Source of the DNA: Clostridium sp. CX1
GTDB lineage: Bacteria > Bacillota > Clostridia > Clostridiales > Clostridiaceae
Length of the DNA: 64,000 nucleotides
Assembly: GCF_025398335.1 (NCBI RefSeq)
Contig: NZ_JAODOO010000009.1
Coordinates: 1-64,000, forward strand
Reading direction: 5' to 3'
The position numbers were made by a program, and so were the translations under genes. The notes beneath the pieces were generated by a model. The model saw only the letters and a list, made by a program, of their open reading frames with translations, did not search any database and was not told the DNA's origin. How positions within the stretch are numbered: position 1 is the stretch's first letter; each line of letters opens with the position of its first letter. This document shows, piece after piece, positions 1-64,000 of the stretch.

Positions 1-109
1 TTTTTACTTAACATAAAATAAGGTGAAAAAACTTAAAAGTTATTACTAGAATGAATAACACTGTAATAGCTGGTAATCCTAGTATTAAGAAGAAAGGAGA
101 AATTTAGCT

Positions 110-463
110 ATGACTGGATTATTAATGAAAATAATAACTTGCCCATTAATACTATTAATTTCAGATTATATCTTCAGAGATGTACATTATGCTTATACCT
201 ATCAACCAGTGCTTGTAGGTATTATTCTTGCAGTAGTTGGCCATCTAATGGAATTAGCACTACTTAAACCAGGTACTGTTATAATAAGTACTATAGCAGA
301 TTTTCTTGCAGCCTTTGTTGTAGTGTATCTTACTCAGTTTATTTTCTCTGGTGCTATAGTTACTTTAATAGGTTCTGCAATAGTATCAACCATTGTGGCA
401 ATTGTAGAATATTTAGACCATGTATACTTAGTGAAGACTAATAAAACCCAAAAATCGGAGTAG
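110..463 (+). CDS. DUF2512 (YndM-like) integral membrane protein
   Basis: A 117-residue, very hydrophobic protein with about four membrane segments (roughly residues 5-22, 34-50, 56-80 and 83-105) and a short Lys-rich tail. Its length and spacing match the DUF2512/YndM family, which is found in spore-formers and has no established biochemical role. The start follows an AAAGGAG site 10 nt upstream. It is a single gene that ends inside an intrinsic terminator. The family call is from recognition of the sequence pattern; no function is claimed. Confidence 0.8.
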   Translation: MTGLLMKIITCPLILLISDYIFRDVHYAYTYQPVLVGIILAVVGHLMELALLKPGTVIISTIADFLAAFVVVYLTQFIFSGAIVTLIGSAIVSTIVAIVEYLDHVYLVKTNKTQKSE

Positions 464-491
464 TTTATTTTTACTACTCCGAAATTTTTTT
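455..491 (+). terminator. Intrinsic terminator after the DUF2512 gene
   Basis: A 10-bp perfect stem (455-464 pairs with 473-482) is followed by a run of T residues (485-491). The stop codon of the gene lies in the left arm. Confidence 0.85.
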
Positions 492-496
492 ATACT

Positions 497-706
497 TTAC
501 TTATCTTTTATTCCATTTAACTCGTACATATGAGGCTGAATCTTCTCTTCCTTTATAGTTCCGTCACTGTTGTATCCTGTTTGCATAGTAGCCGGATTTT
601 CCATAGTTCTTCTTCTATCTGGATGCCTATTAGCATAAATGGTTTCTTGTAGCTCTCTAAGATCTTCTTTACTAATTTCCCTACCAACTATATGTCTTTG
701 CACCAT
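497..706 (-). CDS. Small hypothetical protein, 69 aa
   Basis: The start ATG has an AAAGGGG site 8 nt upstream. The product is hydrophilic and charged, with no membrane segment and no cysteine, and contains an RHPDRRR-type basic patch (about 27-33). I do not recognise a family. It lies head-on to the DUF2512 gene with only the shared terminator between them and heads a group of equally small minus-strand genes, so it may belong with small spore- or stress-related proteins. That is inference from position and size only. Confidence 0.65.
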   Translation of the reverse strand: MVQRHIVGREISKEDLRELQETIYANRHPDRRRTMENPATMQTGYNSDGTIKEEKIQPHMYELNGIKDK

Positions 707-733
707 AAACTTATCCCCTTTCTATGAAGTTAA

Positions 734-910
734 GACTTGAATCAGGTGGGGTTTCAACCCCATCTGATTCTTAGTCGAAGGAATCCAGGGACGTAGCCGC
801 TCTTTGCTCCCTCTTGGAGAAAAGTAACGAACCAAAATCTTTGATTTTGTGTGAGTCACTTTCACACCGTGCGAGGGAATATTAGAGCGGGTAGTCACCG
901 GATAAAAGCT
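734..910 (-). other. Structured non-coding element with multi-stem fold
   Basis: This stretch contains no plausible gene but dense complementarity. An outer 7-bp stem pairs 797-803 with 884-890, an inner 5-bp stem pairs 809-813 with 873-877, a 5-bp hairpin pairs 849-853 with 863-867, and a long hairpin spans 734-776 (GAATCAG arm, then TGGGG, six-base loop). The part at 821-862 is an imperfect palindrome with relatives at 52123-52237. It could be a structured RNA, an insertion-sequence end or a non-autonomous repeat. Either strand is possible; minus is chosen because the neighbouring genes run that way. Confidence 0.5.
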
Positions 911-923
911 TTTTAATAGAAAA

Positions 924-943
924 CCTCAAGATCAATCTTGAGG
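924..943 (-). terminator. Intrinsic terminator below the small gene cluster
   Basis: A 9-bp perfect stem (924-932 with 935-943) is followed on the minus strand by TTTT. It lies 10 nt past the stop codon of the 44-aa gene. Confidence 0.7.
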
Positions 944-952
944 CTTTCCAAA

Positions 953-1087
953 TTAAACTGGCTTCACATTATCATGCTTTCTTTGTTTTGCCTTTCTTTC
1001 TTGTTCATAGAGATTTTGTCCATTATCTTCTCTTTCAAGACCCATAGCTGCAGTTTGTTTATTTGTAAACTTATTTTTTCCTTTCAT
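953..1087 (-). CDS. Small basic hypothetical protein, 44 aa
   Basis: An open frame with an AGAGGGG ribosome site 7-8 nt before ATG and its own terminator. The product is Lys/Gln/Asn-rich, with a TNKQTAAMGLERED-like stretch near residues 8-21 and a highly charged helix after it, and has no cysteine. The TNKQTA.MG motif is reminiscent of tiny spore-associated proteins of bacilli (YfhD-like), but I cannot assign a family with confidence. Confidence 0.6.
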   Translation of the reverse strand: MKGKNKFTNKQTAAMGLEREDNGQNLYEQERKAKQRKHDNVKPV

Positions 1088-1128
1088 ACTTTAAACCCCT
1101 CTTCCATTTTTTTGTGATTAGACACTAA

Positions 1129-1272
1129 TTAAAAATGTTTTGTAATTTCTTTTTGTATTCTTCTAACATCTTTTTGTCTTAACCTGGTATTATCCTTAAT
1201 TTCATCTAAAGTTTCACCATCTAAAAGCATTTCTCTAGCTTTTTTAGTTGCTTTTTCTCTATCAAAACTCAC
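1129..1272 (-). CDS. Small HTH-like hypothetical protein, 47 aa (GTG start)
   Basis: The frame opens with GTG preceded by GAGGAGGGG. The product is charged and predicted to be helical: an N-terminal helix rich in Lys/Arg, a GETLDEI turn (about 18-24) and a second Arg/Lys-rich helix, which resembles a short helix-turn-helix of the resolvase type. It lies 15 nt downstream of the next small gene, so the two are probably co-transcribed. No family is recognised and DNA binding is inference. Confidence 0.6.
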   Translation of the reverse strand: MSFDREKATKKAREMLLDGETLDEIKDNTRLRQKDVRRIQKEITKHF

Positions 1273-1287
1273 TATATACCCCTCCTC

Positions 1288-1446
1288 TTACATTTTACCT
1301 TCCATCTTTTTTCTTGCCTTTTCAATATCATGCTCATTAAGACCAGCTCTCTTTTTTATTTCTGCTGACCCAATTCCTTTATCTAATAAATCCTTAGCTA
1401 TTTCCATAGCCTGTTCATGATGACCTTTATTTAACCATCTTCCCAT
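1288..1446 (-). CDS. Small helical hypothetical protein, 52 aa
   Basis: The ATG follows an AAGGGGTG site. The composition and pattern resemble the 47-aa neighbour: an amphipathic helix, a DKGIGSAEIKKRAGL-like segment (about 22-36) that looks like a helix-turn-helix, and a Lys-rich terminal helix. The stop lies 15 nt before the GTG of the next gene, which suggests an operon. Shared architecture suggests the two may be distant duplicates. Function unknown. Confidence 0.6.
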   Translation of the reverse strand: MGRWLNKGHHEQAMEIAKDLLDKGIGSAEIKKRAGLNEHDIEKARKKMEGKM

Positions 1447-1571
1447 TCGTTAACACCCCTTATTCTCATATTTAGACTTCATCCACTAAAGACTTTATCT
1501 GGTTTTTTATATAAGTAATAAGTTTTTGCTAACCACGCTTTATTAAATAAATAGAACTTTTCGCTTTTATT

Positions 1572-1706
1572 TTACTCTACAGTCCAGTTTTCCTTTGAAT
1601 TTTTATTATTTTTTTGCTTTGCCTTAAAGCTTGCACTTCTTGAGTGATATTTAGCACTGTTTGGACTACGAGACCATGTTTTAGGTTGTTTATTTTCATT
1701 TTCCAT
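1572..1706 (-). CDS. Small basic hypothetical protein, 44 aa
   Basis: The second of two in-frame ATGs is chosen because the AAAGGAGA site is 8 nt from it and only 2 nt from the first (1712). The protein is rich in Lys, Asn and Ser, with a WSRSPNSAKYHSR-type stretch (about 11-23), no hydrophobic core and two Trp residues. It is probably unstructured. Low complexity and basic charge are compatible with a spore-core or nucleic-acid-binding role, but nothing in the sequence proves it. Confidence 0.55.
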   Translation of the reverse strand: MENENKQPKTWSRSPNSAKYHSRSASFKAKQKNNKNSKENWTVE

Positions 1707-1781
1707 AGACATTCTCCTTTACTTTAATATTATTTTTAACCTATAACTGAATAAAATCTATATAGTAGCTCACAATATTAA

Positions 1782-1919
1782 CTAATCTAAATGTTTTTCG
1801 GAATAAGTTCCAAACTTAGCTCTTGAACTTTCATCTTGAGGAGTATGATCTATATGCCTTTTTCTAAATCTGCCATCAGATTTTTTGTTATTTTGTGTAT
1901 ACTTCATCTTATTAGTCAT
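1782..1919 (-). CDS. Small basic hypothetical protein, 45 aa
   Basis: ATG at 1919 is preferred over ATG at 1925 because the AAAGGAGAG site is correctly spaced only from the former. The product is Lys/Arg/Asn-rich at its N-terminus, followed by a polar HIDHTPQDESSRAKFG-like segment (about 24-39), with no cysteine and no membrane segment. It is the most upstream member of the minus-strand small-gene group. No family recognised. Confidence 0.55.
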   Translation of the reverse strand: MTNKMKYTQNNKKSDGRFRKRHIDHTPQDESSRAKFGTYSEKHLD

Positions 1920-2253
1920 TGTCATCTCTCCTTTCTAGTACTAGCTTTTCCCGGTAGTAAGTTTTTATGTTAAACAAAAATAGGCTGATAAACCATTAAA
2001 ATTTATGATAAAAATAATTTTTTATTTTAATCTTTTGTATTGTTACAAATATTAAATCTATAAAAGTTCCATACTATGATTTGTAGAAGTTAAATTAACA
2101 TTTTACACAGAACTTCTATAAATCTAACTAAAGTTTTATTTTAAAATTAATGATAAATATTGTTGCTATTGCCACTAAATTATAACCTTTGATATAATGT
2201 ACTTACTATTCAAAAAATAACTTATATTTTCACAATTAAATGGAGGTATTTTT
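1920..2253. other. AT-rich divergent intergenic region
   Basis: About 330 bases between the small-gene cluster (-) and the LOR/SDH-type gene (+). It must hold promoters for both directions, but I see no clear -35/-10 pair or large hairpin that I would assign. Confidence 0.4.
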
Positions 2254-3342
2254 ATGAGTTTTAAATTACCAGAATACAAAGCCCCAGACTTTACAAAGGA
2301 GCCTTTTATTTCAGCTCCTAACATAATCACTGAAAAAGTAACAATTAAAGGTGTTGCTCCTGATAAATATCACGCTACTTCTATATATCCTGAATATTTT
2401 AAAATAGATGAAAAGTGGATTTTAGCATCTGAAAGCCGTATGGATTGTGTTGTTGTAGTTAAGGATGATAAAAGTTTAGATATAAAAGAGTTTAGAAATC
2501 TGAACATAGGTGACAACGTAGTATTAGGAAGAAGTGAAAATGCAGAGGATGGCATTTATGTTCATGTAAGTGGTTTTACATATACAGAATCTGAAGAAGA
2601 GCAGTCCTTTGTTTTTAGAACTGGCAGAACTCGCGAAAGCTCTTATTCAAAGGATTATGATAGTCTTTATGAATTACTTAAATACGAAAGAGAAAATGGA
2701 TATATATTGTGGGTTCTAGGCCCTGCTGTTGTCTTTGATCATGATTCTAAAAATGCTATGTCTGCCCTTATAAATGCTGGATATGTAGATACAATTTTTG
2801 CTGGAAATGCACTGGCAACTCATGACTTAGAAGGTTCCATATTAAAAACAGCACTAGGTCAGGATATTTATACTCAACACTCTGTTTTTAATGGCCACTA
2901 TAATCATATAGATGTTATAAATAGAGCTAGGCGTGCAGGTTCTCTAGAAAAATTTATAGAACAGGAAAACATCACAGAAGGAGTAGTTTATTCATGTATT
3001 AAGAACAATGTTCCTTTAGTATTAGCTGGTTCCATTAGAGATGACGGACCTCTTCCTCCTGTTATTGCAAATGTCTATGATGCTCAAGATGCAATGAGAA
3101 CTCATAGTAAAAAAGCTACAACAGTAATATGTTTAGCAACCCAGCTTCATACCATAGCAACAGGTAATATGACTCCTATGTATAAAGTGGAAGAAGATAA
3201 AATTAGACCTGTATACATATATACAGTAGATATTTCTGAATTTGGTGTAAATAAACTTAGAGACAGAGGAAGTCTTGAAGTAACTTCTATTGTTACAAAT
3301 GTACAGGATTTCTTAGTAAATATAAAAAATAACTTAGTATAA
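2254..3342 (+). CDS. TIGR00300-family protein: archaeal-type ornithine cyclodeaminase / LOR-SDH domain
   Basis: The 362-residue product carries the hallmarks of the LOR/SDH C-terminal domain and archaeal ornithine cyclodeaminase (Ocd2) family: the AGNALATHD segment (about 183-191), a GHYNHIDVINRARRAGS segment (about 211-227), the IKNNVPLVLAGSIRDDGPLP stretch (about 249-268) and a C-terminal DRG. Members bind NAD and are linked to ornithine-to-proline conversion. The activity here is inferred from family. The gene is monocistronic with a good GGAGG site 7 nt upstream. The N-terminal 60 residues are more divergent. Alternative: an uncharacterised NAD-dependent amino-acid enzyme. Confidence 0.8.
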   Translation: MSFKLPEYKAPDFTKEPFISAPNIITEKVTIKGVAPDKYHATSIYPEYFKIDEKWILASESRMDCVVVVKDDKSLDIKEFRNLNIGDNVVLGRSENAEDGIYVHVSGFTYTESEEEQSFVFRTGRTRESSYSKDYDSLYELLKYERENGYILWVLGPAVVFDHDSKNAMSALINAGYVDTIFAGNALATHDLEGSILKTALGQDIYTQHSVFNGHYNHIDVINRARRAGSLEKFIEQENITEGVVYSCIKNNVPLVLAGSIRDDGPLPPVIANVYDAQDAMRTHSKKATTVICLATQLHTIATGNMTPMYKVEEDKIRPVYIYTVDISEFGVNKLRDRGSLEVTSIVTNVQDFLVNIKNNLV

Positions 3343-3507
3343 GTACTAGTGGAGAATTGTTGTTTTTATGAACTCAATTCTCCTTTATACTTGAGTACTT
3401 ATATGAATTTGCAAAATTTTAGTTGTACAAATTGTTCCTTAAATATTATATAATATAGTTGACGTTATATAAAAAGTTTTCAGTTTAAACTTTTGGAGGT
3501 ATCACTA

Positions 3508-4167
3508 ATGCTAAAACGTAACTTAACATCAGAATTAATGTCTAAATTTAATGAAGCTCTTAATAAAATAATGGAATATAAAATGTCAGGTAAGAATGAG
3601 GAAGCCCTCATTGTAATCGATAATACACTAAAAGAAATATTTAGGTTAGGAATGAAATTTTTTAATTCCTTATCTGATGATAACCTTTTGGATATGATAA
3701 AAACTGATGGAACTATAAATACAGATAAATGTATTATGATGGCTAAACTGCTAGAGGAAGAAGCATCTATATTAGAGTTACAGGGAAACTTAGATGATGC
3801 TTTCTATATAGAATTAAAATCTTTGAACTTATTTTTACATGCTTATGAAGGAGACAATGAAAATTGCGACCTGCAGCATCATTTTGAAGATATAGAGATT
3901 ATGATTGAAGAACTGTCTGAATACCGATTACCTTCTTCTCTTCAGAATAGAATAATTGATTATTATGTTAAAACTAATAAATATGACAAGGCTGAAGATA
4001 CTCTTTATGAAATTTTACAGGAAAATGATTTTAGTAATGAGACCATAGAAAAAGGTATTTCTCTTTACGAATTATTACTTAATAAAGATGATAACACTTT
4101 AGAAGAAGGAAATTTATCAAGAGAGGAAGTAGAAGAGTCTCTGTCTATATTAAAGAAAAGGTTATAA
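3508..4167 (+). CDS. DUF6483-type helical repeat protein
   Basis: ATG 3508 is chosen over the upstream in-frame TTG (3493) because GGAGG lies 8 nt before it. The 219-residue acidic protein is almost entirely helical with TPR-like alternation (for example ALIVIDNTLKEIF and YDKAEDTLYEIL), suggesting an interaction scaffold. It resembles the DUF6483 family of clostridia, whose role is unknown. No catalytic motif and no membrane segment. It lies 66 nt upstream of the RseC-like gene and could be co-transcribed with it. Confidence 0.65.
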   Translation: MLKRNLTSELMSKFNEALNKIMEYKMSGKNEEALIVIDNTLKEIFRLGMKFFNSLSDDNLLDMIKTDGTINTDKCIMMAKLLEEEASILELQGNLDDAFYIELKSLNLFLHAYEGDNENCDLQHHFEDIEIMIEELSEYRLPSSLQNRIIDYYVKTNKYDKAEDTLYEILQENDFSNETIEKGISLYELLLNKDDNTLEEGNLSREEVEESLSILKKRL

Positions 4168-4233
4168 TTTATTTTCTGTTATGAAGTGAAACTTGAATCG
4201 GATAAATAGTAAATTATATAGGAGTTGATTAGT

Positions 4234-4659
4234 ATGGTTGAAGTAGGATATGTAGTAGCTTTAAAAAATGATTGTGCCTTGATATCCTTTAAAAGAAAAA
4301 GTGGGTGAGGAGATAACTGCGCCAGTTGTGGCGGTGGATGTGCTCCATCTAGTTCTCTAGTAGATGTAAAAAATACATTAAATGCATCTATTGGTGATGA
4401 GGTACAAGTTGCTCTTGAAACAAAATCCTTTATGAAGATGACTCTATGGGCTTATGGCTTCCCTCTAGTTATGCTGCTAGTGGGTATACTATTTGGAAAC
4501 TATTATTTTAAAAGACTTGGATTTAATAATTACGAACTTTTATCCTTTGCAGTAGGTATGGTTCTTTTAGTTATATCTTACACAATCCTAGGTAAAGTAG
4601 ATAAAAAGGCTTCTAAGGATAGTAACTACGATTTAAAGATGGTTAAGGTTATAAAATAG
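4234..4659 (+). CDS. rseC: RseC/MucC-family membrane protein read through an in-frame TGA (probable selenocysteine)
   Basis: ATG 4234 follows GGAG with 9 nt spacing. The frame stays open to 4659 except for one TGA at 4306-4308 (codon 25). Reading it as Sec gives 141 residues with U25-GDN-C29-AS-C32-GGG-C36, exactly where RseC proteins carry their N-terminal Cys cluster. Two membrane segments follow (about 68-87 and 100-120) and a charged tail, the usual RseC layout. RseC works with Rnf-type complexes in SoxR reduction in proteobacteria; in clostridia the role is unclear. A hairpin with loop AGTTGT begins 12 nt after the TGA (stem CGCC 4320-4323 with GGCG 4330-4333). Alternative: a nonsense-mutated gene. 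Confidence 0.75.
4306..4346 (+). promoter_or_regulatory. Candidate bacterial SECIS element with recoded UGA
   Basis: TGA 4306-4308 is followed by GGAG (4309-4312) that can pair with CTCC (4343-4346), and by an inner 4-bp stem CGCC/GGCG closing the loop AGTTGT at 4324-4329. The loop starts 15 nt after the TGA and has G in its second position, which fits the general bacterial SECIS pattern (short stem, G among the first loop bases, loop 16-37 nt or slightly less after UGA). The fit was judged by eye. Confidence 0.5.
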
Positions 4660-4691
4660 GTTATATTTATTATAAGCTTACAATGACAAAA

Positions 4692-4727
4692 AAGAAGGTG
4701 GAGCTAAAACTCTATCTTCTTTTTTAT
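4692..4727 (+). terminator. Intrinsic terminator after the rseC-like gene
   Basis: AAGAAG (4692-4697) pairs with CTTCTT (4716-4721), with an inner GAG/CTC, and is followed by a T tract on the plus strand. Confidence 0.75.
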
Positions 4728-4772
4728 TATTCATTGTGCAGGAAATTTTATTAAATTCTTTAGCTTATCACC

Positions 4773-5735
4773 TTAAACGTGGATATTACTAATCTCTTTT
4801 ATTTTTCTTTCAGCTTTGCCCTTCTTTCCTCTAAAGGTTATAAAGGAACCTGTTAGGATAAACAATATTCCAAGCATAGTGTTAAAAGGTATGCTTTCCT
4901 GCAGTACAATTAAAGAAAGTATAGGCGCTAGTGCTGGTTTTATGAAAAATACTATAGATGCTGTGGTTGCAGAGGTCTCATCCATGGCAAAGAAATAGAA
5001 TAGATATCCTAATCCTGTTACTACTACTCCAAGATAAATTATTACAAAGATGTTTCCCATTTCTATCCCTTGTATAATTGGAATATTGGATAACACAGAT
5101 AAACCTAATTTCTTATTTACTTGTACCACCGCTGATATATTAGATAAAAGAATTACTATAAGCATTATAAATTCTCCTGCAAAGAACGTAAAACAGTTCA
5201 TAACTATACTCCCATATCTCTCTGAACGCATTTTACCAATTACACTATATAGTGAGAAAGTTACTGCTGCGAGAACAGCCAATACTATCCCTTTAACATC
5301 GCTATTTATTTTGAAAGGATTTAGAATGCAAGCTATACCTACTAAGCTTATAAATAAGGATAGAATCGTAGTTTTCTTAAGCTGCTCTTTTAATAGAAAA
5401 TATGCAAAAGGAATTGTAAATACTGGATTGACACTAAATACTATAGCTACTATTGAAGCTTTAGTATGTACTATGGCAAGTTGGAAAAATGACATACTTA
5501 TTACTACACATAAAAGACCTGTAAAAAGAAAATAACCAATATCCCCTCTATTGAATGAAATTTCCCTTTTCCTTAAATCCTTTATTGCTAACGGAAGCAA
5601 TATAGATGCCCCAATAAAAAATCTTAAAAAGTTCAGCTGAAAAGGATTAATCTCCATTGCTATTAATTTACCGGCTATCTCCATAGTGCTAAACATAACC
5701 GCAGATAAAATAATATAAACATACCCCTTTCTCAT
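4773..5735 (-). CDS. EamA/DMT-family transporter, 10 TM
   Basis: A 320-residue membrane protein with two tandem EamA repeats (about 5-140 and 150-290) and ten hydrophobic segments, ending in a Lys/Glu-rich cytoplasmic tail. DMT-superfamily members export or import small metabolites; the substrate cannot be read from sequence. The start lies behind an AAGGGGGAG site. The gene stands alone and is preceded by about 200 nt of structured leader, which suggests ligand- or attenuation-type control, and that may be the best clue to its substrate. Confidence 0.85.
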   Translation of the reverse strand: MRKGYVYIILSAVMFSTMEIAGKLIAMEINPFQLNFLRFFIGASILLPLAIKDLRKREISFNRGDIGYFLFTGLLCVVISMSFFQLAIVHTKASIVAIVFSVNPVFTIPFAYFLLKEQLKKTTILSLFISLVGIACILNPFKINSDVKGIVLAVLAAVTFSLYSVIGKMRSERYGSIVMNCFTFFAGEFIMLIVILLSNISAVVQVNKKLGLSVLSNIPIIQGIEMGNIFVIIYLGVVVTGLGYLFYFFAMDETSATTASIVFFIKPALAPILSLIVLQESIPFNTMLGILFILTGSFITFRGKKGKAERKIKEISNIHV

Positions 5736-5749
5736 AATTGGCTCCCCCT

Positions 5750-5945
5750 TAATTTAAATAAAAATGGCAAAATAAAACCCCACCATGCCGTATTATGAGT
5801 TATTCTTGAACCCGCTCTCGCAGGTGGAAATCTCCTTTTTGATTCTTGTTCCAGAAAATTAAGTTCCAGCATCATTCCACAAAAAGAGTCCGATTTCCTT
5901 TCAAAAACTGTTGGGTCAATATGAACCCACTCCACGTACATGGTA
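5750..5945 (-). promoter_or_regulatory. Structured 5' leader of the EamA transporter (riboswitch candidate)
   Basis: Reading the minus strand, this leader has a TGGGT/ACCCA hairpin near its start, a long-range GAAATC/GATTTC pairing that encloses two CTGGAAC copies, then an ACCTGC-GAGA-GCGGGT hairpin, and GGCA/TGCC flanking a GTGGGGTTTTATTTT tract just before the ribosome site. GC content is well above the local average. I tested it mentally against T-box, SAM, TPP, lysine, guanidine and purine consensus motifs and found no match. A 69-codon open frame crosses it but lacks a ribosome site. Confidence 0.45.
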
Positions 5946-6042
5946 GGAATATTTATTTTTTATATTTCTTTAATTGTATTATACTACATTTTTTAGAAAT
6001 TTAATATAATATTTTCAGAATTATTTGCAATTTTGCCATAGG

Positions 6043-7818
6043 TTATTTGTTTAAAGATATACCAAGTTCCTTCAATTGTGCTTCTTCTACAACACTTGGA
6101 GCTTCTGTTAAAGGACAGAAAGCATTCTGATTCTTAGGGAATGCAACAACATCCTTTATGTTATCTGTTCCTGCAAGGAACATAACGATTCTATCAAAAC
6201 CATAAGCAAGTCCGCCGTGTGGTGGTGGTCCAAATTTGAATGCTTCTAGTAAGAAACCAAAACTTTCCCAAGCTCTTTCTTGAGTAAAGCCTAACACCTT
6301 AAACATTCTTTCTTGAAGTTTTGTATCATGTATTCTAATACTTCCTCCTCCAAGCTCTTCACCATTTAATACTATGTCATAAGCTTTTGCTCTAACTCTT
6401 CCTGGATCACTTTCTAAATACTGAATATCTTCATCCATAGGCATTGTAAATGGATGGTGCTCTGCTTGGAATCTCTTTTCTTCTTCATTATATGAAACAA
6501 GCGGGAATTCTGTTATCCATACAAATCTAAACTCATTGTTATTTTCTAGGATTCCTAATTCTTTAGCTAAGTGTAGTCTTAAGGCACCAAGACTTTGGAA
6601 AACAACAGAGTTTTTATCTGCTACTATTAAGATTAAATCTCCAACTTTAGCTTCCATTTTATCTAGTATAGCTTGAGTTTGCTCTTCTGTTAAGAACTTA
6701 CCTATAGATGACTTAACTCCATCCTCTTTATAAGCTATCCATGCTAAGCCCTTAGCTCCGTAAGTTTTAACAAAGTCAACTAACTTATCAACTTGCTTTC
6801 TTCCCATAGCTGCACTGCCTTCAGCTTTTATAGCTCTTACTGAACCATTGTTTGAGAGTGCATCTTGGAACACTTTAAAGTCTACATCTTTAACAGCTTC
6901 AGTTAAATCATTTATCTCCATACCAAATCTTAAGTCTGGCTTATCGGAGCCATACTTTTCCATAGCTGTTTTGTATGGCATTCTCTCTATCGGAAGCTTA
7001 ACATCTACATTAGCTATTTCTTTAAATACTTTTTGGATTAATCTTTCATTTAATTCTATTACATCGTCTACTTCAACAAAAGATAATTCCATATCTATTT
7101 GTGTAAATTCTGGCTGTCTATTTGCTCTTAAGTCCTCATCTCTAAAACACTTTGCTATCTGGAAGTATCTATCATAACCTGATACCATTAAAAGCTGCTT
7201 AAATAGCTGTGGTGATTGAGGAAGTGCATAAAACATTCCTGGATAGTTTCTGCTCGGTACAAGATAATCTCTTGCTCCCTCTGGACTGCTATTTGCAAGT
7301 ACAGGTGTTTCTACTTCTAAGAATCCATTTTCATCTAGAAAATCTCTAACAATTTTAGCTGCTTTGTGTCTTGTCATGAAAATTCTCTGCATATCTGGTC
7401 TTCTTAAATCTAAATATCTGTATTTTAATCTTATATTTTCAGCTGCATCTAAATTTTCTTTTATGTATATAGGTGGTGTTTCTGATTCTGATAACACTTT
7501 TATATACTCACCTTTTAACTCTACCATTCCTGTTGGAAGCTCTGAATTCGGAGCTTCTCTTTTAACTATTGTTCCAGTAACTGCTATACAGTACTCGGAT
7601 TTAACTCCATCAGCTTTATCAAAAGCCTCTTTATTTATTTCTTCACCAAATACTACTTGAAGTATACCTGTTCTGTCTCTTAAATCAACAAATATAAGTC
7701 CTCCAAGATTTCTTTTTCTTTGAACCCATCCCATAACTGTAACCTTGTTATCAATATGTGTTTCTCTTAACTCACCACACATTATGGTTCTTTTAAGTCC
7801 CTTTAATGCTTCTCCCAT
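6043..7818 (-). CDS. aspS: Aspartyl-tRNA synthetase
   Basis: A 591-residue class II synthetase of bacterial type: OB-fold anticodon-binding domain (about 15-110), catalytic core with FRDEDLRANRQPEFTQ motif 2 (about 210-225), bacterial GAD insertion (about 290-420) and motif 3 GLAYGFDRI near the C-terminus. It charges tRNA-Asp. ATG 7818 is chosen because GGAGG lies 8 nt upstream; the TTG at 7833 overlaps that site. hisS ends 17 nt upstream, the common clostridial hisS-aspS pair. Whether it also charges tRNA-Asn was not determined. Confidence 0.97.
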   Translation of the reverse strand: MGEALKGLKRTIMCGELRETHIDNKVTVMGWVQRKRNLGGLIFVDLRDRTGILQVVFGEEINKEAFDKADGVKSEYCIAVTGTIVKREAPNSELPTGMVELKGEYIKVLSESETPPIYIKENLDAAENIRLKYRYLDLRRPDMQRIFMTRHKAAKIVRDFLDENGFLEVETPVLANSSPEGARDYLVPSRNYPGMFYALPQSPQLFKQLLMVSGYDRYFQIAKCFRDEDLRANRQPEFTQIDMELSFVEVDDVIELNERLIQKVFKEIANVDVKLPIERMPYKTAMEKYGSDKPDLRFGMEINDLTEAVKDVDFKVFQDALSNNGSVRAIKAEGSAAMGRKQVDKLVDFVKTYGAKGLAWIAYKEDGVKSSIGKFLTEEQTQAILDKMEAKVGDLILIVADKNSVVFQSLGALRLHLAKELGILENNNEFRFVWITEFPLVSYNEEEKRFQAEHHPFTMPMDEDIQYLESDPGRVRAKAYDIVLNGEELGGGSIRIHDTKLQERMFKVLGFTQERAWESFGFLLEAFKFGPPPHGGLAYGFDRIVMFLAGTDNIKDVVAFPKNQNAFCPLTEAPSVVEEAQLKELGISLNK

Positions 7819-7835
7819 GTGTAACTCCTCCAACC

Positions 7836-9080
7836 TTATATTAATTCTGCTATACTATCTAAATCTTTTAGATTTATTTCAAATTGCTCTCCATCACTCA
7901 TTCTCTTCAGTTTAGCTATACCGGTTTGTAATTCATTTTCTCCAAGAACAATGGTGAATCTAGCATCTATTTTGTTTGCATATTTCATAGCTGCTTTTAC
8001 ACTTCTATTCATATGGTCACAATCACATTTTATATTTCTTTCTCTTAATCTATTGATTAAAGTTAAAGCCTCTACCTTTGACTCATCTCCCATAGCTGCT
8101 ACATATAAATCTATGTAACTTTCTTTAGGAATTTCAATGCCATTTTCTTCTAAAGTTAAAATAGTTCTCTCTATTCCCATTCCAAAGCCCATAGCTGGCA
8201 TTGATGGTCCTCCAACCTCTTCTATAAGATAATCGTATCTTCCGCCACCGCAAATGGTTATTCCGTTATTAATTATCTCAAATACAGTTTTACTATAATA
8301 ATCTAAACCTCTTACTATTAAAGGATCTACTTTATATTCAATTTCTAGAGCTGTTAGGTATTTCTTTAACTTCTCAAAATGATCGTTGCAATCATCGCAT
8401 AAATAGTCAAGTATTAAAGGAGCCCCTTTAACTATTTCCTTACAGCTTTTCACCTTACAGTCTAAAGTTCTCATAGGATTTTTTTCAAATCTTGTTTTAC
8501 AAGTTTCACAGAAATCATCATAGTTTTTTGATAAAAACTGCTTTAAGGCTTCATTATATTTCTTTCTGCACTCTGGGCATCCTATGCTATTTATATTAAG
8601 CTCTATACCCTTAACGCCAAGCTCTTTATATACTCTCATAGCAAGGCTTATAATTTCAGCATCTACAGAAGCTTCTTGAGCTCCAAATACCTCCACACCA
8701 AATTGATGATGCTCTCTTAACCTTCCCTTTTGAACATTCTCATATCTTAGCACTGGAGTAAAGTAGTAAAGTTTTGTTGGTTGAGCTTCATTGTATAGAC
8801 TGCTCTCAACAAAAGCTCTTACTGCTGGAGATGTTCCTTCAGGCTTAAGAGTTATACTTCTTCCTGCCTTGTCGTTAAAGGTGTACATCTCCTTTTGAAC
8901 TACATCAGTAGTTTCTCCAACTCCTCTTTCAAAAAGCTCTGTGTGTTCAAACACAGGAGTTCTAATTTCTCTACATCCAAAAGATGCAGATATTTTTCTA
9001 AACTTATCCTCTAAATATTGCCACTTGTATACATCCCCAGGTAATACATCCTTAGTACCTTTTGGTGCTTGTATAGCCAT
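7836..9080 (-). CDS. hisS: Histidyl-tRNA synthetase
   Basis: A 414-residue class II synthetase. Motif 2 ([18 protein letters not shown], about 110-127), the histidine-binding [12 protein letters not shown] segment (about 257-268) and the motif 3 region GMGIERTI (about 305-312) are clear. The C-terminal anticodon domain begins near 325. The start ATG is preceded by AGGGAGG; the frame's earlier GTG (9104) lies before that site and is rejected. hisS is the first of the hisS-aspS pair and follows hemZ by 41 nt. Confidence 0.97.
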
Positions 9081-9121
9081 TTTTCTTCCTCCCTCTTCTT
9101 TCACTTATCGTAAGTTGTTGA

Positions 9122-10552
9122 TTACTTATATAGTGTATCTAAAAGCTTTGCCTTCTTTTCAACCATCTCTTCAACTCTATTTATGTATTCCCTAACATCT
9201 TTGACATTTCCATGTCTTTCAATTCTATTTTCATCTAAGAACACCACTTTAGTGGATGCGTCTGCTCCACAGGCTATAATGGTCTGCTTTTCTTCAATAA
9301 TTTGAATATTATATAAGCCTACATTACCTTTTATAGTATAACCTATATTCTCCATATTTCCCACCATATTTTTTTGTCTATACATATAATAAGGTTTCAT
9401 ATCTAGCCTCTTTGCCAAGTTTTCAGTTTCTTGATACATCAGATTTAACTCACCTTGGTCAGGGGTGGCAAATTCTACTTTATTTACTATATCCTCATGA
9501 AGTCTTGAGGCCCTTTTAACAGACATTCCATGAACAGTTATGCTTTCAGGATGAAGCTTAAATATTTCCTCACAGGTCTTCTTTACTTCATCTATTCCTT
9601 CTCCTGGAAGGCCTACTATAATATCCATATTTATATGATCGAATCCACGTTCTCTCGCCATATTAAATTTATCTATAGTATCTCTAGTATTATGTCCTCT
9701 TCCAATTAACTTTAGAGTATTATCATTCATAGTTTGAGGATTTATACTTATTCTATCTACCTTATATCTTTTCATAGTTTGCAGCTTATTTATAGTTATA
9801 CTGTCTGGTCTTCCGCACTCTACTGTAAACTCTTCAACCTGATTATTGTCTATAAAGCTGCTATATATATGCTCCATCAATTCCTCAAATTGACTGTCAT
9901 TTACTGCTGTTGGAGTACCGCCTCCAAAATAAACACACTGGATTTTCAAGTGATTCTCTCTTATATACTTTGCCGTTTCAGCTATTTCATAATACAAACT
10001 CTTTAAATAAGGTTCTACTATACTTTTACATCCTGCAATTGGATTTGAAGTAAAGGAACAATATAAACATCTTGTAGGGCAAAAAGGCATTCCTACATAA
10101 ACACTTATAGAATCCTTTCTCTTATTTACGAACTTTTCTTCCACCTTAGCTACATTTATACATAGTTCTGCCTTATCTCTTCTTGTGTGAAAATGCTCCT
10201 TGAAATAGTTAACTATATATTCATGGTCTTTCCCCTCATTTATTAACTCTAATGCTATTTTACTTGGTCTGATACCTACTAGAGTTCCCCAAGGCATTAC
10301 CTTACCAGTTATTTCAGTAAAGTATTGAAAAACAGCTTTTTTTATACCTTCCTTGTAGGTAAATTCTTTATTGAAAATAAATTCTTTACAACTTTCATCG
10401 CTGCAGATAATAATCCTATCTTCATCTATGTCTATTTTGTAATTCCAATCACTATCTACAAAGTCTATATCATAAAAGCTGTAAAAAAGATTTATTATCT
10501 GATAAACATCATACCTATACTGCATATTATTTAAATTTATTTTAATTTTCAT
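9122..10552 (-). CDS. hemZ: HemZ-like radical SAM protein (coproporphyrinogen dehydrogenase-like)
   Basis: A 476-residue protein with an N-terminal extension of about 160 residues followed by the radical SAM core: CPTRCLYC (C-x3-C-x2-C), then FGGGTPTA and a VGLPGEG segment. This architecture is typical of firmicute HemZ, a HemN-family protein; HemN oxidises coproporphyrinogen III anaerobically, but many HemZ/HemW relatives are haem chaperones or unassigned. No other haem gene is nearby. The nearest AGG-rich site is about 17 nt from ATG, so initiation is weak or the leader is unusual. Confidence 0.85.
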   Translation of the reverse strand: MKIKINLNNMQYRYDVYQIINLFYSFYDIDFVDSDWNYKIDIDEDRIIICSDESCKEFIFNKEFTYKEGIKKAVFQYFTEITGKVMPWGTLVGIRPSKIALELINEGKDHEYIVNYFKEHFHTRRDKAELCINVAKVEEKFVNKRKDSISVYVGMPFCPTRCLYCSFTSNPIAGCKSIVEPYLKSLYYEIAETAKYIRENHLKIQCVYFGGGTPTAVNDSQFEELMEHIYSSFIDNNQVEEFTVECGRPDSITINKLQTMKRYKVDRISINPQTMNDNTLKLIGRGHNTRDTIDKFNMARERGFDHINMDIIVGLPGEGIDEVKKTCEEIFKLHPESITVHGMSVKRASRLHEDIVNKVEFATPDQGELNLMYQETENLAKRLDMKPYYMYRQKNMVGNMENIGYTIKGNVGLYNIQIIEEKQTIIACGADASTKVVFLDENRIERHGNVKDVREYINRVEEMVEKKAKLLDTLYK

Positions 10553-10582
10553 TATGCTTTTTGTAGCTATCCTCCCTTATTA

Positions 10583-10629
10583 AATAGGAAATTAAAAATA
10601 ATGTAAAACTTATTTCTTAATTTCCTATT
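10583..10629 (-). other. 13-bp inverted repeat between MBL hydrolase and hemZ
   Basis: AATAGGAAATTAA at 10583-10595 pairs perfectly with 10617-10629 across a 21-nt AT-rich loop. It has no clean T tract, so it may be an attenuator or mRNA-processing site rather than a terminator. Confidence 0.5.
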
Positions 10630-10642
10630 ATCAATTCCCATT

Positions 10643-11242
10643 CTAAAGGAACGGGTTATGCACTCTTTCTCTACCTATAGTACTTTGTCCTCCATGTCCA
10701 GATAAAACTATAGTGTCATCAGGTAGTATCATAAGCTTTTCTTTAATACTTCTTATAATAGCTTCATAATCTCCACCGCCCAAATCTGTTCTTCCTATGG
10801 AGCCAGCAAATAAAGTATCTCCTGTTATTACCATGTTGTCTACTAAGAAACAAACTCCTCCTGGCGTATGACCTGGTGTTTGAAGGACCTTAATTTCACT
10901 ACTTCCTAACTTAAAGCTATCTCCTTCATTTATATAACCGTCAACTTTTCCTATTATATCTCCATATATATACTCTCTATTGCTAATCATTTTATAATCT
11001 TCTTCATTTATATAAACAGGCGCTTTAAACTCATCTTTCAATTCTGTAACTGCTCCTACATGGTCCACATGTCCATGAGTTAATAATATGTACTTTACCT
11101 TAGCTCCCATTTCCTTTATAACTTTGCTTAAATCATCTGCATCTCCACCTGGGTCCATCACTGCCGCTTCCTTTGTTTCCTCATCCATTAAGATATAACA
11201 ATTAGCTGCATAGACCCCAGCAGGTACTCTTCTAACTTCCAT
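10643..11242 (-). CDS. MBL-fold metallo-hydrolase (glyoxalase II-like)
   Basis: A 199-residue metallo-beta-lactamase-fold protein with the THGHVDH metal motif (about 55-61), a second His in QTPGHTPGG (about 121-129), Asp in GDTLF (about 141-145) and His in SGHGG (about 182-186): a complete dinuclear metal site. The size and motifs match the YqgX/GloB-like subgroup, thioester hydrolases of uncertain substrate. The ATG has an AGGGGAGG site. It lies between hemZ and dtd in the same orientation. Confidence 0.88.
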   Translation of the reverse strand: MEVRRVPAGVYAANCYILMDEETKEAAVMDPGGDADDLSKVIKEMGAKVKYILLTHGHVDHVGAVTELKDEFKAPVYINEEDYKMISNREYIYGDIIGKVDGYINEGDSFKLGSSEIKVLQTPGHTPGGVCFLVDNMVITGDTLFAGSIGRTDLGGGDYEAIIRSIKEKLMILPDDTIVLSGHGGQSTIGRERVHNPFL

Positions 11243-11342
11243 TTATTAAACCTCCCCTAAGTAATACTTATAAAACATAATAAAGATATAAGGTTACATT
11301 TTTTATAACAAAGACTTCCCTCTTTACTAAAGAGTCCACCGC

Positions 11343-11792
11343 CTAAAAATTCTTTTTACTGTCTATCATAAGTGTAACAGGACCATCATTTTCTATAGTT
11401 ACCATCATGTCTGCACCGAATTTTCCTGTTTCAACCTTAGGAACAACTTCCCTACACTGTCTTACAAATTCTTCATAGATTTTTTCTGCTTCTTCTCCAC
11501 CTAAAGCCTCTATAAAGCTTGGTCTTCTACCTTTTCTACAGTCGCCATATAAAGTAAATTGTGAAACTACTAGAAGGTCACCACCTATATCCATAAGGGA
11601 TTTATTAAGCTTACCATTTTCGTCTTCGAATATTCTTAAATTAAGTACTTTATCTTTTATATAACTTAGGTCCTCTAAGGTATCTTCTTTAGATATACCA
11701 AGTAAAACATTTAACCCTTTATTAATTTCCCCTATTAATTCTCCATCTACTACTACCTTTGAGTATTTAACTCTTTGTACCACCACACGCAT
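11343..11792 (-). CDS. dtd: D-aminoacyl-tRNA deacylase
   Basis: A 149-residue DTD with the active-site SQFTLYGD (about 78-85) and the GPVT motif (about 137-140), both needed for chirality-based proofreading: it hydrolyses D-aminoacyl-tRNA and mischarged Gly-tRNA-Ala. Length equals the family norm when ATG 11792 is used; the upstream GTG at 11801 lies within the AAGGGGTG ribosome site. It lies directly downstream of rel, as in many firmicutes, with a hairpin in the gap. Confidence 0.95.
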
Positions 11793-11826
11793 TAAAAACA
11801 CCCCTTAAAATTTTATTAAGTAGAAG

Positions 11827-11861
11827 TAAGATTCAGCAGAGAATCCTCTAGCTGAATCTTA
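11827..11861 (-). other. Strong hairpin between rel and dtd
   Basis: TAAGATTCAGC (11827-11837) pairs with 11851-11861, with a nested AGAG/CTCT stem and AATC tetraloop. No T tract follows on either strand, so it is more likely a processing or attenuation structure or a dispersed palindrome than a terminator. Confidence 0.5.
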
Positions 11862-11884
11862 TCTATAAATACAAATATGAAAAG

Positions 11885-14062
11885 TTATCTCTTAGTTCTA
11901 TATACATCAAGAACTCCTCTAATTTTTCTTATTCTTTTCATAACATCTTTTAAATCTTCGATATCAGATATCTTTAATTGTATACTAATATAGGCAATAT
12001 TGTTCTTAGCAGGTTTAGCATTTACTGCATATAGAGATGTTTTGCTATTGCTTATGATTTCCATAGACTCAGCCAGTAGTCCTTCTCTATTTTCTGCTTG
12101 AATTTGAATTTCCGTTACATATTCAGCACCTTTAGGTCTTCCCCAACTTACTTCTATAAGTTTATTATTCTCATTTTGTAATAAGAAATCTACATTCTTA
12201 CAGTCCTCTCTATGTATGGAAACTCCTCTTCCTTTTGTAATATAGCCTATTATCTCATCCCCTGGAACAGGATTGCAGCATTTTGCAAACCTTACAAGTA
12301 CATTGGTCTCACCTTTTACAATTACCCCTGGAGATTTTTGTTTCACTTTATTAGGCTTAGCAGCTCCCCTATTTAATTGCTCTTGAATGACTCTCCAATC
12401 ATTACTTTCGCTTTTTTCTGTTTTATAGAACATTTCCTTTATCTTAATCACTATAGTTGAGGGAACTACAGCACCTACACCTACTGCTGCATATAAATCG
12501 TCAGCAGAATTCATATTATATCTTTTTAATATACTGTCTAGTATATCCCCTTTTCCTATTTCTCCAAAGTTATACCCCTGCTTCTTAGCTTCCCTTTCAA
12601 GTAGCTCTTTTCCTTTAATAATATTTTCCTCACGTTTGGCTTTCTTAAACCAAGCTCTTATTTTGCTTTTTGCCTGATTACTCTTCACTAAATTTAGCCA
12701 ATCAATACTAGGACCCTTTGGTGTACTAGAGGACAATATCTCAACAATTTCACCAGTTTTCAATTGATAATCTAACGGAACCATCTTGCCATTTACCTTT
12801 GCACCTACACACCTATTTCCAATATCAGTGTGTATTTTATATGCAAAATCTATAGGTGTGGCCTCATTAGGTAAGTTAATTACAGTTCCCTTTGGAGTAA
12901 ATACAAATACTTCATCTGAGAATAAATCTATCTTAAAACCTTCCATAAATTCTTCTGCATCGGAAGTTTCGCCCTGCCATTCTAAAATTTCTCTAAGCCA
13001 GGTGAGCTTTTTATCTATATCTTCTGCGTTGTCGACACCTTCTTTGTATTTCCAGTGAGCTGCTATTCCATACTCAGCAGTTTTGTGCATTTCAAAGGTT
13101 CTAATTTGTATCTCAAAAGGTTTTCCCTGTGGTCCAATTACTGTGGTATGTAGAGATTGATACATATTAGGCTTCGGCATCGCAATATAGTCTTTAAATC
13201 TGCCAGGTATAGGTTTAAATATAGTATGAACTATTCCCAATACTGCATAACAATCTTTTACACTATCAACCAATATTCTTATAGCAGTTAAATCGAATAT
13301 TTGATCGATAGTCCTATTTTTTTTCACCATTTTTCTATATATGCTGTAGAAGTGCTTAGGTCTTCCTTCTATATCACATGGGATAGCCGCCTTATTAAGG
13401 TTATTCTCTAATTGGTTTACTATTTCTTCTATATAATTTTCTCTCTCAACTCGTTTTTCCGCTATTTTTCTAACTATAAAGTAGTATTCATTTGCATTCA
13501 TATATCTGAAAGCTAAATCTTCTAACTCCCACTTAATTTTTGACATACCTAATCTATGGGCAAGGGGAGCATATATATCAAAGGTTTCTTTAGCCTTTTC
13601 TTTTTGCTTTTCTACAGGCATATATTTTAATGTTCTCATATTGTGTAATCTATCTGCTAGCTTTATTAATATAACTCTTATATCCTTTGCCATAGCAAGG
13701 AGCATTTTTCTCACATTATCTGCCTGCTGCTCTTCTTTTGTTTTATATTTTATCTTACCAAGCTTAGTTACACCATCTACAAGATTAGCAATTTCTACAC
13801 TAAATTCTCTGCTTAGGTCTTCAAAGCTATACTCTGTATCTTCTATTACATCATGGAGTAGTCCTGCTGTAATTGTACTGGTGTCCATGCCCATCTCTGC
13901 TAATATACACGCCACCTCTACGGGGTGAGCTATATAAGGTTCACCGGACTCTCTCCTTTGATCCTTATGTGCTTCATAGGCAAGGTTATATGCTTTTTTT
14001 ACCATCTCTTTATCTACATTACTACAATTTTTATCTATTTTCTCCATTATCTTTTCCAGCAT
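11885..14062 (-). CDS. relA: Bifunctional (p)ppGpp synthetase/hydrolase Rel
   Basis: The 725-residue long RSH protein has the HD hydrolase domain (about 30-190, with LLHDVIEDT), the synthetase domain (about 230-345, with YQSLHTTVIGP), a TGS domain (about 385-445), the zinc-finger-like region with FAKCCNPVPGD (about 590-600) and a C-terminal ACT domain. Both catalytic domains look intact, so it should make and degrade (p)ppGpp. The start has GGGAG 7 nt upstream. An 11-bp hairpin (14083-14109) lies directly before this ribosome site. apt lies immediately upstream and a RecJ-like gene before it. Confidence 0.96.
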   Translation of the reverse strand: MLEKIMEKIDKNCSNVDKEMVKKAYNLAYEAHKDQRRESGEPYIAHPVEVACILAEMGMDTSTITAGLLHDVIEDTEYSFEDLSREFSVEIANLVDGVTKLGKIKYKTKEEQQADNVRKMLLAMAKDIRVILIKLADRLHNMRTLKYMPVEKQKEKAKETFDIYAPLAHRLGMSKIKWELEDLAFRYMNANEYYFIVRKIAEKRVERENYIEEIVNQLENNLNKAAIPCDIEGRPKHFYSIYRKMVKKNRTIDQIFDLTAIRILVDSVKDCYAVLGIVHTIFKPIPGRFKDYIAMPKPNMYQSLHTTVIGPQGKPFEIQIRTFEMHKTAEYGIAAHWKYKEGVDNAEDIDKKLTWLREILEWQGETSDAEEFMEGFKIDLFSDEVFVFTPKGTVINLPNEATPIDFAYKIHTDIGNRCVGAKVNGKMVPLDYQLKTGEIVEILSSSTPKGPSIDWLNLVKSNQAKSKIRAWFKKAKREENIIKGKELLEREAKKQGYNFGEIGKGDILDSILKRYNMNSADDLYAAVGVGAVVPSTIVIKIKEMFYKTEKSESNDWRVIQEQLNRGAAKPNKVKQKSPGVIVKGETNVLVRFAKCCNPVPGDEIIGYITKGRGVSIHREDCKNVDFLLQNENNKLIEVSWGRPKGAEYVTEIQIQAENREGLLAESMEIISNSKTSLYAVNAKPAKNNIAYISIQLKISDIEDLKDVMKRIRKIRGVLDVYRTKR

Positions 14063-14082
14063 ACTACTACTCCCTTAAAATC

Positions 14083-14109
14083 AATGGCTGGTTACCAAAA
14101 CCAGCCATT
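14083..14109. other. 11-bp hairpin between apt and rel
   Basis: AATGGCTGGTT (14083-14093) pairs perfectly with 14099-14109, loop of five. The T-rich flank lies on the plus strand, where no gene needs it. On the minus strand the hairpin lies 15-20 nt before the rel ribosome site and could modulate rel expression. Confidence 0.5.
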
Positions 14110-14174
14110 ATTTTTTATTACTATTATATTATATACTGTAGAAACTTGCAATTTTAAATTATTTATATATATAA

Positions 14175-14693
14175 TTAAATGTCATACTCCACTAAAGACA
14201 TTACTTCATAGTTTTCTAACTTATCTCTTCCCTTTAAATCCTTTAATTCTATTACAAAGTCTAGAGTTACAACTTCTCCTCCAACTTGCTCAACCAGCTT
14301 AGCAACTGTACTTATAGTTCCACCTGTTGCTAGTAGATCATCTATAACAGCAACCCTTTGACCTGGTTTAATTGCATCTTTATGTATTTCTAATTCATCA
14401 CTACCATATTCTAAATCATAGTTTATGCTTATAGTTTCATATGGAAGCTTACCCTTTTTTCTTACTGGAACAAATCCAGCTCCTATAGCATAGGCTACTG
14501 GTACTCCAAATAGAAAACCTCTAGCTTCTGGACCTACTACCATATCTATGTTTTTATCTTTAAGATGTTCTACTATCTTATCTATTGTATATTTGAATGC
14601 ATCCTTATCCTGTAATATAGTAGAAATATCTTTAAAGCTTATTCCTTCCTTTGGAAATCCATCTATTATTCTTATCTTTTCCTTTAAATCCAC
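14175..14693 (-). CDS. apt: Adenine phosphoribosyltransferase
   Basis: A 172-residue type I PRTase: the PRPP motif [13 protein letters not shown] (about 118-130) and the hood region [10 protein letters not shown] (about 53-62) are intact. It salvages adenine with PRPP to AMP in the cytosol. It starts with GTG behind GAGGGGG. The apt-rel order is the standard gram-positive arrangement. Confidence 0.96.
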
Positions 14694-14805
14694 TTAGTAT
14701 TCCCCCTCAATTATTGTTAGGCGAAAACTCGAGAAATATCTCAAATTTTATACCATCTTATTATATATTAATTATTGACATATATTCAAGTTTTAAAACA
14801 CATTT

Positions 14806-15678
14806 TTAAAGAACACACAGCTCATTTCCTCTTATTTCGTTCTTTAAATATTTAGCTATCTGTTCAGCCCTGTCCATATTAGTGGTAGTAAAAAGTTCTA
14901 CCGCTATTCTAGCGTTATCTACACACCTTCTATTCTTCACTGAAGGTATAATATTATGTGCTAATCTGTATATACTTTCCTTATTTATACTTGAGATTTT
15001 ATGCACCTTTAACAAAGCCTTAAATCCATAGTTGTTGGTATAATTCAAATGATGAATTCCTTGATTAACTATGAGCTTATTTTCACCAGTTATATTAAAA
15101 CCCTTTGATAAAGTTCCAAGCATGGCTAAATCCAAGTATTTACTTATACATTTCATCTGATAATACATAGATATAGCCTGTGCCAGCTTAAAAGCAATTC
15201 CTCCTGCTGTTAAAACCTTACAGGGATAGCTGCAGCCTTTTTGATTTGGATTTATTATAACGGTATCTGGCAATTCTTTTTTGCATTTATGGTTATCTGT
15301 TATAATAACATCTATGCCTAACTCCTTGCACAGTTCTACCTGAGAAACAGAATTCACTCCGCAGCCTACAGTTATCATTAGCTTTGCACCTAAAAACTTT
15401 ATATGATTTCTTACCACATCTGAGTTTATGCCAAACTCTTCATCTATATCATCAGAAACAAAATACTCTACATCTGCATTTAAATACTTTAAAACCAGCA
15501 GCAATAAAGATACTGATGCTATACCATCTAAATCATAGTATCCATAAATTACTATCTTTTCTCTTTCATTTACTGCCTTTATTATTCTAGTTAAGGCCTC
15601 TTTCATTCCCTTTAAGCGAAAGGGGTCTTGCATATGTGTAAACTCTGAATGATGTATTTTAGTGTTTTGTCTCTCCAT
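14806..15678 (-). CDS. Truncated, degenerate RecJ-like DHH protein
   Basis: ATG 15678 has GGAGG 8 nt upstream and gives 290 residues, about half of a normal RecJ. The DHH domain alignment is clear, but metal motifs are eroded: motif I reads YYDLDG (47-52; usually DYDxDG), motif II VGCG (104-107; usually VDxG), motif III DNH (128-130; usually DHH), and the acidic residue after LGT (188-190) is Ser/Lys. The DHHA1 and OB domains are missing. Exonuclease activity is therefore unlikely. It sits in recJ's usual place next to apt-rel and has its own good ribosome site, so it is probably an expressed paralogue rather than a dead gene. Confidence 0.75.
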   Translation of the reverse strand: MERQNTKIHHSEFTHMQDPFRLKGMKEALTRIIKAVNEREKIVIYGYYDLDGIASVSLLLLVLKYLNADVEYFVSDDIDEEFGINSDVVRNHIKFLGAKLMITVGCGVNSVSQVELCKELGIDVIITDNHKCKKELPDTVIINPNQKGCSYPCKVLTAGGIAFKLAQAISMYYQMKCISKYLDLAMLGTLSKGFNITGENKLIVNQGIHHLNYTNNYGFKALLKVHKISSINKESIYRLAHNIIPSVKNRRCVDNARIAVELFTTTNMDRAEQIAKYLKNEIRGNELCVL

Positions 15679-15771
15679 AATAAAATCCTCCAAATTTATC
15701 GAAAGCATATATATTATAAATGATATTGTCGTTTTTTACAAATACTTTATAGAAGGATTTGATAGCAATAA

Positions 15772-15800
15772 AAAATCTAGAGTTTCATATACTCTAGATT
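15772..15800 (-). terminator. Intrinsic terminator after secF
   Basis: A near-perfect stem (AAATCTAGAGT arm at 15773-15783, partner 15791-15801) is followed on the minus strand by T-rich sequence. It separates secDF from the RecJ-like gene and is symmetric enough to work both ways. Confidence 0.75.
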
Positions 15801-15840
15801 TTTTATTTTATCATATTAAACTAGTATTTTAAAGAGTTTA

Positions 15841-16707
15841 CTACTTTGCAGGCTGTAATTTCTTTTTGCCTCCATGTTTTTTTAGCATTACCCAGAAAGG
15901 AGTTGCTATAAATATTGATGAATAGCATCCTGATATTATACCTATTAAAAGTGGTTCTGAGAAGTTTCTTATTGAAGGTACATAAGCATAAACTGCAAAT
16001 AATGTAATTACAACAGTTAAAACTGTATTTATAGATCTAGCCACAGTTTGAGTTATGCTGGCATTTGCAAGCTCTGTTACACTCATTCTTCTAGCATATT
16101 TTTGGTTTTCTCTTATTCTGTCAAAAACAACTATAGTATCGTTTATAGAATAACCTATAACTGTTAGTATAGCTGCTATGAAACTTGAATCTATAGGTAT
16201 TCTAAAGATAGAATATACTGCTAACATTACAAATATGTCATGCACAATTGATAAAATCGCTGCCATTCCAAATTTAAACTCGAATCTTATGCCTATATAT
16301 ATCAGCATTGCAACAGTTGCTAATAAAACTGCTTGAATAGCCTTATTTCTTGTTTCCTTACCAATTGCAGCACCGATATTTTCTTGATTTGTTAAACTGC
16401 TCTCTTTAAACTTTGCTTTAACATCTTTTTCGATGCTGCTTATATTGTCACTAGTTAAATTAGCACTCTTTATCTCAATAAAAGTGTTATTTACCTTATT
16501 AGACTGAAAATCTTTATCATACTTTTTAACTATGGCATCAATATCTGCTTTATTAAAGTCTTTACCAATGTTAAATTGAACTACTGTACCACCTTTGAAA
16601 TCCAAACCGTATTCCAAGCCTCTAGTAGCCATGAAGCCAAGTCCTACTACTATTATAATTGCAGAAATAGTAAACCATATCTTAGTTTTTTCTATGATTT
16701 TAAGCAT
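15841..16707 (-). CDS. secF: Protein translocase subunit SecF
   Basis: A 288-residue protein with an N-terminal TM, a periplasm-facing P1-type loop (about 35-130, with GLEYGLDFKGGT) and five C-terminal TMs containing the RND-like VIGYSINDTIVVFDRIREN motif (about 187-205). With SecD it uses the ion motive force to pull preproteins through SecYEG. It starts 1 nt after the secD stop, behind a G-rich site, so translation is coupled. Confidence 0.96.
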   Translation of the reverse strand: MLKIIEKTKIWFTISAIIIVVGLGFMATRGLEYGLDFKGGTVVQFNIGKDFNKADIDAIVKKYDKDFQSNKVNNTFIEIKSANLTSDNISSIEKDVKAKFKESSLTNQENIGAAIGKETRNKAIQAVLLATVAMLIYIGIRFEFKFGMAAILSIVHDIFVMLAVYSIFRIPIDSSFIAAILTVIGYSINDTIVVFDRIRENQKYARRMSVTELANASITQTVARSINTVLTVVITLFAVYAYVPSIRNFSEPLLIGIISGCYSSIFIATPFWVMLKKHGGKKKLQPAK

Positions 16708-16708
16708 A

Positions 16709-17977
16709 CTATTTTACCCCCCTTCTGAAATCATGTACTCCGAAGGTTCCTATGGACCATTTATGCTTAAACCATCCCATGCCAGCAGCAAGTTTTATTA
16801 ACCATCTTGTCACTGTTATAGCGGTAAACATACTTAAAGCAACACCTATAATCAGTGTCAATGCGAAACCTTTAACAGAACCTGAACCAAGTCCGTAAAG
16901 TACAACACCGGCAATGATTGTAGTTATATTAGCATCAAGTACAGAAGACATAGCTCTATGGAAACCTGAATCTATTGCTGCCTTAATAGATTTTCCACTT
17001 TTAAGTTCTTCCTTCATCCTTTCAAATATAAGTATGCTGGCATCTACCGCCATACCTACTGTAAGAAGGAAACCTGCTATACCTGATAGAGTTAAAGTAA
17101 CATTTACACTTGCAAAGGCTAAAAGCACTATGTATATATATAGTACCAATGCTATACTTGCAATAACTCCTGGTATTCTATAGTAAAGAATCATAAATAT
17201 CATTACTATTGCTATACCAACTTTACCAGCTAAAATACTTAATGGAAGTGCGTTTGCACCTAGTGATGCTCCTATTGTCTTAACTTCTACTGGTTTAACA
17301 GTAACAGGTAGTGCACCAGAGTTAATTATATTAGCCTGTCTCTTAGCTTCGTCAAGACTCTTGCTTCCTGTAATTACAGCTTTACCATTAGTTATATGAG
17401 CTTGAACCGTTGGGCTTGTAAGCTCATCCTCATCCATGGTAATAGTTATAGGCTTACCTATAAACTTTTGAGTTGCATCTGCAAACTTTCTAGTTCCAGC
17501 ATCATTTAGCTCAAGACTTATTGTTGGTTTTCCATCCTGTGAATCTACATATGCTGTAGCCTTTTTAACATCTTTACCAGTAAGAATAGTCTGCTTATCT
17601 GGACCTACAAACTTAAGTTCACCAGTTTTAGCAACACCATCGATAACTTCTTTAGCATCATACTTTCCTGGTATTTCTATTCTTATTCTCTTTTGTCCTT
17701 CTCTTGTAACAACAGTTTCACTTACTCCCAGCTTGTTAACTCTCATAGACAATAATTCTGTTACCTTGCTCATAGTCTCTTGGTCAACTTTATCAGCCTG
17801 AATTTCTTCTAGAACAGAAACTCCCCCCTGAAGATCAAGTCCTCTATTTATAACTTCACTAAAGGGTTTTAATCTATATCCTCCAGCAGTGACTCCATAG
17901 ACACCAGAATAAGCTAGAAAACCTATTACAAGTACACATAGTATAAATAGTACGGTACTTTTTGTCCTATTCTTCAT
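16709..17977 (-). CDS. secD: Protein translocase subunit SecD
   Basis: A 422-residue SecD: an N-terminal TM, the GLDLQGG motif, a large extracellular P1 region (about 45-230) and six TMs with TVGMAVDASILIFERMKEE (about 308-326). ATG 17977 is used because AGGAGG lies 6 nt from it and directly abuts the ATG at 17983. It forms an operon with secF; yajC lies 2.3 kb upstream, separated by the SCIFF genes and TIGR04086. Confidence 0.96.
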   Translation of the reverse strand: MKNRTKSTVLFILCVLVIGFLAYSGVYGVTAGGYRLKPFSEVINRGLDLQGGVSVLEEIQADKVDQETMSKVTELLSMRVNKLGVSETVVTREGQKRIRIEIPGKYDAKEVIDGVAKTGELKFVGPDKQTILTGKDVKKATAYVDSQDGKPTISLELNDAGTRKFADATQKFIGKPITITMDEDELTSPTVQAHITNGKAVITGSKSLDEAKRQANIINSGALPVTVKPVEVKTIGASLGANALPLSILAGKVGIAIVMIFMILYYRIPGVIASIALVLYIYIVLLAFASVNVTLTLSGIAGFLLTVGMAVDASILIFERMKEELKSGKSIKAAIDSGFHRAMSSVLDANITTIIAGVVLYGLGSGSVKGFALTLIIGVALSMFTAITVTRWLIKLAAGMGWFKHKWSIGTFGVHDFRRGVK

Positions 17978-18133
17978 TTTCATCCTCCTTTGTGTATAAT
18001 CAGTTCCTTATATTTACAAACATATACATAAGCCATTATATTACTTTAAAAAAATCCCGTCAATAAAAAAGATTAGTCAATATTTATAAGATTTAAGTAC
18101 TTTGTAAACTATATATGGATTTTGTAAATACTA

Positions 18134-19504
18134 CTACTTTTCTTCCATAACTTTTGATTTTAATGCAATTGCACACTCTATTCTCTTTTTCTGCATCTTA
18201 CATCCTAATGAATATGGTATATTCATGTCACCATTAAAGTTGTAGTTATTTGCTTGACATCCTCCACTGCAGTAAAATCTTGCCCAGCATTTTTTACACT
18301 CTGGCTTGTTATATATGTGGGCTTTCTTGAACTTATTTTCTATATCTTTATTTAATTCTTTATTGTCATATATGCTTCCAACTTTAAAATCTTCATTTCC
18401 TACAAATTGATGACATGGGTATATATCTCCATCTGGAGTTATAGCTACATATTCATGTCCAGCTCCGCAGCCTGATATTCTCTTATATACACAAGGTCCG
18501 CCCTGAAGATCTATATTGAAATGATAGAATTTAAACTCTCTTCCCTCTTTATGACGTTTAACCATTTCCTCATAAAGCTTATCATATTGCTCATATATAG
18601 TTGGAAGGTCTTCCTCTCTTAATGAAAGAGGATGTTCTTCTGGAAGAACTACTGGTTCTACAGATATTTCATCAAAACCCTCTTCTGCTAAAAACTTTAC
18701 ATCCTCAAAGAAATCGGTATTTTCTCTTGTAAAGGTTCCTCTAGCATAATACTGTTTTGACTTGTCCCTTACTTCTACCATCTTCTTTATTTTAGGCAAT
18801 ATAGCATCAAAGCTTCCGCTTCCGTCTACCCTTACCCTTACTTTGTCATTTATTTCTTTTCTTCCATCTATGCTTAAAACTATATTTCCCATATTTTTAT
18901 CTAGATAGTCCATTATCTCATCGTTTAATAGAGTTGCATTAGTTGTCATTGTAAATCTTATGTTTTTATTATGGATTTTTTCCTTTTCTTTTGCATACTC
19001 TACGATTTCCTTTATAGTATTAAAGGCCATTAATGGTTCTCCGCCAAATAAATCTATCTCAATATTTTTTCTAGGACCGGATTTTTCTATAACAAAATCT
19101 ATAGATTTTTTTCCTACTTCTGCAGACATCATTTTTCTACAGCCTTTGTACTCTCCTTCATCTGCAAAGCAATATTTGCACCTTAAGTTACAGTCATGAA
19201 CTATATTTAGACACAATGCCTTTACAAAGGATTCTCCATTATCGGAAGCTAAAGCTATTCCTTCATATAAATCCTTTGAATATAGTATTCCCTCTGTAAC
19301 TAGTTCTTCAATCTCACTGTAAGCTTCTCTTATTATTTCTTCTGAATACTTGTCCTTAAATTCAGCTAAAAGTTCCTCTAGACCTCTTAACTTTTCATCA
19401 TCTAAAAGATCGTACACCAACTCATCCACCACATGCACTGATCCTGAATTTATATCAATTATGTAATAATCTTCACCTTGTTTGAACTTATGTATATCTG
19501 CCAC
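18134..19504 (-). CDS. scfB: SCIFF maturase, radical SAM/SPASM thioether-forming enzyme
   Basis: A 456-residue protein with an N-terminal peptide-recognition (RRE-like) region, radical SAM CDLRCKYC-type motif seen here as CNLRCKYC (about 109-116), DLFGGEPL, and a C-terminal SPASM/twitch domain rich in Cys (GCGAGHEY, YPCHQF, CKKCWARFYCSGGCQ). Family members form thioether crosslinks in the SCIFF peptide, encoded directly upstream at 19627-19764. It is conserved across clostridia, with the peptide's final role still unknown. Confidence 0.93.
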   Translation of the reverse strand: MADIHKFKQGEDYYIIDINSGSVHVVDELVYDLLDDEKLRGLEELLAEFKDKYSEEIIREAYSEIEELVTEGILYSKDLYEGIALASDNGESFVKALCLNIVHDCNLRCKYCFADEGEYKGCRKMMSAEVGKKSIDFVIEKSGPRKNIEIDLFGGEPLMAFNTIKEIVEYAKEKEKIHNKNIRFTMTTNATLLNDEIMDYLDKNMGNIVLSIDGRKEINDKVRVRVDGSGSFDAILPKIKKMVEVRDKSKQYYARGTFTRENTDFFEDVKFLAEEGFDEISVEPVVLPEEHPLSLREEDLPTIYEQYDKLYEEMVKRHKEGREFKFYHFNIDLQGGPCVYKRISGCGAGHEYVAITPDGDIYPCHQFVGNEDFKVGSIYDNKELNKDIENKFKKAHIYNKPECKKCWARFYCSGGCQANNYNFNGDMNIPYSLGCKMQKKRIECAIALKSKVMEEK

Positions 19505-19590
19505 TTCAATTTCCTCCTTGTTAAATGTAACTATTTATAAATTATTTTAATTATACTCTAAATATAAAGCTATAAATGTCTACTTAAAGT

Positions 19591-19619
19591 TAAAGCAGTA
19601 ACATTATGTTACTGCTTTA
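19591..19619 (-). terminator. Hairpin between scfA and scfB (attenuator)
   Basis: TAAAGCAGTAAC arms (19591-19602 and 19608-19619) form a strong stem 8 nt past the scfA stop. The T tract is short. It could lower scfB expression relative to the precursor peptide, a common arrangement in peptide-maturase operons. Confidence 0.55.
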
Positions 19620-19626
19620 ATGTATA

Positions 19627-19764
19627 TTAATTTTCGCAAGCTAAGTTAGCCACTGTACAGGAAGTTTTGCATGCTGATTGACATGAATTAGCACACTCTT
19701 TGCATCCTGGCTTCTTTAAGCTGTCCTTTAAGTTAGTTCTGTTTATTGTTCTTATATGTTTCAT
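19627..19764 (-). CDS. scfA: SCIFF precursor peptide (six Cys in forty-five residues)
   Basis: A 45-residue peptide with six cysteines at 21, 24, 28, 32, 36 and 43 and a basic MKHIRTINR N-terminus, exactly matching the SCIFF definition. GGAGG lies 8 nt before ATG. It is the substrate of the maturase next door, which crosslinks Cys to a downstream residue. A leader-like N-terminal half (1-19) precedes the Cys core. Confidence 0.95.
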   Translation of the reverse strand: MKHIRTINRTNLKDSLKKPGCKECANSCQSACKTSCTVANLACEN

Positions 19765-19868
19765 ATAAAATTCCTCCATTTTTAAAGTTTTCCGTTTGAT
19801 TATAACATAAACTAAGGATAAAATAAAGTTTTAATAATGGACAATTTCCTTAGATGCTTACTGCTATT

Positions 19869-20237
19869 CTACAAATTTATTCCTATAATTCCTGACAGTG
19901 CCCCTACAAACACAGCAAGAAAAAACCTGAGCATTCTGTCTGTGCCTATAACTGCCGAATTTCCTGATATTACCGAAACTACATAAAGTATAGATAAGTA
20001 AAGCAGCGTGACAAGAATTCCTATAAACCAACCTCTTCTTTTAATTTTTCTAACTGCATAAATAGCTCCATACATTATGCTTAAAAGAGTTGTGATAAGA
20101 TAAAACATTGAGCTTACACTTTCACTAACATCAATAAAGGTCATTATAACTGCAAAAATCAAAAGCAATACCACTGTTATGATAAAACCCCTAAGTACCC
20201 CTTCCGCCGCAGGAAGGTAGCTGTTGTTTTTTTCCAT
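19869..20237 (-). CDS. TIGR04086-family membrane protein
   Basis: A 122-residue protein with four membrane segments (about 15-37, 43-60, 70-90 and 102-120), matching TIGR04086, a family found almost only between yajC and the SCIFF genes in clostridia, which is where it sits here. ATG 20237 follows GGGAGGTG; the earlier in-frame codon lies inside that site. Function unknown. The ribosome site is part of a long-range inverted repeat (see 20246-20285). Confidence 0.85.
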   Translation of the reverse strand: MEKNNSYLPAAEGVLRGFIITVVLLLIFAVIMTFIDVSESVSSMFYLITTLLSIMYGAIYAVRKIKRRGWFIGILVTLLYLSILYVVSVISGNSAVIGTDRMLRFFLAVFVGALSGIIGINL

Positions 20238-20245
20238 AAAAAACA

Positions 20246-20285
20246 CCTCCCATCTAATAGTATCTATGTAGAGAGAAGGTGTTTT
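20246..20285 (-). promoter_or_regulatory. Inverted repeat masking the TIGR04086 ribosome site / yajC terminator
   Basis: On the minus strand AAAACACCT just after yajC pairs with AGGTGTTTT, which contains the ribosome site of the next gene and ends in a T run. Folding would terminate transcription after yajC or hide the site. Confidence 0.55.
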
Positions 20286-20296
20286 ATGATTAAAAT

Positions 20297-20617
20297 TTAG
20301 GCTTCCTTTTTAGTTTCAACCTTTTTTTCTTCTGGTTTCTTCTCAAGAGGCTCAACTTCAGCTAATAAATTTAACACTCCAGTCTTATCAAGCTTTATTT
20401 TAACTCTGTCTGGTCCAGTTTGCACTATGATAAATCTGTCCTGAATATTTACTATCTTACCTACTATACCGCCTTTAGTCATAATTTCGTCATTTACTTT
20501 AAGGTTGTCTAACATTGCTCTGTATTTCTTTTTTCTTTTATTTTCTGGTATAAATATTATTAAGTAAAAGAAGAGCATCATGAATAATATTGGTGATAAT
20601 TGAATTAATAGTTTCAT
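20297..20617 (-). CDS. yajC: Preprotein translocase accessory subunit YajC
   Basis: A 106-residue protein with one N-terminal TM (about 4-22) followed by a basic RKKKYRAMLDNLKVNDEI stretch and the conserved TKGGIVGKI beta domain, then a Lys/Glu-rich tail. It is an auxiliary of SecDF-YidC. ATG 20617 follows AAAGGAGGTG; the upstream in-frame start at 20650 lies before that site. Confidence 0.93.
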   Translation of the reverse strand: MKLLIQLSPILFMMLFFYLIIFIPENKRKKKYRAMLDNLKVNDEIMTKGGIVGKIVNIQDRFIIVQTGPDRVKIKLDKTGVLNLLAEVEPLEKKPEEKKVETKKEA

Positions 20618-20786
20618 CCTATTCACCTCCTTTATTTCTCTTTTATCCATTTATAATAAGTTAACAATGGACAATATATAGATAAGGTTCTCTTTTATAA
20701 AGTTTCACTTAACATCAATTGTCCTCTGTCAATTATCTACCATATTTGTTAATTGCAACAATTCCTTAGTAGAAGCATTGTCTAAG

Positions 20787-21917
<1,131 letters not shown>

Positions 21918-21982
21918 CTAAACACTCCTTTTTCAACTAGCCTTATATAATCTATTAGTAACTAACTTTTTAGAATTTAATC

Positions 21983-23008
21983 TTACTTTATAAACATAGC
22001 ATCTCCAAAGCTAAAAAATCTATATCTTTCCTTTACCGCTAAGTCATAGGCCTTCATTACATTTTCTCTTCCAGCTAAAGCACTTACAAGCATTATTAAA
22101 GTTGACTGTGGAAGATGGAAATTTGTAATTAGTTTATCTACGATTTTATATTTGTATCCCGGGTATATAAATATATCTGTCCATCCTGACTGTTCTCTTA
22201 CCCTTCCGTTTTCATCACCTATAGTTTCTAAGGTTCTACAGGAAGTAGTTCCCACTGCTATCACATTTTTTCCACTTTCCTTTGTTCTATTTATTATATC
22301 AGCAGTAGCCTTTGACATACAATAGTATTCTGAATGCATATTGTGCTCTAGTATATTTTCTACCTTTACAGGTCTAAAAGTTCCAAGTCCAACATGGAGG
22401 GTTAAAAAGGCTATATTTACACCCTTTTCTTTTATCTGCTCTAAAAGTTCCTTGGTAAAATGAAGGCCAGCTGTAGGTGCTGCTGCTGATCCCTGTTCTT
22501 TAGAGTAAACAGTTTGGTACATTTCCTTATCATCAAGCTTTTCTGTTATATATGGAGGCAGCGGCATTTGCCCTAATCTGTCTAAAACTTCTTCAAATAT
22601 ACCTTCATATTCAAATTTAACTATTCTACTTCCTTCTTCTCCCATACCTACAACTTCTGCTTTAAGCTCTTCGTTTCCAAATACAAATCTACTACCTATC
22701 TGGGCTCTCTTACCTGGTTTAACTAGGGTCTCCCAGGTATCCTTATCTGTTCTTTTTAAAAGTAAGAACTCCATTTTCCCGCCAGTGCCTTCTTTTCCGC
22801 CTATAAGTCTTGCTGGAAGTACTCTTGTATCGTTAAGTACAAGACAGTCCCCAGGCTGCAGATAATCCACTATATCTTTAAAAATCTTATGTTCAATTTC
22901 ACCTGTTTCCTTATCTAAAAGCATTAATCTTGCTTCATCCCTTTGCTCTAATGGATGTTGAGCAATCAACTCTTCTGGTAAGTAAAAATCAAAGTCTGTA
23001 ACCTTCAA
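21983..23008 (-). CDS. queA: S-adenosylmethionine:tRNA ribosyltransferase-isomerase QueA
   Basis: A 341-residue QueA with the hallmark [23 protein letters not shown]-terminus split here as residues 5-26, [10 protein letters not shown] (about 181-190) and a C-terminal GDAMFI. TTG 23008 gives the family's normal N-terminus and length; the GTG four codons upstream is less likely. It adds the epoxycyclopentane unit to preQ1-tRNA. It lies between ruvB and tgt. Confidence 0.94.
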
Positions 23009-23041
23009 AATATTCCACACTCTCTTTCTTTTGTAAGCTAA

Positions 23042-24079
23042 TTATTTATCAAATATAGAGGATTGATTACCTGATACTCTATCTGGCTTTTTTACTCTAT
23101 TTAGGTGCACATAAGCACTATCTGATGCCACTCTTCCTCTTGGTGTCCTTATTATAAAGCCCTTTTGTAACAAGTAGGGTTCATAGACATCTTGAATAGT
23201 ATCCAGTTCTTCTCCAATAAAGTACGCAAGAGTTTCAAGTCCAACAGGCCCTCCATTAAAGCTATCTATTATTGCTGTTAATATTTTATTATCTATACTG
23301 TCAAAACCTTCTTTATCTACATCTAAAAGTTCTAAAGCTGCCTTTGTTGTTTCCAAGTCTATTATTCCCGTTCCTCTAACATCTGAATAGTCTCTCACTC
23401 TTTTTAAGAGTCTGTTAGCTATTCTTGGTGTTCCTCTTGATCTCTTTCCTATTTCATAAGCAGCCTCTTCATCTATTTCTGTATTTAATATCCTAGCAGA
23501 TCTTACTATGATCTCTTTAAGCTCATCATTTTCATAAAATTCCATAGGACATAATACACCAAATCTGTCCCTCAAAGGTGATGTTAAAAGACCTACTCTT
23601 GTAGTTGCTCCTATAAGAGTAAATTTAGGAAGGTCCAGTCTTATAGATTTCGCGGAAGCTCCTTTTCCAATGACAATGTCTAAAGCATAATCCTCCATAG
23701 CAGGGTACAGTATTTCTTCGACATTCCTATTTAATCTATGAATTTCATCTATAAACAAGACATCATAATCATTAAGACTTGTTAAAATTGCTGCTAAATC
23801 TCCTGCTCTTTCTATAGCTGGTCCTGAAGTAACCTTTAAAGTTCCTCCCATTTCCATAGCTATGATATTTGCTAAGGTAGTTTTACCTAGACCTGGTGGT
23901 CCATAGAGGAGTACATGATCTAATGCTTCTTTTCTTTTTTTAGCCGCTTCTATAAAAATCTTAAGCTTATCCTTAACCTTTTTTTGTCCAATATATTCCT
24001 TTAATCTTTGAGGTCTCAAGCTATATTCATTATCTCTATCCTCATCTAAATTTGAAGCCGTTACTATTCTTTCTTCCAC
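23042..24079 (-). CDS. ruvB: Holliday junction branch migration helicase RuvB
   Basis: A 345-residue AAA+ ATPase: Walker [10 protein letters not shown] (about 62-70), Walker B LFIDEIHR, sensor GATTR and a C-terminal winged helix with RGRVAS. It forms the hexameric motor on RuvA-bound junctions. GTG 24079 follows a GGTGG-rich stretch; a run of GTG codons just upstream makes the exact start uncertain by up to four codons. Confidence 0.96.
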
Positions 24080-24097
24080 AACCACCACCACCTATTT

Positions 24098-24694
24098 TTA
24101 ACTCATTAAAATCTTTAATGCTTTTTTAATAATATTTTCTACAGACTCCCCTTTATCTACAGAAGCTAGAGCCTTTTGTCCTTCTTTCTCCGTATATCCT
24201 AAGGCCATAAGAGCTTCTAATGCTTCTGATATATTTTCTGTATTCTGTTCTATATTTATAGCCCCTTCACCAGCTTCACCTATAAGTTCATCTGGCTGTA
24301 TCTTATCTTTTAGCTCCAAAATAATTCTTTGGGCCATCTTCTTACCTATTCCCGGTGCCCTAGTAATTGTCTTTTCATCTCCAGATAGTATTGCATATTT
24401 TAAGTTATTCACATTGCTTATAGATAAAAGTGACAAGGATGCCTTTGCTCCTACTCCACTTATAGTCAGCAGCAGGTTAAACATATTAAGTTCTTCTTTA
24501 GTTAAAAAGCCGTATAAGCCTATAAAGTCTTCTCTTACAATTTGCTGCAAATAAAGAAAAATCTCTTCTCCTGCTTTAGGAGTTTTAGCTAAAGTACTAC
24601 CGGAAGTATATATTTTATAGCCTATGCCATTATTTTCAACTACTATGTAATCCTTATTCATACCAATGTAGTTTCCCTTTATATATTCATACAT
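24098..24694 (-). CDS. ruvA: Holliday junction DNA-binding subunit RuvA
   Basis: A 198-residue protein with an OB-fold (1-65), tandem helix-hairpin-helix motifs including GVGAKASLSLLS and APGIGKKMAQRIILELKDK (about 72-130), an acidic linker and C-terminal domain III (about 150-198). ATG follows TGGAGG. ruvB starts 18 nt after its stop, forming a ruvAB operon with bofC upstream. Confidence 0.96.
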   Translation of the reverse strand: MYEYIKGNYIGMNKDYIVVENNGIGYKIYTSGSTLAKTPKAGEEIFLYLQQIVREDFIGLYGFLTKEELNMFNLLLTISGVGAKASLSLLSISNVNNLKYAILSGDEKTITRAPGIGKKMAQRIILELKDKIQPDELIGEAGEGAINIEQNTENISEALEALMALGYTEKEGQKALASVDKGESVENIIKKALKILMS

Positions 24695-24768
24695 AGTTTT
24701 CCTCCAAAATTATAAATATCACATATTACTTTACCATTTTGATGAATTTAATTCAAGTAAAGTAAAAG

Positions 24769-24803
24769 CGCCCTGAAGGCTATTATTCATAGTCTTCAAG
24801 GCG
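24769..24803 (-). terminator. Intrinsic terminator overlapping the bofC stop codon
   Basis: A 14-15 bp stem (24769-24783 with 24790-24803, two mismatches) ends in CTTTTAC on the minus strand. The stop codon of the bofC-like gene lies in the loop region, so bofC can be insulated from ruvA. Confidence 0.75.
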
Positions 24804-25382
24804 TGATTCTGCTTCTTCTCTTGTATCACATTGAAAATAGTTATCTCCACGGGTTAAAAGTTGGATATCTGCTTGTTTAAGCTTATCAATCCTTATATCA
24901 GTTATATCTCTTTTATCATTTTCAATAAACATATTTCCATCTTTATCTGTTTTATATATAGCAATACATTGATCTTTTATGCCAAGAACGTATTTATTAG
25001 GAGCATATTTGTCTACTTCTCTCATCATTATAACCTCAGATGGAGTCATGCTTTGAACTTTATAACCTTCATCCTTATAAGTCTCTTCTATTTGAGATTT
25101 ATTTTTCGCAGATATATCTCTAGCTTTTTCCTCTTTATCAATTATAATTTCATTGCTTTTTGCATATTTTGTTTTGAAAATCACATTAGAACCAGTTGAT
25201 ATTATTCCCTCTGCACTGGAGTTTACAGTTAGAGCGTCTCTTCCTTTGTTATTCTCAACCTGATATCTATCCTTCTTTAGGTTTGTATTTTTTAATTTAC
25301 TTATGCATATATAATAGCTTAAACCAAAAATTGTAATAGTTAAAAAGACTAATAAAACAGTTCGTATTTTTCTTTTATCCAT
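24783..25382 (-). CDS. bofC: BofC-like intermembrane-space protein
   Basis: A 199-residue protein with an N-terminal signal anchor (about 7-27) and an extracytoplasmic domain whose C-terminal half (YVLGIKDQCIAIYKTDKDG, about 131-149, then a D/E-rich region ending in SRLEDYE) resembles the BofC C-terminal domain. In Bacillus BofC restrains SpoIVB signalling during SigK activation. The bofC-ruvAB neighbourhood is the classical one and supports the call. The N-terminal half is poorly conserved. Confidence 0.75.
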   Translation of the reverse strand: MDKRKIRTVLLVFLTITIFGLSYYICISKLKNTNLKKDRYQVENNKGRDALTVNSSAEGIISTGSNVIFKTKYAKSNEIIIDKEEKARDISAKNKSQIEETYKDEGYKVQSMTPSEVIMMREVDKYAPNKYVLGIKDQCIAIYKTDKDGNMFIENDKRDITDIRIDKLKQADIQLLTRGDNYFQCDTREEAESRLEDYE

Positions 25383-25643
25383 AATATCCCTCCTCAGAGA
25401 TATTATGGACAGATACCTGTAATATTATACATTCCCATGTGTAAAAAATTTAACTATTAATATAAGAAGTTTATTTTGAGAAAAATATAAGAAAAGAAGA
25501 AGTTTCCTATGCAAATAATTTACATTATTAAGACTAATTTAATTATAACATTGATACTAATATATGATATAATAATTTTTACTGTTTAATTTAGTATTAA
25601 TTAGTAAAAGATATATATTAACTTAGGAGGGAATTATTAATAA

Positions 25644-26942
25644 ATGATTACTGTAATAAATCTTACTATTGTATTATTACTTGTATTTATGAACGGTTTT
25701 TTCGTTGCGGCAGAGTTTTCAGTAGTTAAAGTACGAAAATCTAGAATAGAAACCTTAGTACTTGAAGGAAATAAAAGTGCAAAACATACCTTAAAGGTTG
25801 TTAATGATTTAAATTCATACTTATCTGCCTGCCAGCTAGGAATAACTTTAGCATCCCTAGGTTTAGGATGGGTAGGAGAACCTGCAATTGCTAAATCCCT
25901 TGAACCATTATTTAAACTATTCAACTTATCGGAAGTAACTATGCATTCAATATCCTTTATAATAGCCTTCACAATAATAACAGCTTTTCACATTGTACTT
26001 GGAGAGTTAGTGCCTAAGTCTTTGGCTATTATAAGTGCAGAAAAAATATCTATGTATACAGCTCAACCTCTAATCCTATTTTACAAACTAACTTATCCTG
26101 TAATGTGGGCTTTTAATCACAGTACCAATGCTATTTTAAAATTATTTGGTCTATCAATTGTGGATGAACATGAAGCGGCTCATACAGATGAGGAAATAAA
26201 ATTATTAGTTGAAGATAGTTATAAGCATGGCTTAATTGATAAAACGGAGCTGACTTTTGTAGATAATATATTTGATTTTTCAGAAACAACGGTAAAAGAT
26301 ATAATGATACCTCGTACTGATATGGCCTGTGTTTTTATTGAGGATTCCTTTGATGAGATAATAGCCTATACATTAGAGGAACAATTAACTAGGTACCCAG
26401 TATGCAGGGAAAGCAAGGATAATGTTATTGGTTTTATACACATCAAGGACCTATATAAGCAAAAAATCGAAGGTAATACTGAGAACATAAAAGATATTAT
26501 TCGTGAGGCTAAATTTGTTCCGGAATCACTGTCAATAAGCGAGTTATTTAAAGTGTTTCAGAGAGAAAAAGTACAAATGGCAATAATTGTTGATGAGTAT
26601 GGTGGAACAGCTGGATTGCTAACAATTGAGGATATCTTAGAAGAGATAGTCGGTGAAATTCAAGATGAGTTTGATGAGGAAAGTGAAGAAATTATAAGAA
26701 ATAAAGAAGGCAATTACATTGTAGACGGAAAAGTTCTTATTGAGGATATAAATGACCTACTAGAACCTGCTATTGAGGCAGAAAACATTGACACCATAGG
26801 AGGATGGATATATTCACAATTAAAGTCCTATCCACAAATTAACGACAAAATCCACTATGAGGGTTATGAATTTATCATATTAAAATGTGATAAGAAAAGA
26901 ATAAACAAAGTACTAATTAAAAAGTCACCAGAGCAAAGCTAA
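25644..26942 (+). CDS. CNNM/CBS-domain transporter (hemolysin C/CorC-type family)
   Basis: A 432-residue protein: CNNM/DUF21 domain with four hydrophobic segments (about 1-190, containing GFFVAAEFSVVKVR and GLGWVGEPAIA), a CBS pair (about 200-330, starting with DIMIPRTDM and including VDEYGGTAGL) and a C-terminal CorC/HlyC domain (about 345-425). Such proteins are linked to magnesium or other cation export and sensing; the label hemolysin is historical. The AGGAGGG site is about 13 nt from ATG. It is monocistronic with a strong terminator downstream. Confidence 0.9.
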   Translation: MITVINLTIVLLLVFMNGFFVAAEFSVVKVRKSRIETLVLEGNKSAKHTLKVVNDLNSYLSACQLGITLASLGLGWVGEPAIAKSLEPLFKLFNLSEVTMHSISFIIAFTIITAFHIVLGELVPKSLAIISAEKISMYTAQPLILFYKLTYPVMWAFNHSTNAILKLFGLSIVDEHEAAHTDEEIKLLVEDSYKHGLIDKTELTFVDNIFDFSETTVKDIMIPRTDMACVFIEDSFDEIIAYTLEEQLTRYPVCRESKDNVIGFIHIKDLYKQKIEGNTENIKDIIREAKFVPESLSISELFKVFQREKVQMAIIVDEYGGTAGLLTIEDILEEIVGEIQDEFDEESEEIIRNKEGNYIVDGKVLIEDINDLLEPAIEAENIDTIGGWIYSQLKSYPQINDKIHYEGYEFIILKCDKKRINKVLIKKSPEQS

Positions 26943-27352
26943 AACATATCTTTGGTTATTGATTAATAGCTAAGTAGGTGCAAATTATTAAAAATTATTT
27001 TAAAATATTTATACGACCTTAACTTACAGATATATATTTCTAACACAAACTCTTTTAATACTGACTTTAGTTCCAAAATTGCACTGGCTATTAAGCCAGT
27101 GCAATTTTATTATTTGTTTTAGTTTTATTTTAAATTTAACTGAGCTTTAATTTGTAGTTTATCTCCTAAAAAAGTTAAATTAGTATATAGCTTTTTGAAA
27201 CTTATATTTTAATTTATGGTATTAAATGGTACAATCTATCTGTAAGTCAATTTAGGCTTATAAACTAATATTTCTTTAATATTAAATCTTTCACAGATAA
27301 ATGATCAAGATGGGAGTTTTGAATTATAGAAAAGAGAGGATTTGATTTTTAT
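26943..27352. other. Intergenic region with terminator only
   Basis: About 410 AT-rich bases. Apart from the terminator at 27075-27108 and a GAGAGG site before the next gene I see no RNA or protein gene. Confidence 0.5.
27075..27108. terminator. Strong bidirectional terminator
   Basis: A 14-bp perfect stem (27075-27088 with 27095-27108), six-base loop, A-rich left side and T-rich right side. It lies 130 nt past the CNNM gene. Confidence 0.8.
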
Positions 27353-27820
27353 ATGAATTTTATTTTAGGTACTCCAAATAAATACTTATATATACTTATT
27401 TTTTTATGGATGGCTTTTGGTAATCATTTTATGGATATGAATAACGAAGAAAAACATGTCTTTTTTAACATATTAGGTAAAACACAATTAGTATCTATAT
27501 ATTTTCTGCTAATAATATCTTCAGTGCATATCACTAATAATTTAAACTTAATCAATTTATCATATTTATATTTTATAATAACTATAAATATAGTAATTGC
27601 TTTATTGGTATTCTATTTAAAATTAGATAAATTTATAGACAAGATATTAAAAAAATATGTGACAAATAAATTTATTCATTCTTTATTAGTTATTATTTGT
27701 TTCGGAACAATGTTTATACATGAGTTTTTCCCTCAACTTTCCTTCATAAAAAACCATACCACCATTATACTTTCAGTATTCTGTCCATTACAATTTTTTT
27801 ATATAAAATATATAAAATAA
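27353..27820 (+). CDS. Hypothetical membrane protein, 155 aa
   Basis: Five hydrophobic segments (about 10-25, 42-60, 68-92, 108-125 and 135-152) with few charges between them. Start ATG has a GAGAGG site about 14 nt upstream. No family recognised. It has very low GC and high Ile/Phe/Asn content even for this genome, and flanking terminators on both sides, so it is a single gene, possibly a recent acquisition. Confidence 0.6.
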   Translation: MNFILGTPNKYLYILIFLWMAFGNHFMDMNNEEKHVFFNILGKTQLVSIYFLLIISSVHITNNLNLINLSYLYFIITINIVIALLVFYLKLDKFIDKILKKYVTNKFIHSLLVIICFGTMFIHEFFPQLSFIKNHTTIILSVFCPLQFFYIKYIK

Positions 27821-27895
27821 ACCACTCCTCACATGAATTTTTATATACATTCACATGAAAAATGGTTTGTCATAATCATTAATTACTAAAATACC

Positions 27896-27931
27896 AATGT
27901 TTATCTTTAGTTATGATAAACATTAAAGTTT
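27896..27931 (+). terminator. Hairpin with T tract between the membrane gene and yebC
   Basis: AATGTTTATC (27896-27905) pairs with 27915-27924, followed on the plus strand by AAAGTTTTTTG. It can end plus-strand transcription and, more weakly, minus-strand yebC transcripts. Confidence 0.6.
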
Positions 27932-27960
27932 TTTGATGTTTTAAAACATCTGTAAACCCT

Positions 27961-28701
27961 TTATTCTTCAAATCCTTCTGGGAATTCAGCATTGTGATAA
28001 ACGTCTTGAACGTCATCGTCATCCTCAAGCTTATCAATAAGCTTTTGAATCTTCACTGCTGTTTCCATATCTACTGCAGACATAGTATCTGGTATCATTG
28101 TTACTTCAGCTGATAGGAATTCAAGTCCTGCTCCTTCTAAAGCTTCTCTAACTGTACCAAAATCTTCTGGAGTAGTAGTTATTTCAAACACTTCTTCTTG
28201 AGCATCGAAATCCTCTGCACCAGCATCTAAAGCTAACATCATGATTTCATCTTCATCCATGTTATCTTGTCTTTCAATAACAATCTGTCCTTTAGTTTGG
28301 AACATGAAAGATACGCAGCCAGTTGAGCCCATGTTTCCACCTTGCTTTGTGAAAGCTGCTCTTACATTACCTGCTGTTCTATTTTTGTTGTCAGTTAAAG
28401 TTTTTACTATAACTGCAACTCCACTTGGACCATAGCCCTCGTAAACTATTTCTTCGTAGTTTACTCCTTCCATTTCTCCTGCACCTTTTTTGATTGCTCT
28501 TGTTACTGTATCTTGAGGCATATTATTAGCCTTTGCCTTTGCAATAACATCTCTTAGCTTAGCATTTGTATCTGGATTTGAACCACCATTTTTAGATGCT
28601 ATAGCTAATTCCTTACCTATTTTAGTAAAGATTTTACCCTTTTTAGCATCCATTTTACCTTTTTTAGCTTGTATATTATGCCACTTTGAATGTCCTGACA
28701 T
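27961..28701 (-). CDS. YebC/PmpR-family protein
   Basis: A 246-residue YebC-family protein, with the invariant [16 protein letters not shown]-terminus, [17 protein letters not shown] (about 54-70), [14 protein letters not shown] (about 119-132) and the acidic C-terminus. Family members act as DNA-binding regulators or, as shown for several bacterial members, help ribosomes through polyproline stretches. The start has an AGGGGG site. It is alone between yigZ and the plus-strand membrane gene. Confidence 0.95.
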
Positions 28702-28891
28702 ATGTACTTCCCCCTAACTTATGGTTTGTATATTATATTGCTGCTTATTAACACTCGTATAATATTATTTAAAATAATTTTTATATGCAAATTTAACACC
28801 CAAATTCAATATACTGGGCAAAACACGTTAATTATTATATCATATAAGGGCTTTACAATTCAAATATTAGTAGAATAAATTTTCTCTTATT

Positions 28892-29539
28892 CTAGTTTTC
28901 TTTAAATAGTCGGTTTTCCAATTTGAAATAGTAATCTTCATCTCCTATAATAATTTCACACTTGCCATTGGTAGTTTCTACTACTCCCTTTTGTACTTCC
29001 TCAAGTATATCCAGCGGACAGTACATTGTAAGCTTAACCTTATCTGTATAATCAATATTCTCTATATGCCATAGGTTTTGCTCAAATAAGTATTGCACTT
29101 TGCCCAGCATATCATAATCTAATATAATATCTACTATTGATCCCTTAACCTTTTCAACTATGCCACCTTCACTAACGGCCATAGCTGCTCCTTTAGAGTA
29201 CGCCCTTACAAGTCCACCTTTTCCTAGTAAAACACCGCCAAAGTATCTAGTAACTACCGCAACTACGTCTGTTATTTCATTCTTTTTTATAACTTCTAAA
29301 ACTGGGATTCCACCTGTACCCTGCGGCTCTCCATCATCGCTATACCTTTGAATGCCTCTATTTTCTCCAATAACATAAGCATAAACATTATGCCTTGCTT
29401 CTCTATGCTCACTTTTTATCTTGTTTATAAAGTCTTTAGCTTCATCTTCTGTATAAACTCTTTTTACATGACCAATAAAAACAGATTTTTTCTCTTCAAA
29501 TTCAGCTTTTGCTTCATCTTTTATAGTAAAATAACCCAC
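28892..29539 (-). CDS. YigZ/IMPACT-family protein
   Basis: A 215-residue protein with the UPF0029 N-terminal domain carrying SDDGEPQGTGGIPVL (about 66-80) and RYFGGVLLGKGGLVRAYS (about 98-115), and a C-terminal DUF1949 ferredoxin-like domain. It is related to yeast IMPACT/Yih1; the bacterial role is not established. The start is GTG with AAGGGTG about 12 nt upstream. Confidence 0.92.
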   Translation of the reverse strand: MGYFTIKDEAKAEFEEKKSVFIGHVKRVYTEDEAKDFINKIKSEHREARHNVYAYVIGENRGIQRYSDDGEPQGTGGIPVLEVIKKNEITDVVAVVTRYFGGVLLGKGGLVRAYSKGAAMAVSEGGIVEKVKGSIVDIILDYDMLGKVQYLFEQNLWHIENIDYTDKVKLTMYCPLDILEEVQKGVVETTNGKCEIIIGDEDYYFKLENRLFKEN

Positions 29540-29576
29540 TTAATATCACACCCTTCTATGAAATGAAGAATTAAAG

Positions 29577-30269
29577 TCAGTTACCTATTTTCAACTCTTC
29601 ATTTCCAATTATATCAAAATATTCTTCTGCTGCTTTTTTAATATATTCTTTTTCTGTTTTACGGCAAATCTCCTTTATCTTTTCTTCAGCCTTTTTGCTT
29701 CTTAATTTTATTAAGGTTTTTATAGCGTACATAACTACTTGGGGATTGATGTCTTCTAGTGCCTTTAAAGCTATAGGCTCCATTGCTGAATCCCCAATTT
29801 TACCTGCAGCGGATACAGCCATCCGTCTTACATTAACATGGTTATGAACACAGGCTTTAATTAAAACATTTAATACCTCTTTGTCTCCAACTTCTCCTAG
29901 TATCCATACTGCATTTTCCTTTTCCTTAGTCTTCATGTCTCCATAGTTAGTCCTAATATAATTAATAAGCTTCTTCTTGCTACTTTCATCTAAACACTTA
30001 AGTACTTCAACCTTATCCAGCTTTCCTGACCTAGATATACTTTCAAAAAGTTCCTTCTCATTACTGCTCTTAGCTAAAATACCATATTTAATTTTTCCAT
30101 CTAATATATGCTTTTGAATAGTTTCTCTGTTTAAATTTCTTATCTTACATAAACTATCAATAGACTTTCCTTCTATAAATAAAAAATATGTTATATCCTC
30201 TTCTGTATAGTTGTCAATTTCGCTCCATTCTATATTGAGCATTCCCCCTGGATTCAGAACACTCACCAT
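29577..30269 (-). CDS. HEAT-repeat protein with N-terminal HTH-like segment
   Basis: A 230-residue protein. Residues 20-60 look like a short helix-turn-helix (EEDITYFLFIEG, SIDSLCKIRNLNRETIQ), and residues 100-215 are HEAT/PBS-lyase-like helical repeats (AVWILGEVGDKEVLNVLIKA, AVSAAGKIG, VVMYAIKTLIKL). Probably a scaffold or partner-binding protein. It begins 3 nt after the MocR gene, so the two are coupled. The start is uncertain: ATG 30269 or the ATG nine codons later, which directly follows a G-rich stretch. Confidence 0.7.
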   Translation of the reverse strand: MVSVLNPGGMLNIEWSEIDNYTEEDITYFLFIEGKSIDSLCKIRNLNRETIQKHILDGKIKYGILAKSSNEKELFESISRSGKLDKVEVLKCLDESSKKKLINYIRTNYGDMKTKEKENAVWILGEVGDKEVLNVLIKACVHNHVNVRRMAVSAAGKIGDSAMEPIALKALEDINPQVVMYAIKTLIKLRSKKAEEKIKEICRKTEKEYIKKAAEEYFDIIGNEELKIGN

Positions 30270-30272
30270 CCT

Positions 30273-31679
30273 TTACTCTAGTATATTACCTATTATTTTT
30301 ACCCCTTTTTCCATAGAATTTTCATCTGCTTGAGAAAATCCAATTCTAAAATATTCTCTTCCATCAGAAGGTACTTTGTAAAATAAAGTTCCTGGGGTAA
30401 TAAGAACCTTTTTTTCCTTAGCCTTTCTAAACAACTCTATTGAATCAACCTCATTAGAATTATTTATTTTTAAATAAAAATGCAGTCCACCACCTGGACT
30501 TATAAAACTAACCTTGTCTCCTAAATACTTTCTTAAGTATTTCCCCATGAGTATATATCGTTCCTTATATACAAGCTTTAGATTATTTATATATTCCTTC
30601 CAACGACCTTCTTTTATATACAAATCCAGTGCTCTCTGCATAAGACTTGAAGTAGATATATCTGTGTTTACCTTAGAGTTTTGAATACTTTCTTTAAACT
30701 TTAAAGGTGCTATTAAATATCCTATTCTTATTCCTGGTAGAAATATTTTTGAAAAACTTTTTATATATATTACCCTATCATTTTTATCAAGACTTTTAAA
30801 GCTTTTATACTCTATACTTTCATCATAAATTAATTCTGAAAGATAATCGTCTTCTATAATATAAAAATCATAAATTTCTGCTAGTCTTAATATTTTTTCC
30901 TTTTTTTCAATACTGTAGGTCATTCCTGTAGGGTTTTGAAAATAGCTCATAGTATAGAAACACTTAATTTTATTTTTTTTAAGTAGTTTTTCAAACTTCT
31001 CTACATCAACGCCATCTTTCTCTATGGGCAGCTCAAGTATATCTGCTCTTCTCCATTTGAAAACAGATAACGCACCGCTATAGGTAGGTTTTTCAACAAC
31101 CACAGTGTCGTTGTTATTTATTAATGCCTTTGATATTATATCAATTCCCTGCTGTGCTCCAGAAACTATTAAAATATCATCACTATGGACTCTATCCTGC
31201 CAAAAAACCTCACTGATACTTTTTCTTAGTCCCTCATATCCTAATGCCTCTTGATATACAAGAGCCTCTGCACCGTCTCTATCTAGCACCTCATTAAGTA
31301 CATCTTTAAAGGATGCCACAGGAAAAAAGTTGCTAAAAGGAGTCTCTCCTGTAAAATCTATATATTCCTTTAATCTTTCACCAGCTATTTTTTTTAAAAC
31401 CTCAGAGTATTCCTTTTTGAAACTCTTATTTATATCCTTTCTCTTAGCATAGGTTCCACTGCCCATCTTCTGGAATGCATAACCATCCCCTTGAAGTTTC
31501 TTATAAGCATTAACTATGGTTACATTATTCACTTCTAGTAGTATTGCAAGGCTTCTTATAGATGGCAACTTCTCTCCATCTTCTAACTTATTTCCATCAA
31601 TTAGTTTCTTTATGTGTTTTGCAATAGTAATATATTTAGGTATTTCTCCTTCTTTGAAATCTACATAGTATTTATCCAT
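30273..31679 (-). CDS. MocR/PdxR-type GntR-aminotransferase regulator
   Basis: A 468-residue fusion: GntR winged helix (about 10-75, with KLPSIRSLAILLEVNNVTIVN split over 38-58) joined to a fold-type I aminotransferase domain (about 120-465). The PLP-binding Lys is in SFSKIFLPGIRIGY (about 306-319), with NPTG and the Asp of EDDYL upstream. MocR proteins sense PLP or amino compounds and control adjacent pathways. No vitamin B6 gene lies beside it here, so the target is unknown. Start behind GGAGAG. Confidence 0.9.
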   Translation of the reverse strand: MDKYYVDFKEGEIPKYITIAKHIKKLIDGNKLEDGEKLPSIRSLAILLEVNNVTIVNAYKKLQGDGYAFQKMGSGTYAKRKDINKSFKKEYSEVLKKIAGERLKEYIDFTGETPFSNFFPVASFKDVLNEVLDRDGAEALVYQEALGYEGLRKSISEVFWQDRVHSDDILIVSGAQQGIDIISKALINNNDTVVVEKPTYSGALSVFKWRRADILELPIEKDGVDVEKFEKLLKKNKIKCFYTMSYFQNPTGMTYSIEKKEKILRLAEIYDFYIIEDDYLSELIYDESIEYKSFKSLDKNDRVIYIKSFSKIFLPGIRIGYLIAPLKFKESIQNSKVNTDISTSSLMQRALDLYIKEGRWKEYINNLKLVYKERYILMGKYLRKYLGDKVSFISPGGGLHFYLKINNSNEVDSIELFRKAKEKKVLITPGTLFYKVPSDGREYFRIGFSQADENSMEKGVKIIGNILE

Positions 31680-31713
31680 TTTAATTAACTCTCCAAATAA
31701 CTTATTTAACTAA

Positions 31714-31757
31714 AAAATAAACGAACCTAAATTTAGTGTACCAAAATTTAAGTTCGC
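31714..31757 (-). terminator. Intrinsic terminator after the nucleotidyltransferase gene
   Basis: CGAAC and AAATTT arms pair across a short loop (31714-31757) and are followed on the minus strand by TTTATTTTTT. It separates the nucleotidyltransferase gene from the MocR gene. Confidence 0.7.
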
Positions 31758-31782
31758 CAACCACAATTATACTTATGAATTT

Positions 31783-32679
31783 TTAAATAAAATAAACATT
31801 TTCTTTAAAAAGAACTTTACCATCTTCTGATCTATAATCTCTGGTTTCTCTTTTTATTACGTTTTTCTCCCAAAGCTTATTTAATACATCTTCCATATTT
31901 ATTTCATAATTATAAAATAACTTATCGTTTTTTATATCCTCTGCACTTAAGAAACTGTCTTTTTCTCTCATATAATCTATTAAAATGTTAGTTAAATTCC
32001 TTATTGAACCATCTACATTTGTTTGTAAATAGTCAAGAGTGTTGTTTATAGCCTTTTCCATTTCTATTTTGTTGAAAAACAAATCATCTACAATCTTTCT
32101 AAAGCTATCGTTTAAATTCATTGCCATTGTCATAGCATCTTTACTTATCATATATCCAGAAGAGTTAACATATAATTTTGAATACTCCTGGGTAGCTTTA
32201 ACTGCAGCTGTGTAGGCTGTATATATTCCGTTATTATATAAATACTTTTTACATAAACCTATGTTCTTTAGCACCTTGCCAAGATAAACCATATTCCATC
32301 TTTCTCTATCTAGATCAGGATAGTATCTTCCGTTGTCGTATCTAGCAGTTACCTGGCTATCCTTTGAAAAAACAAGTCTTGATGATGCAAATATTCTATG
32401 AATGAATCCCCCTCTTAAATCCTCTTCATGTAATTGCAAAAACTTATTTTTACCCATAAGTTTGATATGAACCGGGACATTTTTCTCCTCAGTATAGATA
32501 TTTTCTATATCCGGATTTTTTTTGTCCAATATGACAAAAAGGTCTATATCCGATTCGTCCCACAAATCCCCTGTAACCATACTGCCGAATACCATAACTG
32601 CTAGAACTGAATCATTAGATTTCAGTCTTTCAATTATACTATTGAAAGCTTTTTGATATTGCAAGATAGTCCTCTCCAT
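31783..32679 (-). CDS. Nucleotidyltransferase-domain protein
   Basis: A 298-residue protein with a Pol-beta/MNT-type nucleotidyltransferase core: VFGSMVTGDLWDESDIDLFV (about 31-50) holds the GS-x(n)-SDID metal motif. The rest is helical with a C-terminal region (240-298) that may bind a partner. It could be an aminoglycoside-type or HEPN-associated nucleotidyltransferase, but no antitoxin or toxin partner is adjacent, and the helical part resembles neither clearly. Start behind AAAGGGGG. Substrate unknown. Confidence 0.75.
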   Translation of the reverse strand: MERTILQYQKAFNSIIERLKSNDSVLAVMVFGSMVTGDLWDESDIDLFVILDKKNPDIENIYTEEKNVPVHIKLMGKNKFLQLHEEDLRGGFIHRIFASSRLVFSKDSQVTARYDNGRYYPDLDRERWNMVYLGKVLKNIGLCKKYLYNNGIYTAYTAAVKATQEYSKLYVNSSGYMISKDAMTMAMNLNDSFRKIVDDLFFNKIEMEKAINNTLDYLQTNVDGSIRNLTNILIDYMREKDSFLSAEDIKNDKLFYNYEINMEDVLNKLWEKNVIKRETRDYRSEDGKVLFKENVYFI

Positions 32680-32796
32680 ATTATTATTTTTCCCCCTTTT
32701 TTAAATTGAATGAACATTTAATTTTTTATATTATATAATACATTTTACCACAATTACAATAGTAAAACTGCACTAATGAATTTTTTCTTTCAAATT

Positions 32797-33018
32797 TTAA
32801 ATATTTACTTTTGAAACCTCAATTCTTTTTCTATTGTCACAATTATTACACTTATATAAATGAGCACAGTAGTCCTCAGCATCATTCAAGGGCTGCTGAG
32901 GTCCATAAGGGTCTGAAAAATCCTGTACTCTCCCTAGGTTTTCCATAGTTCCTCCACATTCTTCACAGTCTGATCTTATATCATTTATTTTATTACATAC
33001 AGGACATATTTTTCCCAT
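32797..33018 (-). CDS. Zinc-ribbon protein, 73 aa
   Basis: Short protein with three Cys pairs: CPVC (5-8), CEEC (18-21) and CNNC near residue 57-60, plus another Cys at about 50; enough for two zinc ribbons. The spacer is acidic and proline-rich. Start ATG has an AAGGATG site. Such proteins commonly bind nucleic acid or proteins; no partner is suggested by the neighbourhood. Confidence 0.75.
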   Translation of the reverse strand: MGKICPVCNKINDIRSDCEECGGTMENLGRVQDFSDPYGPQQPLNDAEDYCAHLYKCNNCDNRKRIEVSKVNI

Positions 33019-33141
33019 GATTTATTCATCCTTTCCTAATAGACTTTAAGTATGTAAAATTTATTTATATGCTTAATATTATTTTTCCAATAATAAATAT
33101 ATATATTTAAGTTACTCATAATTATTTTTCCATATAAAAAA

Positions 33142-33170
33142 GGATGTACTAATTAGTTTCTAGTACATCC
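33142..33170 (-). terminator. Intrinsic terminator after rubredoxin
   Basis: GGATGTACTA (33142-33151) pairs with 33161-33170 and is followed on the minus strand by TTTTTTAT. Confidence 0.85.
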
Positions 33171-33185
33171 CTTACATATATTATT

Positions 33186-33347
33186 CTATTCTACCTTCTC
33201 GAATTCTTCTGTTCCAACTCCGCAAAGTGGGCATAGCCAATCCTTTGGAAGATCTTCAAAGGCTGTTCCTGGGTTAACCCCTGCATCAGGATCTCCTACC
33301 TCTGGGTCATAAATATATCCACAAACTTTACAAATATAACTATCCAT
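33186..33347 (-). CDS. Rubredoxin
   Basis: A 53-residue protein with the two CxxC iron knuckles CKVCGY (6-11) and CPLCG (39-43) and the usual [12 protein letters not shown] and DLPKDWLCP segments. It carries one electron on a mononuclear Fe(Cys)4 centre and in anaerobes serves superoxide reductase, rubrerythrin or flavodiiron partners; none is beside it. GGAGG lies before ATG and a strong terminator after, so it is monocistronic. Confidence 0.96.
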
Positions 33348-33650
33348 AATATTACCTCCGTGATATTTAACTTTCTATAATTATTTTACTATAAATTTCT
33401 AAACCAGTCAACAATAATTATTACTTAAAAATAAATATTAATTTTATTAGTAACTAAAAGAAAAGTTTATAATTTCTCCAATTCATTTACCAGGAGGCAT
33501 TAGTTGTTATGACTACCAAAAACACCCTAGTATTATTACCAGGGTGTTTTTGATATACTTTTGAAATAAGCCCATAACCGACTAGTTAAATTCAACTACT
33601 ATTATGCTTTCTACATCGTCTTTCAGCAGTCATGCTCTTATTAAAATAGC
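33348..33650. other. Intergenic region between hflX and rubredoxin
   Basis: About 300 bases. It contains the terminator at 33517-33551, the rubredoxin ribosome site and an AGGAGG-preceded 14-codon plus-strand open frame that overlaps the terminator; I do not call that frame a gene. Confidence 0.5.
33517..33551 (-). terminator. Intrinsic terminator downstream of hflX
   Basis: AAAAACACCCT (33518-33528) pairs with AGGGTGTTTTT (33541-33551); minus-strand T-rich end. It lies about 100 nt past the hflX stop and is symmetric. Confidence 0.7.
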
Positions 33651-35432
33651 TTATTTAATCATATAACTTTCACACTTATTAAATACTTCATCCTCTACCA
33701 TAGCTCGGATATAAGTTCCTTCATCTCTGTACTCTTCTTCTTTAACCTTTCCGTTTCTATGCAAAAATGCTACCATAGACTGATCACTATAAGGTATAAT
33801 ATACTCTACCTCTTTTAAAGTATAAGGAAGAGCATTTCCTATAACCTCTAATAAAGAATCTAAATTAATTCCCTCTCTAGCAGAGATTTTAATAATCTGT
33901 ATCCCTGCATATTCTTCTTCAATTTCTTTTATTCTTTCTTCAGAGGCTCTATCTATTTTATTTAGTACTAGTATAGTAGGCTTATCCTTTGCACCAAGCT
34001 GTGACAGTACATTGTTAACTGCATCTATTTGTTCTTCTGCAGTATCTGATGAAACGTCAACTACATGTAAAAGCAAGTCTGAATAAAGCACTTCTTCTAA
34101 TGTAGATTTAAAAGCTTCTACTAAGTCATGAGGAAGCTTTTTTATAAACCCAACGGTATCAGTTATAGTAATTACTCTGCTGTCTGGCAGTGCTATTGCC
34201 CTTGTGGTTATATCTAAGGTTGCAAAAAGCATATCTGCCTCAAATACCTTCTCCTTTTCAGAGTTTTCCTTAGGCATAGCAATCTCACATAGTTTATTTC
34301 TAAGAGTAGACTTACCAGCATTGGTGTACCCTACTAGTGAAACCTTTGGTATATTAGTTCTTCTTCCCCTTTGGGTTTCTCTAACCTGTCTTATTTTCTT
34401 TAACTCTCTTGTTAAATCATATATCTTTTCTCTTATATGTCTTTTATCTACTTCCAGCTTCTTTTCTCCAGGACCTCTTGTTCCAATTCCCCCACCAGTT
34501 CTTGAAAGAACAGTACCTAAACCTGATAATCTTGGAAGTCTATATTTAAGTTGTGCAAGCTCTACCTGTATTTTCGATTCTCTACTTCTTGCTCTAGTTG
34601 CAAATATCTCTAATATTAATGTAGTTCTATCTATAACCTTTGCTCCTAGATTTTCTTCTAAGTTTCTTACTTGAGATGCAGAAAGCTCATCATCAAAAAT
34701 AACAACATTAGCATTACAGGACTGTCTTAAAAGTGCTATTTCTTCTACCTTGCCTCTTCCTACATAAAAAGCAGTATCTAAGGTGGATCTCTTTTGTAAA
34801 ACTGCGTGAACTACCTTAACGTTACAGGCCCTAGCCAGTTCTGCCAGCTCCTCTAAGCTTTCTTCGCTTTCTACTCCAACTAACACTGCCCTTTCACTAT
34901 CATCATCAATAATATCATTATTTTTCATTAAGCTTTCTATGTGATTTATTCTATCTAATATATTATAGTGAAGAGCCTGCTCAATAGTTATTGGCTCTGT
35001 ACTTTCTCCAACAAGTAAGTCATCTTCTATGCCGCAAAAGCCTATGGACATATCTATAACTTTGTTATCTTCTACAGCAACTGCCGCTATGCAATCCAAT
35101 TTCAACTTTATTAAGGCAGAAATATCTATTGCTGAAAGCCTTGAGTTTCCATTTGGATGGGTATGTATTATTCTAACTCCACATAGCTTCTTTTCCTTTA
35201 CATCGATTTCAGGCATTTCAACAGTACTGCTATCACCTATGGCTACTGCAACTACTGCTCCTTTTCTAGTAACTGCAACACTAACTTCTCTATTTAAATA
35301 GGAAGTTGCCTCAGCAATTATATCTATAAGTTCTTCATTACAAATGCTATCCTTAGGAATTTTCATTTCATAAATTTGTTCTAGTTTATCTAATATGAAA
35401 TTTTTTACTCCCTCTGTATTTCCATATATCAT
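33651..35432 (-). CDS. hflX: GTPase HflX with an N-terminal JAMM-like extension
   Basis: A 593-residue HflX. The C-terminal 420 residues are standard: N-terminal HflX domain, glycine-rich GGGIGTRGPGE linker, G1 GYTNAGKST, G3 DTVGF and G4 NKID. HflX splits stalled 70S/100S ribosomes. The first 170 residues are extra and contain RIIHTHPNGNSRLSAIDIS (about 87-105), which fits the JAMM/MPN metal motif H-x-H-x7-S-x2-D (H90, H92, S100, D103) with Glu49 as a candidate general base. GGAG precedes ATG. Whether the JAMM part is active is unknown. Confidence 0.93.
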   Translation of the reverse strand: MIYGNTEGVKNFILDKLEQIYEMKIPKDSICNEELIDIIAEATSYLNREVSVAVTRKGAVVAVAIGDSSTVEMPEIDVKEKKLCGVRIIHTHPNGNSRLSAIDISALIKLKLDCIAAVAVEDNKVIDMSIGFCGIEDDLLVGESTEPITIEQALHYNILDRINHIESLMKNNDIIDDDSERAVLVGVESEESLEELAELARACNVKVVHAVLQKRSTLDTAFYVGRGKVEEIALLRQSCNANVVIFDDELSASQVRNLEENLGAKVIDRTTLILEIFATRARSRESKIQVELAQLKYRLPRLSGLGTVLSRTGGGIGTRGPGEKKLEVDKRHIREKIYDLTRELKKIRQVRETQRGRRTNIPKVSLVGYTNAGKSTLRNKLCEIAMPKENSEKEKVFEADMLFATLDITTRAIALPDSRVITITDTVGFIKKLPHDLVEAFKSTLEEVLYSDLLLHVVDVSSDTAEEQIDAVNNVLSQLGAKDKPTILVLNKIDRASEERIKEIEEEYAGIQIIKISAREGINLDSLLEVIGNALPYTLKEVEYIIPYSDQSMVAFLHRNGKVKEEEYRDEGTYIRAMVEDEVFNKCESYMIK

Positions 35433-35623
35433 AGAATCATCTCCATTCTTTTATTAATCAAGCTTTCTAAATTCTCTCACTTATACTTAGTTTTATCCTT
35501 ACCAACCTGTAATAATTTTATGTTCTTATGTAAAAACTTAAACTATAAATTTAAAATGTTTGAAGTTAAAAAAAACCAAAATATGTAGAGTATACTACAT
35601 ATTTTACCAAAAACTTTCTATAC

Positions 35624-35652
35624 TTGACAACTTTCATATAATTTTATACTAT
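35624..35652 (+). promoter_or_regulatory. Candidate SigA promoter of hpt
   Basis: TTGACA at 35624-35629 with TATACT at 35645-35650 (15-bp spacer) or TACTAT two bases later (17-bp spacer), about 40 nt before the hpt start. Confidence 0.5.
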
Positions 35653-35691
35653 AAAACTATTATTGTAAATATGTATGGTTGGAGGCTTATT

Positions 35692-36219
35692 ATGGAGGAT
35701 AAATCAAGAAACGTATTATTAAGCAAGGAAAAAATTGCTGAAAGAATAAAAGAGTTAGGTAAAGAAATTAGTAATGCATATGAAGGAAAGAATTTATATG
35801 TGCTGTCACTCTTAAGAGGAAGCTTTATATTTGCAGCAGATTTAGTTAGAGATATAGATATTCCTGTAAAAATCGGATTCATGACAACTTCAAGCTATGG
35901 CCACTCAGAAGAATCTTCTGGAACTGTAAAAGTTGTAAATGACATACCTGATGATATTACTGGATACGATGTTCTTATTGTAGACGACATAGTGGACACT
36001 GGAATTACAATGAATTTTGTAATGAACCACGTAAAATCACTTGGAGCTGCTAGTGTAAAATGTTGTGTTCTATTAGATAAGCCTGAAAGAAGAAAAACAG
36101 ATATTAAACCTGATTTCTGCTGTTTCCAAATTCCTGATGTATTTGTTGTAGGTTATGGATTAAACTATGGTGACTACTACAGAAATATCCCTTATGTTTT
36201 CAACTGGGAAGAAAAATAA
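35692..36219 (+). CDS. hpt: Hypoxanthine phosphoribosyltransferase
   Basis: A 175-residue purine PRTase with the PRPP loop VLIVDDIVDTGITM (about 96-109), a catalytic-loop MTTSSYG segment (about 64-70) and LLDKPERRK (about 127-135). ATG 35692 is preceded by GGAGG 6 nt upstream; frame upstream of it is open but lacks a start signal. It salvages hypoxanthine and guanine. Divergent from hflX and followed by its own terminator. Confidence 0.95.
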   Translation: MEDKSRNVLLSKEKIAERIKELGKEISNAYEGKNLYVLSLLRGSFIFAADLVRDIDIPVKIGFMTTSSYGHSEESSGTVKVVNDIPDDITGYDVLIVDDIVDTGITMNFVMNHVKSLGAASVKCCVLLDKPERRKTDIKPDFCCFQIPDVFVVGYGLNYGDYYRNIPYVFNWEEK

Positions 36220-36227
36220 TAAAAATA

Positions 36228-36266
36228 TAGATTCTGTGTTCATTAATTTGATCACAGAATTTTTTA
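36228..36266 (+). terminator. Intrinsic terminator after hpt
   Basis: ATTCTGTG pairs with CACAGAAT around a 14-nt loop and is followed by TTTTTTATT. Confidence 0.8.
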
Positions 36267-36482
36267 TTGAAAACTCTAAAGTCTACCCTACCAATATTTG
36301 GGCTGACATCTCTTTTGACACCTCTTCTGCTATTACCTAAGAAAAATTCACTACTAATATCTATATTAAGTAGTTCTACCCTTATTTACTCATAATTTTT
36401 ATGTATTTCATTAATTTCTTAGTTTATGTTATAATAATTTAAAATCGGTAATTTTCCTAAATAAAAAACAAGGAGGACTATT

Positions 36483-38858
36483 ATGGTTAAAAAGCGCAAA
36501 AAAGCTCCTTATAAAGCTTTAAAAATTACGCTGATTACTATATTCAGTTTATTTATATTATCTATTGTAGCCTCTGCTGGGGCAGTTTTAGCTATAATAA
36601 AAAATGCTCCACCTCTAGACGTAAATCAAGTTTTAACTTTGAACGAGCCATCAGTTTTATATAACGACAAGGATGAATTCATGGATAAAATGCTTGTAAC
36701 TGAGCAGCGAAATATAATTTCATTTAAAGATATGCCTGAGGACCTAAAAAATGCCTTTGTCAGCATTGAAGATGAGAGGTTTTACAAACATGGTGGTATA
36801 GACTTTAAAAGAATTATAGGATCAGCATATGTGAATGTAAAAAGCAAAATAAAGGGCAAATCCTCTTTACAGGGTGCTTCTACTATAACTCAACAGCTTC
36901 TTAAAAATACAATTTTATCTTCTGAAGTATCTTGGAAAAGAAAAATTCAGGAAGGCTATTTAGCTGTTAATCTGGAAAAGCAATTAACTAAAGAGCAAAT
37001 ACTGGAAGCTTATATGAATACCATATCTTTAGGCGGCAGTATCTATGGAGTTGAGACAGCTTCACAGCAATACTTTGCAAAACCAGCTAAGGATTTAAAC
37101 TTAATACAATGTGCTTTTATTGCAGGAGTAACTCAAAATCCTTCTGTATACTATCCTTATTCACCATCAGCTAAGAAAAATCCCTCTCTTTACTTAAATA
37201 GAACTAAAAATGTACTAATGAAAATGAATGAGAATGGATATATCTCCAGTGATCAGTATAATCAGGCGTTATCTGACTTGGAAAGCGGAAAACTAGTATT
37301 TCAACCCTATTCTGCACCTAAGAATAAACTTAACTATGAATGGTTTTCAAGACCTGCCATAGAGGAAGTTAAAAAGGACTTAAAAGCTGAATATCATTAT
37401 ACTGATACGGAAATTCAACATCTTGTTATGTACGGTGGACTAAAAATTTATACAACTATGGATAAAAGTATTCAAGATAACACTCAAGCATTGCTTGATG
37501 CAGATAGTACCTTTGGCCTTAACTCAAGAAAAGACAAAAATGGCATAATGCAGCCACAGGCTTCTGCTGTAATAATTGATTATCATACTGGAGATGTTAA
37601 AGCAATTGTTGGAGGAAGAGGAGATCAAAATGCTTTATCTTATAATAGAGCTGCGTCAGACAACTTCTTAAGGCGTCCAGGATCTACCATTAAACCACTA
37701 ACAGTATATGGTGCAGCTATAGATTCGAAGCAGATGTCTGCAGCTACTTCAGTAGATGACTCTCCATGGCCAGATAATCTAGTTAAAATGTACGGCTTTA
37801 GCCCTAAAAATGACACTCTAGCTTTTGGCCAATACGGCAGTAATGTTACCCTAAGGACGGCTATAATGCATTCCTTAAACGTGCCTGCAGTAAACATAGA
37901 GAATCAAATTGGTTTAAGAACCGGTGCTGAATATGCAGAAAAGTTTGGACTAAAGTTAGATCCTTCTGATAAATCAAGTATATCTGCTTTAGCTTTAGGG
38001 CAGATGACTTATGGAACAAATCCTTATACAATGGCAGCGGCTTACGGCGTTTTTGGAAATAATGGTGTGTATACCTATCCTAAATTCTATCGTAAGGTTG
38101 TAGACAGAACCGGAAAAACTCTTTTAGAAAATAAAAAAGAAACTAAACAGGTTCTCTCTGCTGAAAGTGCCTATATAATGTATGATATATTAAAAGGTCC
38201 TGTTAGTCCTGGTGGTACAGGTCCTAGAGCCAACTTTGGCAATATGCCAGTAAGAGGAAAAACCGGTACCTCTGGTGAAAGTAAAGATTTATGGTTTACT
38301 GGTCTCACACCATATTATTCTGCATCAGTGTGGATTGGTAATGATGATAATACTATAGTTAGTGGTGCTAACAGTAATATGGCTGCAGGCGTATGGGCAG
38401 CTATAATGCAGCCTGTTCATGCAAACTTAGTAGCAAAGGATATTACAATGCCTCAAGGTGTAGTAAGTGCAGCAGTTTGTTTAGATTCTGGTAAATTACC
38501 TACCTCTGCCTGCTATAGTGATCCTACAGGCAACAAGGTATCTAATGAACTGTTTTTAGAGGGTTCCATTCCTTCTGATTACTGTAATTTATCCCACTCT
38601 TCAGGCTATAAAAATTCAATTTGGGATAATCAGTTTTTAAAGCCTTCTAAAGATAAAAATAATCAAACTAATTACGATAATGGTACAGAGGAAAACCCTG
38701 ATGAAGATATAGATAATACAGATACAAATGGTGGAACGGATAAACCTGGTGAAAATAACACAAAACCAAACTCTCCGCAAAATAATGAGGATGAGGAAAG
38801 TGTTCCGGTTAACAATAAAGGTACAAATCCCAAAAAGTCTACAACAAAAAATCCATAA
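36483..38858 (+). CDS. Class A penicillin-binding protein (PBP1A-type)
   Basis: A 791-residue bifunctional peptidoglycan synthase. One N-terminal TM (about 12-37), GT51 glycosyltransferase (about 65-245, with [10 protein letters not shown] and [12 protein letters not shown]), and a transpeptidase with SxxK in RRPGSTIKP (about 395-403), SxN in HSLN and KTG in RGKTGTSGE. The last 90 residues are Asn/Asp/Thr-rich and unstructured. It makes and crosslinks glycan strands outside the membrane. AAGGAGG precedes ATG; it is monocistronic. Confidence 0.95.
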
Positions 38859-38859
38859 C

Positions 38860-38898
38860 CTTACTGAAAGACTTAGCTAAGCTAAGTCTTTCAGTAAG
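38860..38898. terminator. 18-bp perfect palindrome after the PBP gene
   Basis: CTTACTGAAAGACTTAGC (38860-38877) is an exact inverted repeat of 38881-38898 with a three-base loop. It starts 2 nt after the stop codon. A T tract is weak, so termination is probable but not certain. Confidence 0.7.
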
Positions 38899-38958
38899 AA
38901 ATTTTAAGATTTTGTTTAACTTAAAGGTATATTCTTATTTAGAGTATGCCTTTTTTAT

Positions 38959-39318
38959 TTAGTCCTTAGTCTTAGGATTAAATAAAAGAGCCATTATATA
39001 TCCAAATACTATTGCTGCTGTTATTCCCCCTGCAGTTCCCTTTATACCACCTGTAAAAGCTCCTAAAATTCCTTTGCTATCAACTTCTTTTATTGTAGCT
39101 TTAGCCAAGGAATATCCAAACCCAGGCAGAGGTATTGTTGCACCTGCCCCACCTAGTTTTATAACAAAATCATATATATTTAGAGCCCCTAAAATTACTC
39201 CTATTGTCACAAAGCTTACTAATATTCTTGCTGGTGTTAATTTAGTTTTATCCATAAGTATTTGAGCAATTACACATATTGTTCCTCCCACTATAAATGC
39301 CATTAGATAGCTCTTCAT
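38959..39318 (-). CDS. spoVAE: Stage V sporulation protein AE (SpoVAE-b type)
   Basis: A 119-residue membrane protein with four hydrophobic segments and a GGAGATIPLPGFG-type motif (about 55-67) shared with SpoVAC. It is part of the forespore inner-membrane channel that moves calcium dipicolinate. It follows spoVAD by 2 nt. GGAGG before ATG. Expression is expected under SigF/SigG in the forespore from family knowledge. Confidence 0.92.
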   Translation of the reverse strand: MKSYLMAFIVGGTICVIAQILMDKTKLTPARILVSFVTIGVILGALNIYDFVIKLGGAGATIPLPGFGYSLAKATIKEVDSKGILGAFTGGIKGTAGGITAAIVFGYIMALLFNPKTKD

Positions 39319-39320
39319 TG

Positions 39321-40343
39321 TTAGTCCTCCATCTTTCCATATTCTACAGATACTGCATGGGCAATACCAGGTATACTCTCTCCCTGTAGCGAAGATGTAG
39401 TACTTAAAAGTGCACCGGTAGAAACTAATAGTACCCTTTTAAACTTTCCACTTAACATATTTTTATATATATATCCACTATAAACTACTGCAGAGCATCC
39501 ACAGCCACTTCCTCCAGCATTAGTTCCCTGTCTTTCGCTGTCAAATATCTCTTCTCCACAATCTATATAGTTATCCTTTATGTTGTATCCATATTCCTTT
39601 AATAGACTAATTGTTATTTCCTTACCATACTTGCCTAAGTCTCCAGTTACTATAAGGTCATAATACTTTGGCGACCTTTTTGTATCATTAAAGTGTTGAT
39701 ATATAGTAGAAACTGCTGCTGGTGCCATAGCTGCTCCCATATTATTAGGGTCATTTATTCCATAATCCTTTACCTTGCCTATAGTTACATGGGTAATATA
39801 AGGATAGTTTCCCTCCTTACCTAAAACCATAGACCCTGCTCCAGTTACTGTCCACTGAGCTGTAGGCGGTCTTTGATTTCCAAACTCCAGCGGAAACCTA
39901 AATTGTCTTTCTGCTGCTGCAAAGTGAGACGAGGTTGCTGCAACAACATAATTAGCAAAGTTACCATCCATAAGCATAGCCGCCACTCCTAAGGATTCTG
40001 TCATTGTGGAACATGCTCCATACAGACCTAAAAAGGGTATATTCATACCTCTAGCTGCAAAACTTGAAGATGTGAGCTGGTTCAATAAATCTCCTGCTAG
40101 CAAGAAATCTATTTGTTCTTCCTTTATTTTTGCTTTCTTTATGCTTTGCACTACTGCATTATATAGCATATCGCTTTCTGCTTTTTCAAAGCTTTCTTTT
40201 CCATTTAAATCATCTTGTAGTATTGTATCAAAATAGCTTTTTAAATTCCCTTCTCCTTCCTTGGGACCTACTATGCTTGTAGCAGCAATTATTCTAGGCT
40301 TACTTTCTATTTTCACAGTATGCTTACCTATTTTTTTATTCAA
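39321..40343 (-). CDS. spoVAD: Stage V sporulation protein AD
   Basis: A 340-residue protein with a ketosynthase/thiolase-like fold, including GACSTMTESLGVAAMLM (about 110-126) around the former catalytic Cys. SpoVAD is the peripheral subunit that binds dipicolinic acid on the SpoVA complex and is not an active thiolase. The start is TTG behind GGGGAGG. It lies between spoVAC and spoVAE as in other clostridia. Confidence 0.94.
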   Translation of the reverse strand: MNKKIGKHTVKIESKPRIIAATSIVGPKEGEGNLKSYFDTILQDDLNGKESFEKAESDMLYNAVVQSIKKAKIKEEQIDFLLAGDLLNQLTSSSFAARGMNIPFLGLYGACSTMTESLGVAAMLMDGNFANYVVAATSSHFAAAERQFRFPLEFGNQRPPTAQWTVTGAGSMVLGKEGNYPYITHVTIGKVKDYGINDPNNMGAAMAPAAVSTIYQHFNDTKRSPKYYDLIVTGDLGKYGKEITISLLKEYGYNIKDNYIDCGEEIFDSERQGTNAGGSGCGCSAVVYSGYIYKNMLSGKFKRVLLVSTGALLSTTSSLQGESIPGIAHAVSVEYGKMED

Positions 40344-40379
40344 CTAAATCCTCCCCTTTCGTCAACTGACAATTAAGGT

Positions 40380-40835
40380 TCATATTCTTGTTATGATAAA
40401 ATAAGCAATACCTACTATAACCGATGACCCTATACCATAAACTAGCACTGGTCCTGCTATAGTAAACATCTTAGCTGCTACACCAAAAATGTAGCCTTCT
40501 TTTTTAAACTCCATAGCTGGTGAAACTATAGAATTGGCAAACCCAGTTATAGGAACTACAGTGCCAGCTCCTGCATGGGTTGCTATTTTGTCATATACTC
40601 CTATACCTGTTAGAAGTGCTCCTATAAAAACCATTATTATTGAAACGTATGCTCCTAAATCATCCTTTGGTATTCCTCTATTTAGTAAAAAGTTATTAAA
40701 GAACTGTCCTATATCACAGATTAATCCTCCAACGATAAAAGCACTTATGCAGTTTTTCAGTAAATTAGGTTTAGGCTGAGTTTGTGCAGATATCTTTTTA
40801 AATTTTTCTCTAACTTTAGCTTCCTTTATTGGCAC
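40380..40835 (-). CDS. spoVAC: Stage V sporulation protein AC
   Basis: GTG 40835 gives 151 residues, the family norm; the frame remains open 22 codons upstream but without a ribosome site. Four or five membrane segments and a GAGTVVPITGFAN motif (about 93-105) identify SpoVAC, the mechanosensitive channel component for dipicolinate movement. It starts the spoVAC-D-E operon and follows sigF with a terminator-like hairpin in between. Confidence 0.9.
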   Translation of the reverse strand: MPIKEAKVREKFKKISAQTQPKPNLLKNCISAFIVGGLICDIGQFFNNFLLNRGIPKDDLGAYVSIIMVFIGALLTGIGVYDKIATHAGAGTVVPITGFANSIVSPAMEFKKEGYIFGVAAKMFTIAGPVLVYGIGSSVIVGIAYFIITRI

Positions 40836-40900
40836 ACAAAACACATCCTTTGTAATAAATATAGTTATTTTATTGTGTGCAGTATTTTTATTTTTAAACA

Positions 40901-40935
40901 AAAATAAAAATAGGATACACTGTTAATGTATCCTA
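40901..40935 (-). terminator. Terminator between sigF and spoVAC
   Basis: TAGGATACA arms (40911-40919 and 40927-40935) form a hairpin overlapping the sigF stop and are followed on the minus strand by TTTTTATTTTTG. Partial read-through would link the two operons. Confidence 0.75.
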
Positions 40936-41688
40936 TCCACTTAAGGTTTCTCTCATAATTTTTAATACTTTCTTTTCAATTCTTGAAACTTGTACCTGAC
41001 TTATCCCCAGCATCTTTGCCACCTGAATTTGGGTTTTGTCCTTAAAGTACCTAAGCATAATTATTTGCCTTGACTTAACATCTAAACTTTTTAAAGCTTC
41101 CTTTAATGCTATTCTATCTATCATATCGCTGTCTTCCTGTGGATTTTCACTTAACTTATCTATAAGCAGTACCGGAGCTCCATCATCTTGATGTATGGTA
41201 TCATGTAGATATTGAAGACTATTGGCAGATTCTGTTGCAAAAACTATATCTTCAGTATTTACTCCAGAAAACTCTGACAGTTCTTGAATTGTAGGATCCC
41301 TATTAAGCTGCTTAGTTAAAGCTTCTTTATCATAATGAAGCTTTTTAGCAGTATTTTTTACGCTCCTACTTACTTTAATCATGCCGTCATCTCTTATAAA
41401 TCTTTTTATTTCTCCAAGTATCATAGGAACAGCATATGTAGAAAATTTTACATTATACTTTTCATCAAAGTTATTTACTGCTTTAACTAATCCCATGCAT
41501 CCTATTTGGAATATGTCCTCGTACTCATATCCTCTGTTTAAAAATTTCTTGCTTATTGTAGAAACAAGAGGCAAGTTAACTTCTATTAACTTATTTAAGG
41601 CACTTTTGTCTCCATTTCTAGCGTACTTAATGAGCTCTAGGTTATCTTCATAGTCGTACCTGGATTTTTTTACAGCTTCTTCACTCAT
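40933..41688 (-). CDS. sigF: Forespore sigma factor SigF
   Basis: A 251-residue sigma-70 factor: region 2 with YEDIFQIGCMGLVKAVNNFD (split about 56-76) and KFSTYAVPMI, region 3, and region 4 with the QIQVAKMLGISQVQVSRIE helix-turn-helix near 220-239. It directs early forespore transcription and is held by SpoIIAB. ATG 41688 follows TTAGGTG; the GTG at 41697 lies before that site. spoIIAB ends 9 nt upstream. Confidence 0.95.
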   Translation of the reverse strand: MSEEAVKKSRYDYEDNLELIKYARNGDKSALNKLIEVNLPLVSTISKKFLNRGYEYEDIFQIGCMGLVKAVNNFDEKYNVKFSTYAVPMILGEIKRFIRDDGMIKVSRSVKNTAKKLHYDKEALTKQLNRDPTIQELSEFSGVNTEDIVFATESANSLQYLHDTIHQDDGAPVLLIDKLSENPQEDSDMIDRIALKEALKSLDVKSRQIIMLRYFKDKTQIQVAKMLGISQVQVSRIEKKVLKIMRETLSG

Positions 41689-41697
41689 ACTATTCAC

Positions 41698-42129
41698 CTA
41701 ACTTAAAGATTTAAATGCTTTTTTCATTATCAATCTTGTCCCTTTATTTTTCTCAGATTCCACTTTTAAAGTATCCATAAAAGTCTCCATTACAGTGAAA
41801 CCCATTCCTGACCTTTCTAGGTCTGGCCTTGATGTATATAATGGCTGCATAGCAAGCTCAACATTATCTATTCCAACACCTTGGTCCTCTACCACTATTG
41901 TAAGCTCTCTATCTTTGATATAAGCCTCAATTTTAACTATAGCTTCTTTACTATTTTCATATCCATGAATAATAGAGTTCGTAACTGCTTCTGAAACTGC
42001 AGTTTTAATATCTGCTAACTCCTCTACAGTTGGGTCTAGCTGTGATGCAAAAGCTGCTACTGCTACTCTTGCAAAACTTTCATTTTCTGATCTGCTGAGA
42101 AACTCTACTTTCATCATATTCTCGTACAT
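41698..42129 (-). CDS. spoIIAB: Anti-sigma F factor and kinase SpoIIAB
   Basis: A 143-residue GHKL kinase with [11 protein letters not shown] (about 43-53), DQGVGI (about 80-85) and [10 protein letters not shown] (about 104-113) ATP-binding boxes. It binds SigF and phosphorylates SpoIIAA. ATG 42129 is used because a G6 run lies 7 nt before it. It overlaps nothing and begins 14 nt downstream of the spoIIAA stop. Confidence 0.95.
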
Positions 42130-42143
42130 TTCTAATCCCCCCA

Positions 42144-42479
42144 CTAAATAATCTGAGCTGCTTCTTCAGTGCTGTCATAAAGCTTAATTATTTTAAACAT
42201 ACCTGATAGTTCAAAGATTCTTTTTACAGAATCTCTTACATTAGTAATACATATAGTTCCTTTCTTCAAGCTCAATTTTTTGTATCTTCCAATCACTACA
42301 CCTATACCTGAACTATCCATGAAAGTTACACCAGAAAAGTCCATTATTAACTTACTTATATTTTCTCTATCTAACCTATCATCAATTTTATTTCTAACCT
42401 CTTCAGCACTATGATGATCTAATTCTCCTACTATGTAGGCTATAAGTTTTTCATCTCTGTTTTCAAATTCTACATACAT
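42144..42479 (-). CDS. spoIIAA: Anti-anti-sigma factor SpoIIAA
   Basis: A 111-residue STAS-domain protein with the phosphorylatable Ser in [14 protein letters not shown] (about 53-66). Dephosphorylated SpoIIAA frees SigF from SpoIIAB. The ribosome site before ATG 42479 is weak. It heads the spoIIA operon; upstream lies a dense set of hairpins (42500-42690) that could affect it. Confidence 0.95.
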
Positions 42480-42499
42480 GCTATCATTCGCTCTACTAA

Positions 42500-42700
42500 A
42501 ACTACATTTATTCTGTGCCCTATAGTCTTAGCGTTAAAGCTATTCCCTTAACATTAATTTACCACTTTTGGCTCTTGGCTAAACCAAAAGTGCCTGTAAT
42601 TAACTAATATATATTAAATTACAGGGTATGCAGATAGTTTCTGCATAGTCCGAGCCAGACGGTCTTACCCCCCTTCTCTTAATAAATTTTTGTGTATATT
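42500..42700 (-). other. Multi-hairpin structured element upstream of spoIIAA
   Basis: Three strong hairpins follow each other with almost no spacing: CACTTTTGG/CCAAAAGTG (about 42572-42592), CCTGTAATT/AATTACAGG (about 42593-42627) and TATGCAG/CTGCATA (about 42629-42648), with a short CCG/CGG hairpin after them and AATTTA/TAAATT flanks that could close a multi-branch junction. GC is higher than in surrounding DNA. No protein frame. It could be a leader RNA of the spoIIA operon, an independent small RNA or a mobile palindrome cluster. No known riboswitch consensus matched by eye. Confidence 0.5.
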
Positions 42701-42994
42701 ATAAAAACTAAAAGAATATAATAGTACATTTAACTATTATTCTATTTTTGTAATATTTTTCCTTCTTTTTCATAAATATTTTTATCTTCTATTTTTACCA
42801 ATTTGCATAATTTTATACTATAAAATTATTTTTTTCTACAATTCAACAATAATTATTAAAATTCCTTCCTAAAATATAGTGTTATCAACAATCCTTACCT
42901 TTTAATTGTCATTTACTAAAATCATTGTTATAATATTATTTGTTTGATTAAAGATATAATATCATTATAAAGTTTTCAATAGGAGGTATGCATT
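42701..42994. other. AT-rich upstream region of speE
   Basis: About 290 very AT-rich bases between the structured element and speE. It probably carries the speE promoter (several TATAAT-like stretches near 42930-42965), but none has a convincing -35 partner. No gene seen. Confidence 0.4.
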
Positions 42995-43822
42995 ATGGAT
43001 ATGTGGTTAAAAGAAGGTCAGATAGCTGATGCTGCTATGACATACAAAATAAAGGAAACATTAGTTACTAAAAAAACCGAATTTCAAGATTTAGCTATAG
43101 TTGATACATATGCTTTAGGAAGGATGTTGGTTTTAGACGGTATAGTTCAAACTACAATTAAAGATGAATATGTTTATCATGAAATGATAGCACACATTCC
43201 TCTATTTACCCATCCAAATCCTAAGAAGGTACTTGTTGTTGGTGGCGGAGATGGTGGAGCTATAAGAGAAGTTCTTAAACATCCTTCTGTAGAAAAGGCA
43301 GTTTTATGTGAAATAGATGGCGAGGTTGTCAAAGAGTGTAAGAGATTCTTACCAGAAATAAGCTGTGCCTTAGACGACCCTAGATGTGAAGTATTTATAG
43401 GTGATGGTATAAAATATGTTCATGAACACAAGAATGAGTTTGACGTAATTATAGTAGACTCAACAGATCCTTTTGGAGCTGCTGAAGGTTTATTTGGCGG
43501 TAGTTTCTATAAAGAGATATTTGAATGTTTAACAGAGGAAGGAATATTTATAGCTCAAACTGAAACTCCTTTCTATTTACCTGAAGTTGTAAAGAAGGTT
43601 TATGATGATGCAAATGCTATCTTCCCTGTAACTAGATTATTTATGGCTGGAATTCCTACTTATCCAAGTGGTTTCTGGAGCTTTACTGTAGGTTCAAAGA
43701 AGCATGATCCAAAAACTGTGGACTTATCTAACACTATAGATATAGACACAAAATACTATACTAAAGAACTTCACCATGGTTGTTTTATACTTCCTAAGTT
43801 TGTTGAAGATTTAATAAAATAG
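42995..43822 (+). CDS. speE: Spermidine synthase (polyamine aminopropyltransferase)
   Basis: A 275-residue aminopropyltransferase with the dcSAM-binding [16 protein letters not shown] (about 76-91), DSTDPFG (about 155-161) and a C-terminal GFWSFTVGS. It transfers aminopropyl from decarboxylated SAM to putrescine. AGGAGG precedes ATG. No speD or agmatinase gene lies beside it; downstream is only a large hairpin and the cut locus. Confidence 0.95.
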
Positions 43823-43889
43823 TTGATATTTAAGAGTCTCTCTTAAATATAGAGTTACATAAAAAATTAAATAATAAATTCAAGAAACA

Positions 43890-43962
43890 ACACATGTGGT
43901 GCTTTTCACGTAAATCTAATTACGGTACAAAACATCACAGGTGTCTTTTTTGTTGTCTAAAA
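43890..43962 (+). terminator. Long hairpin with T tract after speE
   Basis: Arms of about 17 bp (starting ACAC at 43890 and ending GTGT near 43954, two mismatches) enclose a second CGTAA/TTACG stem, followed by TTTTTT on the plus strand. It acts as the speE terminator but is much larger than usual. Confidence 0.65.
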
Positions 43963-44059
43963 ACTGACAGCACTTGCTTGAACAAAAGAAAGGAAGGTAT
44001 TTTTTATGCCAAATCTGGAAGCCCAAGCTAGCTAAATAATAGTATTCTTAACGCAATAA

Positions 44060-44090
44060 AAACGCCGCTAAACCATATTTAGCGACGTTT
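44060..44090 (-). terminator. Terminator of the cut operon
   Basis: AAACGCCGCTAAA (44060-44072) pairs with TTTAGCGACGTTT (44078-44090), one G-A mismatch, followed on the minus strand by TTATTG. It lies 28 nt after the last BMC gene. Confidence 0.85.
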
Positions 44091-44117
44091 GTATATTGTA
44101 TAGTCTAACTGAAAATC

Positions 44118-44411
44118 TTATTTTACAGCTTCTTTATTTGATGGAAGAATTACTTCAACCTCTGAATGTGGACGTGGAATAACGTGAACTGATATTAATT
44201 CTCCAACACGTTGTGCAGCAGCAGCTCCAGCATCTGTAGCAGCTTTAACAGCTCCAACATCTCCTCTAACCATAACAGTTACAAGTCCGCCTCCAACATA
44301 TTCTTTACCTATTAAATATACGTTTGCTGCCTTAACCATAGCGTCAGCTGCCTCTACTGCTCCTACTAATCCTTTAGTTTCTATCATTCCTAATGCATCA
44401 TATTTTACCAT
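44118..44411 (-). CDS. BMC-H microcompartment shell protein
   Basis: A 97-residue single-domain BMC protein with the conserved [19 protein letters not shown] start (about 6-24), [17 protein letters not shown] (about 40-56; pore loop GGG) and [11 protein letters not shown] end. It forms hexagonal facets of the shell. Last gene of the cut operon; AGGAGG before ATG, terminator after the stop. Confidence 0.95.
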
Positions 44412-44476
44412 TTTAAAATCCTCCTAAATATCCTTTATTTTTATATTTTTATATTTTAATTTTTATTTACAAACTT

Positions 44477-45124
44477 TTATTTTACTATTGTTATTTTTGA
44501 GTTTGAGTTCATGCCCATTGCATTAGCTTCTTCAATATCAAGATGACATTCAAGCTTTGAAGCATCGTTAGCTCTAATAGCTACATTGCTATATACTCCG
44601 CCTCTTAGGTCATCAAATTTTATTGATACTACATCTCCATCACAAACCCCTAAATTTTTAGCATCTTCAGGTGTCATGTGAATGTGTCTTTGAGCAACCA
44701 CTAATCCTTCTTCAATTTGGACAGAACCTTTTGGTCCAACTAATGTGATTCCAGGTGTTCTGCTTAATTCTCCTGATAGTCTTATATGTGGTACTGCTCC
44801 AAGCTTAATGCAGTCTCCAGCTAACACTTCAACTTGAGTCTTGCTTCTTACAGGTCCAAGAATTCTAACCTTCTCAATGGCACCCTTTGGTCCGCAAATT
44901 GTTACAACTTCTTTGCAAGCATATTGTCCAGGTTGAGATAAATCTTTAAGCTTCACAAGTTCATGGTCTTTACCAAATAAACATTCTAAATCCTTTTGTG
45001 AAAGATGTACATGTCTATTAGAAATACCTACTGGAATCTCAGATAAATTTTCTTCTACAGCTTTTTTTCCATTAGATTCAACTGTCTCTAACAAAAGTTT
45101 TAATACTGATTCAAAGTTGTCCAT
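44477..45124 (-). CDS. pduL: PduL-type phosphotransacylase
   Basis: A 215-residue PTAC domain protein with the two zinc-site segments VSNRHVHLS (about 31-39) and RHIHMTPEDA (about 145-154). It converts acetyl-CoA plus phosphate to acetyl phosphate, recycling CoA inside the shell. The N-terminal 25 residues may be an encapsulation helix (VLKLLLETVESNGKKAVEE). Its ATG overlaps the stop of the aldehyde dehydrogenase gene, so the two are translated together. Confidence 0.94.
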   Translation of the reverse strand: MDNFESVLKLLLETVESNGKKAVEENLSEIPVGISNRHVHLSQKDLECLFGKDHELVKLKDLSQPGQYACKEVVTICGPKGAIEKVRILGPVRSKTQVEVLAGDCIKLGAVPHIRLSGELSRTPGITLVGPKGSVQIEEGLVVAQRHIHMTPEDAKNLGVCDGDVVSIKFDDLRGGVYSNVAIRANDASKLECHLDIEEANAMGMNSNSKITIVK

Positions 45125-46716
45125 TAGTTTGCCCCCTTAATAGCAGCAACTATTTGGTTAACTAAATCTAAAAGCCCTTCATTTTTTTCACCTTCATTGC
45201 TAGCGCAAGTGTTAGTAGTTGCAGTACACTCATTAGTTTTGTTTAAAGCTGCTGCAGCGGCTGCAATTTGAGCTGGACTCATATTCATAAATGCGTTTTC
45301 AAGTTCATGACAGCTTTCAGTAGTTTTTACATAGTTAAAAGTTTTGTCATCAGCTGCTAATGTTGTACAATCCTTTATTCCATAAGCAACTCTCTTAATG
45401 TTTACAAGGTGCTCTGGAGTAACGTTCTCAGATACTGAACTTCCTCCCCATGTACCACATCCTAAAGTAAATGAAGGATTAAGTCCTGTGCTTGCACCTG
45501 TTCCACCTTGAGTTCCACCAGTATTAACAAGGATACGTGAAGCTGGCTTTTTAGCAAATTTCATAACTATATCTTTGTCTTCAGTATGAATGCTCATTGT
45601 ATGACCAATTCCATTTTGAAGTAATTCAATACTTAATTCACATGCTTCATGCCAATCCTTTACTGTATAGAATCCAAGAACTGTTGTAAGTTTTTCAAAG
45701 GATAACGGATTACCTTCGCCTACTCCATTTTGTCTTCCTATAAGTACTTTTGTTCCTTCTGGAATTGTAATCCCTGCAGCACTAGCAATAACCTGTGGAC
45801 TTCTTCCAACAAACTTAGCATTCATAGCGTGTCCATTTTTAAATAACAGCTTGCAAACTTTATCAGTTTCTTCTGCTGTCATAAAATATCCGCCTTGTTT
45901 TTTGAACTCTTCAACAACTTTATCCTGATTACATTCTTCACAGATTATTGATTGTTCTGAGGCACAAATTGTACCATAATCGAAAGTCTTACTTGCCATA
46001 ATATTTTTAACAGCTTTTTCTACATCAGCAGTTCTTTCGATATATGCTGGAGAGTTTCCTGCACCAACACCAAGAGCTGGTTTTCCTGAGCTGTAGGCAG
46101 CTTTAACCATTCCTGGACCACCTGTAGCTATTATTATAGATACTTCCTTGCACTTCATTAATTCATTTGTAGCTCCAATTGTTGGAATGCTTACTGCACT
46201 TATAACATTCTCTGGGGCACCAGCTGCAACAGCAGCATCATGCATTAATTGAACTGCTTTAGTTGTACATTTTGCAGCAGATGGATGAGGTGAGAACACT
46301 ATAGCATTACGAGATTTAATTGATATCATAGCTTTGAAAATAGCTGTAGATGTTGGATTTGTTGAAGGTACTATCCCCATAACCAAACCAACTGGCTCAG
46401 CAATCTCTATAAGCTTATTTATAGGATCTTCTTTAATTACATCTATAGTCTTCATATCTTTTATTGAGTTATATAATATAGTAGATGCTAAGTGATTTTT
46501 GAAAGTTTTATCTTCTACTTTACCAAAACCTGTTTCTTCAACAGCCATCTCTGCTAAACAAACAGCATTCTCTTCTGCAACTCTAACCATATTACGTAAA
46601 ATTTTATCGATTTGCTCTTCAGTATAGTCAGCAATTTTATTAGCTGCTACTTTTCCAAGTCTGGCAACATTTCTAGCTTCTTGTATTGAGCGCAAATCTT
46701 TATCAAAGTTTTCCAT
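45124..46716 (-). CDS. CoA-acylating acetaldehyde dehydrogenase (active copy)
   Basis: A 530-residue aldehyde dehydrogenase of the PduP/EutE/CutF type. The catalytic Cys251 is present in DYGTICASEQ (247-256). It oxidises acetaldehyde with CoA and NAD to acetyl-CoA. The C-terminus has a low-complexity linker (about 485-510) and an amphipathic helix LLDLVNQIVAAIKG (about 514-527), typical of lumen-targeting peptides. It partners with pduL downstream. Contrast with the Cys-less homologue at 54842-56311. Confidence 0.94.
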   Translation of the reverse strand: MENFDKDLRSIQEARNVARLGKVAANKIADYTEEQIDKILRNMVRVAEENAVCLAEMAVEETGFGKVEDKTFKNHLASTILYNSIKDMKTIDVIKEDPINKLIEIAEPVGLVMGIVPSTNPTSTAIFKAMISIKSRNAIVFSPHPSAAKCTTKAVQLMHDAAVAAGAPENVISAVSIPTIGATNELMKCKEVSIIIATGGPGMVKAAYSSGKPALGVGAGNSPAYIERTADVEKAVKNIMASKTFDYGTICASEQSIICEECNQDKVVEEFKKQGGYFMTAEETDKVCKLLFKNGHAMNAKFVGRSPQVIASAAGITIPEGTKVLIGRQNGVGEGNPLSFEKLTTVLGFYTVKDWHEACELSIELLQNGIGHTMSIHTEDKDIVMKFAKKPASRILVNTGGTQGGTGASTGLNPSFTLGCGTWGGSSVSENVTPEHLVNIKRVAYGIKDCTTLAADDKTFNYVKTTESCHELENAFMNMSPAQIAAAAAALNKTNECTATTNTCASNEGEKNEGLLDLVNQIVAAIKGAN

Positions 46717-46750
46717 TGTTTCATACTTCCCTTCTTAGCCTTAACAATAG

Positions 46751-47410
46751 CTATTTCTTCTCATAATATAGCTTAAATTTAGCAATTAATAAATTTTTAT
46801 CTGCCTTTGAAATTGCTCTGCCTGTGATTACGAAATCTTTGTATTCACGAGCTAGATTTCTAAGCTTAACAACCTTTAACTTAGATAACATAGAAATGGT
46901 TTTCTCAATACCACTTTTCTCTACTAACTTATCTACATCATCTTTGCGCAGATTCTCTAAGTTCACCTTATGTATCTTACTTGAGTCTAAAGAGTCTTGA
47001 TTTTTTTCAACAGTCTCTTCAGTTTCTTCTATATCTTTTTCTTCTTCCACAACTTCTGATTTTTCTGTATCTTCTATAGTATCCACCTTATCTTCATTAG
47101 CCGTCTCTTCATCAGAGACTTGCTCATCTTCGAGATTGTTAGGCCCAATTATGCCTTTCAATTCCTCATGAGGACGTGGAATTACATGCTGTGAAACTAA
47201 AAATTCTTCATCAAGTTTTGTGACAGCTGCTACTCCAGCTTCTATAGATGCCTTTACTGCACCTACATCACCTGTAATTAAAACTGTAACAAGGCCGCCA
47301 CCTACATAAGTTTTTTCAATAATACTCACATCTGCTGATTTCACCATTGTATCGGCTGCTTCAATAGCTGCAAGTAATCCTTTTGTTTCTATTAAACCAA
47401 GCGCCTGCAT
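46751..47410 (-). CDS. BMC-H shell protein with acidic linker and SAP-like C-terminal domain
   Basis: A 219-residue protein. Residues 1-92 are a canonical BMC-H domain with GGG pore loop. Residues 93-143 are a Glu/Asp-rich linker. Residues 145-219 are helical and basic, with LKVVKLRNLAREYKDFVI (178-195) and ISKADKNLLIAKFKLYY (200-216), which resembles a SAP/HeH helix-extension-helix fold. EutK and PduK are similar shell proteins with extra C-terminal domains. A role in binding nucleic acid or recruiting cargo is inference. GGAGG before ATG. Confidence 0.88.
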   Translation of the reverse strand: MQALGLIETKGLLAAIEAADTMVKSADVSIIEKTYVGGGLVTVLITGDVGAVKASIEAGVAAVTKLDEEFLVSQHVIPRPHEELKGIIGPNNLEDEQVSDEETANEDKVDTIEDTEKSEVVEEEKDIEETEETVEKNQDSLDSSKIHKVNLENLRKDDVDKLVEKSGIEKTISMLSKLKVVKLRNLAREYKDFVITGRAISKADKNLLIAKFKLYYEKK

Positions 47411-47430
47411 AGGTTTATCCTCCTAGTCTT

Positions 47431-48093
47431 CTATAAAAGATCCGCCCAATTTGCTGGATATGTTGTATAGAATATCCTAGCCTTGTCTGGTGATCCCCAA
47501 ACTACTTTAGAACCTGATGGTACAAATAATACATCACCAGCATGAGCTGTATATGTTTTTCCATTGATTTCAACTGTTAAAGTTCCCTCAATGACATAGT
47601 CAATCTCTTCGTAGGTCAACTCCCAATCAAACTTTGAATCTTCAATAACTAAGAATCCTGCACTCATTTTTGATTCTTCTTTACTTACTAACTCTTGGAA
47701 GTAAACTTTATTATCTGGATTGCCAGTATCAAATACATCCATTTTTACTGAACTTCCTCTAACAACCTTAAGTCCACTAGGATCACTATCAGCTTCGAAT
47801 GGAAGACTTTTTGCCTTTAAGCATTCAAGCATTTGCTGTAGAAGGCCTTTGTCCATCATTGCTCTAAAGAAATTAAGCATCTGATCGCAATCCATATCTT
47901 CTACATTTAATGGTTTTTTAGCTGCTGCCTGCTGTACCTTAGGTTCAGGAGCCTTTGTACTAAATATTATTCCATTATTTTTGGCAAGATCTTGCGCTGA
48001 TGGTGTAATAATTTCACTACCATCTATACAAAATACCTTTTCTCCACTTAGTATTAATGCTTCAATATCCTTTGCACATATTAATTTTTTCAC
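47431..48093 (-). CDS. eutQ: EutQ-like cupin protein
   Basis: GTG 48093 gives 220 residues; the upstream TTG (48111) overlaps the AAGGAAGTG site. The N-terminal piece (KKLICAKDIEALILSGEK, about 2-19, then ITPSAQDLA) is the motif shared by EutQ and EutT. The C-terminal half is a cupin (YEEIDYVIEGTLTVEINGK, then HAGDVLFVPSGS). EutQ of Salmonella was shown to have acetate-kinase activity; the same activity here would use the PduL product, but it is inference. Confidence 0.85.
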   Translation of the reverse strand: MKKLICAKDIEALILSGEKVFCIDGSEIITPSAQDLAKNNGIIFSTKAPEPKVQQAAAKKPLNVEDMDCDQMLNFFRAMMDKGLLQQMLECLKAKSLPFEADSDPSGLKVVRGSSVKMDVFDTGNPDNKVYFQELVSKEESKMSAGFLVIEDSKFDWELTYEEIDYVIEGTLTVEINGKTYTAHAGDVLFVPSGSKVVWGSPDKARIFYTTYPANWADLL

Positions 48094-48131
48094 TTTATCA
48101 CTTCCTTTCAAATAACATTGAAATTTGTGTT

Positions 48132-48395
48132 TTAACCAAAATTACAATCTTCATCAATTATTCCAATAACAACTGCATCTACAGGAATATTGTCATCTCC
48201 TAGCATTCTTCTAGCAGATGAACCGGTACTAACTATAACCCTATCACCAATACCTGCACTGATGTTATCTACAACAATAAATCTTCTTCCTGCATCTATT
48301 CCACCAATTTCCTCTGCAAGCATAAATTTAAGCCCGTTAAGTGCTTCTGATTTTCTAGTTGCCCACACATTATCAATAAGTCTTGCTGCTATCAT
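48132..48395 (-). CDS. eutN: BMC-P pentameric vertex protein (EutN/CcmL family)
   Basis: An 87-residue beta-barrel protein with the family start MIAARLIDNVWATRKSEALNG (about 1-20), IDAGRRFIVVDNISAGIGDRV and VVIGIIDE near the end. Pentamers close the shell vertices. It overlaps the upstream BMC gene by 4 nt (ATGA), so translation is coupled. It is the only BMC-P gene in the locus. Confidence 0.94.
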   Translation of the reverse strand: MIAARLIDNVWATRKSEALNGLKFMLAEEIGGIDAGRRFIVVDNISAGIGDRVIVSTGSSARRMLGDDNIPVDAVVIGIIDEDCNFG

Positions 48396-48694
48396 ATTGC
48401 CTTTACCTCTTTCATTTTTAATTTAATTTCACTCAATGCAGATTCAACTGATGCTGTGTCGCCAAAAATACCCAGTAAAACCATATGTTGAGGACATGTT
48501 CCCCTAATGTCTTCAACGGTAACTCCAACAGCTTTTTCAGCAATATCTGCAGCATAAATCATATCAATAAGTTTACCTTGAACAAGTCCTATTGCATCAC
48601 TACTATCTATATCTGTTTTACAGTTTCCACCCATTCGTCTTCTTAGAATATCTTTAGTACTTTGGGAAGGTGATTTTATGATTCTAAAATCCAC
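48392..48694 (-). CDS. BMC-domain protein, permuted-type
   Basis: A 100-residue protein with a non-standard N-terminus (RIIKSPSQSTKDILRRRMGG, about 3-22) that looks like the C-terminal end of an ordinary BMC domain, followed by AIGLVQGKLIDMIYAADIAEKAVGV (about 34-58). This order suggests a circularly permuted BMC-H related to the EutS/PduU or GrpU group. Starts with GTG behind AAGGAGAGG. Two Cys occur (C25, C67), but there is no CxxC motif to indicate an iron-sulfur cluster. Confidence 0.8.
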   Translation of the reverse strand: MDFRIIKSPSQSTKDILRRRMGGNCKTDIDSSDAIGLVQGKLIDMIYAADIAEKAVGVTVEDIRGTCPQHMVLLGIFGDTASVESALSEIKLKMKEVKAI

Positions 48695-48718
48695 TTTTAA
48701 ACCCTCTCCTTATTCTCA

Positions 48719-49564
48719 TTACTCTATAATATCTTGAGTGCAGCTTAATGCTATACCAAGTGGTGTGACAAACATAGGATTTTTAGGTTTATGTGTGTAA
48801 ACGCCTGTTTGTTTTGCAATAATTTCTTCTATTCCTGTTAAACAACAAGTACCACCTACTAAAGAAATTTCCTTCACATCATGATTCTTGATATTATAAT
48901 TGATAATTGATGCTACCTTTTCAACTACCGGCTTTAGTACCGGTAAAATTTCTTTATGATTCTTGTTATCCCTTTTGAATTTATCAGCCTCTTTAAAAGG
49001 CATTCCATATGCACCTGAAATAACTAATGAAAAATGAGTACCGCCTGTAGGTTCATCAACAACGTGAATAACCTTTCCATCCTTTAGAATTGATATTCCT
49101 GTGGTTCCACCGCCAACATCTACAACTGCACCATTTTCAATTTTAAGCACAGCATTAGCAGCAGTAGGCTCATCTAAAAGGCATGTAAGTTCAAATCCTG
49201 CGGCTTGGACTACGTTTTTAATTGCCCCAGAATCTAAAGCGTCAGTTCCAGGTGGGATTGCAGCAGCGGCATAAAGAAGCTCAGTATTTAGTTTTTCCTC
49301 GATTTCCTGTTTAAGTTCTCTAACAATCTTTACTGCTCCAATATAGTCAACAACCATACCATCACGAACTACATCTGCATACCTGTAGCTGCCAGCAACA
49401 GGCTCATAATTTTCATCTAAAACCGCTAGTACTACACATGCAGTACCTAAGTCTACACCTGTATAGTAAACAGAAGAGTTACTAACAACTGGTTTTTCTA
49501 TGACTTCTTCAAACTTTTGAACCATCTCATCACAATATTGAAAAGTTAGATTTTTCTCTGACAT
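48719..49564 (-). CDS. eutJ: EutJ-like Hsp70-family chaperone
   Basis: A 281-residue actin/Hsp70-fold protein with the phosphate-1 GVDLGTACVVLAV (about 37-49), phosphate-2 VVDVGGGTTGISI and adenosine-motif LVGGTCCLTGIE segments. It lacks the Hsp70 peptide-binding domain. EutJ proteins are thought to help assemble microcompartment enzymes. ATG 49564 is chosen because AGGAGG lies 6 nt upstream; it overlaps the eutT-like stop by 19 nt. Confidence 0.9.
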   Translation of the reverse strand: MSEKNLTFQYCDEMVQKFEEVIEKPVVSNSSVYYTGVDLGTACVVLAVLDENYEPVAGSYRYADVVRDGMVVDYIGAVKIVRELKQEIEEKLNTELLYAAAAIPPGTDALDSGAIKNVVQAAGFELTCLLDEPTAANAVLKIENGAVVDVGGGTTGISILKDGKVIHVVDEPTGGTHFSLVISGAYGMPFKEADKFKRDNKNHKEILPVLKPVVEKVASIINYNIKNHDVKEISLVGGTCCLTGIEEIIAKQTGVYTHKPKNPMFVTPLGIALSCTQDIIE

Positions 49565-50247
49565 TGTTTTCCTCCTACTGCTGAACAAATCAATTGAGAC
49601 AGCGAATTAATTATTGAATTAATATTATTTATAATCCTATCTTTTAGGTCGTCGTCGTCATTTTCATAAGTATCAATTATTTCAAAGTGTAACTCTCTTA
49701 AAGCACAACGAAGTACATGGATTTTTAATATTGCACTGCTTTTATTAAGCTGCATATGAAATTCTGTTATTTCGAAACAATCCTGAAGCTCAGTTGTGAA
49801 ATTTAATGAATTCATGCCAGTACACTCTCTGCAATAAATAGGTTCAAGTGTACCTTTGCCTTCCACAACATTTCTTATGTTTGATATTTTTCTACCCAAA
49901 CTTATAATATTTTGTGCTAAAATAATGTCTTCTCTTAGTATTTCACTGCTGGTAACAAGAAATGTTGCCTCTATAGATTTCAATTTACAACAAAGCTTCT
50001 TTTTCAAATTCGAATTTAAATTCAAATTGATCTTTTCCTCTTGCTTTGTGATCTCTACCTGTTTTATAGCTTTTACCTGATTTTTTTCATTGGTCTTTGA
50101 ATCACCATTAATCATTTTTATCCTTTTATCAGACAAATATTGAACTGCTCCAGGTGTAAGACGCTGTCCTTGTTGTAACTTGTAGGTATTAAAAGGTTCT
50201 TTTCTATATAAATCTCTTAAATACTCTTCGGTAATAAATTTGATCAT
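49546..50247 (-). CDS. EutT-like protein (cobalamin adenosyltransferase family, degenerate)
   Basis: A 233-residue protein. Residues 1-45 (FITEEYLRDLYRKEP, then QRLTPGAVQYLSDKRIK) match the N-terminus of EutT; the C-terminal 140 residues are helical as in the EutT adenosyltransferase bundle. The zinc motif HX11CCX2C of Salmonella EutT is incomplete: CC at 86-87 is present but no preceding His and no third Cys; CRECTG lies at about 138-143. CutC is a glycyl radical enzyme and needs no cobalamin, so the gene's job is puzzling. Possibly structural. Confidence 0.7.
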   Translation of the reverse strand: MIKFITEEYLRDLYRKEPFNTYKLQQGQRLTPGAVQYLSDKRIKMINGDSKTNEKNQVKAIKQVEITKQEEKINLNLNSNLKKKLCCKLKSIEATFLVTSSEILREDIILAQNIISLGRKISNIRNVVEGKGTLEPIYCRECTGMNSLNFTTELQDCFEITEFHMQLNKSSAILKIHVLRCALRELHFEIIDTYENDDDDLKDRIINNINSIINSLSQLICSAVGGKQCQRKI

Positions 50248-50253
50248 TGACCT

Positions 50254-50700
50254 TTACTCCTTACCTTTTTCAAATAAATACTTTTTTAAGGCGTCAATTC
50301 CTGTTCCCACTTTAAAACTAATATGAAAATATGGCTCCAATACTCCTATGTTCTTTAGCTGCCGCAAACACTTCTCTTCATTTTCAGCCATTAAATCACA
50401 TTTTGTTATGACTCCAATTATCGGACATCTAAAGGATCTTGCAAATCCATGTGAGTATATTTCAGCACAATTAGACTGATCAACCAATACAAGCACACAG
50501 GATGCATCCTGAGCTGCTGCAATTACATGTTTATACATCCATGCATTCTCTATGTAGGAGCCTGGAACATCAATGGTATTCTTACCATAGATCAAATCTG
50601 GCGTTCGTCTTAATGGACCATCGTAATCGTTTAATGCGTTAACTAATGTAGTTTTACCGCATCTTGAAGGACCAATTACCATTATGCGTTTTTTTCTCAT
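50254..50700 (-). CDS. eutP: EutP/PduV-like small GTPase
   Basis: A 148-residue P-loop protein: Walker [10 protein letters not shown] (about 10-18), a G3-like DVPGSY (about 44-49) and G4 TKCD (about 98-101). The family is found in most metabolosome loci, with roles in positioning or acetate metabolism proposed. Its ATG overlaps the eutS stop by 4 nt and its stop lies 6 nt before the eutT-like start. Confidence 0.88.
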
Positions 50701-51050
50701 GTTCTTGTAATGGGAGCAGGAGTAAATCCAAGCATATCTTTAAGCGTATCGTTTACCGCACAAAGTGCCGTCTCAACACTTTGAACATCACCATTTACTA
50801 CCACAGATCCTGTAAAACGATCAAGGAATCCAATTTCAACATCAGCAGCCTTTGTAGCAATGTCTGCTGCAATAATAGCAGTTTCATATGGAGAAAGAGT
50901 TAAAATACCTATTGCCCCTCTTTCATCAATTCCAAGACGCTCATATATATCATGCATTGGCGATGCAATAACGTGAGCTATAGTAATTTGTTTTCCTGGA
51001 ACTGATTCTTGTATAATACGCTGTATATCCTTATTAGAAAAATCTCCCAT
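50697..51050 (-). CDS. eutS: EutS/PduU-type circularly permuted BMC-H shell protein
   Basis: A 117-residue protein with the EutS signature: [20 protein letters not shown] (12-31), [21 protein letters not shown] (about 46-66) and [11 protein letters not shown]. Circular permutation moves the N-terminal segment to form a small beta-barrel over the pore. A minor shell protein. GGAAGG before ATG. Confidence 0.93.
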
Positions 51051-51090
51051 AAACCTTACCTTCCATCTTAATCATCTATTTGAAAATTAT

Positions 51091-52044
51091 TTAATGACGA
51101 ATTACTTTTGCAGATAAATCGTATTTTCTAATCCATTCTTCTATTTTATTTAGATCTTCATTAGTCAAACTCGGGTCATTTTTTATAGGATATTCCATTC
51201 CCAATTGCTTATATTTATTTACACCCATTTTATGATATGGAAGTAAATCAATTCCTTTAAAGTTTCTATAATCTTTATATGGCTTCAAAAGCTCCATTAC
51301 CTTTTCAATATCTTCTTTCTGGTCATTTACCCCTTTAAGTAAAGGCATACGAATTTTTACATTATATTTGCGGCGAAGCAATTCTTTAAGATTCTCTAGA
51401 ATTTGTTCGTTTCTAACACCAGTCCACTGAAAGTGTTTGTCTGAATCAATATGCTTAATGTCAAATAGGAATAAATCTGTGAACTCCGCCACCTTAAGTA
51501 CTGATTCTAATTTTGCGTAACCACAAGTTTCAATTGCAGTATTTATCCCTGCCTGCTTGCACGCCATTAAAAGACTACTTGCGGCTTCAGGCTGCATTAA
51601 AACTTCGCCACCACCTAATGTAACTCCCCCACCGGAAACTTCATAAAAAGTTCTATCTTCTTCTACGATTTCTAAAAGTTCAGAGATGGTTTTTACTTCT
51701 CCAACTATTGATATAGCGGATTTAAGGCAGGCGCTTTTACACTTACCACATCCAATACAATCAACATCATGATTAACCTCATGCTTCGAAGTTTTACTGC
51801 TTATAGTGTGTATTGAAGCAGGGCAAACAGAAGCGCAAGCCCCGCAATCAACACATAAATCACTTTTAAACATAACTCTATTCTTTTTAATCATTCCCTC
51901 AGGGTTTGCACACCACTTACATCTAAGGGGACACCCCTGAAAGAATACTAAAGTCCTTACTCCATCTCCATCATACATATTGTATTTTTGTATATTAAAA
52001 ATCGTCGCTTTTCGTTCAATTATACCTAAAGTTCCATTACTCAT
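51091..52044 (-). CDS. cutD: CutC-activating radical SAM enzyme
   Basis: A 317-residue glycyl-radical-enzyme activase. The radical SAM motif CPLRCKWC (C-x3-C-x2-C, about 37-44) is followed by two ferredoxin-like clusters (CVDCGACASVCP and CIGCGKCKSACL) and GGGEVLMQPE. It uses SAM to place the glycyl radical on CutC. ATG 52044 is preferred because GGAG is 10 nt away; the ATG at 52053 nearly touches it. It is separated from cutC by 208 nt of paired palindromes. Confidence 0.94.
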   Translation of the reverse strand: MSNGTLGIIERKATIFNIQKYNMYDGDGVRTLVFFQGCPLRCKWCANPEGMIKKNRVMFKSDLCVDCGACASVCPASIHTISSKTSKHEVNHDVDCIGCGKCKSACLKSAISIVGEVKTISELLEIVEEDRTFYEVSGGGVTLGGGEVLMQPEAASSLLMACKQAGINTAIETCGYAKLESVLKVAEFTDLFLFDIKHIDSDKHFQWTGVRNEQILENLKELLRRKYNVKIRMPLLKGVNDQKEDIEKVMELLKPYKDYRNFKGIDLLPYHKMGVNKYKQLGMEYPIKNDPSLTNEDLNKIEEWIRKYDLSAKVIRH

Positions 52045-52122
52045 ATTTTTCATTCTCCAATTTTACTCACACTGATTTTTAATATATTTAGATGAAACTC
52101 CTTCTCCTTTTAGTCAAATGAG

Positions 52123-52237
52123 TAAGCGACCATCACAAAATCACAGATTTTGGACGTCTGCTTAACTGATTCACTACAAATCAGCACTCTGTGTAAGTGA
52201 CTATCACCAAATCAAAGATTTGGGATATCTACTTAAC
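52123..52237 (-). repeat. Two 44-nt imperfect palindromes in tandem between cutC and cutD
   Basis: Units 52123-52166 and 52194-52237 are alike at about 33 of 44 positions. Each is an imperfect inverted repeat centred on AAATC-A-GATTT (TAAG...CTTAAC ends). The 27-nt spacer has its own TGATT/AATCA hairpin. The unit at 821-862 belongs to the same family. As RNA the block would form three stem-loops in the cutC-cutD mRNA and could lower cutD relative to cutC or stabilise the upstream message. Confidence 0.75.
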
Positions 52238-52252
52238 ATTTGAGTTCTCTAC

Positions 52253-54793
52253 TTAGAAATGTGTAAGCATAGTTCTGCTTATGATTTCATCTTGAACATC
52301 CTTACATAATTCAACAAAGAATGCACTATATCCAGCAACACGAACTATTAAATCACGATACTCTTCAGGATGCTTTTGTGCTTCAAGTAAAGTATTGTTA
52401 TCTAGATAGTTGAACTGCATTTCTCCAAGCTGAAGAGCACATGCACTACGTAGTAGTGTAATTATTCCTTGTTCACCTTCTGGTGTATCAAGAAGACCAG
52501 CTATTAGCTTAAAGTTATGAACCATACCTATATTCATATCTTCACAACTCATCTTAGAAACAGATTTAATTATTGAAGTAGGTCCTTTATAATCTGCTCC
52601 TTGAGTTGGACTTATACCATCTGATAAAGGTGTCCATGCTTTACGTCCATTTGCTGTAGCTCCAGTAAGTTGTCCAAATGGAGTGTTATTTGAGATTGAT
52701 AAAGTACCATGGCTAAGCACTGAATATAATGTTTTATATTTACGATGCTCTTGTTCAGTAAAGTTGATTAAATCTGCAGCAATTAAATCTGCGTAATCAT
52801 CATCGTTACCATACTTAGGTGCTTCTAAGCAATCTTTTCTTAGTTGTTCATATCCAACAAAGTCAGCTTTTAAAGCTTCGTTCATTTCTTGTAATGTATA
52901 TTTTTTCTCATCAAATACTAATTTCTTTATAGCTGCCATAGAATCTGTATAAGTAGCAAGACCACTCCATACTACTCCAGGTCCGAAGTTATACATAGCT
53001 CCGCCTGCTTCTACTCCCTTACCTTTATCCATACAACCTTCATACATCATAGACATAAGTGGCTTTGGTGCAAGATCCCTGTGAACACGTTGAGAAATTA
53101 CTGTAGCAACACTTGTCCATTTAGTAATGTATTTAATTTGCTCTTTAACAGCTGCTTCGAACTGTTCATAAGTTTTAAACTTACTTAGATCTCCCATGTC
53201 CGGGCATACTTGCTTACCATACCATAGTGGTACCCCATGATTAAGAACAAGTTCTATACATATAGGCCATTGAGTATATCCTGTAGAAGTCCATTGATAC
53301 AATCTTCCTGACTTCTGTGGCTCAACGCATCCCATTAAGCAGTAATCTCTTGCATCTTCTATAGAAACACCTTTTGCTAACATCATCTTTATATGAACAT
53401 CGTCAAAGTGACATGCTGGGAATCCCATACCTGCACGAATAACTTCAACTATCTTCTTAAGGTATTTCTGAGGTGAGCCTTTATGTATACGACATGCTAA
53501 TGATGGTTGGTATATCTTCACGTGACGAACTGCATCCATTAAAAGATAAGTTAATTCATTTGTAGCGTCACGACCTTCTCTAGTAACACCACCTAAACAC
53601 ATGTTAACGAATGGCTGATAACCTGCAAAGAATTTAGAACCACCCTCACTTGTTATCCACATCATTTCAGACATTTTTATAAGCATACAGCCTGCTAGTT
53701 CAAATGCTTCAAAATCAGTCATACGTCCTGCTTCAATATCTGCTTTATAGAATGGATACATGTATTGGTCAACACGTCCTATAGACATACCTGTTTGATT
53801 TTCTTCAACTACAAGTAATGATTCTATAGTCCAAACTGCTTGAATTGCTTCCCAAAAATTACTTGGCTTATGTGCTGGAACCCTAGCATTTACTTCAGAA
53901 ATCTTTAGAAGCTCTGCTTTACGCTTAGGGTTAGTTTCCTTTGCAGCAAGCTCAGCTGCATAGTCTGACATACGTTTAGCATATATCATAACTCCTTCAG
54001 CAGTATCGATTAATGATTTATAAAAATAAATTCTATCTATATCTTCTGGATTTTCATAACTAAGATTAGCTAATTTCTCTTCTGCCTCTCTTTTTATATC
54101 AAGCATACCTTTTTGCATTAATATAACGTCATATCCTGGGTTAGAGTCCCCTCCACCATTTACTGCGTGATAAGAACAATCTGAAACAAAGGATTCTCCT
54201 GAAAGTTCCCATACTCCAGCTTCACGATACTGGTCTTCACAGTATTCATCAACGGATTTACCTTGCCAATATGGGAATAATTCCTCACGCATAATTTTCT
54301 TATCTTCTTCTGAGATATAAAATGGGTCCTGTGGACGATTTCCTATTGTATCAATTTCATCAACCATCCATCTCCAAGCTATATCAGGAGAAAATGCTCC
54401 TGCACGAGGCTTACCATTTGGTGCTCCAACGATAAGTTCGTTATCTTGAATTACTAGTGGTGCAGTTTCGCAGCAATGTTTGAAACACTTACCACGCAAA
54501 ACGGATTTAGGAATACCAGGATTTTCTTTGGCTATTTTAGTAATAGCTCTTGCACGGTGAGTTGTTATAGTTGGAACGTGTTTTAAGTAAATTTCCTTTA
54601 ACTTAACTAAACGCTCTGTTATTCCATCTGGAATTTGACCATTGTTATCACCTGCAACCTGTGTGCAAGCTGGTTCTTCTTTTGCTATTTCTTTAGAAAC
54701 ACTAGAAAACATCTTCATTAAACCAGCACGTTCTTCGTCAGACATGTTTTTAGTAGCTTCCATAAACTTATTTGAAAATTCACGAATATCCAA
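52253..54793 (-). CDS. cutC: Choline trimethylamine-lyase (glycyl radical enzyme)
   Basis: With the TTG start at 54793 the protein has 846 residues, and its key residues fall at exactly the positions published for Desulfovibrio alaskensis CutC: Y208, D216, F395, C489 and E491 (in GCVEP), T502, Y506 and the radical G821 (RVAGYSAFF). TTG has AGAGG 7 nt upstream; ATG 54808 is the alternative. The enzyme cleaves choline to trimethylamine and acetaldehyde inside a microcompartment. All catalytic residues are intact. Confidence 0.96.
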
Positions 54794-54841
54794 TTTATTA
54801 CCTCTCATTCTTTAATATATTTCATATTTGAAATATGATTT

Positions 54842-56311
54842 TTATTTTAAATCCCTCATAACTTTTTTCAAAATACTCTCTAATAACTTAATGTTATCTA
54901 TTTCCTTTGAATTTAATTTATCTTCTTCAAGATCTACTGTTTTAACAAGTTCATCTACATTTCGAACTCCATACCCAACTTTACGTACATATATTAAGTT
55001 CATAGGTGAAACGTTATCAGAAGTCATTCCATCCCCTGCAGAACCACTGCCTAATGTCATGGATGGAAATAAATTTGTAGTTGCACCCATGCTTCCAAAA
55101 GTTCCTGGAGTATTAACAAGCACTCTTCCAACAGGTTTTTTTAGTGCAAATTGACGAATAACTTCCTCATCCTTTGAATGTATAACAAGTGTATGTCCCT
55201 GCCTCTCACTAAGCAATAGTTCTATACATTTTTCACAAGCGTGCATCCAGTCGTCTTCTATATAAAAGGCTAGCACTGGACAGAGCTTTTCTCTTGAATA
55301 AGGATTTTTTGGTGAAACAAACTTTTGCTTGGAGATGAGAAGCTTCGTATCTTCTGGAACACTAAAACCAGCATTCTTAGCTAAGAATTTTGGTGGTTTA
55401 CCGATTATCTCTACATTTTTGCCCCCATCTTTATCCAAGAATGTGGCTGCCAATTTTTCAGCTTCTTCTTCTGTCATAAAGTATGCACCGTTTTTTTGAA
55501 GTTCTTCTCTTACTTCAGCTGCAATACAACTATCAACCACAATTGATTGTTCAGCACTGGATACAACTCCATAATCGAAATTCTTGCTATCAATAATATC
55601 TCTAACTGCTTGCTTTATATCCGCTGTACGCTCTATAAAGGCTGGGCCATTTCCATTACCGCCATAAATTATTGGCTTGCCAGATTTATAGGCTGCATCG
55701 AGCATTTCTGGAACTCCCGTGTTCATTATCAGTGAAGTATCTCTATGTTTCATAAGCTCCACCGAACCACTTTCAGTTACTGTATGTAAATATGCAAGGG
55801 CACCTTCTGGAAGTCCTACTCCCTCCGCAGCTCTAATCAAAATATCAATTGTTTTGCCAATTGCATTTTTAGCCCTTTGATGAGGAGAAAATATAATTGC
55901 ATTTCCTGATTTAATTGCAATTAATGCCTTATATATAGTTGTAGAAACAGGACTAGTGGATGGACAAAAGGCTATAATAACGCCCATTGGTACTCCAACA
56001 TCCATTGTGTTTCCAACCTTATCTTCATCAATGATACCTACACATCTCATTCCCTTAAGCCTATTTTTTAGATATCTGCATACAAAGCGGTTTTTGATAT
56101 ATTTATCTTCCCACTTTCCATATTCAGTTTCTTCATTAGACATCTGGGCAAGTTCCTTTAAATGTTTTTCAATCTCTTCAACCATACGTTCAACTATCTC
56201 ATCAAGTTTTTCTTGTGGGAAGGTTGCTAATTTCTTTTGTGCCTCACGAGCATTTTCAACAAGAATTCTTGCTTCTTGCATGGAGAGTAAATCATTATCT
56301 ATAATATTCAT
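54842..56311 (-). CDS. Aldehyde-dehydrogenase-fold protein lacking the catalytic Cys
   Basis: A 489-residue homologue of the CoA-acylating acetaldehyde dehydrogenase at 45124-46716, aligned over its length. Where the active copy has FDYGTICASEQ, this one has FDYGVVSSAEQ: Ser251 replaces the nucleophilic Cys. Many other motifs remain (ERTAD, FSPHQRAKNA). The C-terminus ends in a helix (IDNIKLLESILKKVMRDL) that may bind the shell. It is therefore a probable pseudoenzyme with a structural, regulatory or NAD-binding role. It lies just before cutC in transcription order. Confidence 0.88.
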   Translation of the reverse strand: MNIIDNDLLSMQEARILVENAREAQKKLATFPQEKLDEIVERMVEEIEKHLKELAQMSNEETEYGKWEDKYIKNRFVCRYLKNRLKGMRCVGIIDEDKVGNTMDVGVPMGVIIAFCPSTSPVSTTIYKALIAIKSGNAIIFSPHQRAKNAIGKTIDILIRAAEGVGLPEGALAYLHTVTESGSVELMKHRDTSLIMNTGVPEMLDAAYKSGKPIIYGGNGNGPAFIERTADIKQAVRDIIDSKNFDYGVVSSAEQSIVVDSCIAAEVREELQKNGAYFMTEEEAEKLAATFLDKDGGKNVEIIGKPPKFLAKNAGFSVPEDTKLLISKQKFVSPKNPYSREKLCPVLAFYIEDDWMHACEKCIELLLSERQGHTLVIHSKDEEVIRQFALKKPVGRVLVNTPGTFGSMGATTNLFPSMTLGSGSAGDGMTSDNVSPMNLIYVRKVGYGVRNVDELVKTVDLEEDKLNSKEIDNIKLLESILKKVMRDLK

Positions 56312-56347
56312 TTTTCTCTCTCCCTTTTCAGAAAAAATTTAATACTT

Positions 56348-56656
56348 TTATTCTGTTACAAGATTTGTAATAGAATAACGTTTTATTATTTTTCCAAGAT
56401 CCTGATGTGGTCTTGGAATAACTATTGAACTATAAAGGTTTCCACCTTCCATTGCTTTAACTGCTGCAACACCAGCTTCTACTGCTGTTTTGCAAGCACC
56501 AACATCACCTTGAACTAATACAGATATATATCCTGAGGCAACGTTTGCATATCCTATAAGTTCAACATCCGCTGCTTTACACATAGCATCTGCTGCTTCT
56601 AAAACAAAAACTAGCCCGAAAGTTTCAATTAATCCTAAAGCTTCATATCTTGCCAT
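56348..56656 (-). CDS. BMC-H shell protein (variant)
   Basis: A 102-residue BMC-H with EALGLIETFGLVFVLEAADAM (about 4-24), an altered pore region VASGYISVLVQGDVG (about 39-53, no GGG) and VIPRPHQDLG. It differs from the 97- and 98-residue BMC-H copies in pore residues, suggesting a distinct facet protein. Start behind AAAGGAA. Confidence 0.93.
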   Translation of the reverse strand: MARYEALGLIETFGLVFVLEAADAMCKAADVELIGYANVASGYISVLVQGDVGACKTAVEAGVAAVKAMEGGNLYSSIVIPRPHQDLGKIIKRYSITNLVTE

Positions 56657-56680
56657 ACTTGTATCATTTCCTTTCTATAT

Positions 56681-56977
56681 TTATGCATCAATATCATGTA
56701 CTGAAACAATATCTCCAACTTCTCTAATAGGACGTGGCATAACATTGTGTGCTGTTAATGTTCCAACAGCAGCCGCTGCCTCTGCACCTGCTTCCACAGC
56801 AGATTTAACTGCACCTACATCACCTTTTACCATTATAGTTACAAGGGTTGAACCAACATTTTCATATGAAATAAGTTCAACGTTAGCTGCCTTAAGCATT
56901 TTATCTGCAGCCTCAAGTGCAGGAACTAATCCTATTGTCTCTACAAGACCTAAAGCCTCATTTCCATAGTATCTCAT
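56681..56977 (-). CDS. BMC-H shell protein
   Basis: A 98-residue BMC-H protein with LGLVETIGLVPALEAADKM (about 8-26), VGSTLVTIMVKGDVGAV (about 41-57) and HNVMPRPIREVGD. It is first in the main cut transcript after promoter B (57077-57108). AGGAGG before ATG. Confidence 0.94.
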   Translation of the reverse strand: MRYYGNEALGLVETIGLVPALEAADKMLKAANVELISYENVGSTLVTIMVKGDVGAVKSAVEAGAEAAAAVGTLTAHNVMPRPIREVGDIVSVHDIDA

Positions 56978-57263
56978 ATATATTTCCTCCTTCCTATTTA
57001 AACGAATATGTTTTAATTAAACAAAGAACTATACTATATATTTGTTTAATATAACCCTGTTACTTACTTTATACTGATTATATCTCTTGCCCTTTAGGGG
57101 AGAGTCAATATGTTATTACAATAAATTCTTAAATATTTTTCACTGTGAATTAGGCTATTTACCAAGAAAATTTACTTATATTATTAAAGACAATGCCCTT
57201 GTTCTACCATCATCACAGAATATTTGTCTTGTACAAACATTACCCTATGGGCAATGTTAAAAA
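56978..57263 (-). promoter_or_regulatory. Intergenic control region of the main cut operon
   Basis: About 285 nt. It contains promoter B (57077-57108) with its dyad and a further dyad at 57236-57258 (AACATTGCCC arm, palindrome around CCCTATGGG), plus a half-site CAATGCCCTT at 57191-57200. No gene seen. Confidence 0.65.
57077..57108 (-). promoter_or_regulatory. MerR-type promoter B of the main cut operon
   Basis: On the minus strand TTGACT (57103-57108) and TATAAT (57077-57082) are separated by exactly 20 bp, longer than the normal 17, with a dyad (CTCT-CCCCTAAAGGGC) filling the spacer. MerR activators work on such overlong spacers by bending the DNA. It lies about 93 nt before the BMC-H start. 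Confidence 0.8.
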
Positions 57264-57530
57264 TTAATCTTTAATATATTTATTGATTGTAGCAGCCCCA
57301 TCTTCATGGGCATGATAGTAAACAGTTAACTCACCATCTCTATCTAATTCAAATCTTGTTTCTTCAATAAGTCCATTTGCTTCTGCCGTCATTAAGGCAT
57401 TGATTACAGCCTTCTTTTGTAAAGCCTTAAAGCTTCCGTATTCTCCTTTTAATGCTTCTATAACATCATCAGCAGAAGCTTCGTTAACTGTAGTAAAATA
57501 TTTTAAAATAGCATAATTAAGCGGCTTCAT
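57264..57530 (-). CDS. Small winged-helix-like protein of the cut locus
   Basis: An 88-residue protein starting at ATG 57530, whose GGGAGG site lies within the end of the upstream transporter gene; the two frames overlap by 14 nt. Helix-helix-turn pattern (SADDVIEALKGEYG, LQKKAVINALMTAEANGLI, about 18-52) and a following beta pair resemble a minimal winged helix. It is acidic overall, so DNA binding is not assured. No family name recognised. Confidence 0.65.
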   Translation of the reverse strand: MKPLNYAILKYFTTVNEASADDVIEALKGEYGSFKALQKKAVINALMTAEANGLIEETRFELDRDGELTVYYHAHEDGAATINKYIKD

Positions 57531-58632
57531 CCATTGAACCTCCCATATCATCTTTTCTTCTAAATAAATCAAGTGGATTCATAGATATTGTAAGGATACC
57601 AAACATCATTATTACAGCTCCGATCCAAGCAACTGAAGGTAATGACCATCCATCCATGCCTCCGTATACTCCTAATAGCAATAAGCAGAATAACGGACCA
57701 AAGAATGAATATGTACCATTACATGCAGTACCAAGTCCTGCTCCACACATACTGTTTCCAGCGTACCATGTCATAAATGTAACAACTGATAAAAGACCAC
57801 TTAGTACGAACCAAATCATTGCAGGTCCACTTGTAAATGCTTGCATTGCAAGGTTAACAGAAAGACCAACTTTACCAGCCATAATTGAGAAAACTGGTAC
57901 TAAAATGAATAGATTTGCTATACCTGAAGTTACTTGACGAATACAAATACCAATTTCATAATCAATCATTGCTGTACCATATCCAGCTACACAACCTTCA
58001 AATCCCCATGCAAGAGCTGCGATAATAGCTATAAAGAATCCGATAATTGTTTTTGTTGAAGCAGTACCGTTAAAGCTTGTACTACCAATTAGGAAACTAG
58101 CAAATACACATACCGCAATACCAAAAGCCATACGTTTGTCTAGTTTCTGTTTAAATAAGATTTTACCTAATATTGCAGCAATAGCAGGACAAAGAGCTGA
58201 TATTGGAACAACTATTGAGCCAGCCATTTGAAGAGCTATAACATAAGCCGTACCAGCTACGGGCCCCCCGATAAGAGCTGCCAATATCATAATGCGTCCT
58301 GGAGCAGTGTTGATACATCTTAGAAAATCTCTAAATTTACCTCTAACTATTGAGTATAAAATTGCCCAAACAGCACTACAGGTATCGTTTATTGCATTAC
58401 CAAGTGCTGCAAGTAAGTATGCTATCACAAATGCTGATAAACCTGCTGTATTAGCACCATACCAGTCACCCCAAACCCCCTTAGTCATACCCATGGTTAA
58501 TAACGCTGTATACATCCCATAGGTGAGTCCTGAAAATAAAGCTAATGACACACCTTTTTTGAAGAAATCACTTGATAATTTCTTCTTTGCAGCTATTGCT
58601 TTAGTATTAGCTGACATTGAAATTTCTTTCAT
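57517..58632 (-). CDS. DMT-superfamily transporter, cut locus copy 2
   Basis: A 371-residue membrane protein with ten hydrophobic segments and two EamA-like halves. It is closely similar to the transporter encoded just upstream (same SLALFSGL, ALGNAINDTCSAVWA, GGPV, FEGCVAGYGT and CNGTYSF segments). Such transporters are a fixed part of choline-degrading gene clusters and probably move choline or trimethylamine; direction is not known. AAAGGAG before ATG 58632. Confidence 0.85.
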   Translation of the reverse strand: MKEISMSANTKAIAAKKKLSSDFFKKGVSLALFSGLTYGMYTALLTMGMTKGVWGDWYGANTAGLSAFVIAYLLAALGNAINDTCSAVWAILYSIVRGKFRDFLRCINTAPGRIMILAALIGGPVAGTAYVIALQMAGSIVVPISALCPAIAAILGKILFKQKLDKRMAFGIAVCVFASFLIGSTSFNGTASTKTIIGFFIAIIAALAWGFEGCVAGYGTAMIDYEIGICIRQVTSGIANLFILVPVFSIMAGKVGLSVNLAMQAFTSGPAMIWFVLSGLLSVVTFMTWYAGNSMCGAGLGTACNGTYSFFGPLFCLLLLGVYGGMDGWSLPSVAWIGAVIMMFGILTISMNPLDLFRRKDDMGGSMDEAA

Positions 58633-58673
58633 ATAATGGATCTCCTTTCGATTATCTTTTGTTCATATATTTT

Positions 58674-58727
58674 AATAAAAAAGCTCATTTCCAAAAGCTT
58701 CACCAATTAGTAACAAGCTTTTTTATT
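58674..58727 (-). terminator. Attenuator-like hairpin between the two transporters
   Basis: AATAAAAAAGCT (58674-58685) pairs with 58716-58727 over a 30-nt loop holding another AAGCTT pair; the minus strand ends in AGCTTTTTTATT. Partial termination would set the ratio of the two transporters. Confidence 0.6.
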
Positions 58728-58763
58728 AAATTCAATAGAATTTAAGTATTTATAATCTCATAA

Positions 58764-59873
58764 TTAAGCCAGTTCACTTTCTATTACATCTTTTTTTCTA
58801 AATAAATCCATAGGATTCATGGCTATTATGAGAATACCAATCATCATTAATAAAGCAGCAATCCAAGCTATGGTAGGTAAAGTCCATCCTTCCATACCAC
58901 CTATTAATCCAAGAACTATCCAGCAGCAGAATGGTCCCCAGAAGGAATAAGTACCATTACATGCCATACCAAGAGCAGCACCACACATACTATTACCGTT
59001 GTACCAGCTCATGTAGGAAACAAAGGCACAAAGTCCACTTAACGCAAACCATATCATTGCAGGCCCACTTGTAAATGCCTGAATAGTTAAATTAGTTGAA
59101 AATTTAATTCCATCACCAAGTAATAAACCAAATATAGGCACTAATATTAATAAATTTGAAAGTCCAGATGTGGCTTGACGAATTGTAATACCAATTTCTG
59201 AGTCAATCATAGATGTGCCATATCCTGCTACACAACCTTCAAATCCCCATCCAAGAGCTGCTATAAAAGCAATACAAATTCCAAGAAACATTCCTTTTGG
59301 AGCATCGCCACCAATACTAGTACTTCCGATCATAAAACTAGATAAAACACAAATACCAATACCAAACATCATACGTTTGTTTAATTTTTGCTTAAATAAT
59401 ATTCTTCCTAAAATAGCACCAATAGCAGGACAAAGAGCAGTAATTGGAATAACAATTGAGCCTGCCATTTGTAAAGCTACCACATAAGCTGTACTTGAAA
59501 TAGGTCCTCCTATAAGAGCCGCAAATATCATTACAGTGCCAGGCTTAGTTTTAAGACATCTAAAGAAATCTCCAAGTTTACCTTTAAAAGCTGCATAAAG
59601 CATGGCCCAAACAGCACTACAGGTGTCGTTTACAGCGCTACCAAGAGCACCTAATACGTATGTTATAACAATTGCCGATAAACCTACTGTATTTGCACCA
59701 TACCATTCGCCCCATATTCCTTTCGTCATTCCCAATGTTAAAAACGCTGAGTAAAATCCGTACATAAGACCTGAAAAAAGAGCTATTGAAATACCTTTCT
59801 TAAGAAAATTAGTTTTTAACTTATTTTTTGCAGTAGTCGTTTCCCAGGTGATAGCCTTTGAACCCTTATCCAT
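58764..59873 (-). CDS. DMT-superfamily transporter, cut locus copy 1
   Basis: A 369-residue protein with the same ten-segment layout as copy 2 and an Asp/Lys tail MNPMDLFRKKD (C-terminal). ATG 59873 has AAAGGGG 9 nt upstream; the frame opens earlier at 59900 without a site. The conserved intramembrane Glu/Asp in FEGCVAGYGTSMIDSE (about 213-228) may couple ions. It is first behind MerR promoter A. Confidence 0.85.
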   Translation of the reverse strand: MDKGSKAITWETTTAKNKLKTNFLKKGISIALFSGLMYGFYSAFLTLGMTKGIWGEWYGANTVGLSAIVITYVLGALGSAVNDTCSAVWAMLYAAFKGKLGDFFRCLKTKPGTVMIFAALIGGPISSTAYVVALQMAGSIVIPITALCPAIGAILGRILFKQKLNKRMMFGIGICVLSSFMIGSTSIGGDAPKGMFLGICIAFIAALGWGFEGCVAGYGTSMIDSEIGITIRQATSGLSNLLILVPIFGLLLGDGIKFSTNLTIQAFTSGPAMIWFALSGLCAFVSYMSWYNGNSMCGAALGMACNGTYSFWGPFCCWIVLGLIGGMEGWTLPTIAWIAALLMMIGILIIAMNPMDLFRKKDVIESELA

Positions 59874-60041
59874 AAAATAGGACCCCTTTCCCCTATACAA
59901 TTAATAACTTTTTATATTGTGTTCTTAAATAAAACTTCATAATGGGAATGTTTTTAGATTGTTATGATTTGGGATATTTTATCGTTAAATTATTAAACAA
60001 CTTTTCATTTATATCTTATTAGTTATTTTTTATTCACCTAA

Positions 60042-60073
60042 ATTATATCCCCTTCCCTTTAGGGCAAGGTCAA
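60042..60073 (-). promoter_or_regulatory. MerR-type promoter A of the transporter operon
   Basis: On the minus strand TTGACC (60068-60073) and TATAAT (60042-60047) have a 20-bp spacer with the dyad CCTTGCCCT-AA-AGGGAAGG (60051-60069). Same layout as promoter B. This is the architecture of MerR-activated promoters. Confidence 0.8.
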
Positions 60074-60238
60074 TATATATTTCACATGAAAATTCAAATA
60101 AAATTTAAAATTCTACATTTATCGCTATATTACAAACTTTTTAACCGATTACAAATCATCTATTAGGCAGTTTTTTAATTTTTCAGGGTAAAAATATTAG
60201 CATTTTTTTCACAATGTAAATTATATTTTTTAGCAATA

Positions 60239-60257
60239 CCTTCCCCTAAGGGCAGTG
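60239..60257. promoter_or_regulatory. Additional MerR-family dyad (site C)
   Basis: CCTTCCCCTAAGGGCAGTG, the same core CCCTAAGGG as in promoters A and B. A TATAAT-like hexamer lies 14 bp away but no -35 fits, so this may be an auxiliary or autoregulatory site. Confidence 0.55.
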
Positions 60258-60380
60258 TTTTTCGATTACTCACATAATAGCTCAAATTCACACCTTGTTA
60301 AAAAACACTTACTTTTTCAGCAGTTGTAAGCATATTCTATGGAGTAAATTAGCTTATTTTCATGATATGATTCAAAAAAA

Positions 60381-60428
60381 CATAAGCGGTAAATAATCAT
60401 CATTCAAGATGATTACTTACCGCTTATG
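60381..60428 (-). terminator. Terminator of the merR gene
   Basis: CATAAGCGGTAA with further pairing (60381-60401) matches 60408-60428 around a six-base loop; TTTTTTT follows on the minus strand. It overlaps nothing and starts 5 nt after the merR stop. Confidence 0.9.
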
Positions 60429-60432
60429 CCTC

Positions 60433-61257
60433 TTATCTCTTAATTTTAATCATAACCTCTGTTACAAACCTATCAGTGTTTTTAGTAGTCCAATAATCTG
60501 TTACATATCTTTCATAGCATTCTTCCGAGCATATATATCCATGTTCTTCAGTCCAGTCTTGTATCTTTTTATATGTTTCATCAATATTTTCATGAGCTCC
60601 TATATGATAGCAGGAAGCTGCCATCCAACCACCATATTCAAGGGTTTCTTCTTCTTTACACTTTAAAATGGTCTGCTGCATTATTTTCATCTTATTGCAC
60701 TTTCCATTCATCTTGTCCTTATAAGATGGAAAATTTATAATCACAGGACCTGTTATTGCATTATTTATACTATCTACATAATTATTAAATTCTATATTAA
60801 TTATAGAGTCCATATAATCATATTGAAAATCTTGATTTAAGAATATCAATTTTTTGCTATCTATATACTTTATAGCTACATCGCAAACATTATTTTCAAG
60901 CACCATCTGTGCTTCAACTATAAGATCGTGCCAGTCCTTCACTGATCTTATTTTTAAATTCACCTCTCTATCAAGCTCTTCTAATTCATCAATCTTTTTC
61001 CTAAATCTTTTATCGACGAACTCATAGGTTGTCCCTTCTAAAAAAGCTCTCATTTCCTCCAATTTGAAACCACTCTGTTTATAATATCTTATAACTGGAA
61101 CAGACAATAAATTTTTCTTACTGTAATATCTATAACCATTTTCATTACATACTTTATCTGGTGATAGTATGTTCATTCTATCGTAGTATCTTAGTGCTTT
61201 CTTCGTTATTTTACATATTTCTTCAACTTTCCCTATTGAATATAACTCACCAGCCAT
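60433..61257 (-). CDS. MerR-family regulator with GyrI-like effector domain
   Basis: A 274-residue protein with an N-terminal MerR winged helix (IGKVEEICKITKKALRYYDR, about 8-27, then GYRYYSKKNLLSVPVIRYYK), a dimerisation helix (about 78-118) and a C-terminal effector-binding region (about 120-274) of the BmrR/GyrI type. Position next to the choline locus and MerR-style spacers in both cut promoters make it the probable activator, with choline or a related amine as inferred ligand. AAAGGAG before ATG. Confidence 0.9.
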   Translation of the reverse strand: MAGELYSIGKVEEICKITKKALRYYDRMNILSPDKVCNENGYRYYSKKNLLSVPVIRYYKQSGFKLEEMRAFLEGTTYEFVDKRFRKKIDELEELDREVNLKIRSVKDWHDLIVEAQMVLENNVCDVAIKYIDSKKLIFLNQDFQYDYMDSIINIEFNNYVDSINNAITGPVIINFPSYKDKMNGKCNKMKIMQQTILKCKEEETLEYGGWMAASCYHIGAHENIDETYKKIQDWTEEHGYICSEECYERYVTDYWTTKNTDRFVTEVMIKIKR

Positions 61258-61314
61258 AGCTACTCTCCTTTTTCAGTTATATTTTAAACTACATTTTAAA
61301 CGTTGTATCACAAA

Positions 61315-61338
61315 AAACCACTCAGTATTGAGTGGTTT
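61315..61338 (-). terminator. Terminator after the alcohol dehydrogenase gene
   Basis: AAACCACTC arms (61315-61323 and 61330-61338) with a six-base loop, T tract on the minus strand, lying 14 nt after the stop. Confidence 0.88.
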
Positions 61339-61351
61339 AAAATACAATATT

Positions 61352-62494
61352 TTACCCCAAAACTTTATTTAAAATATTTAACAAGTCTTCACTTGTTGCT
61401 TCTCTAGGGTTTGCCGTTGTACATATATCCTTACAAGCTGCACCAATAATTTCTTCTGTACATGCATTGGCTAACTCCATATCAACGCCTTGTTCCTTTA
61501 ATGTTGTTGGAATCATTAATGTCTTTTGAAGCTCTTTAACACTTTTAATTAGATTGTTAACTCCAATGCTTACATTTGGTGCATGCAACTTTAATAGCTT
61601 AGCAAGTCTTTGATACTTCTTAGCTGCTACTCCATATTCAACATTGAAAGCACCTTTATTTAAATTAGCATTGTATTCAATTACATAAGGAAGTATAATA
61701 GCATTACTTCTTCCATGAGGAATATGCAATTTACCTCCTACAGCATGAGCCAAACTATGAGTAATTCCGAGTCCAGCTGCATTAAAAGCTATACCAGCAA
61801 GGCAGGACGCATTATGAAGTTTTTCTCTTGCTACTAAGTCACTTCCATCAGTATAAGCCTGTGGTAAAAACCTGAAAGCTAAGGTAAAAGCTTTTTCTGC
61901 AAGAGCATCTGAAAAATCAGTAGCATTCTTTGAAACATAAGCCTCCATAGCGTGGGTTATTACATCCATTCCTGTATCAGCAGTTATCGCCTTAGGGACA
62001 GATTTTACTAATTCCGGATCGAGAATAGCAACCGTTGGAAGAAGAGATTTATCTGCAAGAGCATACTTTAGCCCTTCTTGCTTGTTTGTAATTACTGCAT
62101 ATTCTGTTACTTCTGAACCTGTACCACTTGTAGTAGGTATAGCATAGAACTCTTTTACAGAGGAAACTCCTCCAGTAACCTTTTTTGCATACTCTCTTAT
62201 TGCCTTAGCTCCATCAATTGATGAGCCTCCACCAAGAGCTATAATAATTTCAGCATTACAACTTTGCAACTTTTGGATACCACTAGCAATAACTTCTACA
62301 GATGGATCAGGCACTATATCACTATATATAGCTACTTCACAATCAACAAGTTTTCCTTGTACTTTTGCAGCCATACCTGAAGTCTCCATAAACTTATCGC
62401 ATACAATTAGTACTCTCTTATTTTTAATTTCACTTAGTCTGTCCAAAGAGCTTTCTCCAAAATAAACTTTTGTATTAATACTAAATTCCTTCAT
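61352..62494 (-). CDS. Iron-containing alcohol dehydrogenase of the cut locus
   Basis: A 380-residue group III alcohol dehydrogenase: NAD-binding [10 protein letters not shown] (about 91-100), and metal ligands in [10 protein letters not shown] (Asp and His, about 189-198), HSLAHAVGG and HGRSN. It reduces acetaldehyde to ethanol, reoxidising the NADH made by the dehydrogenase at 45124-46716; equivalents are named cutO. ATG 62494 is preferred because GGAG is 9 nt away; ATG 62500 is very close to it. It has its own terminator and lies upstream of merR. Confidence 0.92.
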
Positions 62495-62765
62495 ATACAT
62501 AATCTCCTACTTTTAAAGATTTTTAAGATATGAATGAATTAGTTGCTCTTTAACTCAAAAATAAAAATTAACCCATAATTATAACAATCAATGTAAGTTT
62601 ATAATAAACTACACGTAATTTATTATATCAACATCCTATTAATAATACAATCCTTTTCAGCAACATGAATAATATTAAAATTATATTCTAATTTTAATAT
62701 CTTTACTATTTTAATTAATTTGTTGCTCCGTTAACTCTAATTATCCGCTTGAACTATTTTGTATT

Positions 62766-63812
62766 TCAGCTAAATTGTACGTCATCTTTATCTTCGTCCC
62801 TTACTGAATCCTTTATTAATGGCATGTTATATTTTTCTCTAATTAAATTTTCTATTTCAAGAGCTAAATCAGTATTCTCCTTTAAGAACAGCTTGGAATT
62901 TTCCCTTCCTTGGCCAAGTCTATCACCTTTATATGAAAACCATGCTCCACTTTTTTCAACAAAGCCTTCAGTAACAGCTATATCTATTAAGCTGCCTTCT
63001 TTTGAAATTCCTTCATTGTACATTATGTCAAATTCAGCCTGTTTAAAAGGCGGTGCAACCTTATTTTTTGTTACTTTTATTCTTACTCTGTTTCCAAGAA
63101 TATTTTCACCTGTTTTTATGCTATCAATCCTTCTTATATCAAGTCTTATAGATGAATAAAACTTGAGAGCACGACCACCAGTTGTTGTCTCAGGGTTACC
63201 AAACATAATACCTATTTTTTCTCTTAATTGATTTATGAATATTACAATACATTTTGACTTGTTAATTGCTGCAGTAAGCTTTCTTAAAGCCTGAGACATT
63301 AGTCTAGCTTGAAGTCCCATATGAGAATCTCCCATCTCTCCTTCAATTTCAGCTCTCGGAACAAGTGCCGCCACAGAGTCAACAACAAGTACATCTATTG
63401 CATTAGATCTTACAAGTGCCTCTGCTATTTCTAAACCTTGTTCCCCTGTATCTGGCTGGCTGACTACCAAGCCTTCCGTATTAACTCCCAGTTTTCTTGC
63501 GTAAGATGGATCTAAAGCATGTTCAGCATCAACAAACGCTGCTATGCCACCTCTTTTTTGAGCTTCTGCCACTACGTGCAGTGCAATAGTGGTTTTACCT
63601 GAAGATTCGGGCCCATATACTTCTACTATTCTTCCTTTTGGAACTCCACCAACACCTAGCGCTATGTCTAAGGGAAGACACCCTGTTGGAATCACTTCTA
63701 TATCCATTGTTGTAGCTGCACCAAGCTTCATAATAGAACCTTTTCCAAATTGTTTTTCTATCTGATTCATAGCTGATTCTATTGCCATAATTTTATCGTT
63801 GCTTATGTCCAT
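62766..63812 (-). CDS. recA: Recombinase RecA
   Basis: A 348-residue RecA with Walker [10 protein letters not shown] (about 69-77), DAEHALDP, the L1/L2 regions ([22 protein letters not shown] split over about 157-178 and GNPETTTGG), and a charged C-terminal tail. The start has AAGGGTG 9 nt upstream. A 12-codon frame with a stronger GGAGG site begins 33 nt earlier and ends within recA. No LexA-type box was evident in the short upstream sequence. Confidence 0.97.
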
Positions 63813-64000
63813 TTATTTCAACACCCTTCATAAATTCCTCCACTACCCTCTGTTATACTTCGCTTACAGCTATTAAACTACTAACTTTTTCATATATTGC
63901 TTCATAAGTAGTATTCAATGACATCGCCAATTCTTTAAACAATATACTTTGAGTAAACTCTAAAAGTGCGTCATCCTGTTTATAGAATTATCGTCTATAC
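63813..64000. other. Upstream edge of recA
   Basis: The last 190 bases contain a 45-codon minus-strand open stretch ending near 63863, without a clear start or known motif, and the 12-codon frame overlapping the recA start. No gene called. Confidence 0.4.

What the first reader, a model, noticed from the sequence alone, without database searches (positions are those of the whole stretch)
4234..4659. RseC-family gene with an in-frame TGA at a redox-Cys position: probable selenoprotein
Seen: the only stop in a 142-codon frame is TGA at codon 25. It aligns with the first Cys of the RseC cluster (U-GDN-C-AS-C-GGG-C), sequence after it stays in-frame and conserved in type, and a G-containing hairpin loop lies 15 nt downstream. 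Known: bacterial Sec is inserted where Cys would stand, with a SECIS right after UGA. Inferred: this is a Sec-containing membrane redox protein. A standard gene caller would report only a 75-aa fragment from 4432.
Basis: partly seen in the sequence, partly recalled or inferred. Interest (0 to 1): 0.75.

Follow-up and report, generated by a model that had tools for sequence, protein, structure and literature searches.

The report
Selenocysteine version of membrane protein RseC
A small bacterial membrane protein of the RseC family very probably contains the rare amino acid selenocysteine, encoded by what looks like a stop codon, in place of its first metal- or redox-active cysteine; the same swap turns up in five other sampled genomes, and this family is missing from the selenoprotein catalogues we read.

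Summary
Frame 4234-4659 is an RseC_MucC (PF04246) gene whose only internal stop is TGA at codon 25 (4306-4308). The genome carries selD, selA, selB and tRNA-Sec in one cluster, and its SelD has its own in-frame TGA. In 204 aligned homologue segments the codon-25 column holds Cys in 198 and TGA in 6, nothing else. The six come from four genera in three families; the tree needs at least 4 Cys/Sec changes. All six genomes have selA. A SECIS-like hairpin at the right spacing is found in 6 of 6 TGA copies and 44 of 195 Cys copies, though hairpin energy alone does not separate them. In the two TGA lineages tested, the part after the TGA is under purifying selection. U25 aligns with E. coli RseC Cys26, one of three cysteines reported to bind an oxygen-sensitive [4Fe-4S] cluster (PMC11729352). 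RseC is absent from the May 2026 table of 119 prokaryotic selenoprotein families. Verdict: a real, apparently unreported selenoprotein family, with Sec replacing a probable Fe-S ligand. It is not the Rnf-linked RseC. What Sec does is inferred.

The parts
4234..4659 (+). Sec-containing RseC-family gene, 141 residues with UGA read as Sec, terminal TAG
   Evidence: translation; PF04246 at 7.2e-28; alignment with Cys homologues 35-52% identical
4306..4308 (+). in-frame TGA, codon 25, read as selenocysteine
   Evidence: 198 Cys and 6 TGA of 204 homologue segments at this column; aligns with E. coli RseC Cys26
4317..4337 (+). upper stem-loop of the SECIS-like hairpin, apical loop GUUG at 4325-4328, 16 nt from the UGA; lower pairing extends over about 4307-4349
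   Evidence: constraints from PMC13188914 section 5
4318..4341 (+). codons of Cys29, Cys32 and Cys36, the rest of the cluster U25-x3-C29-x2-C32-x3-C36
   Evidence: positions 25, 29, 32 and 36 are Cys (or Sec at 25) in all 12 rows of alignment A1
4432..4659 (+). 75-aa fragment (membrane part) that a standard caller would probably report
   Evidence: ORF list

Best explanation
The gene encodes a selenocysteine-containing RseC-family protein: an N-terminal domain (cytoplasmic in E. coli) with a U-x3-C-x2-C-x3-C cluster, then two membrane helices. During translation SelB with Sec-tRNA-Sec reads UGA 4306-4308 with the help of the hairpin just 3' of it, giving a full 141-residue protein. I infer that the Sec is a ligand of, or redox partner at, an oxygen-sensitive Fe-S (or related metal) centre facing the cytoplasm, used in electron transfer to or upkeep of membrane redox partners. 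Shown by sequence: family, frame, Cys/Sec pairing, recurrence, machinery, hairpin, and purifying selection after the UGA in two related TGA lineages. Inferred: insertion of Sec in the cell, and what the Sec does.
For: PF04246 match through the TGA. selD-selA-selB-tRNA-Sec cluster with a Sec-type SelD. 204 homologue segments: 198 Cys, 6 TGA, no other residue and no gap at this column, although the genome search reads through any stop anywhere in the match. The six TGA genomes fall in four genera of three families: G000 (f1); G323 and G368 (f58, g139); G609 and G610 (f58, g267); G997 (f134). Both f58 genera also hold Cys species. The tree needs 6 changes, at least 4 forced by supported branches. 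SelA in 6 of 6 TGA genomes. SECIS rule (G followed by G or U within the first two loop positions, loop 3-6, spacing 16-37, stem at least 4, E <= -1): 6 of 6 TGA copies versus 44 of 195 Cys copies, Fisher p = 2e-4. Positive control: of 5 SelD genes with TGA found in the fetched flanks, 4 pass. After the UGA, G610 against its Cys sister G608: dN 0.096, dS 1.03; G323 against G368 (both TGA): dN 0.333, dS 1.52; two Cys-Cys pairs gave 0.297 and 1.47, and 0.419 and 0.96.
Against: No protein or selenium measurement. In the window's own genus (six other genomes) and family (206 and 200 genomes searched) no second TGA copy was seen, so the window copy is a single case in its lineage, and the selection test could not be made on it. 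SelA is common anyway (30 of 37 and about 50 of 79 Cys-copy genomes), so 6 of 6 is no significant association. A hairpin test by energy did not separate TGA from Cys copies: with a -7.5 kcal/mol limit 1 of 5 TGA copies (the window's) and 27 of 128 Cys copies passed. The -1 limit of the later rule was set after seeing the weakest TGA copy; at -2 it is 5 of 6 versus 40 of 195, p = 0.002, and copies within a genus are not independent. G000's own SelD fails the rule. The Fe-S role comes from E. [quoted passage not shown]
Confidence: 0.93

Rival explanations
1. Nonsense mutation or sequencing error: a TGT/TGC Cys codon turned into TGA in this one genome, and the gene is dead or misread.
For: One base separates TGA from TGY; no close strain was available to confirm it; the sister genomes of the genus lack this copy.
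Against: The same column carries TGA in five other genomes of three other genera, each with that one internal stop only; the downstream frame is under purifying selection in the two TGA lineages tested; all six have selA; a rule-satisfying hairpin is present in all six.
Confidence: 0.05
2. UGA is read through as Cys or Trp by another tRNA, not as Sec.
For: The tools cannot see the amino acid; Cys is what stands in the relatives.
Against: A complete Sec system with a tRNA-Sec above the Rfam cut-off is present, and TGA ends other frames; I know of no such decoding in these lineages (recalled).
Confidence: 0.01
3. The 75-aa membrane fragment from 4432 is the real product.
For: It is the ORF a mechanical caller lists.
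Against: The ATG at 4234 is preceded by AGGAG, and the N-terminal Cys domain aligns from the first residue with the Cys homologues, 35-52% identical.
Confidence: 0.01
4. Sec is real, but works as a thiol/selenol exchange residue (Sec-S-Cys pair) and not as a metal ligand.
For: Many catalogued selenoproteins are homologous to thiol oxidoreductases or have UxxC or CxxU motifs (PMC13188914, section 7); in E. coli two of the three cysteines are enough for SoxR reduction (PMC11729352).
Against: Three or four clustered Cys, with a cluster-like absorbance at 420 nm after reconstitution of E. coli RseC's N-terminal domain, point to a cluster (PMC11729352).
Confidence: 0.45

Closest known systems
RseC of E. 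coli (SoxR-reducing system), PF04246
   Same: Same family, size class, N-terminal Cys cluster and hydrophobic second half; U25 aligns with Cys26, the first of the conserved CX2CX5C
   Different: Sec in place of that Cys; spacing U-x3-C-x2-C-x3-C; no rpoE-rseAB neighbours
Rnf-linked RseC of clostridia (C. ljungdahlii rseC, PMC9124969)
   Same: Same Pfam family; G000 also has such a copy beside a gene with RnfC_N and Complex1_51K domains
   Different: That copy is all-Cys (HGDCKNCGAC) and only 22% identical to the window protein; the window copy lies near aspS and hisS, not rnf
Cys-containing RseC of Clostridium homopropionicum, C. ganghwense, C. bovifaecis and C. aestuarii
   Same: 49-52% identical over the full length, Cys at codon 25
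   Different: Cys, not Sec
Selenoproteins with related motifs: GrdB (UxxCxxC), Fe-S cluster domain protein NF005503 (UxxC), CopZ-like 2Fe-2S forms (PMC13188914)
   Same: Sec at the first position of a U-x2-C-x2-C motif (as in the TGA copies of G323, G368, G609, G610 and G997), or Sec in an Fe-S protein
   Different: Unrelated families; soluble proteins as far as I know (recalled)

Membership tests
RseC_MucC (PF04246) | match to the profile above its curated cut-off | tested here: met
   97.5 bits against a cut-off of 24.4, residues 7-137
RseC_MucC (PF04246) | conserved Cys cluster CX2CX5C or similar | tested here: met
   U25, C29, C32, C36; column 25 aligned with E. coli Cys26
RseC_MucC (PF04246) | two transmembrane helices with cytoplasmic N-terminus | not tested
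   two long hydrophobic stretches are visible by eye in the second half; topology is from E. coli (PMC11729352); the structure job was never accepted
E. coli-type RseC (NF008115 equivalog) | score above the NCBIfam cut-off | tested here: not met
   18.1 bits against 184
Bacterial selenoprotein | Sec machinery (SelA, SelB, SelD, tRNA-Sec) in the genome | tested here: met
Bacterial selenoprotein | UGA aligned with Cys in homologues, conservation on both sides | tested here: met
Bacterial selenoprotein | bSECIS hairpin: loop 3-9 nt, stem 4-16 bp, G in first two loop positions, spacing 16-37, MFE <= -7.5 (PMC13188914) | tested here: met
   window gene: loop GUUG, spacing 16, -16.7 kcal/mol for 45 nt. 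Other TGA copies: G997 fits (loop GGA, spacing 24, -15.5); G323 fits over 45 nt (-8.3); G609 and G610 miss the limit over 45 nt (-6.4, -5.8); in G368 the best fold over 45 nt (-7.6) is another hairpin
Bacterial selenoprotein | selenium shown in the protein | not testable with these tools
   -

The most novel reading that the evidence does not exclude
RseC is a hitherto unlisted selenoprotein family in which Sec replaces a cysteine that ligates an oxygen-sensitive Fe-S cluster on the cytoplasmic face of a membrane protein: a natural selenium-ligated cluster, gained or lost repeatedly within the Firmicutes.
Probability: 0.4. Interest if true: 0.78.

Novelty: new variant of a known kind. Interest (0 to 1): 0.62.

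Why it matters
It adds a family to the selenoprotein catalogue, in a membrane redox protein common among the anaerobes sampled here and of unsettled biochemistry. The Sec/Cys exchange marks the first Cys of the cluster as a residue that matters chemically, which gives a handle on what RseC does. Standard annotation would probably miss it, since the gene appears as a fragment. If Sec is a cluster ligand, it offers natural pairs of Se- and S-ligated homologues (for example G610 and G608, 85% identical) for comparing cluster chemistry.

Tried and rejected
Rfam found no SECIS family at the site (two hits far below their cut-offs). Scanning viral contigs for relatives gave none, and plasmids none. 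The scan of named genomes used a pattern that demands Cys at codon 25, so it could only name Cys relatives, not TGA ones; 84 of 118 stretches were relatives and the best 80 were kept. SelA presence as a statistical association was rejected as non-significant: Cys-copy genomes have it in 30 of 37 and in 53 of 79 by the tool's tally, about 50 if three weak hits are left out. Hairpin energy as a separator was rejected: 1 of 5 TGA copies and 27 of 128 Cys copies reach -7.5 kcal/mol. A GUU apical loop looked exclusive to TGA copies (4 of 5 against 0 of 128 at E <= -2), but it was chosen after looking, and the G997 copy has GGA, so I do not rely on it. No solved structure of a relative was found (best E 0.29). 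Other rows with internal stops were weak or explained: G097:C61 (E 1e-4, TAA), G075:C1 (E 3.1e-4, 3 TGA and 2 TAA), and G096:C2 (a TAA, none; probably the terminal stop, not checked). Match lists were truncated, so six TGA copies is a lower bound.

Full report
What is there. Frame 4234-4659 (+) holds 141 codons and a TAG, with one internal stop, TGA, at codon 25 (4306-4308). Read through, it matches PF04246 RseC_MucC over residues 7-137 (7.2e-28). It has AGGAG before its ATG. It follows a DUF6483 gene (3508-4164) and a gene with ArgZ-like C-terminal domains (2254-3339) on the same strand, and faces an EamA transporter gene, aspS and hisS on the other strand. In the 64 kb no other frame has at least 20 codons from ATG to a TGA and at least 100 open codons after it.

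Sec machinery. The genome has selD, selA, selB and a tRNA-Sec with anticodon tca in that order on contig C10 (SelD rests on AIRS domains plus the Sec motif). Its SelD has a TGA in SRTAG*AAKIG, so the cell is predicted to make at least one other selenoprotein.

Cys/Sec pairing. The closest Cys homologues (G140, G141, G138, G137, G190, G191 and others, 45-52% identical; named ones include Clostridium homopropionicum, C. ganghwense, C. bovifaecis and C. aestuarii) read KSGCGDNCASCKGGC or similar where the window reads KSG*GDNCASCGGGC. Surveys with PF04246 or the protein covered 206 genomes (80 with a match), 391 (181), 200 (77), 71 (65), 393 (187), 22 (21) and 398 (170); these sets overlap and some match lists were cut. 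They gave TGA copies in G000, G323, G368, G609, G610 and G997. Read through, all six have TGA at the first Cys of the cluster: RQSA*ASCGKC, RQSA*AKCGKC, RMSA*AKCNKC (twice), RHSA*AHCGAC, and the window. Aligning 204 distinct homologue segments from the loci then held (pieces under 80 residues or under 30 bits dropped), the column is Cys in 198 and TGA in 6, with no gap and no other residue. The stop could have appeared anywhere along about 130 codons, since the search reads through every stop, so the coincidence at one column is strong.

Recurrence. On a tree of 160 rows with that column left out (Cys rows at 80% identity or more to a kept row, or under 105 residues, dropped), the six TGA rows need 6 changes, at least 4 forced by supported branches (few columns, quick method). 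The six come from four genera in three families. G609 and G610 have a Cys sister G608, 85% identical to G610; G323 and G368 have Cys congeners G346, G388, G477, G614, G615 and G616 (G617 of the same genus showed no internal stop but was not translated). Direction (Cys to Sec or back) is not settled.

Selection after the UGA. G610 (TGA) against G608 (Cys): dN 0.096, dS 1.03 in 119 codons after the UGA. G323 against G368, both TGA: dN 0.333, dS 1.52. Two Cys-Cys pairs of the same genus: dN 0.297, dS 1.47 and dN 0.419, dS 0.96. The downstream part is therefore kept as protein in these two TGA lineages. dS values are near saturation and rough; G609, G997 and the window gene itself were not tested.

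Hairpin. The published bacterial model asks for a loop of 3-9 nt, a stem of 4-16 bp, a G in the first two loop positions, spacing 16-37 nt and MFE at most -7.5 kcal/mol (PMC13188914, section 5). The window has UGA, 16 nt, loop GUUG, -16.7 kcal/mol for 45 nt. Energy alone is not remarkable (z -1.94, 8 of 200 shuffles), and a constrained-energy test did not separate the classes: at -7.5 kcal/mol 1 of 5 TGA copies (the window's) and 27 of 128 Cys copies passed. A rule on the hairpin itself (G then G or U, loop 3-6, stem at least 4, spacing 16-37, E <= -1) is met by 6 of 6 TGA copies and 44 of 195 Cys copies, p = 2e-4; at E <= -2 by 5 of 6 and 40 of 195, p = 0.002. Copies within a genus are not independent, and the -1 limit was set after seeing the weakest copy. 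The Cys sisters G346, G388, G477, G614, G615 and G616 had no such hairpin, and G608 a weak one. G609 and G610 miss the -7.5 limit over 45 nt (-6.4 and -5.8). As a positive control, of 5 SelD genes with TGA found in the fetched flanks 4 pass; the window genome's own SelD does not, so the rule is imperfect.

SelA. All six TGA genomes have SelA (5 of 5, G997). So do 30 of 37 other genomes and 53 of 79 (about 50 without three weak hits; the 80 genomes were the first 80 of a longer list of RseC-positive genomes). That meets the requirement but is no significant association.

What it does. U25 aligns with Cys26 of E. coli RseC. In E. coli, Cys26, Cys29 and Cys35 are reported to form an oxygen-sensitive cluster with a [4Fe-4S]-like spectrum in the isolated N-terminal domain; [quoted passage not shown] In C. 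ljungdahlii the Rnf-linked rseC is needed for autotrophy (PMC9124969, passages). G000 has such a copy separately, all-Cys, beside a gene with RnfC_N and Complex1_51K domains. The window copy belongs to another branch, in which aspS is a common neighbour: 59 loci carry an AspS match within the fetched flank, including TGA loci L096, L097 and L254 but not L134 and L135; the number of loci scanned was not printed. I commit to a membrane-anchored Fe-S or related redox protein whose first ligand position is Sec, and rate cluster ligation against simple Sec-Cys exchange at roughly even odds.

Novelty. The May 2026 review lists 119 families (table read through; part 3 of that section not read) with no RseC, MucC or PF04246 entry; a word search of its text for RseC, MucC, sigma, SoxR and Rnf gave none. 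The 2022 table (PMC9312934, section 13) and the nine families of deep-Sep (PMC12013277, passages) lack it too. Library searches for RseC with selenoprotein, selenocysteine or as 'RseC family' gave nothing relevant (listings only), nor did one for selenoprotein, selenocysteine and SoxR. NCBIfam release 20.0 has no model above cut-off for the protein. Haft and Gwadz 2023 is not held and was not read. NCBI records bearing U could not be searched, so an annotated but unpublished RseC selenoprotein may exist.

Noticed in passing
window 5773-5952 (-): 6S RNA (RF00013, 73.7 bits) between aspS and the EamA transporter gene.
   Followed up: no
L002 6580-7572 (G000 contig C10): SelD with in-frame TGA at the usual Sec site (SRTAG*AAKIG); its downstream sequence does not satisfy the SECIS hairpin rule that four other SelD genes meet.
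   Followed up: partly
L003 (G000 contig C34 25114-28494): Second RseC of the same genome, all-Cys, beside an RnfC_N/Complex1_51K gene.
   Followed up: partly
unnamed relatives, e.g. G014:C1:2112984-2113259, G094:C1:1805155-1805352: Short matches to only the membrane half of PF04246 (profile positions about 34-124) occur in genomes that also hold a full RseC.
   Followed up: no
window 4234-9104: rseC lies near aspS and hisS as in many relatives, but with opposite orientation and an EamA gene and 6S RNA between them, suggesting a rearranged ancestral hisS-aspS-rseC order.
   Followed up: partly
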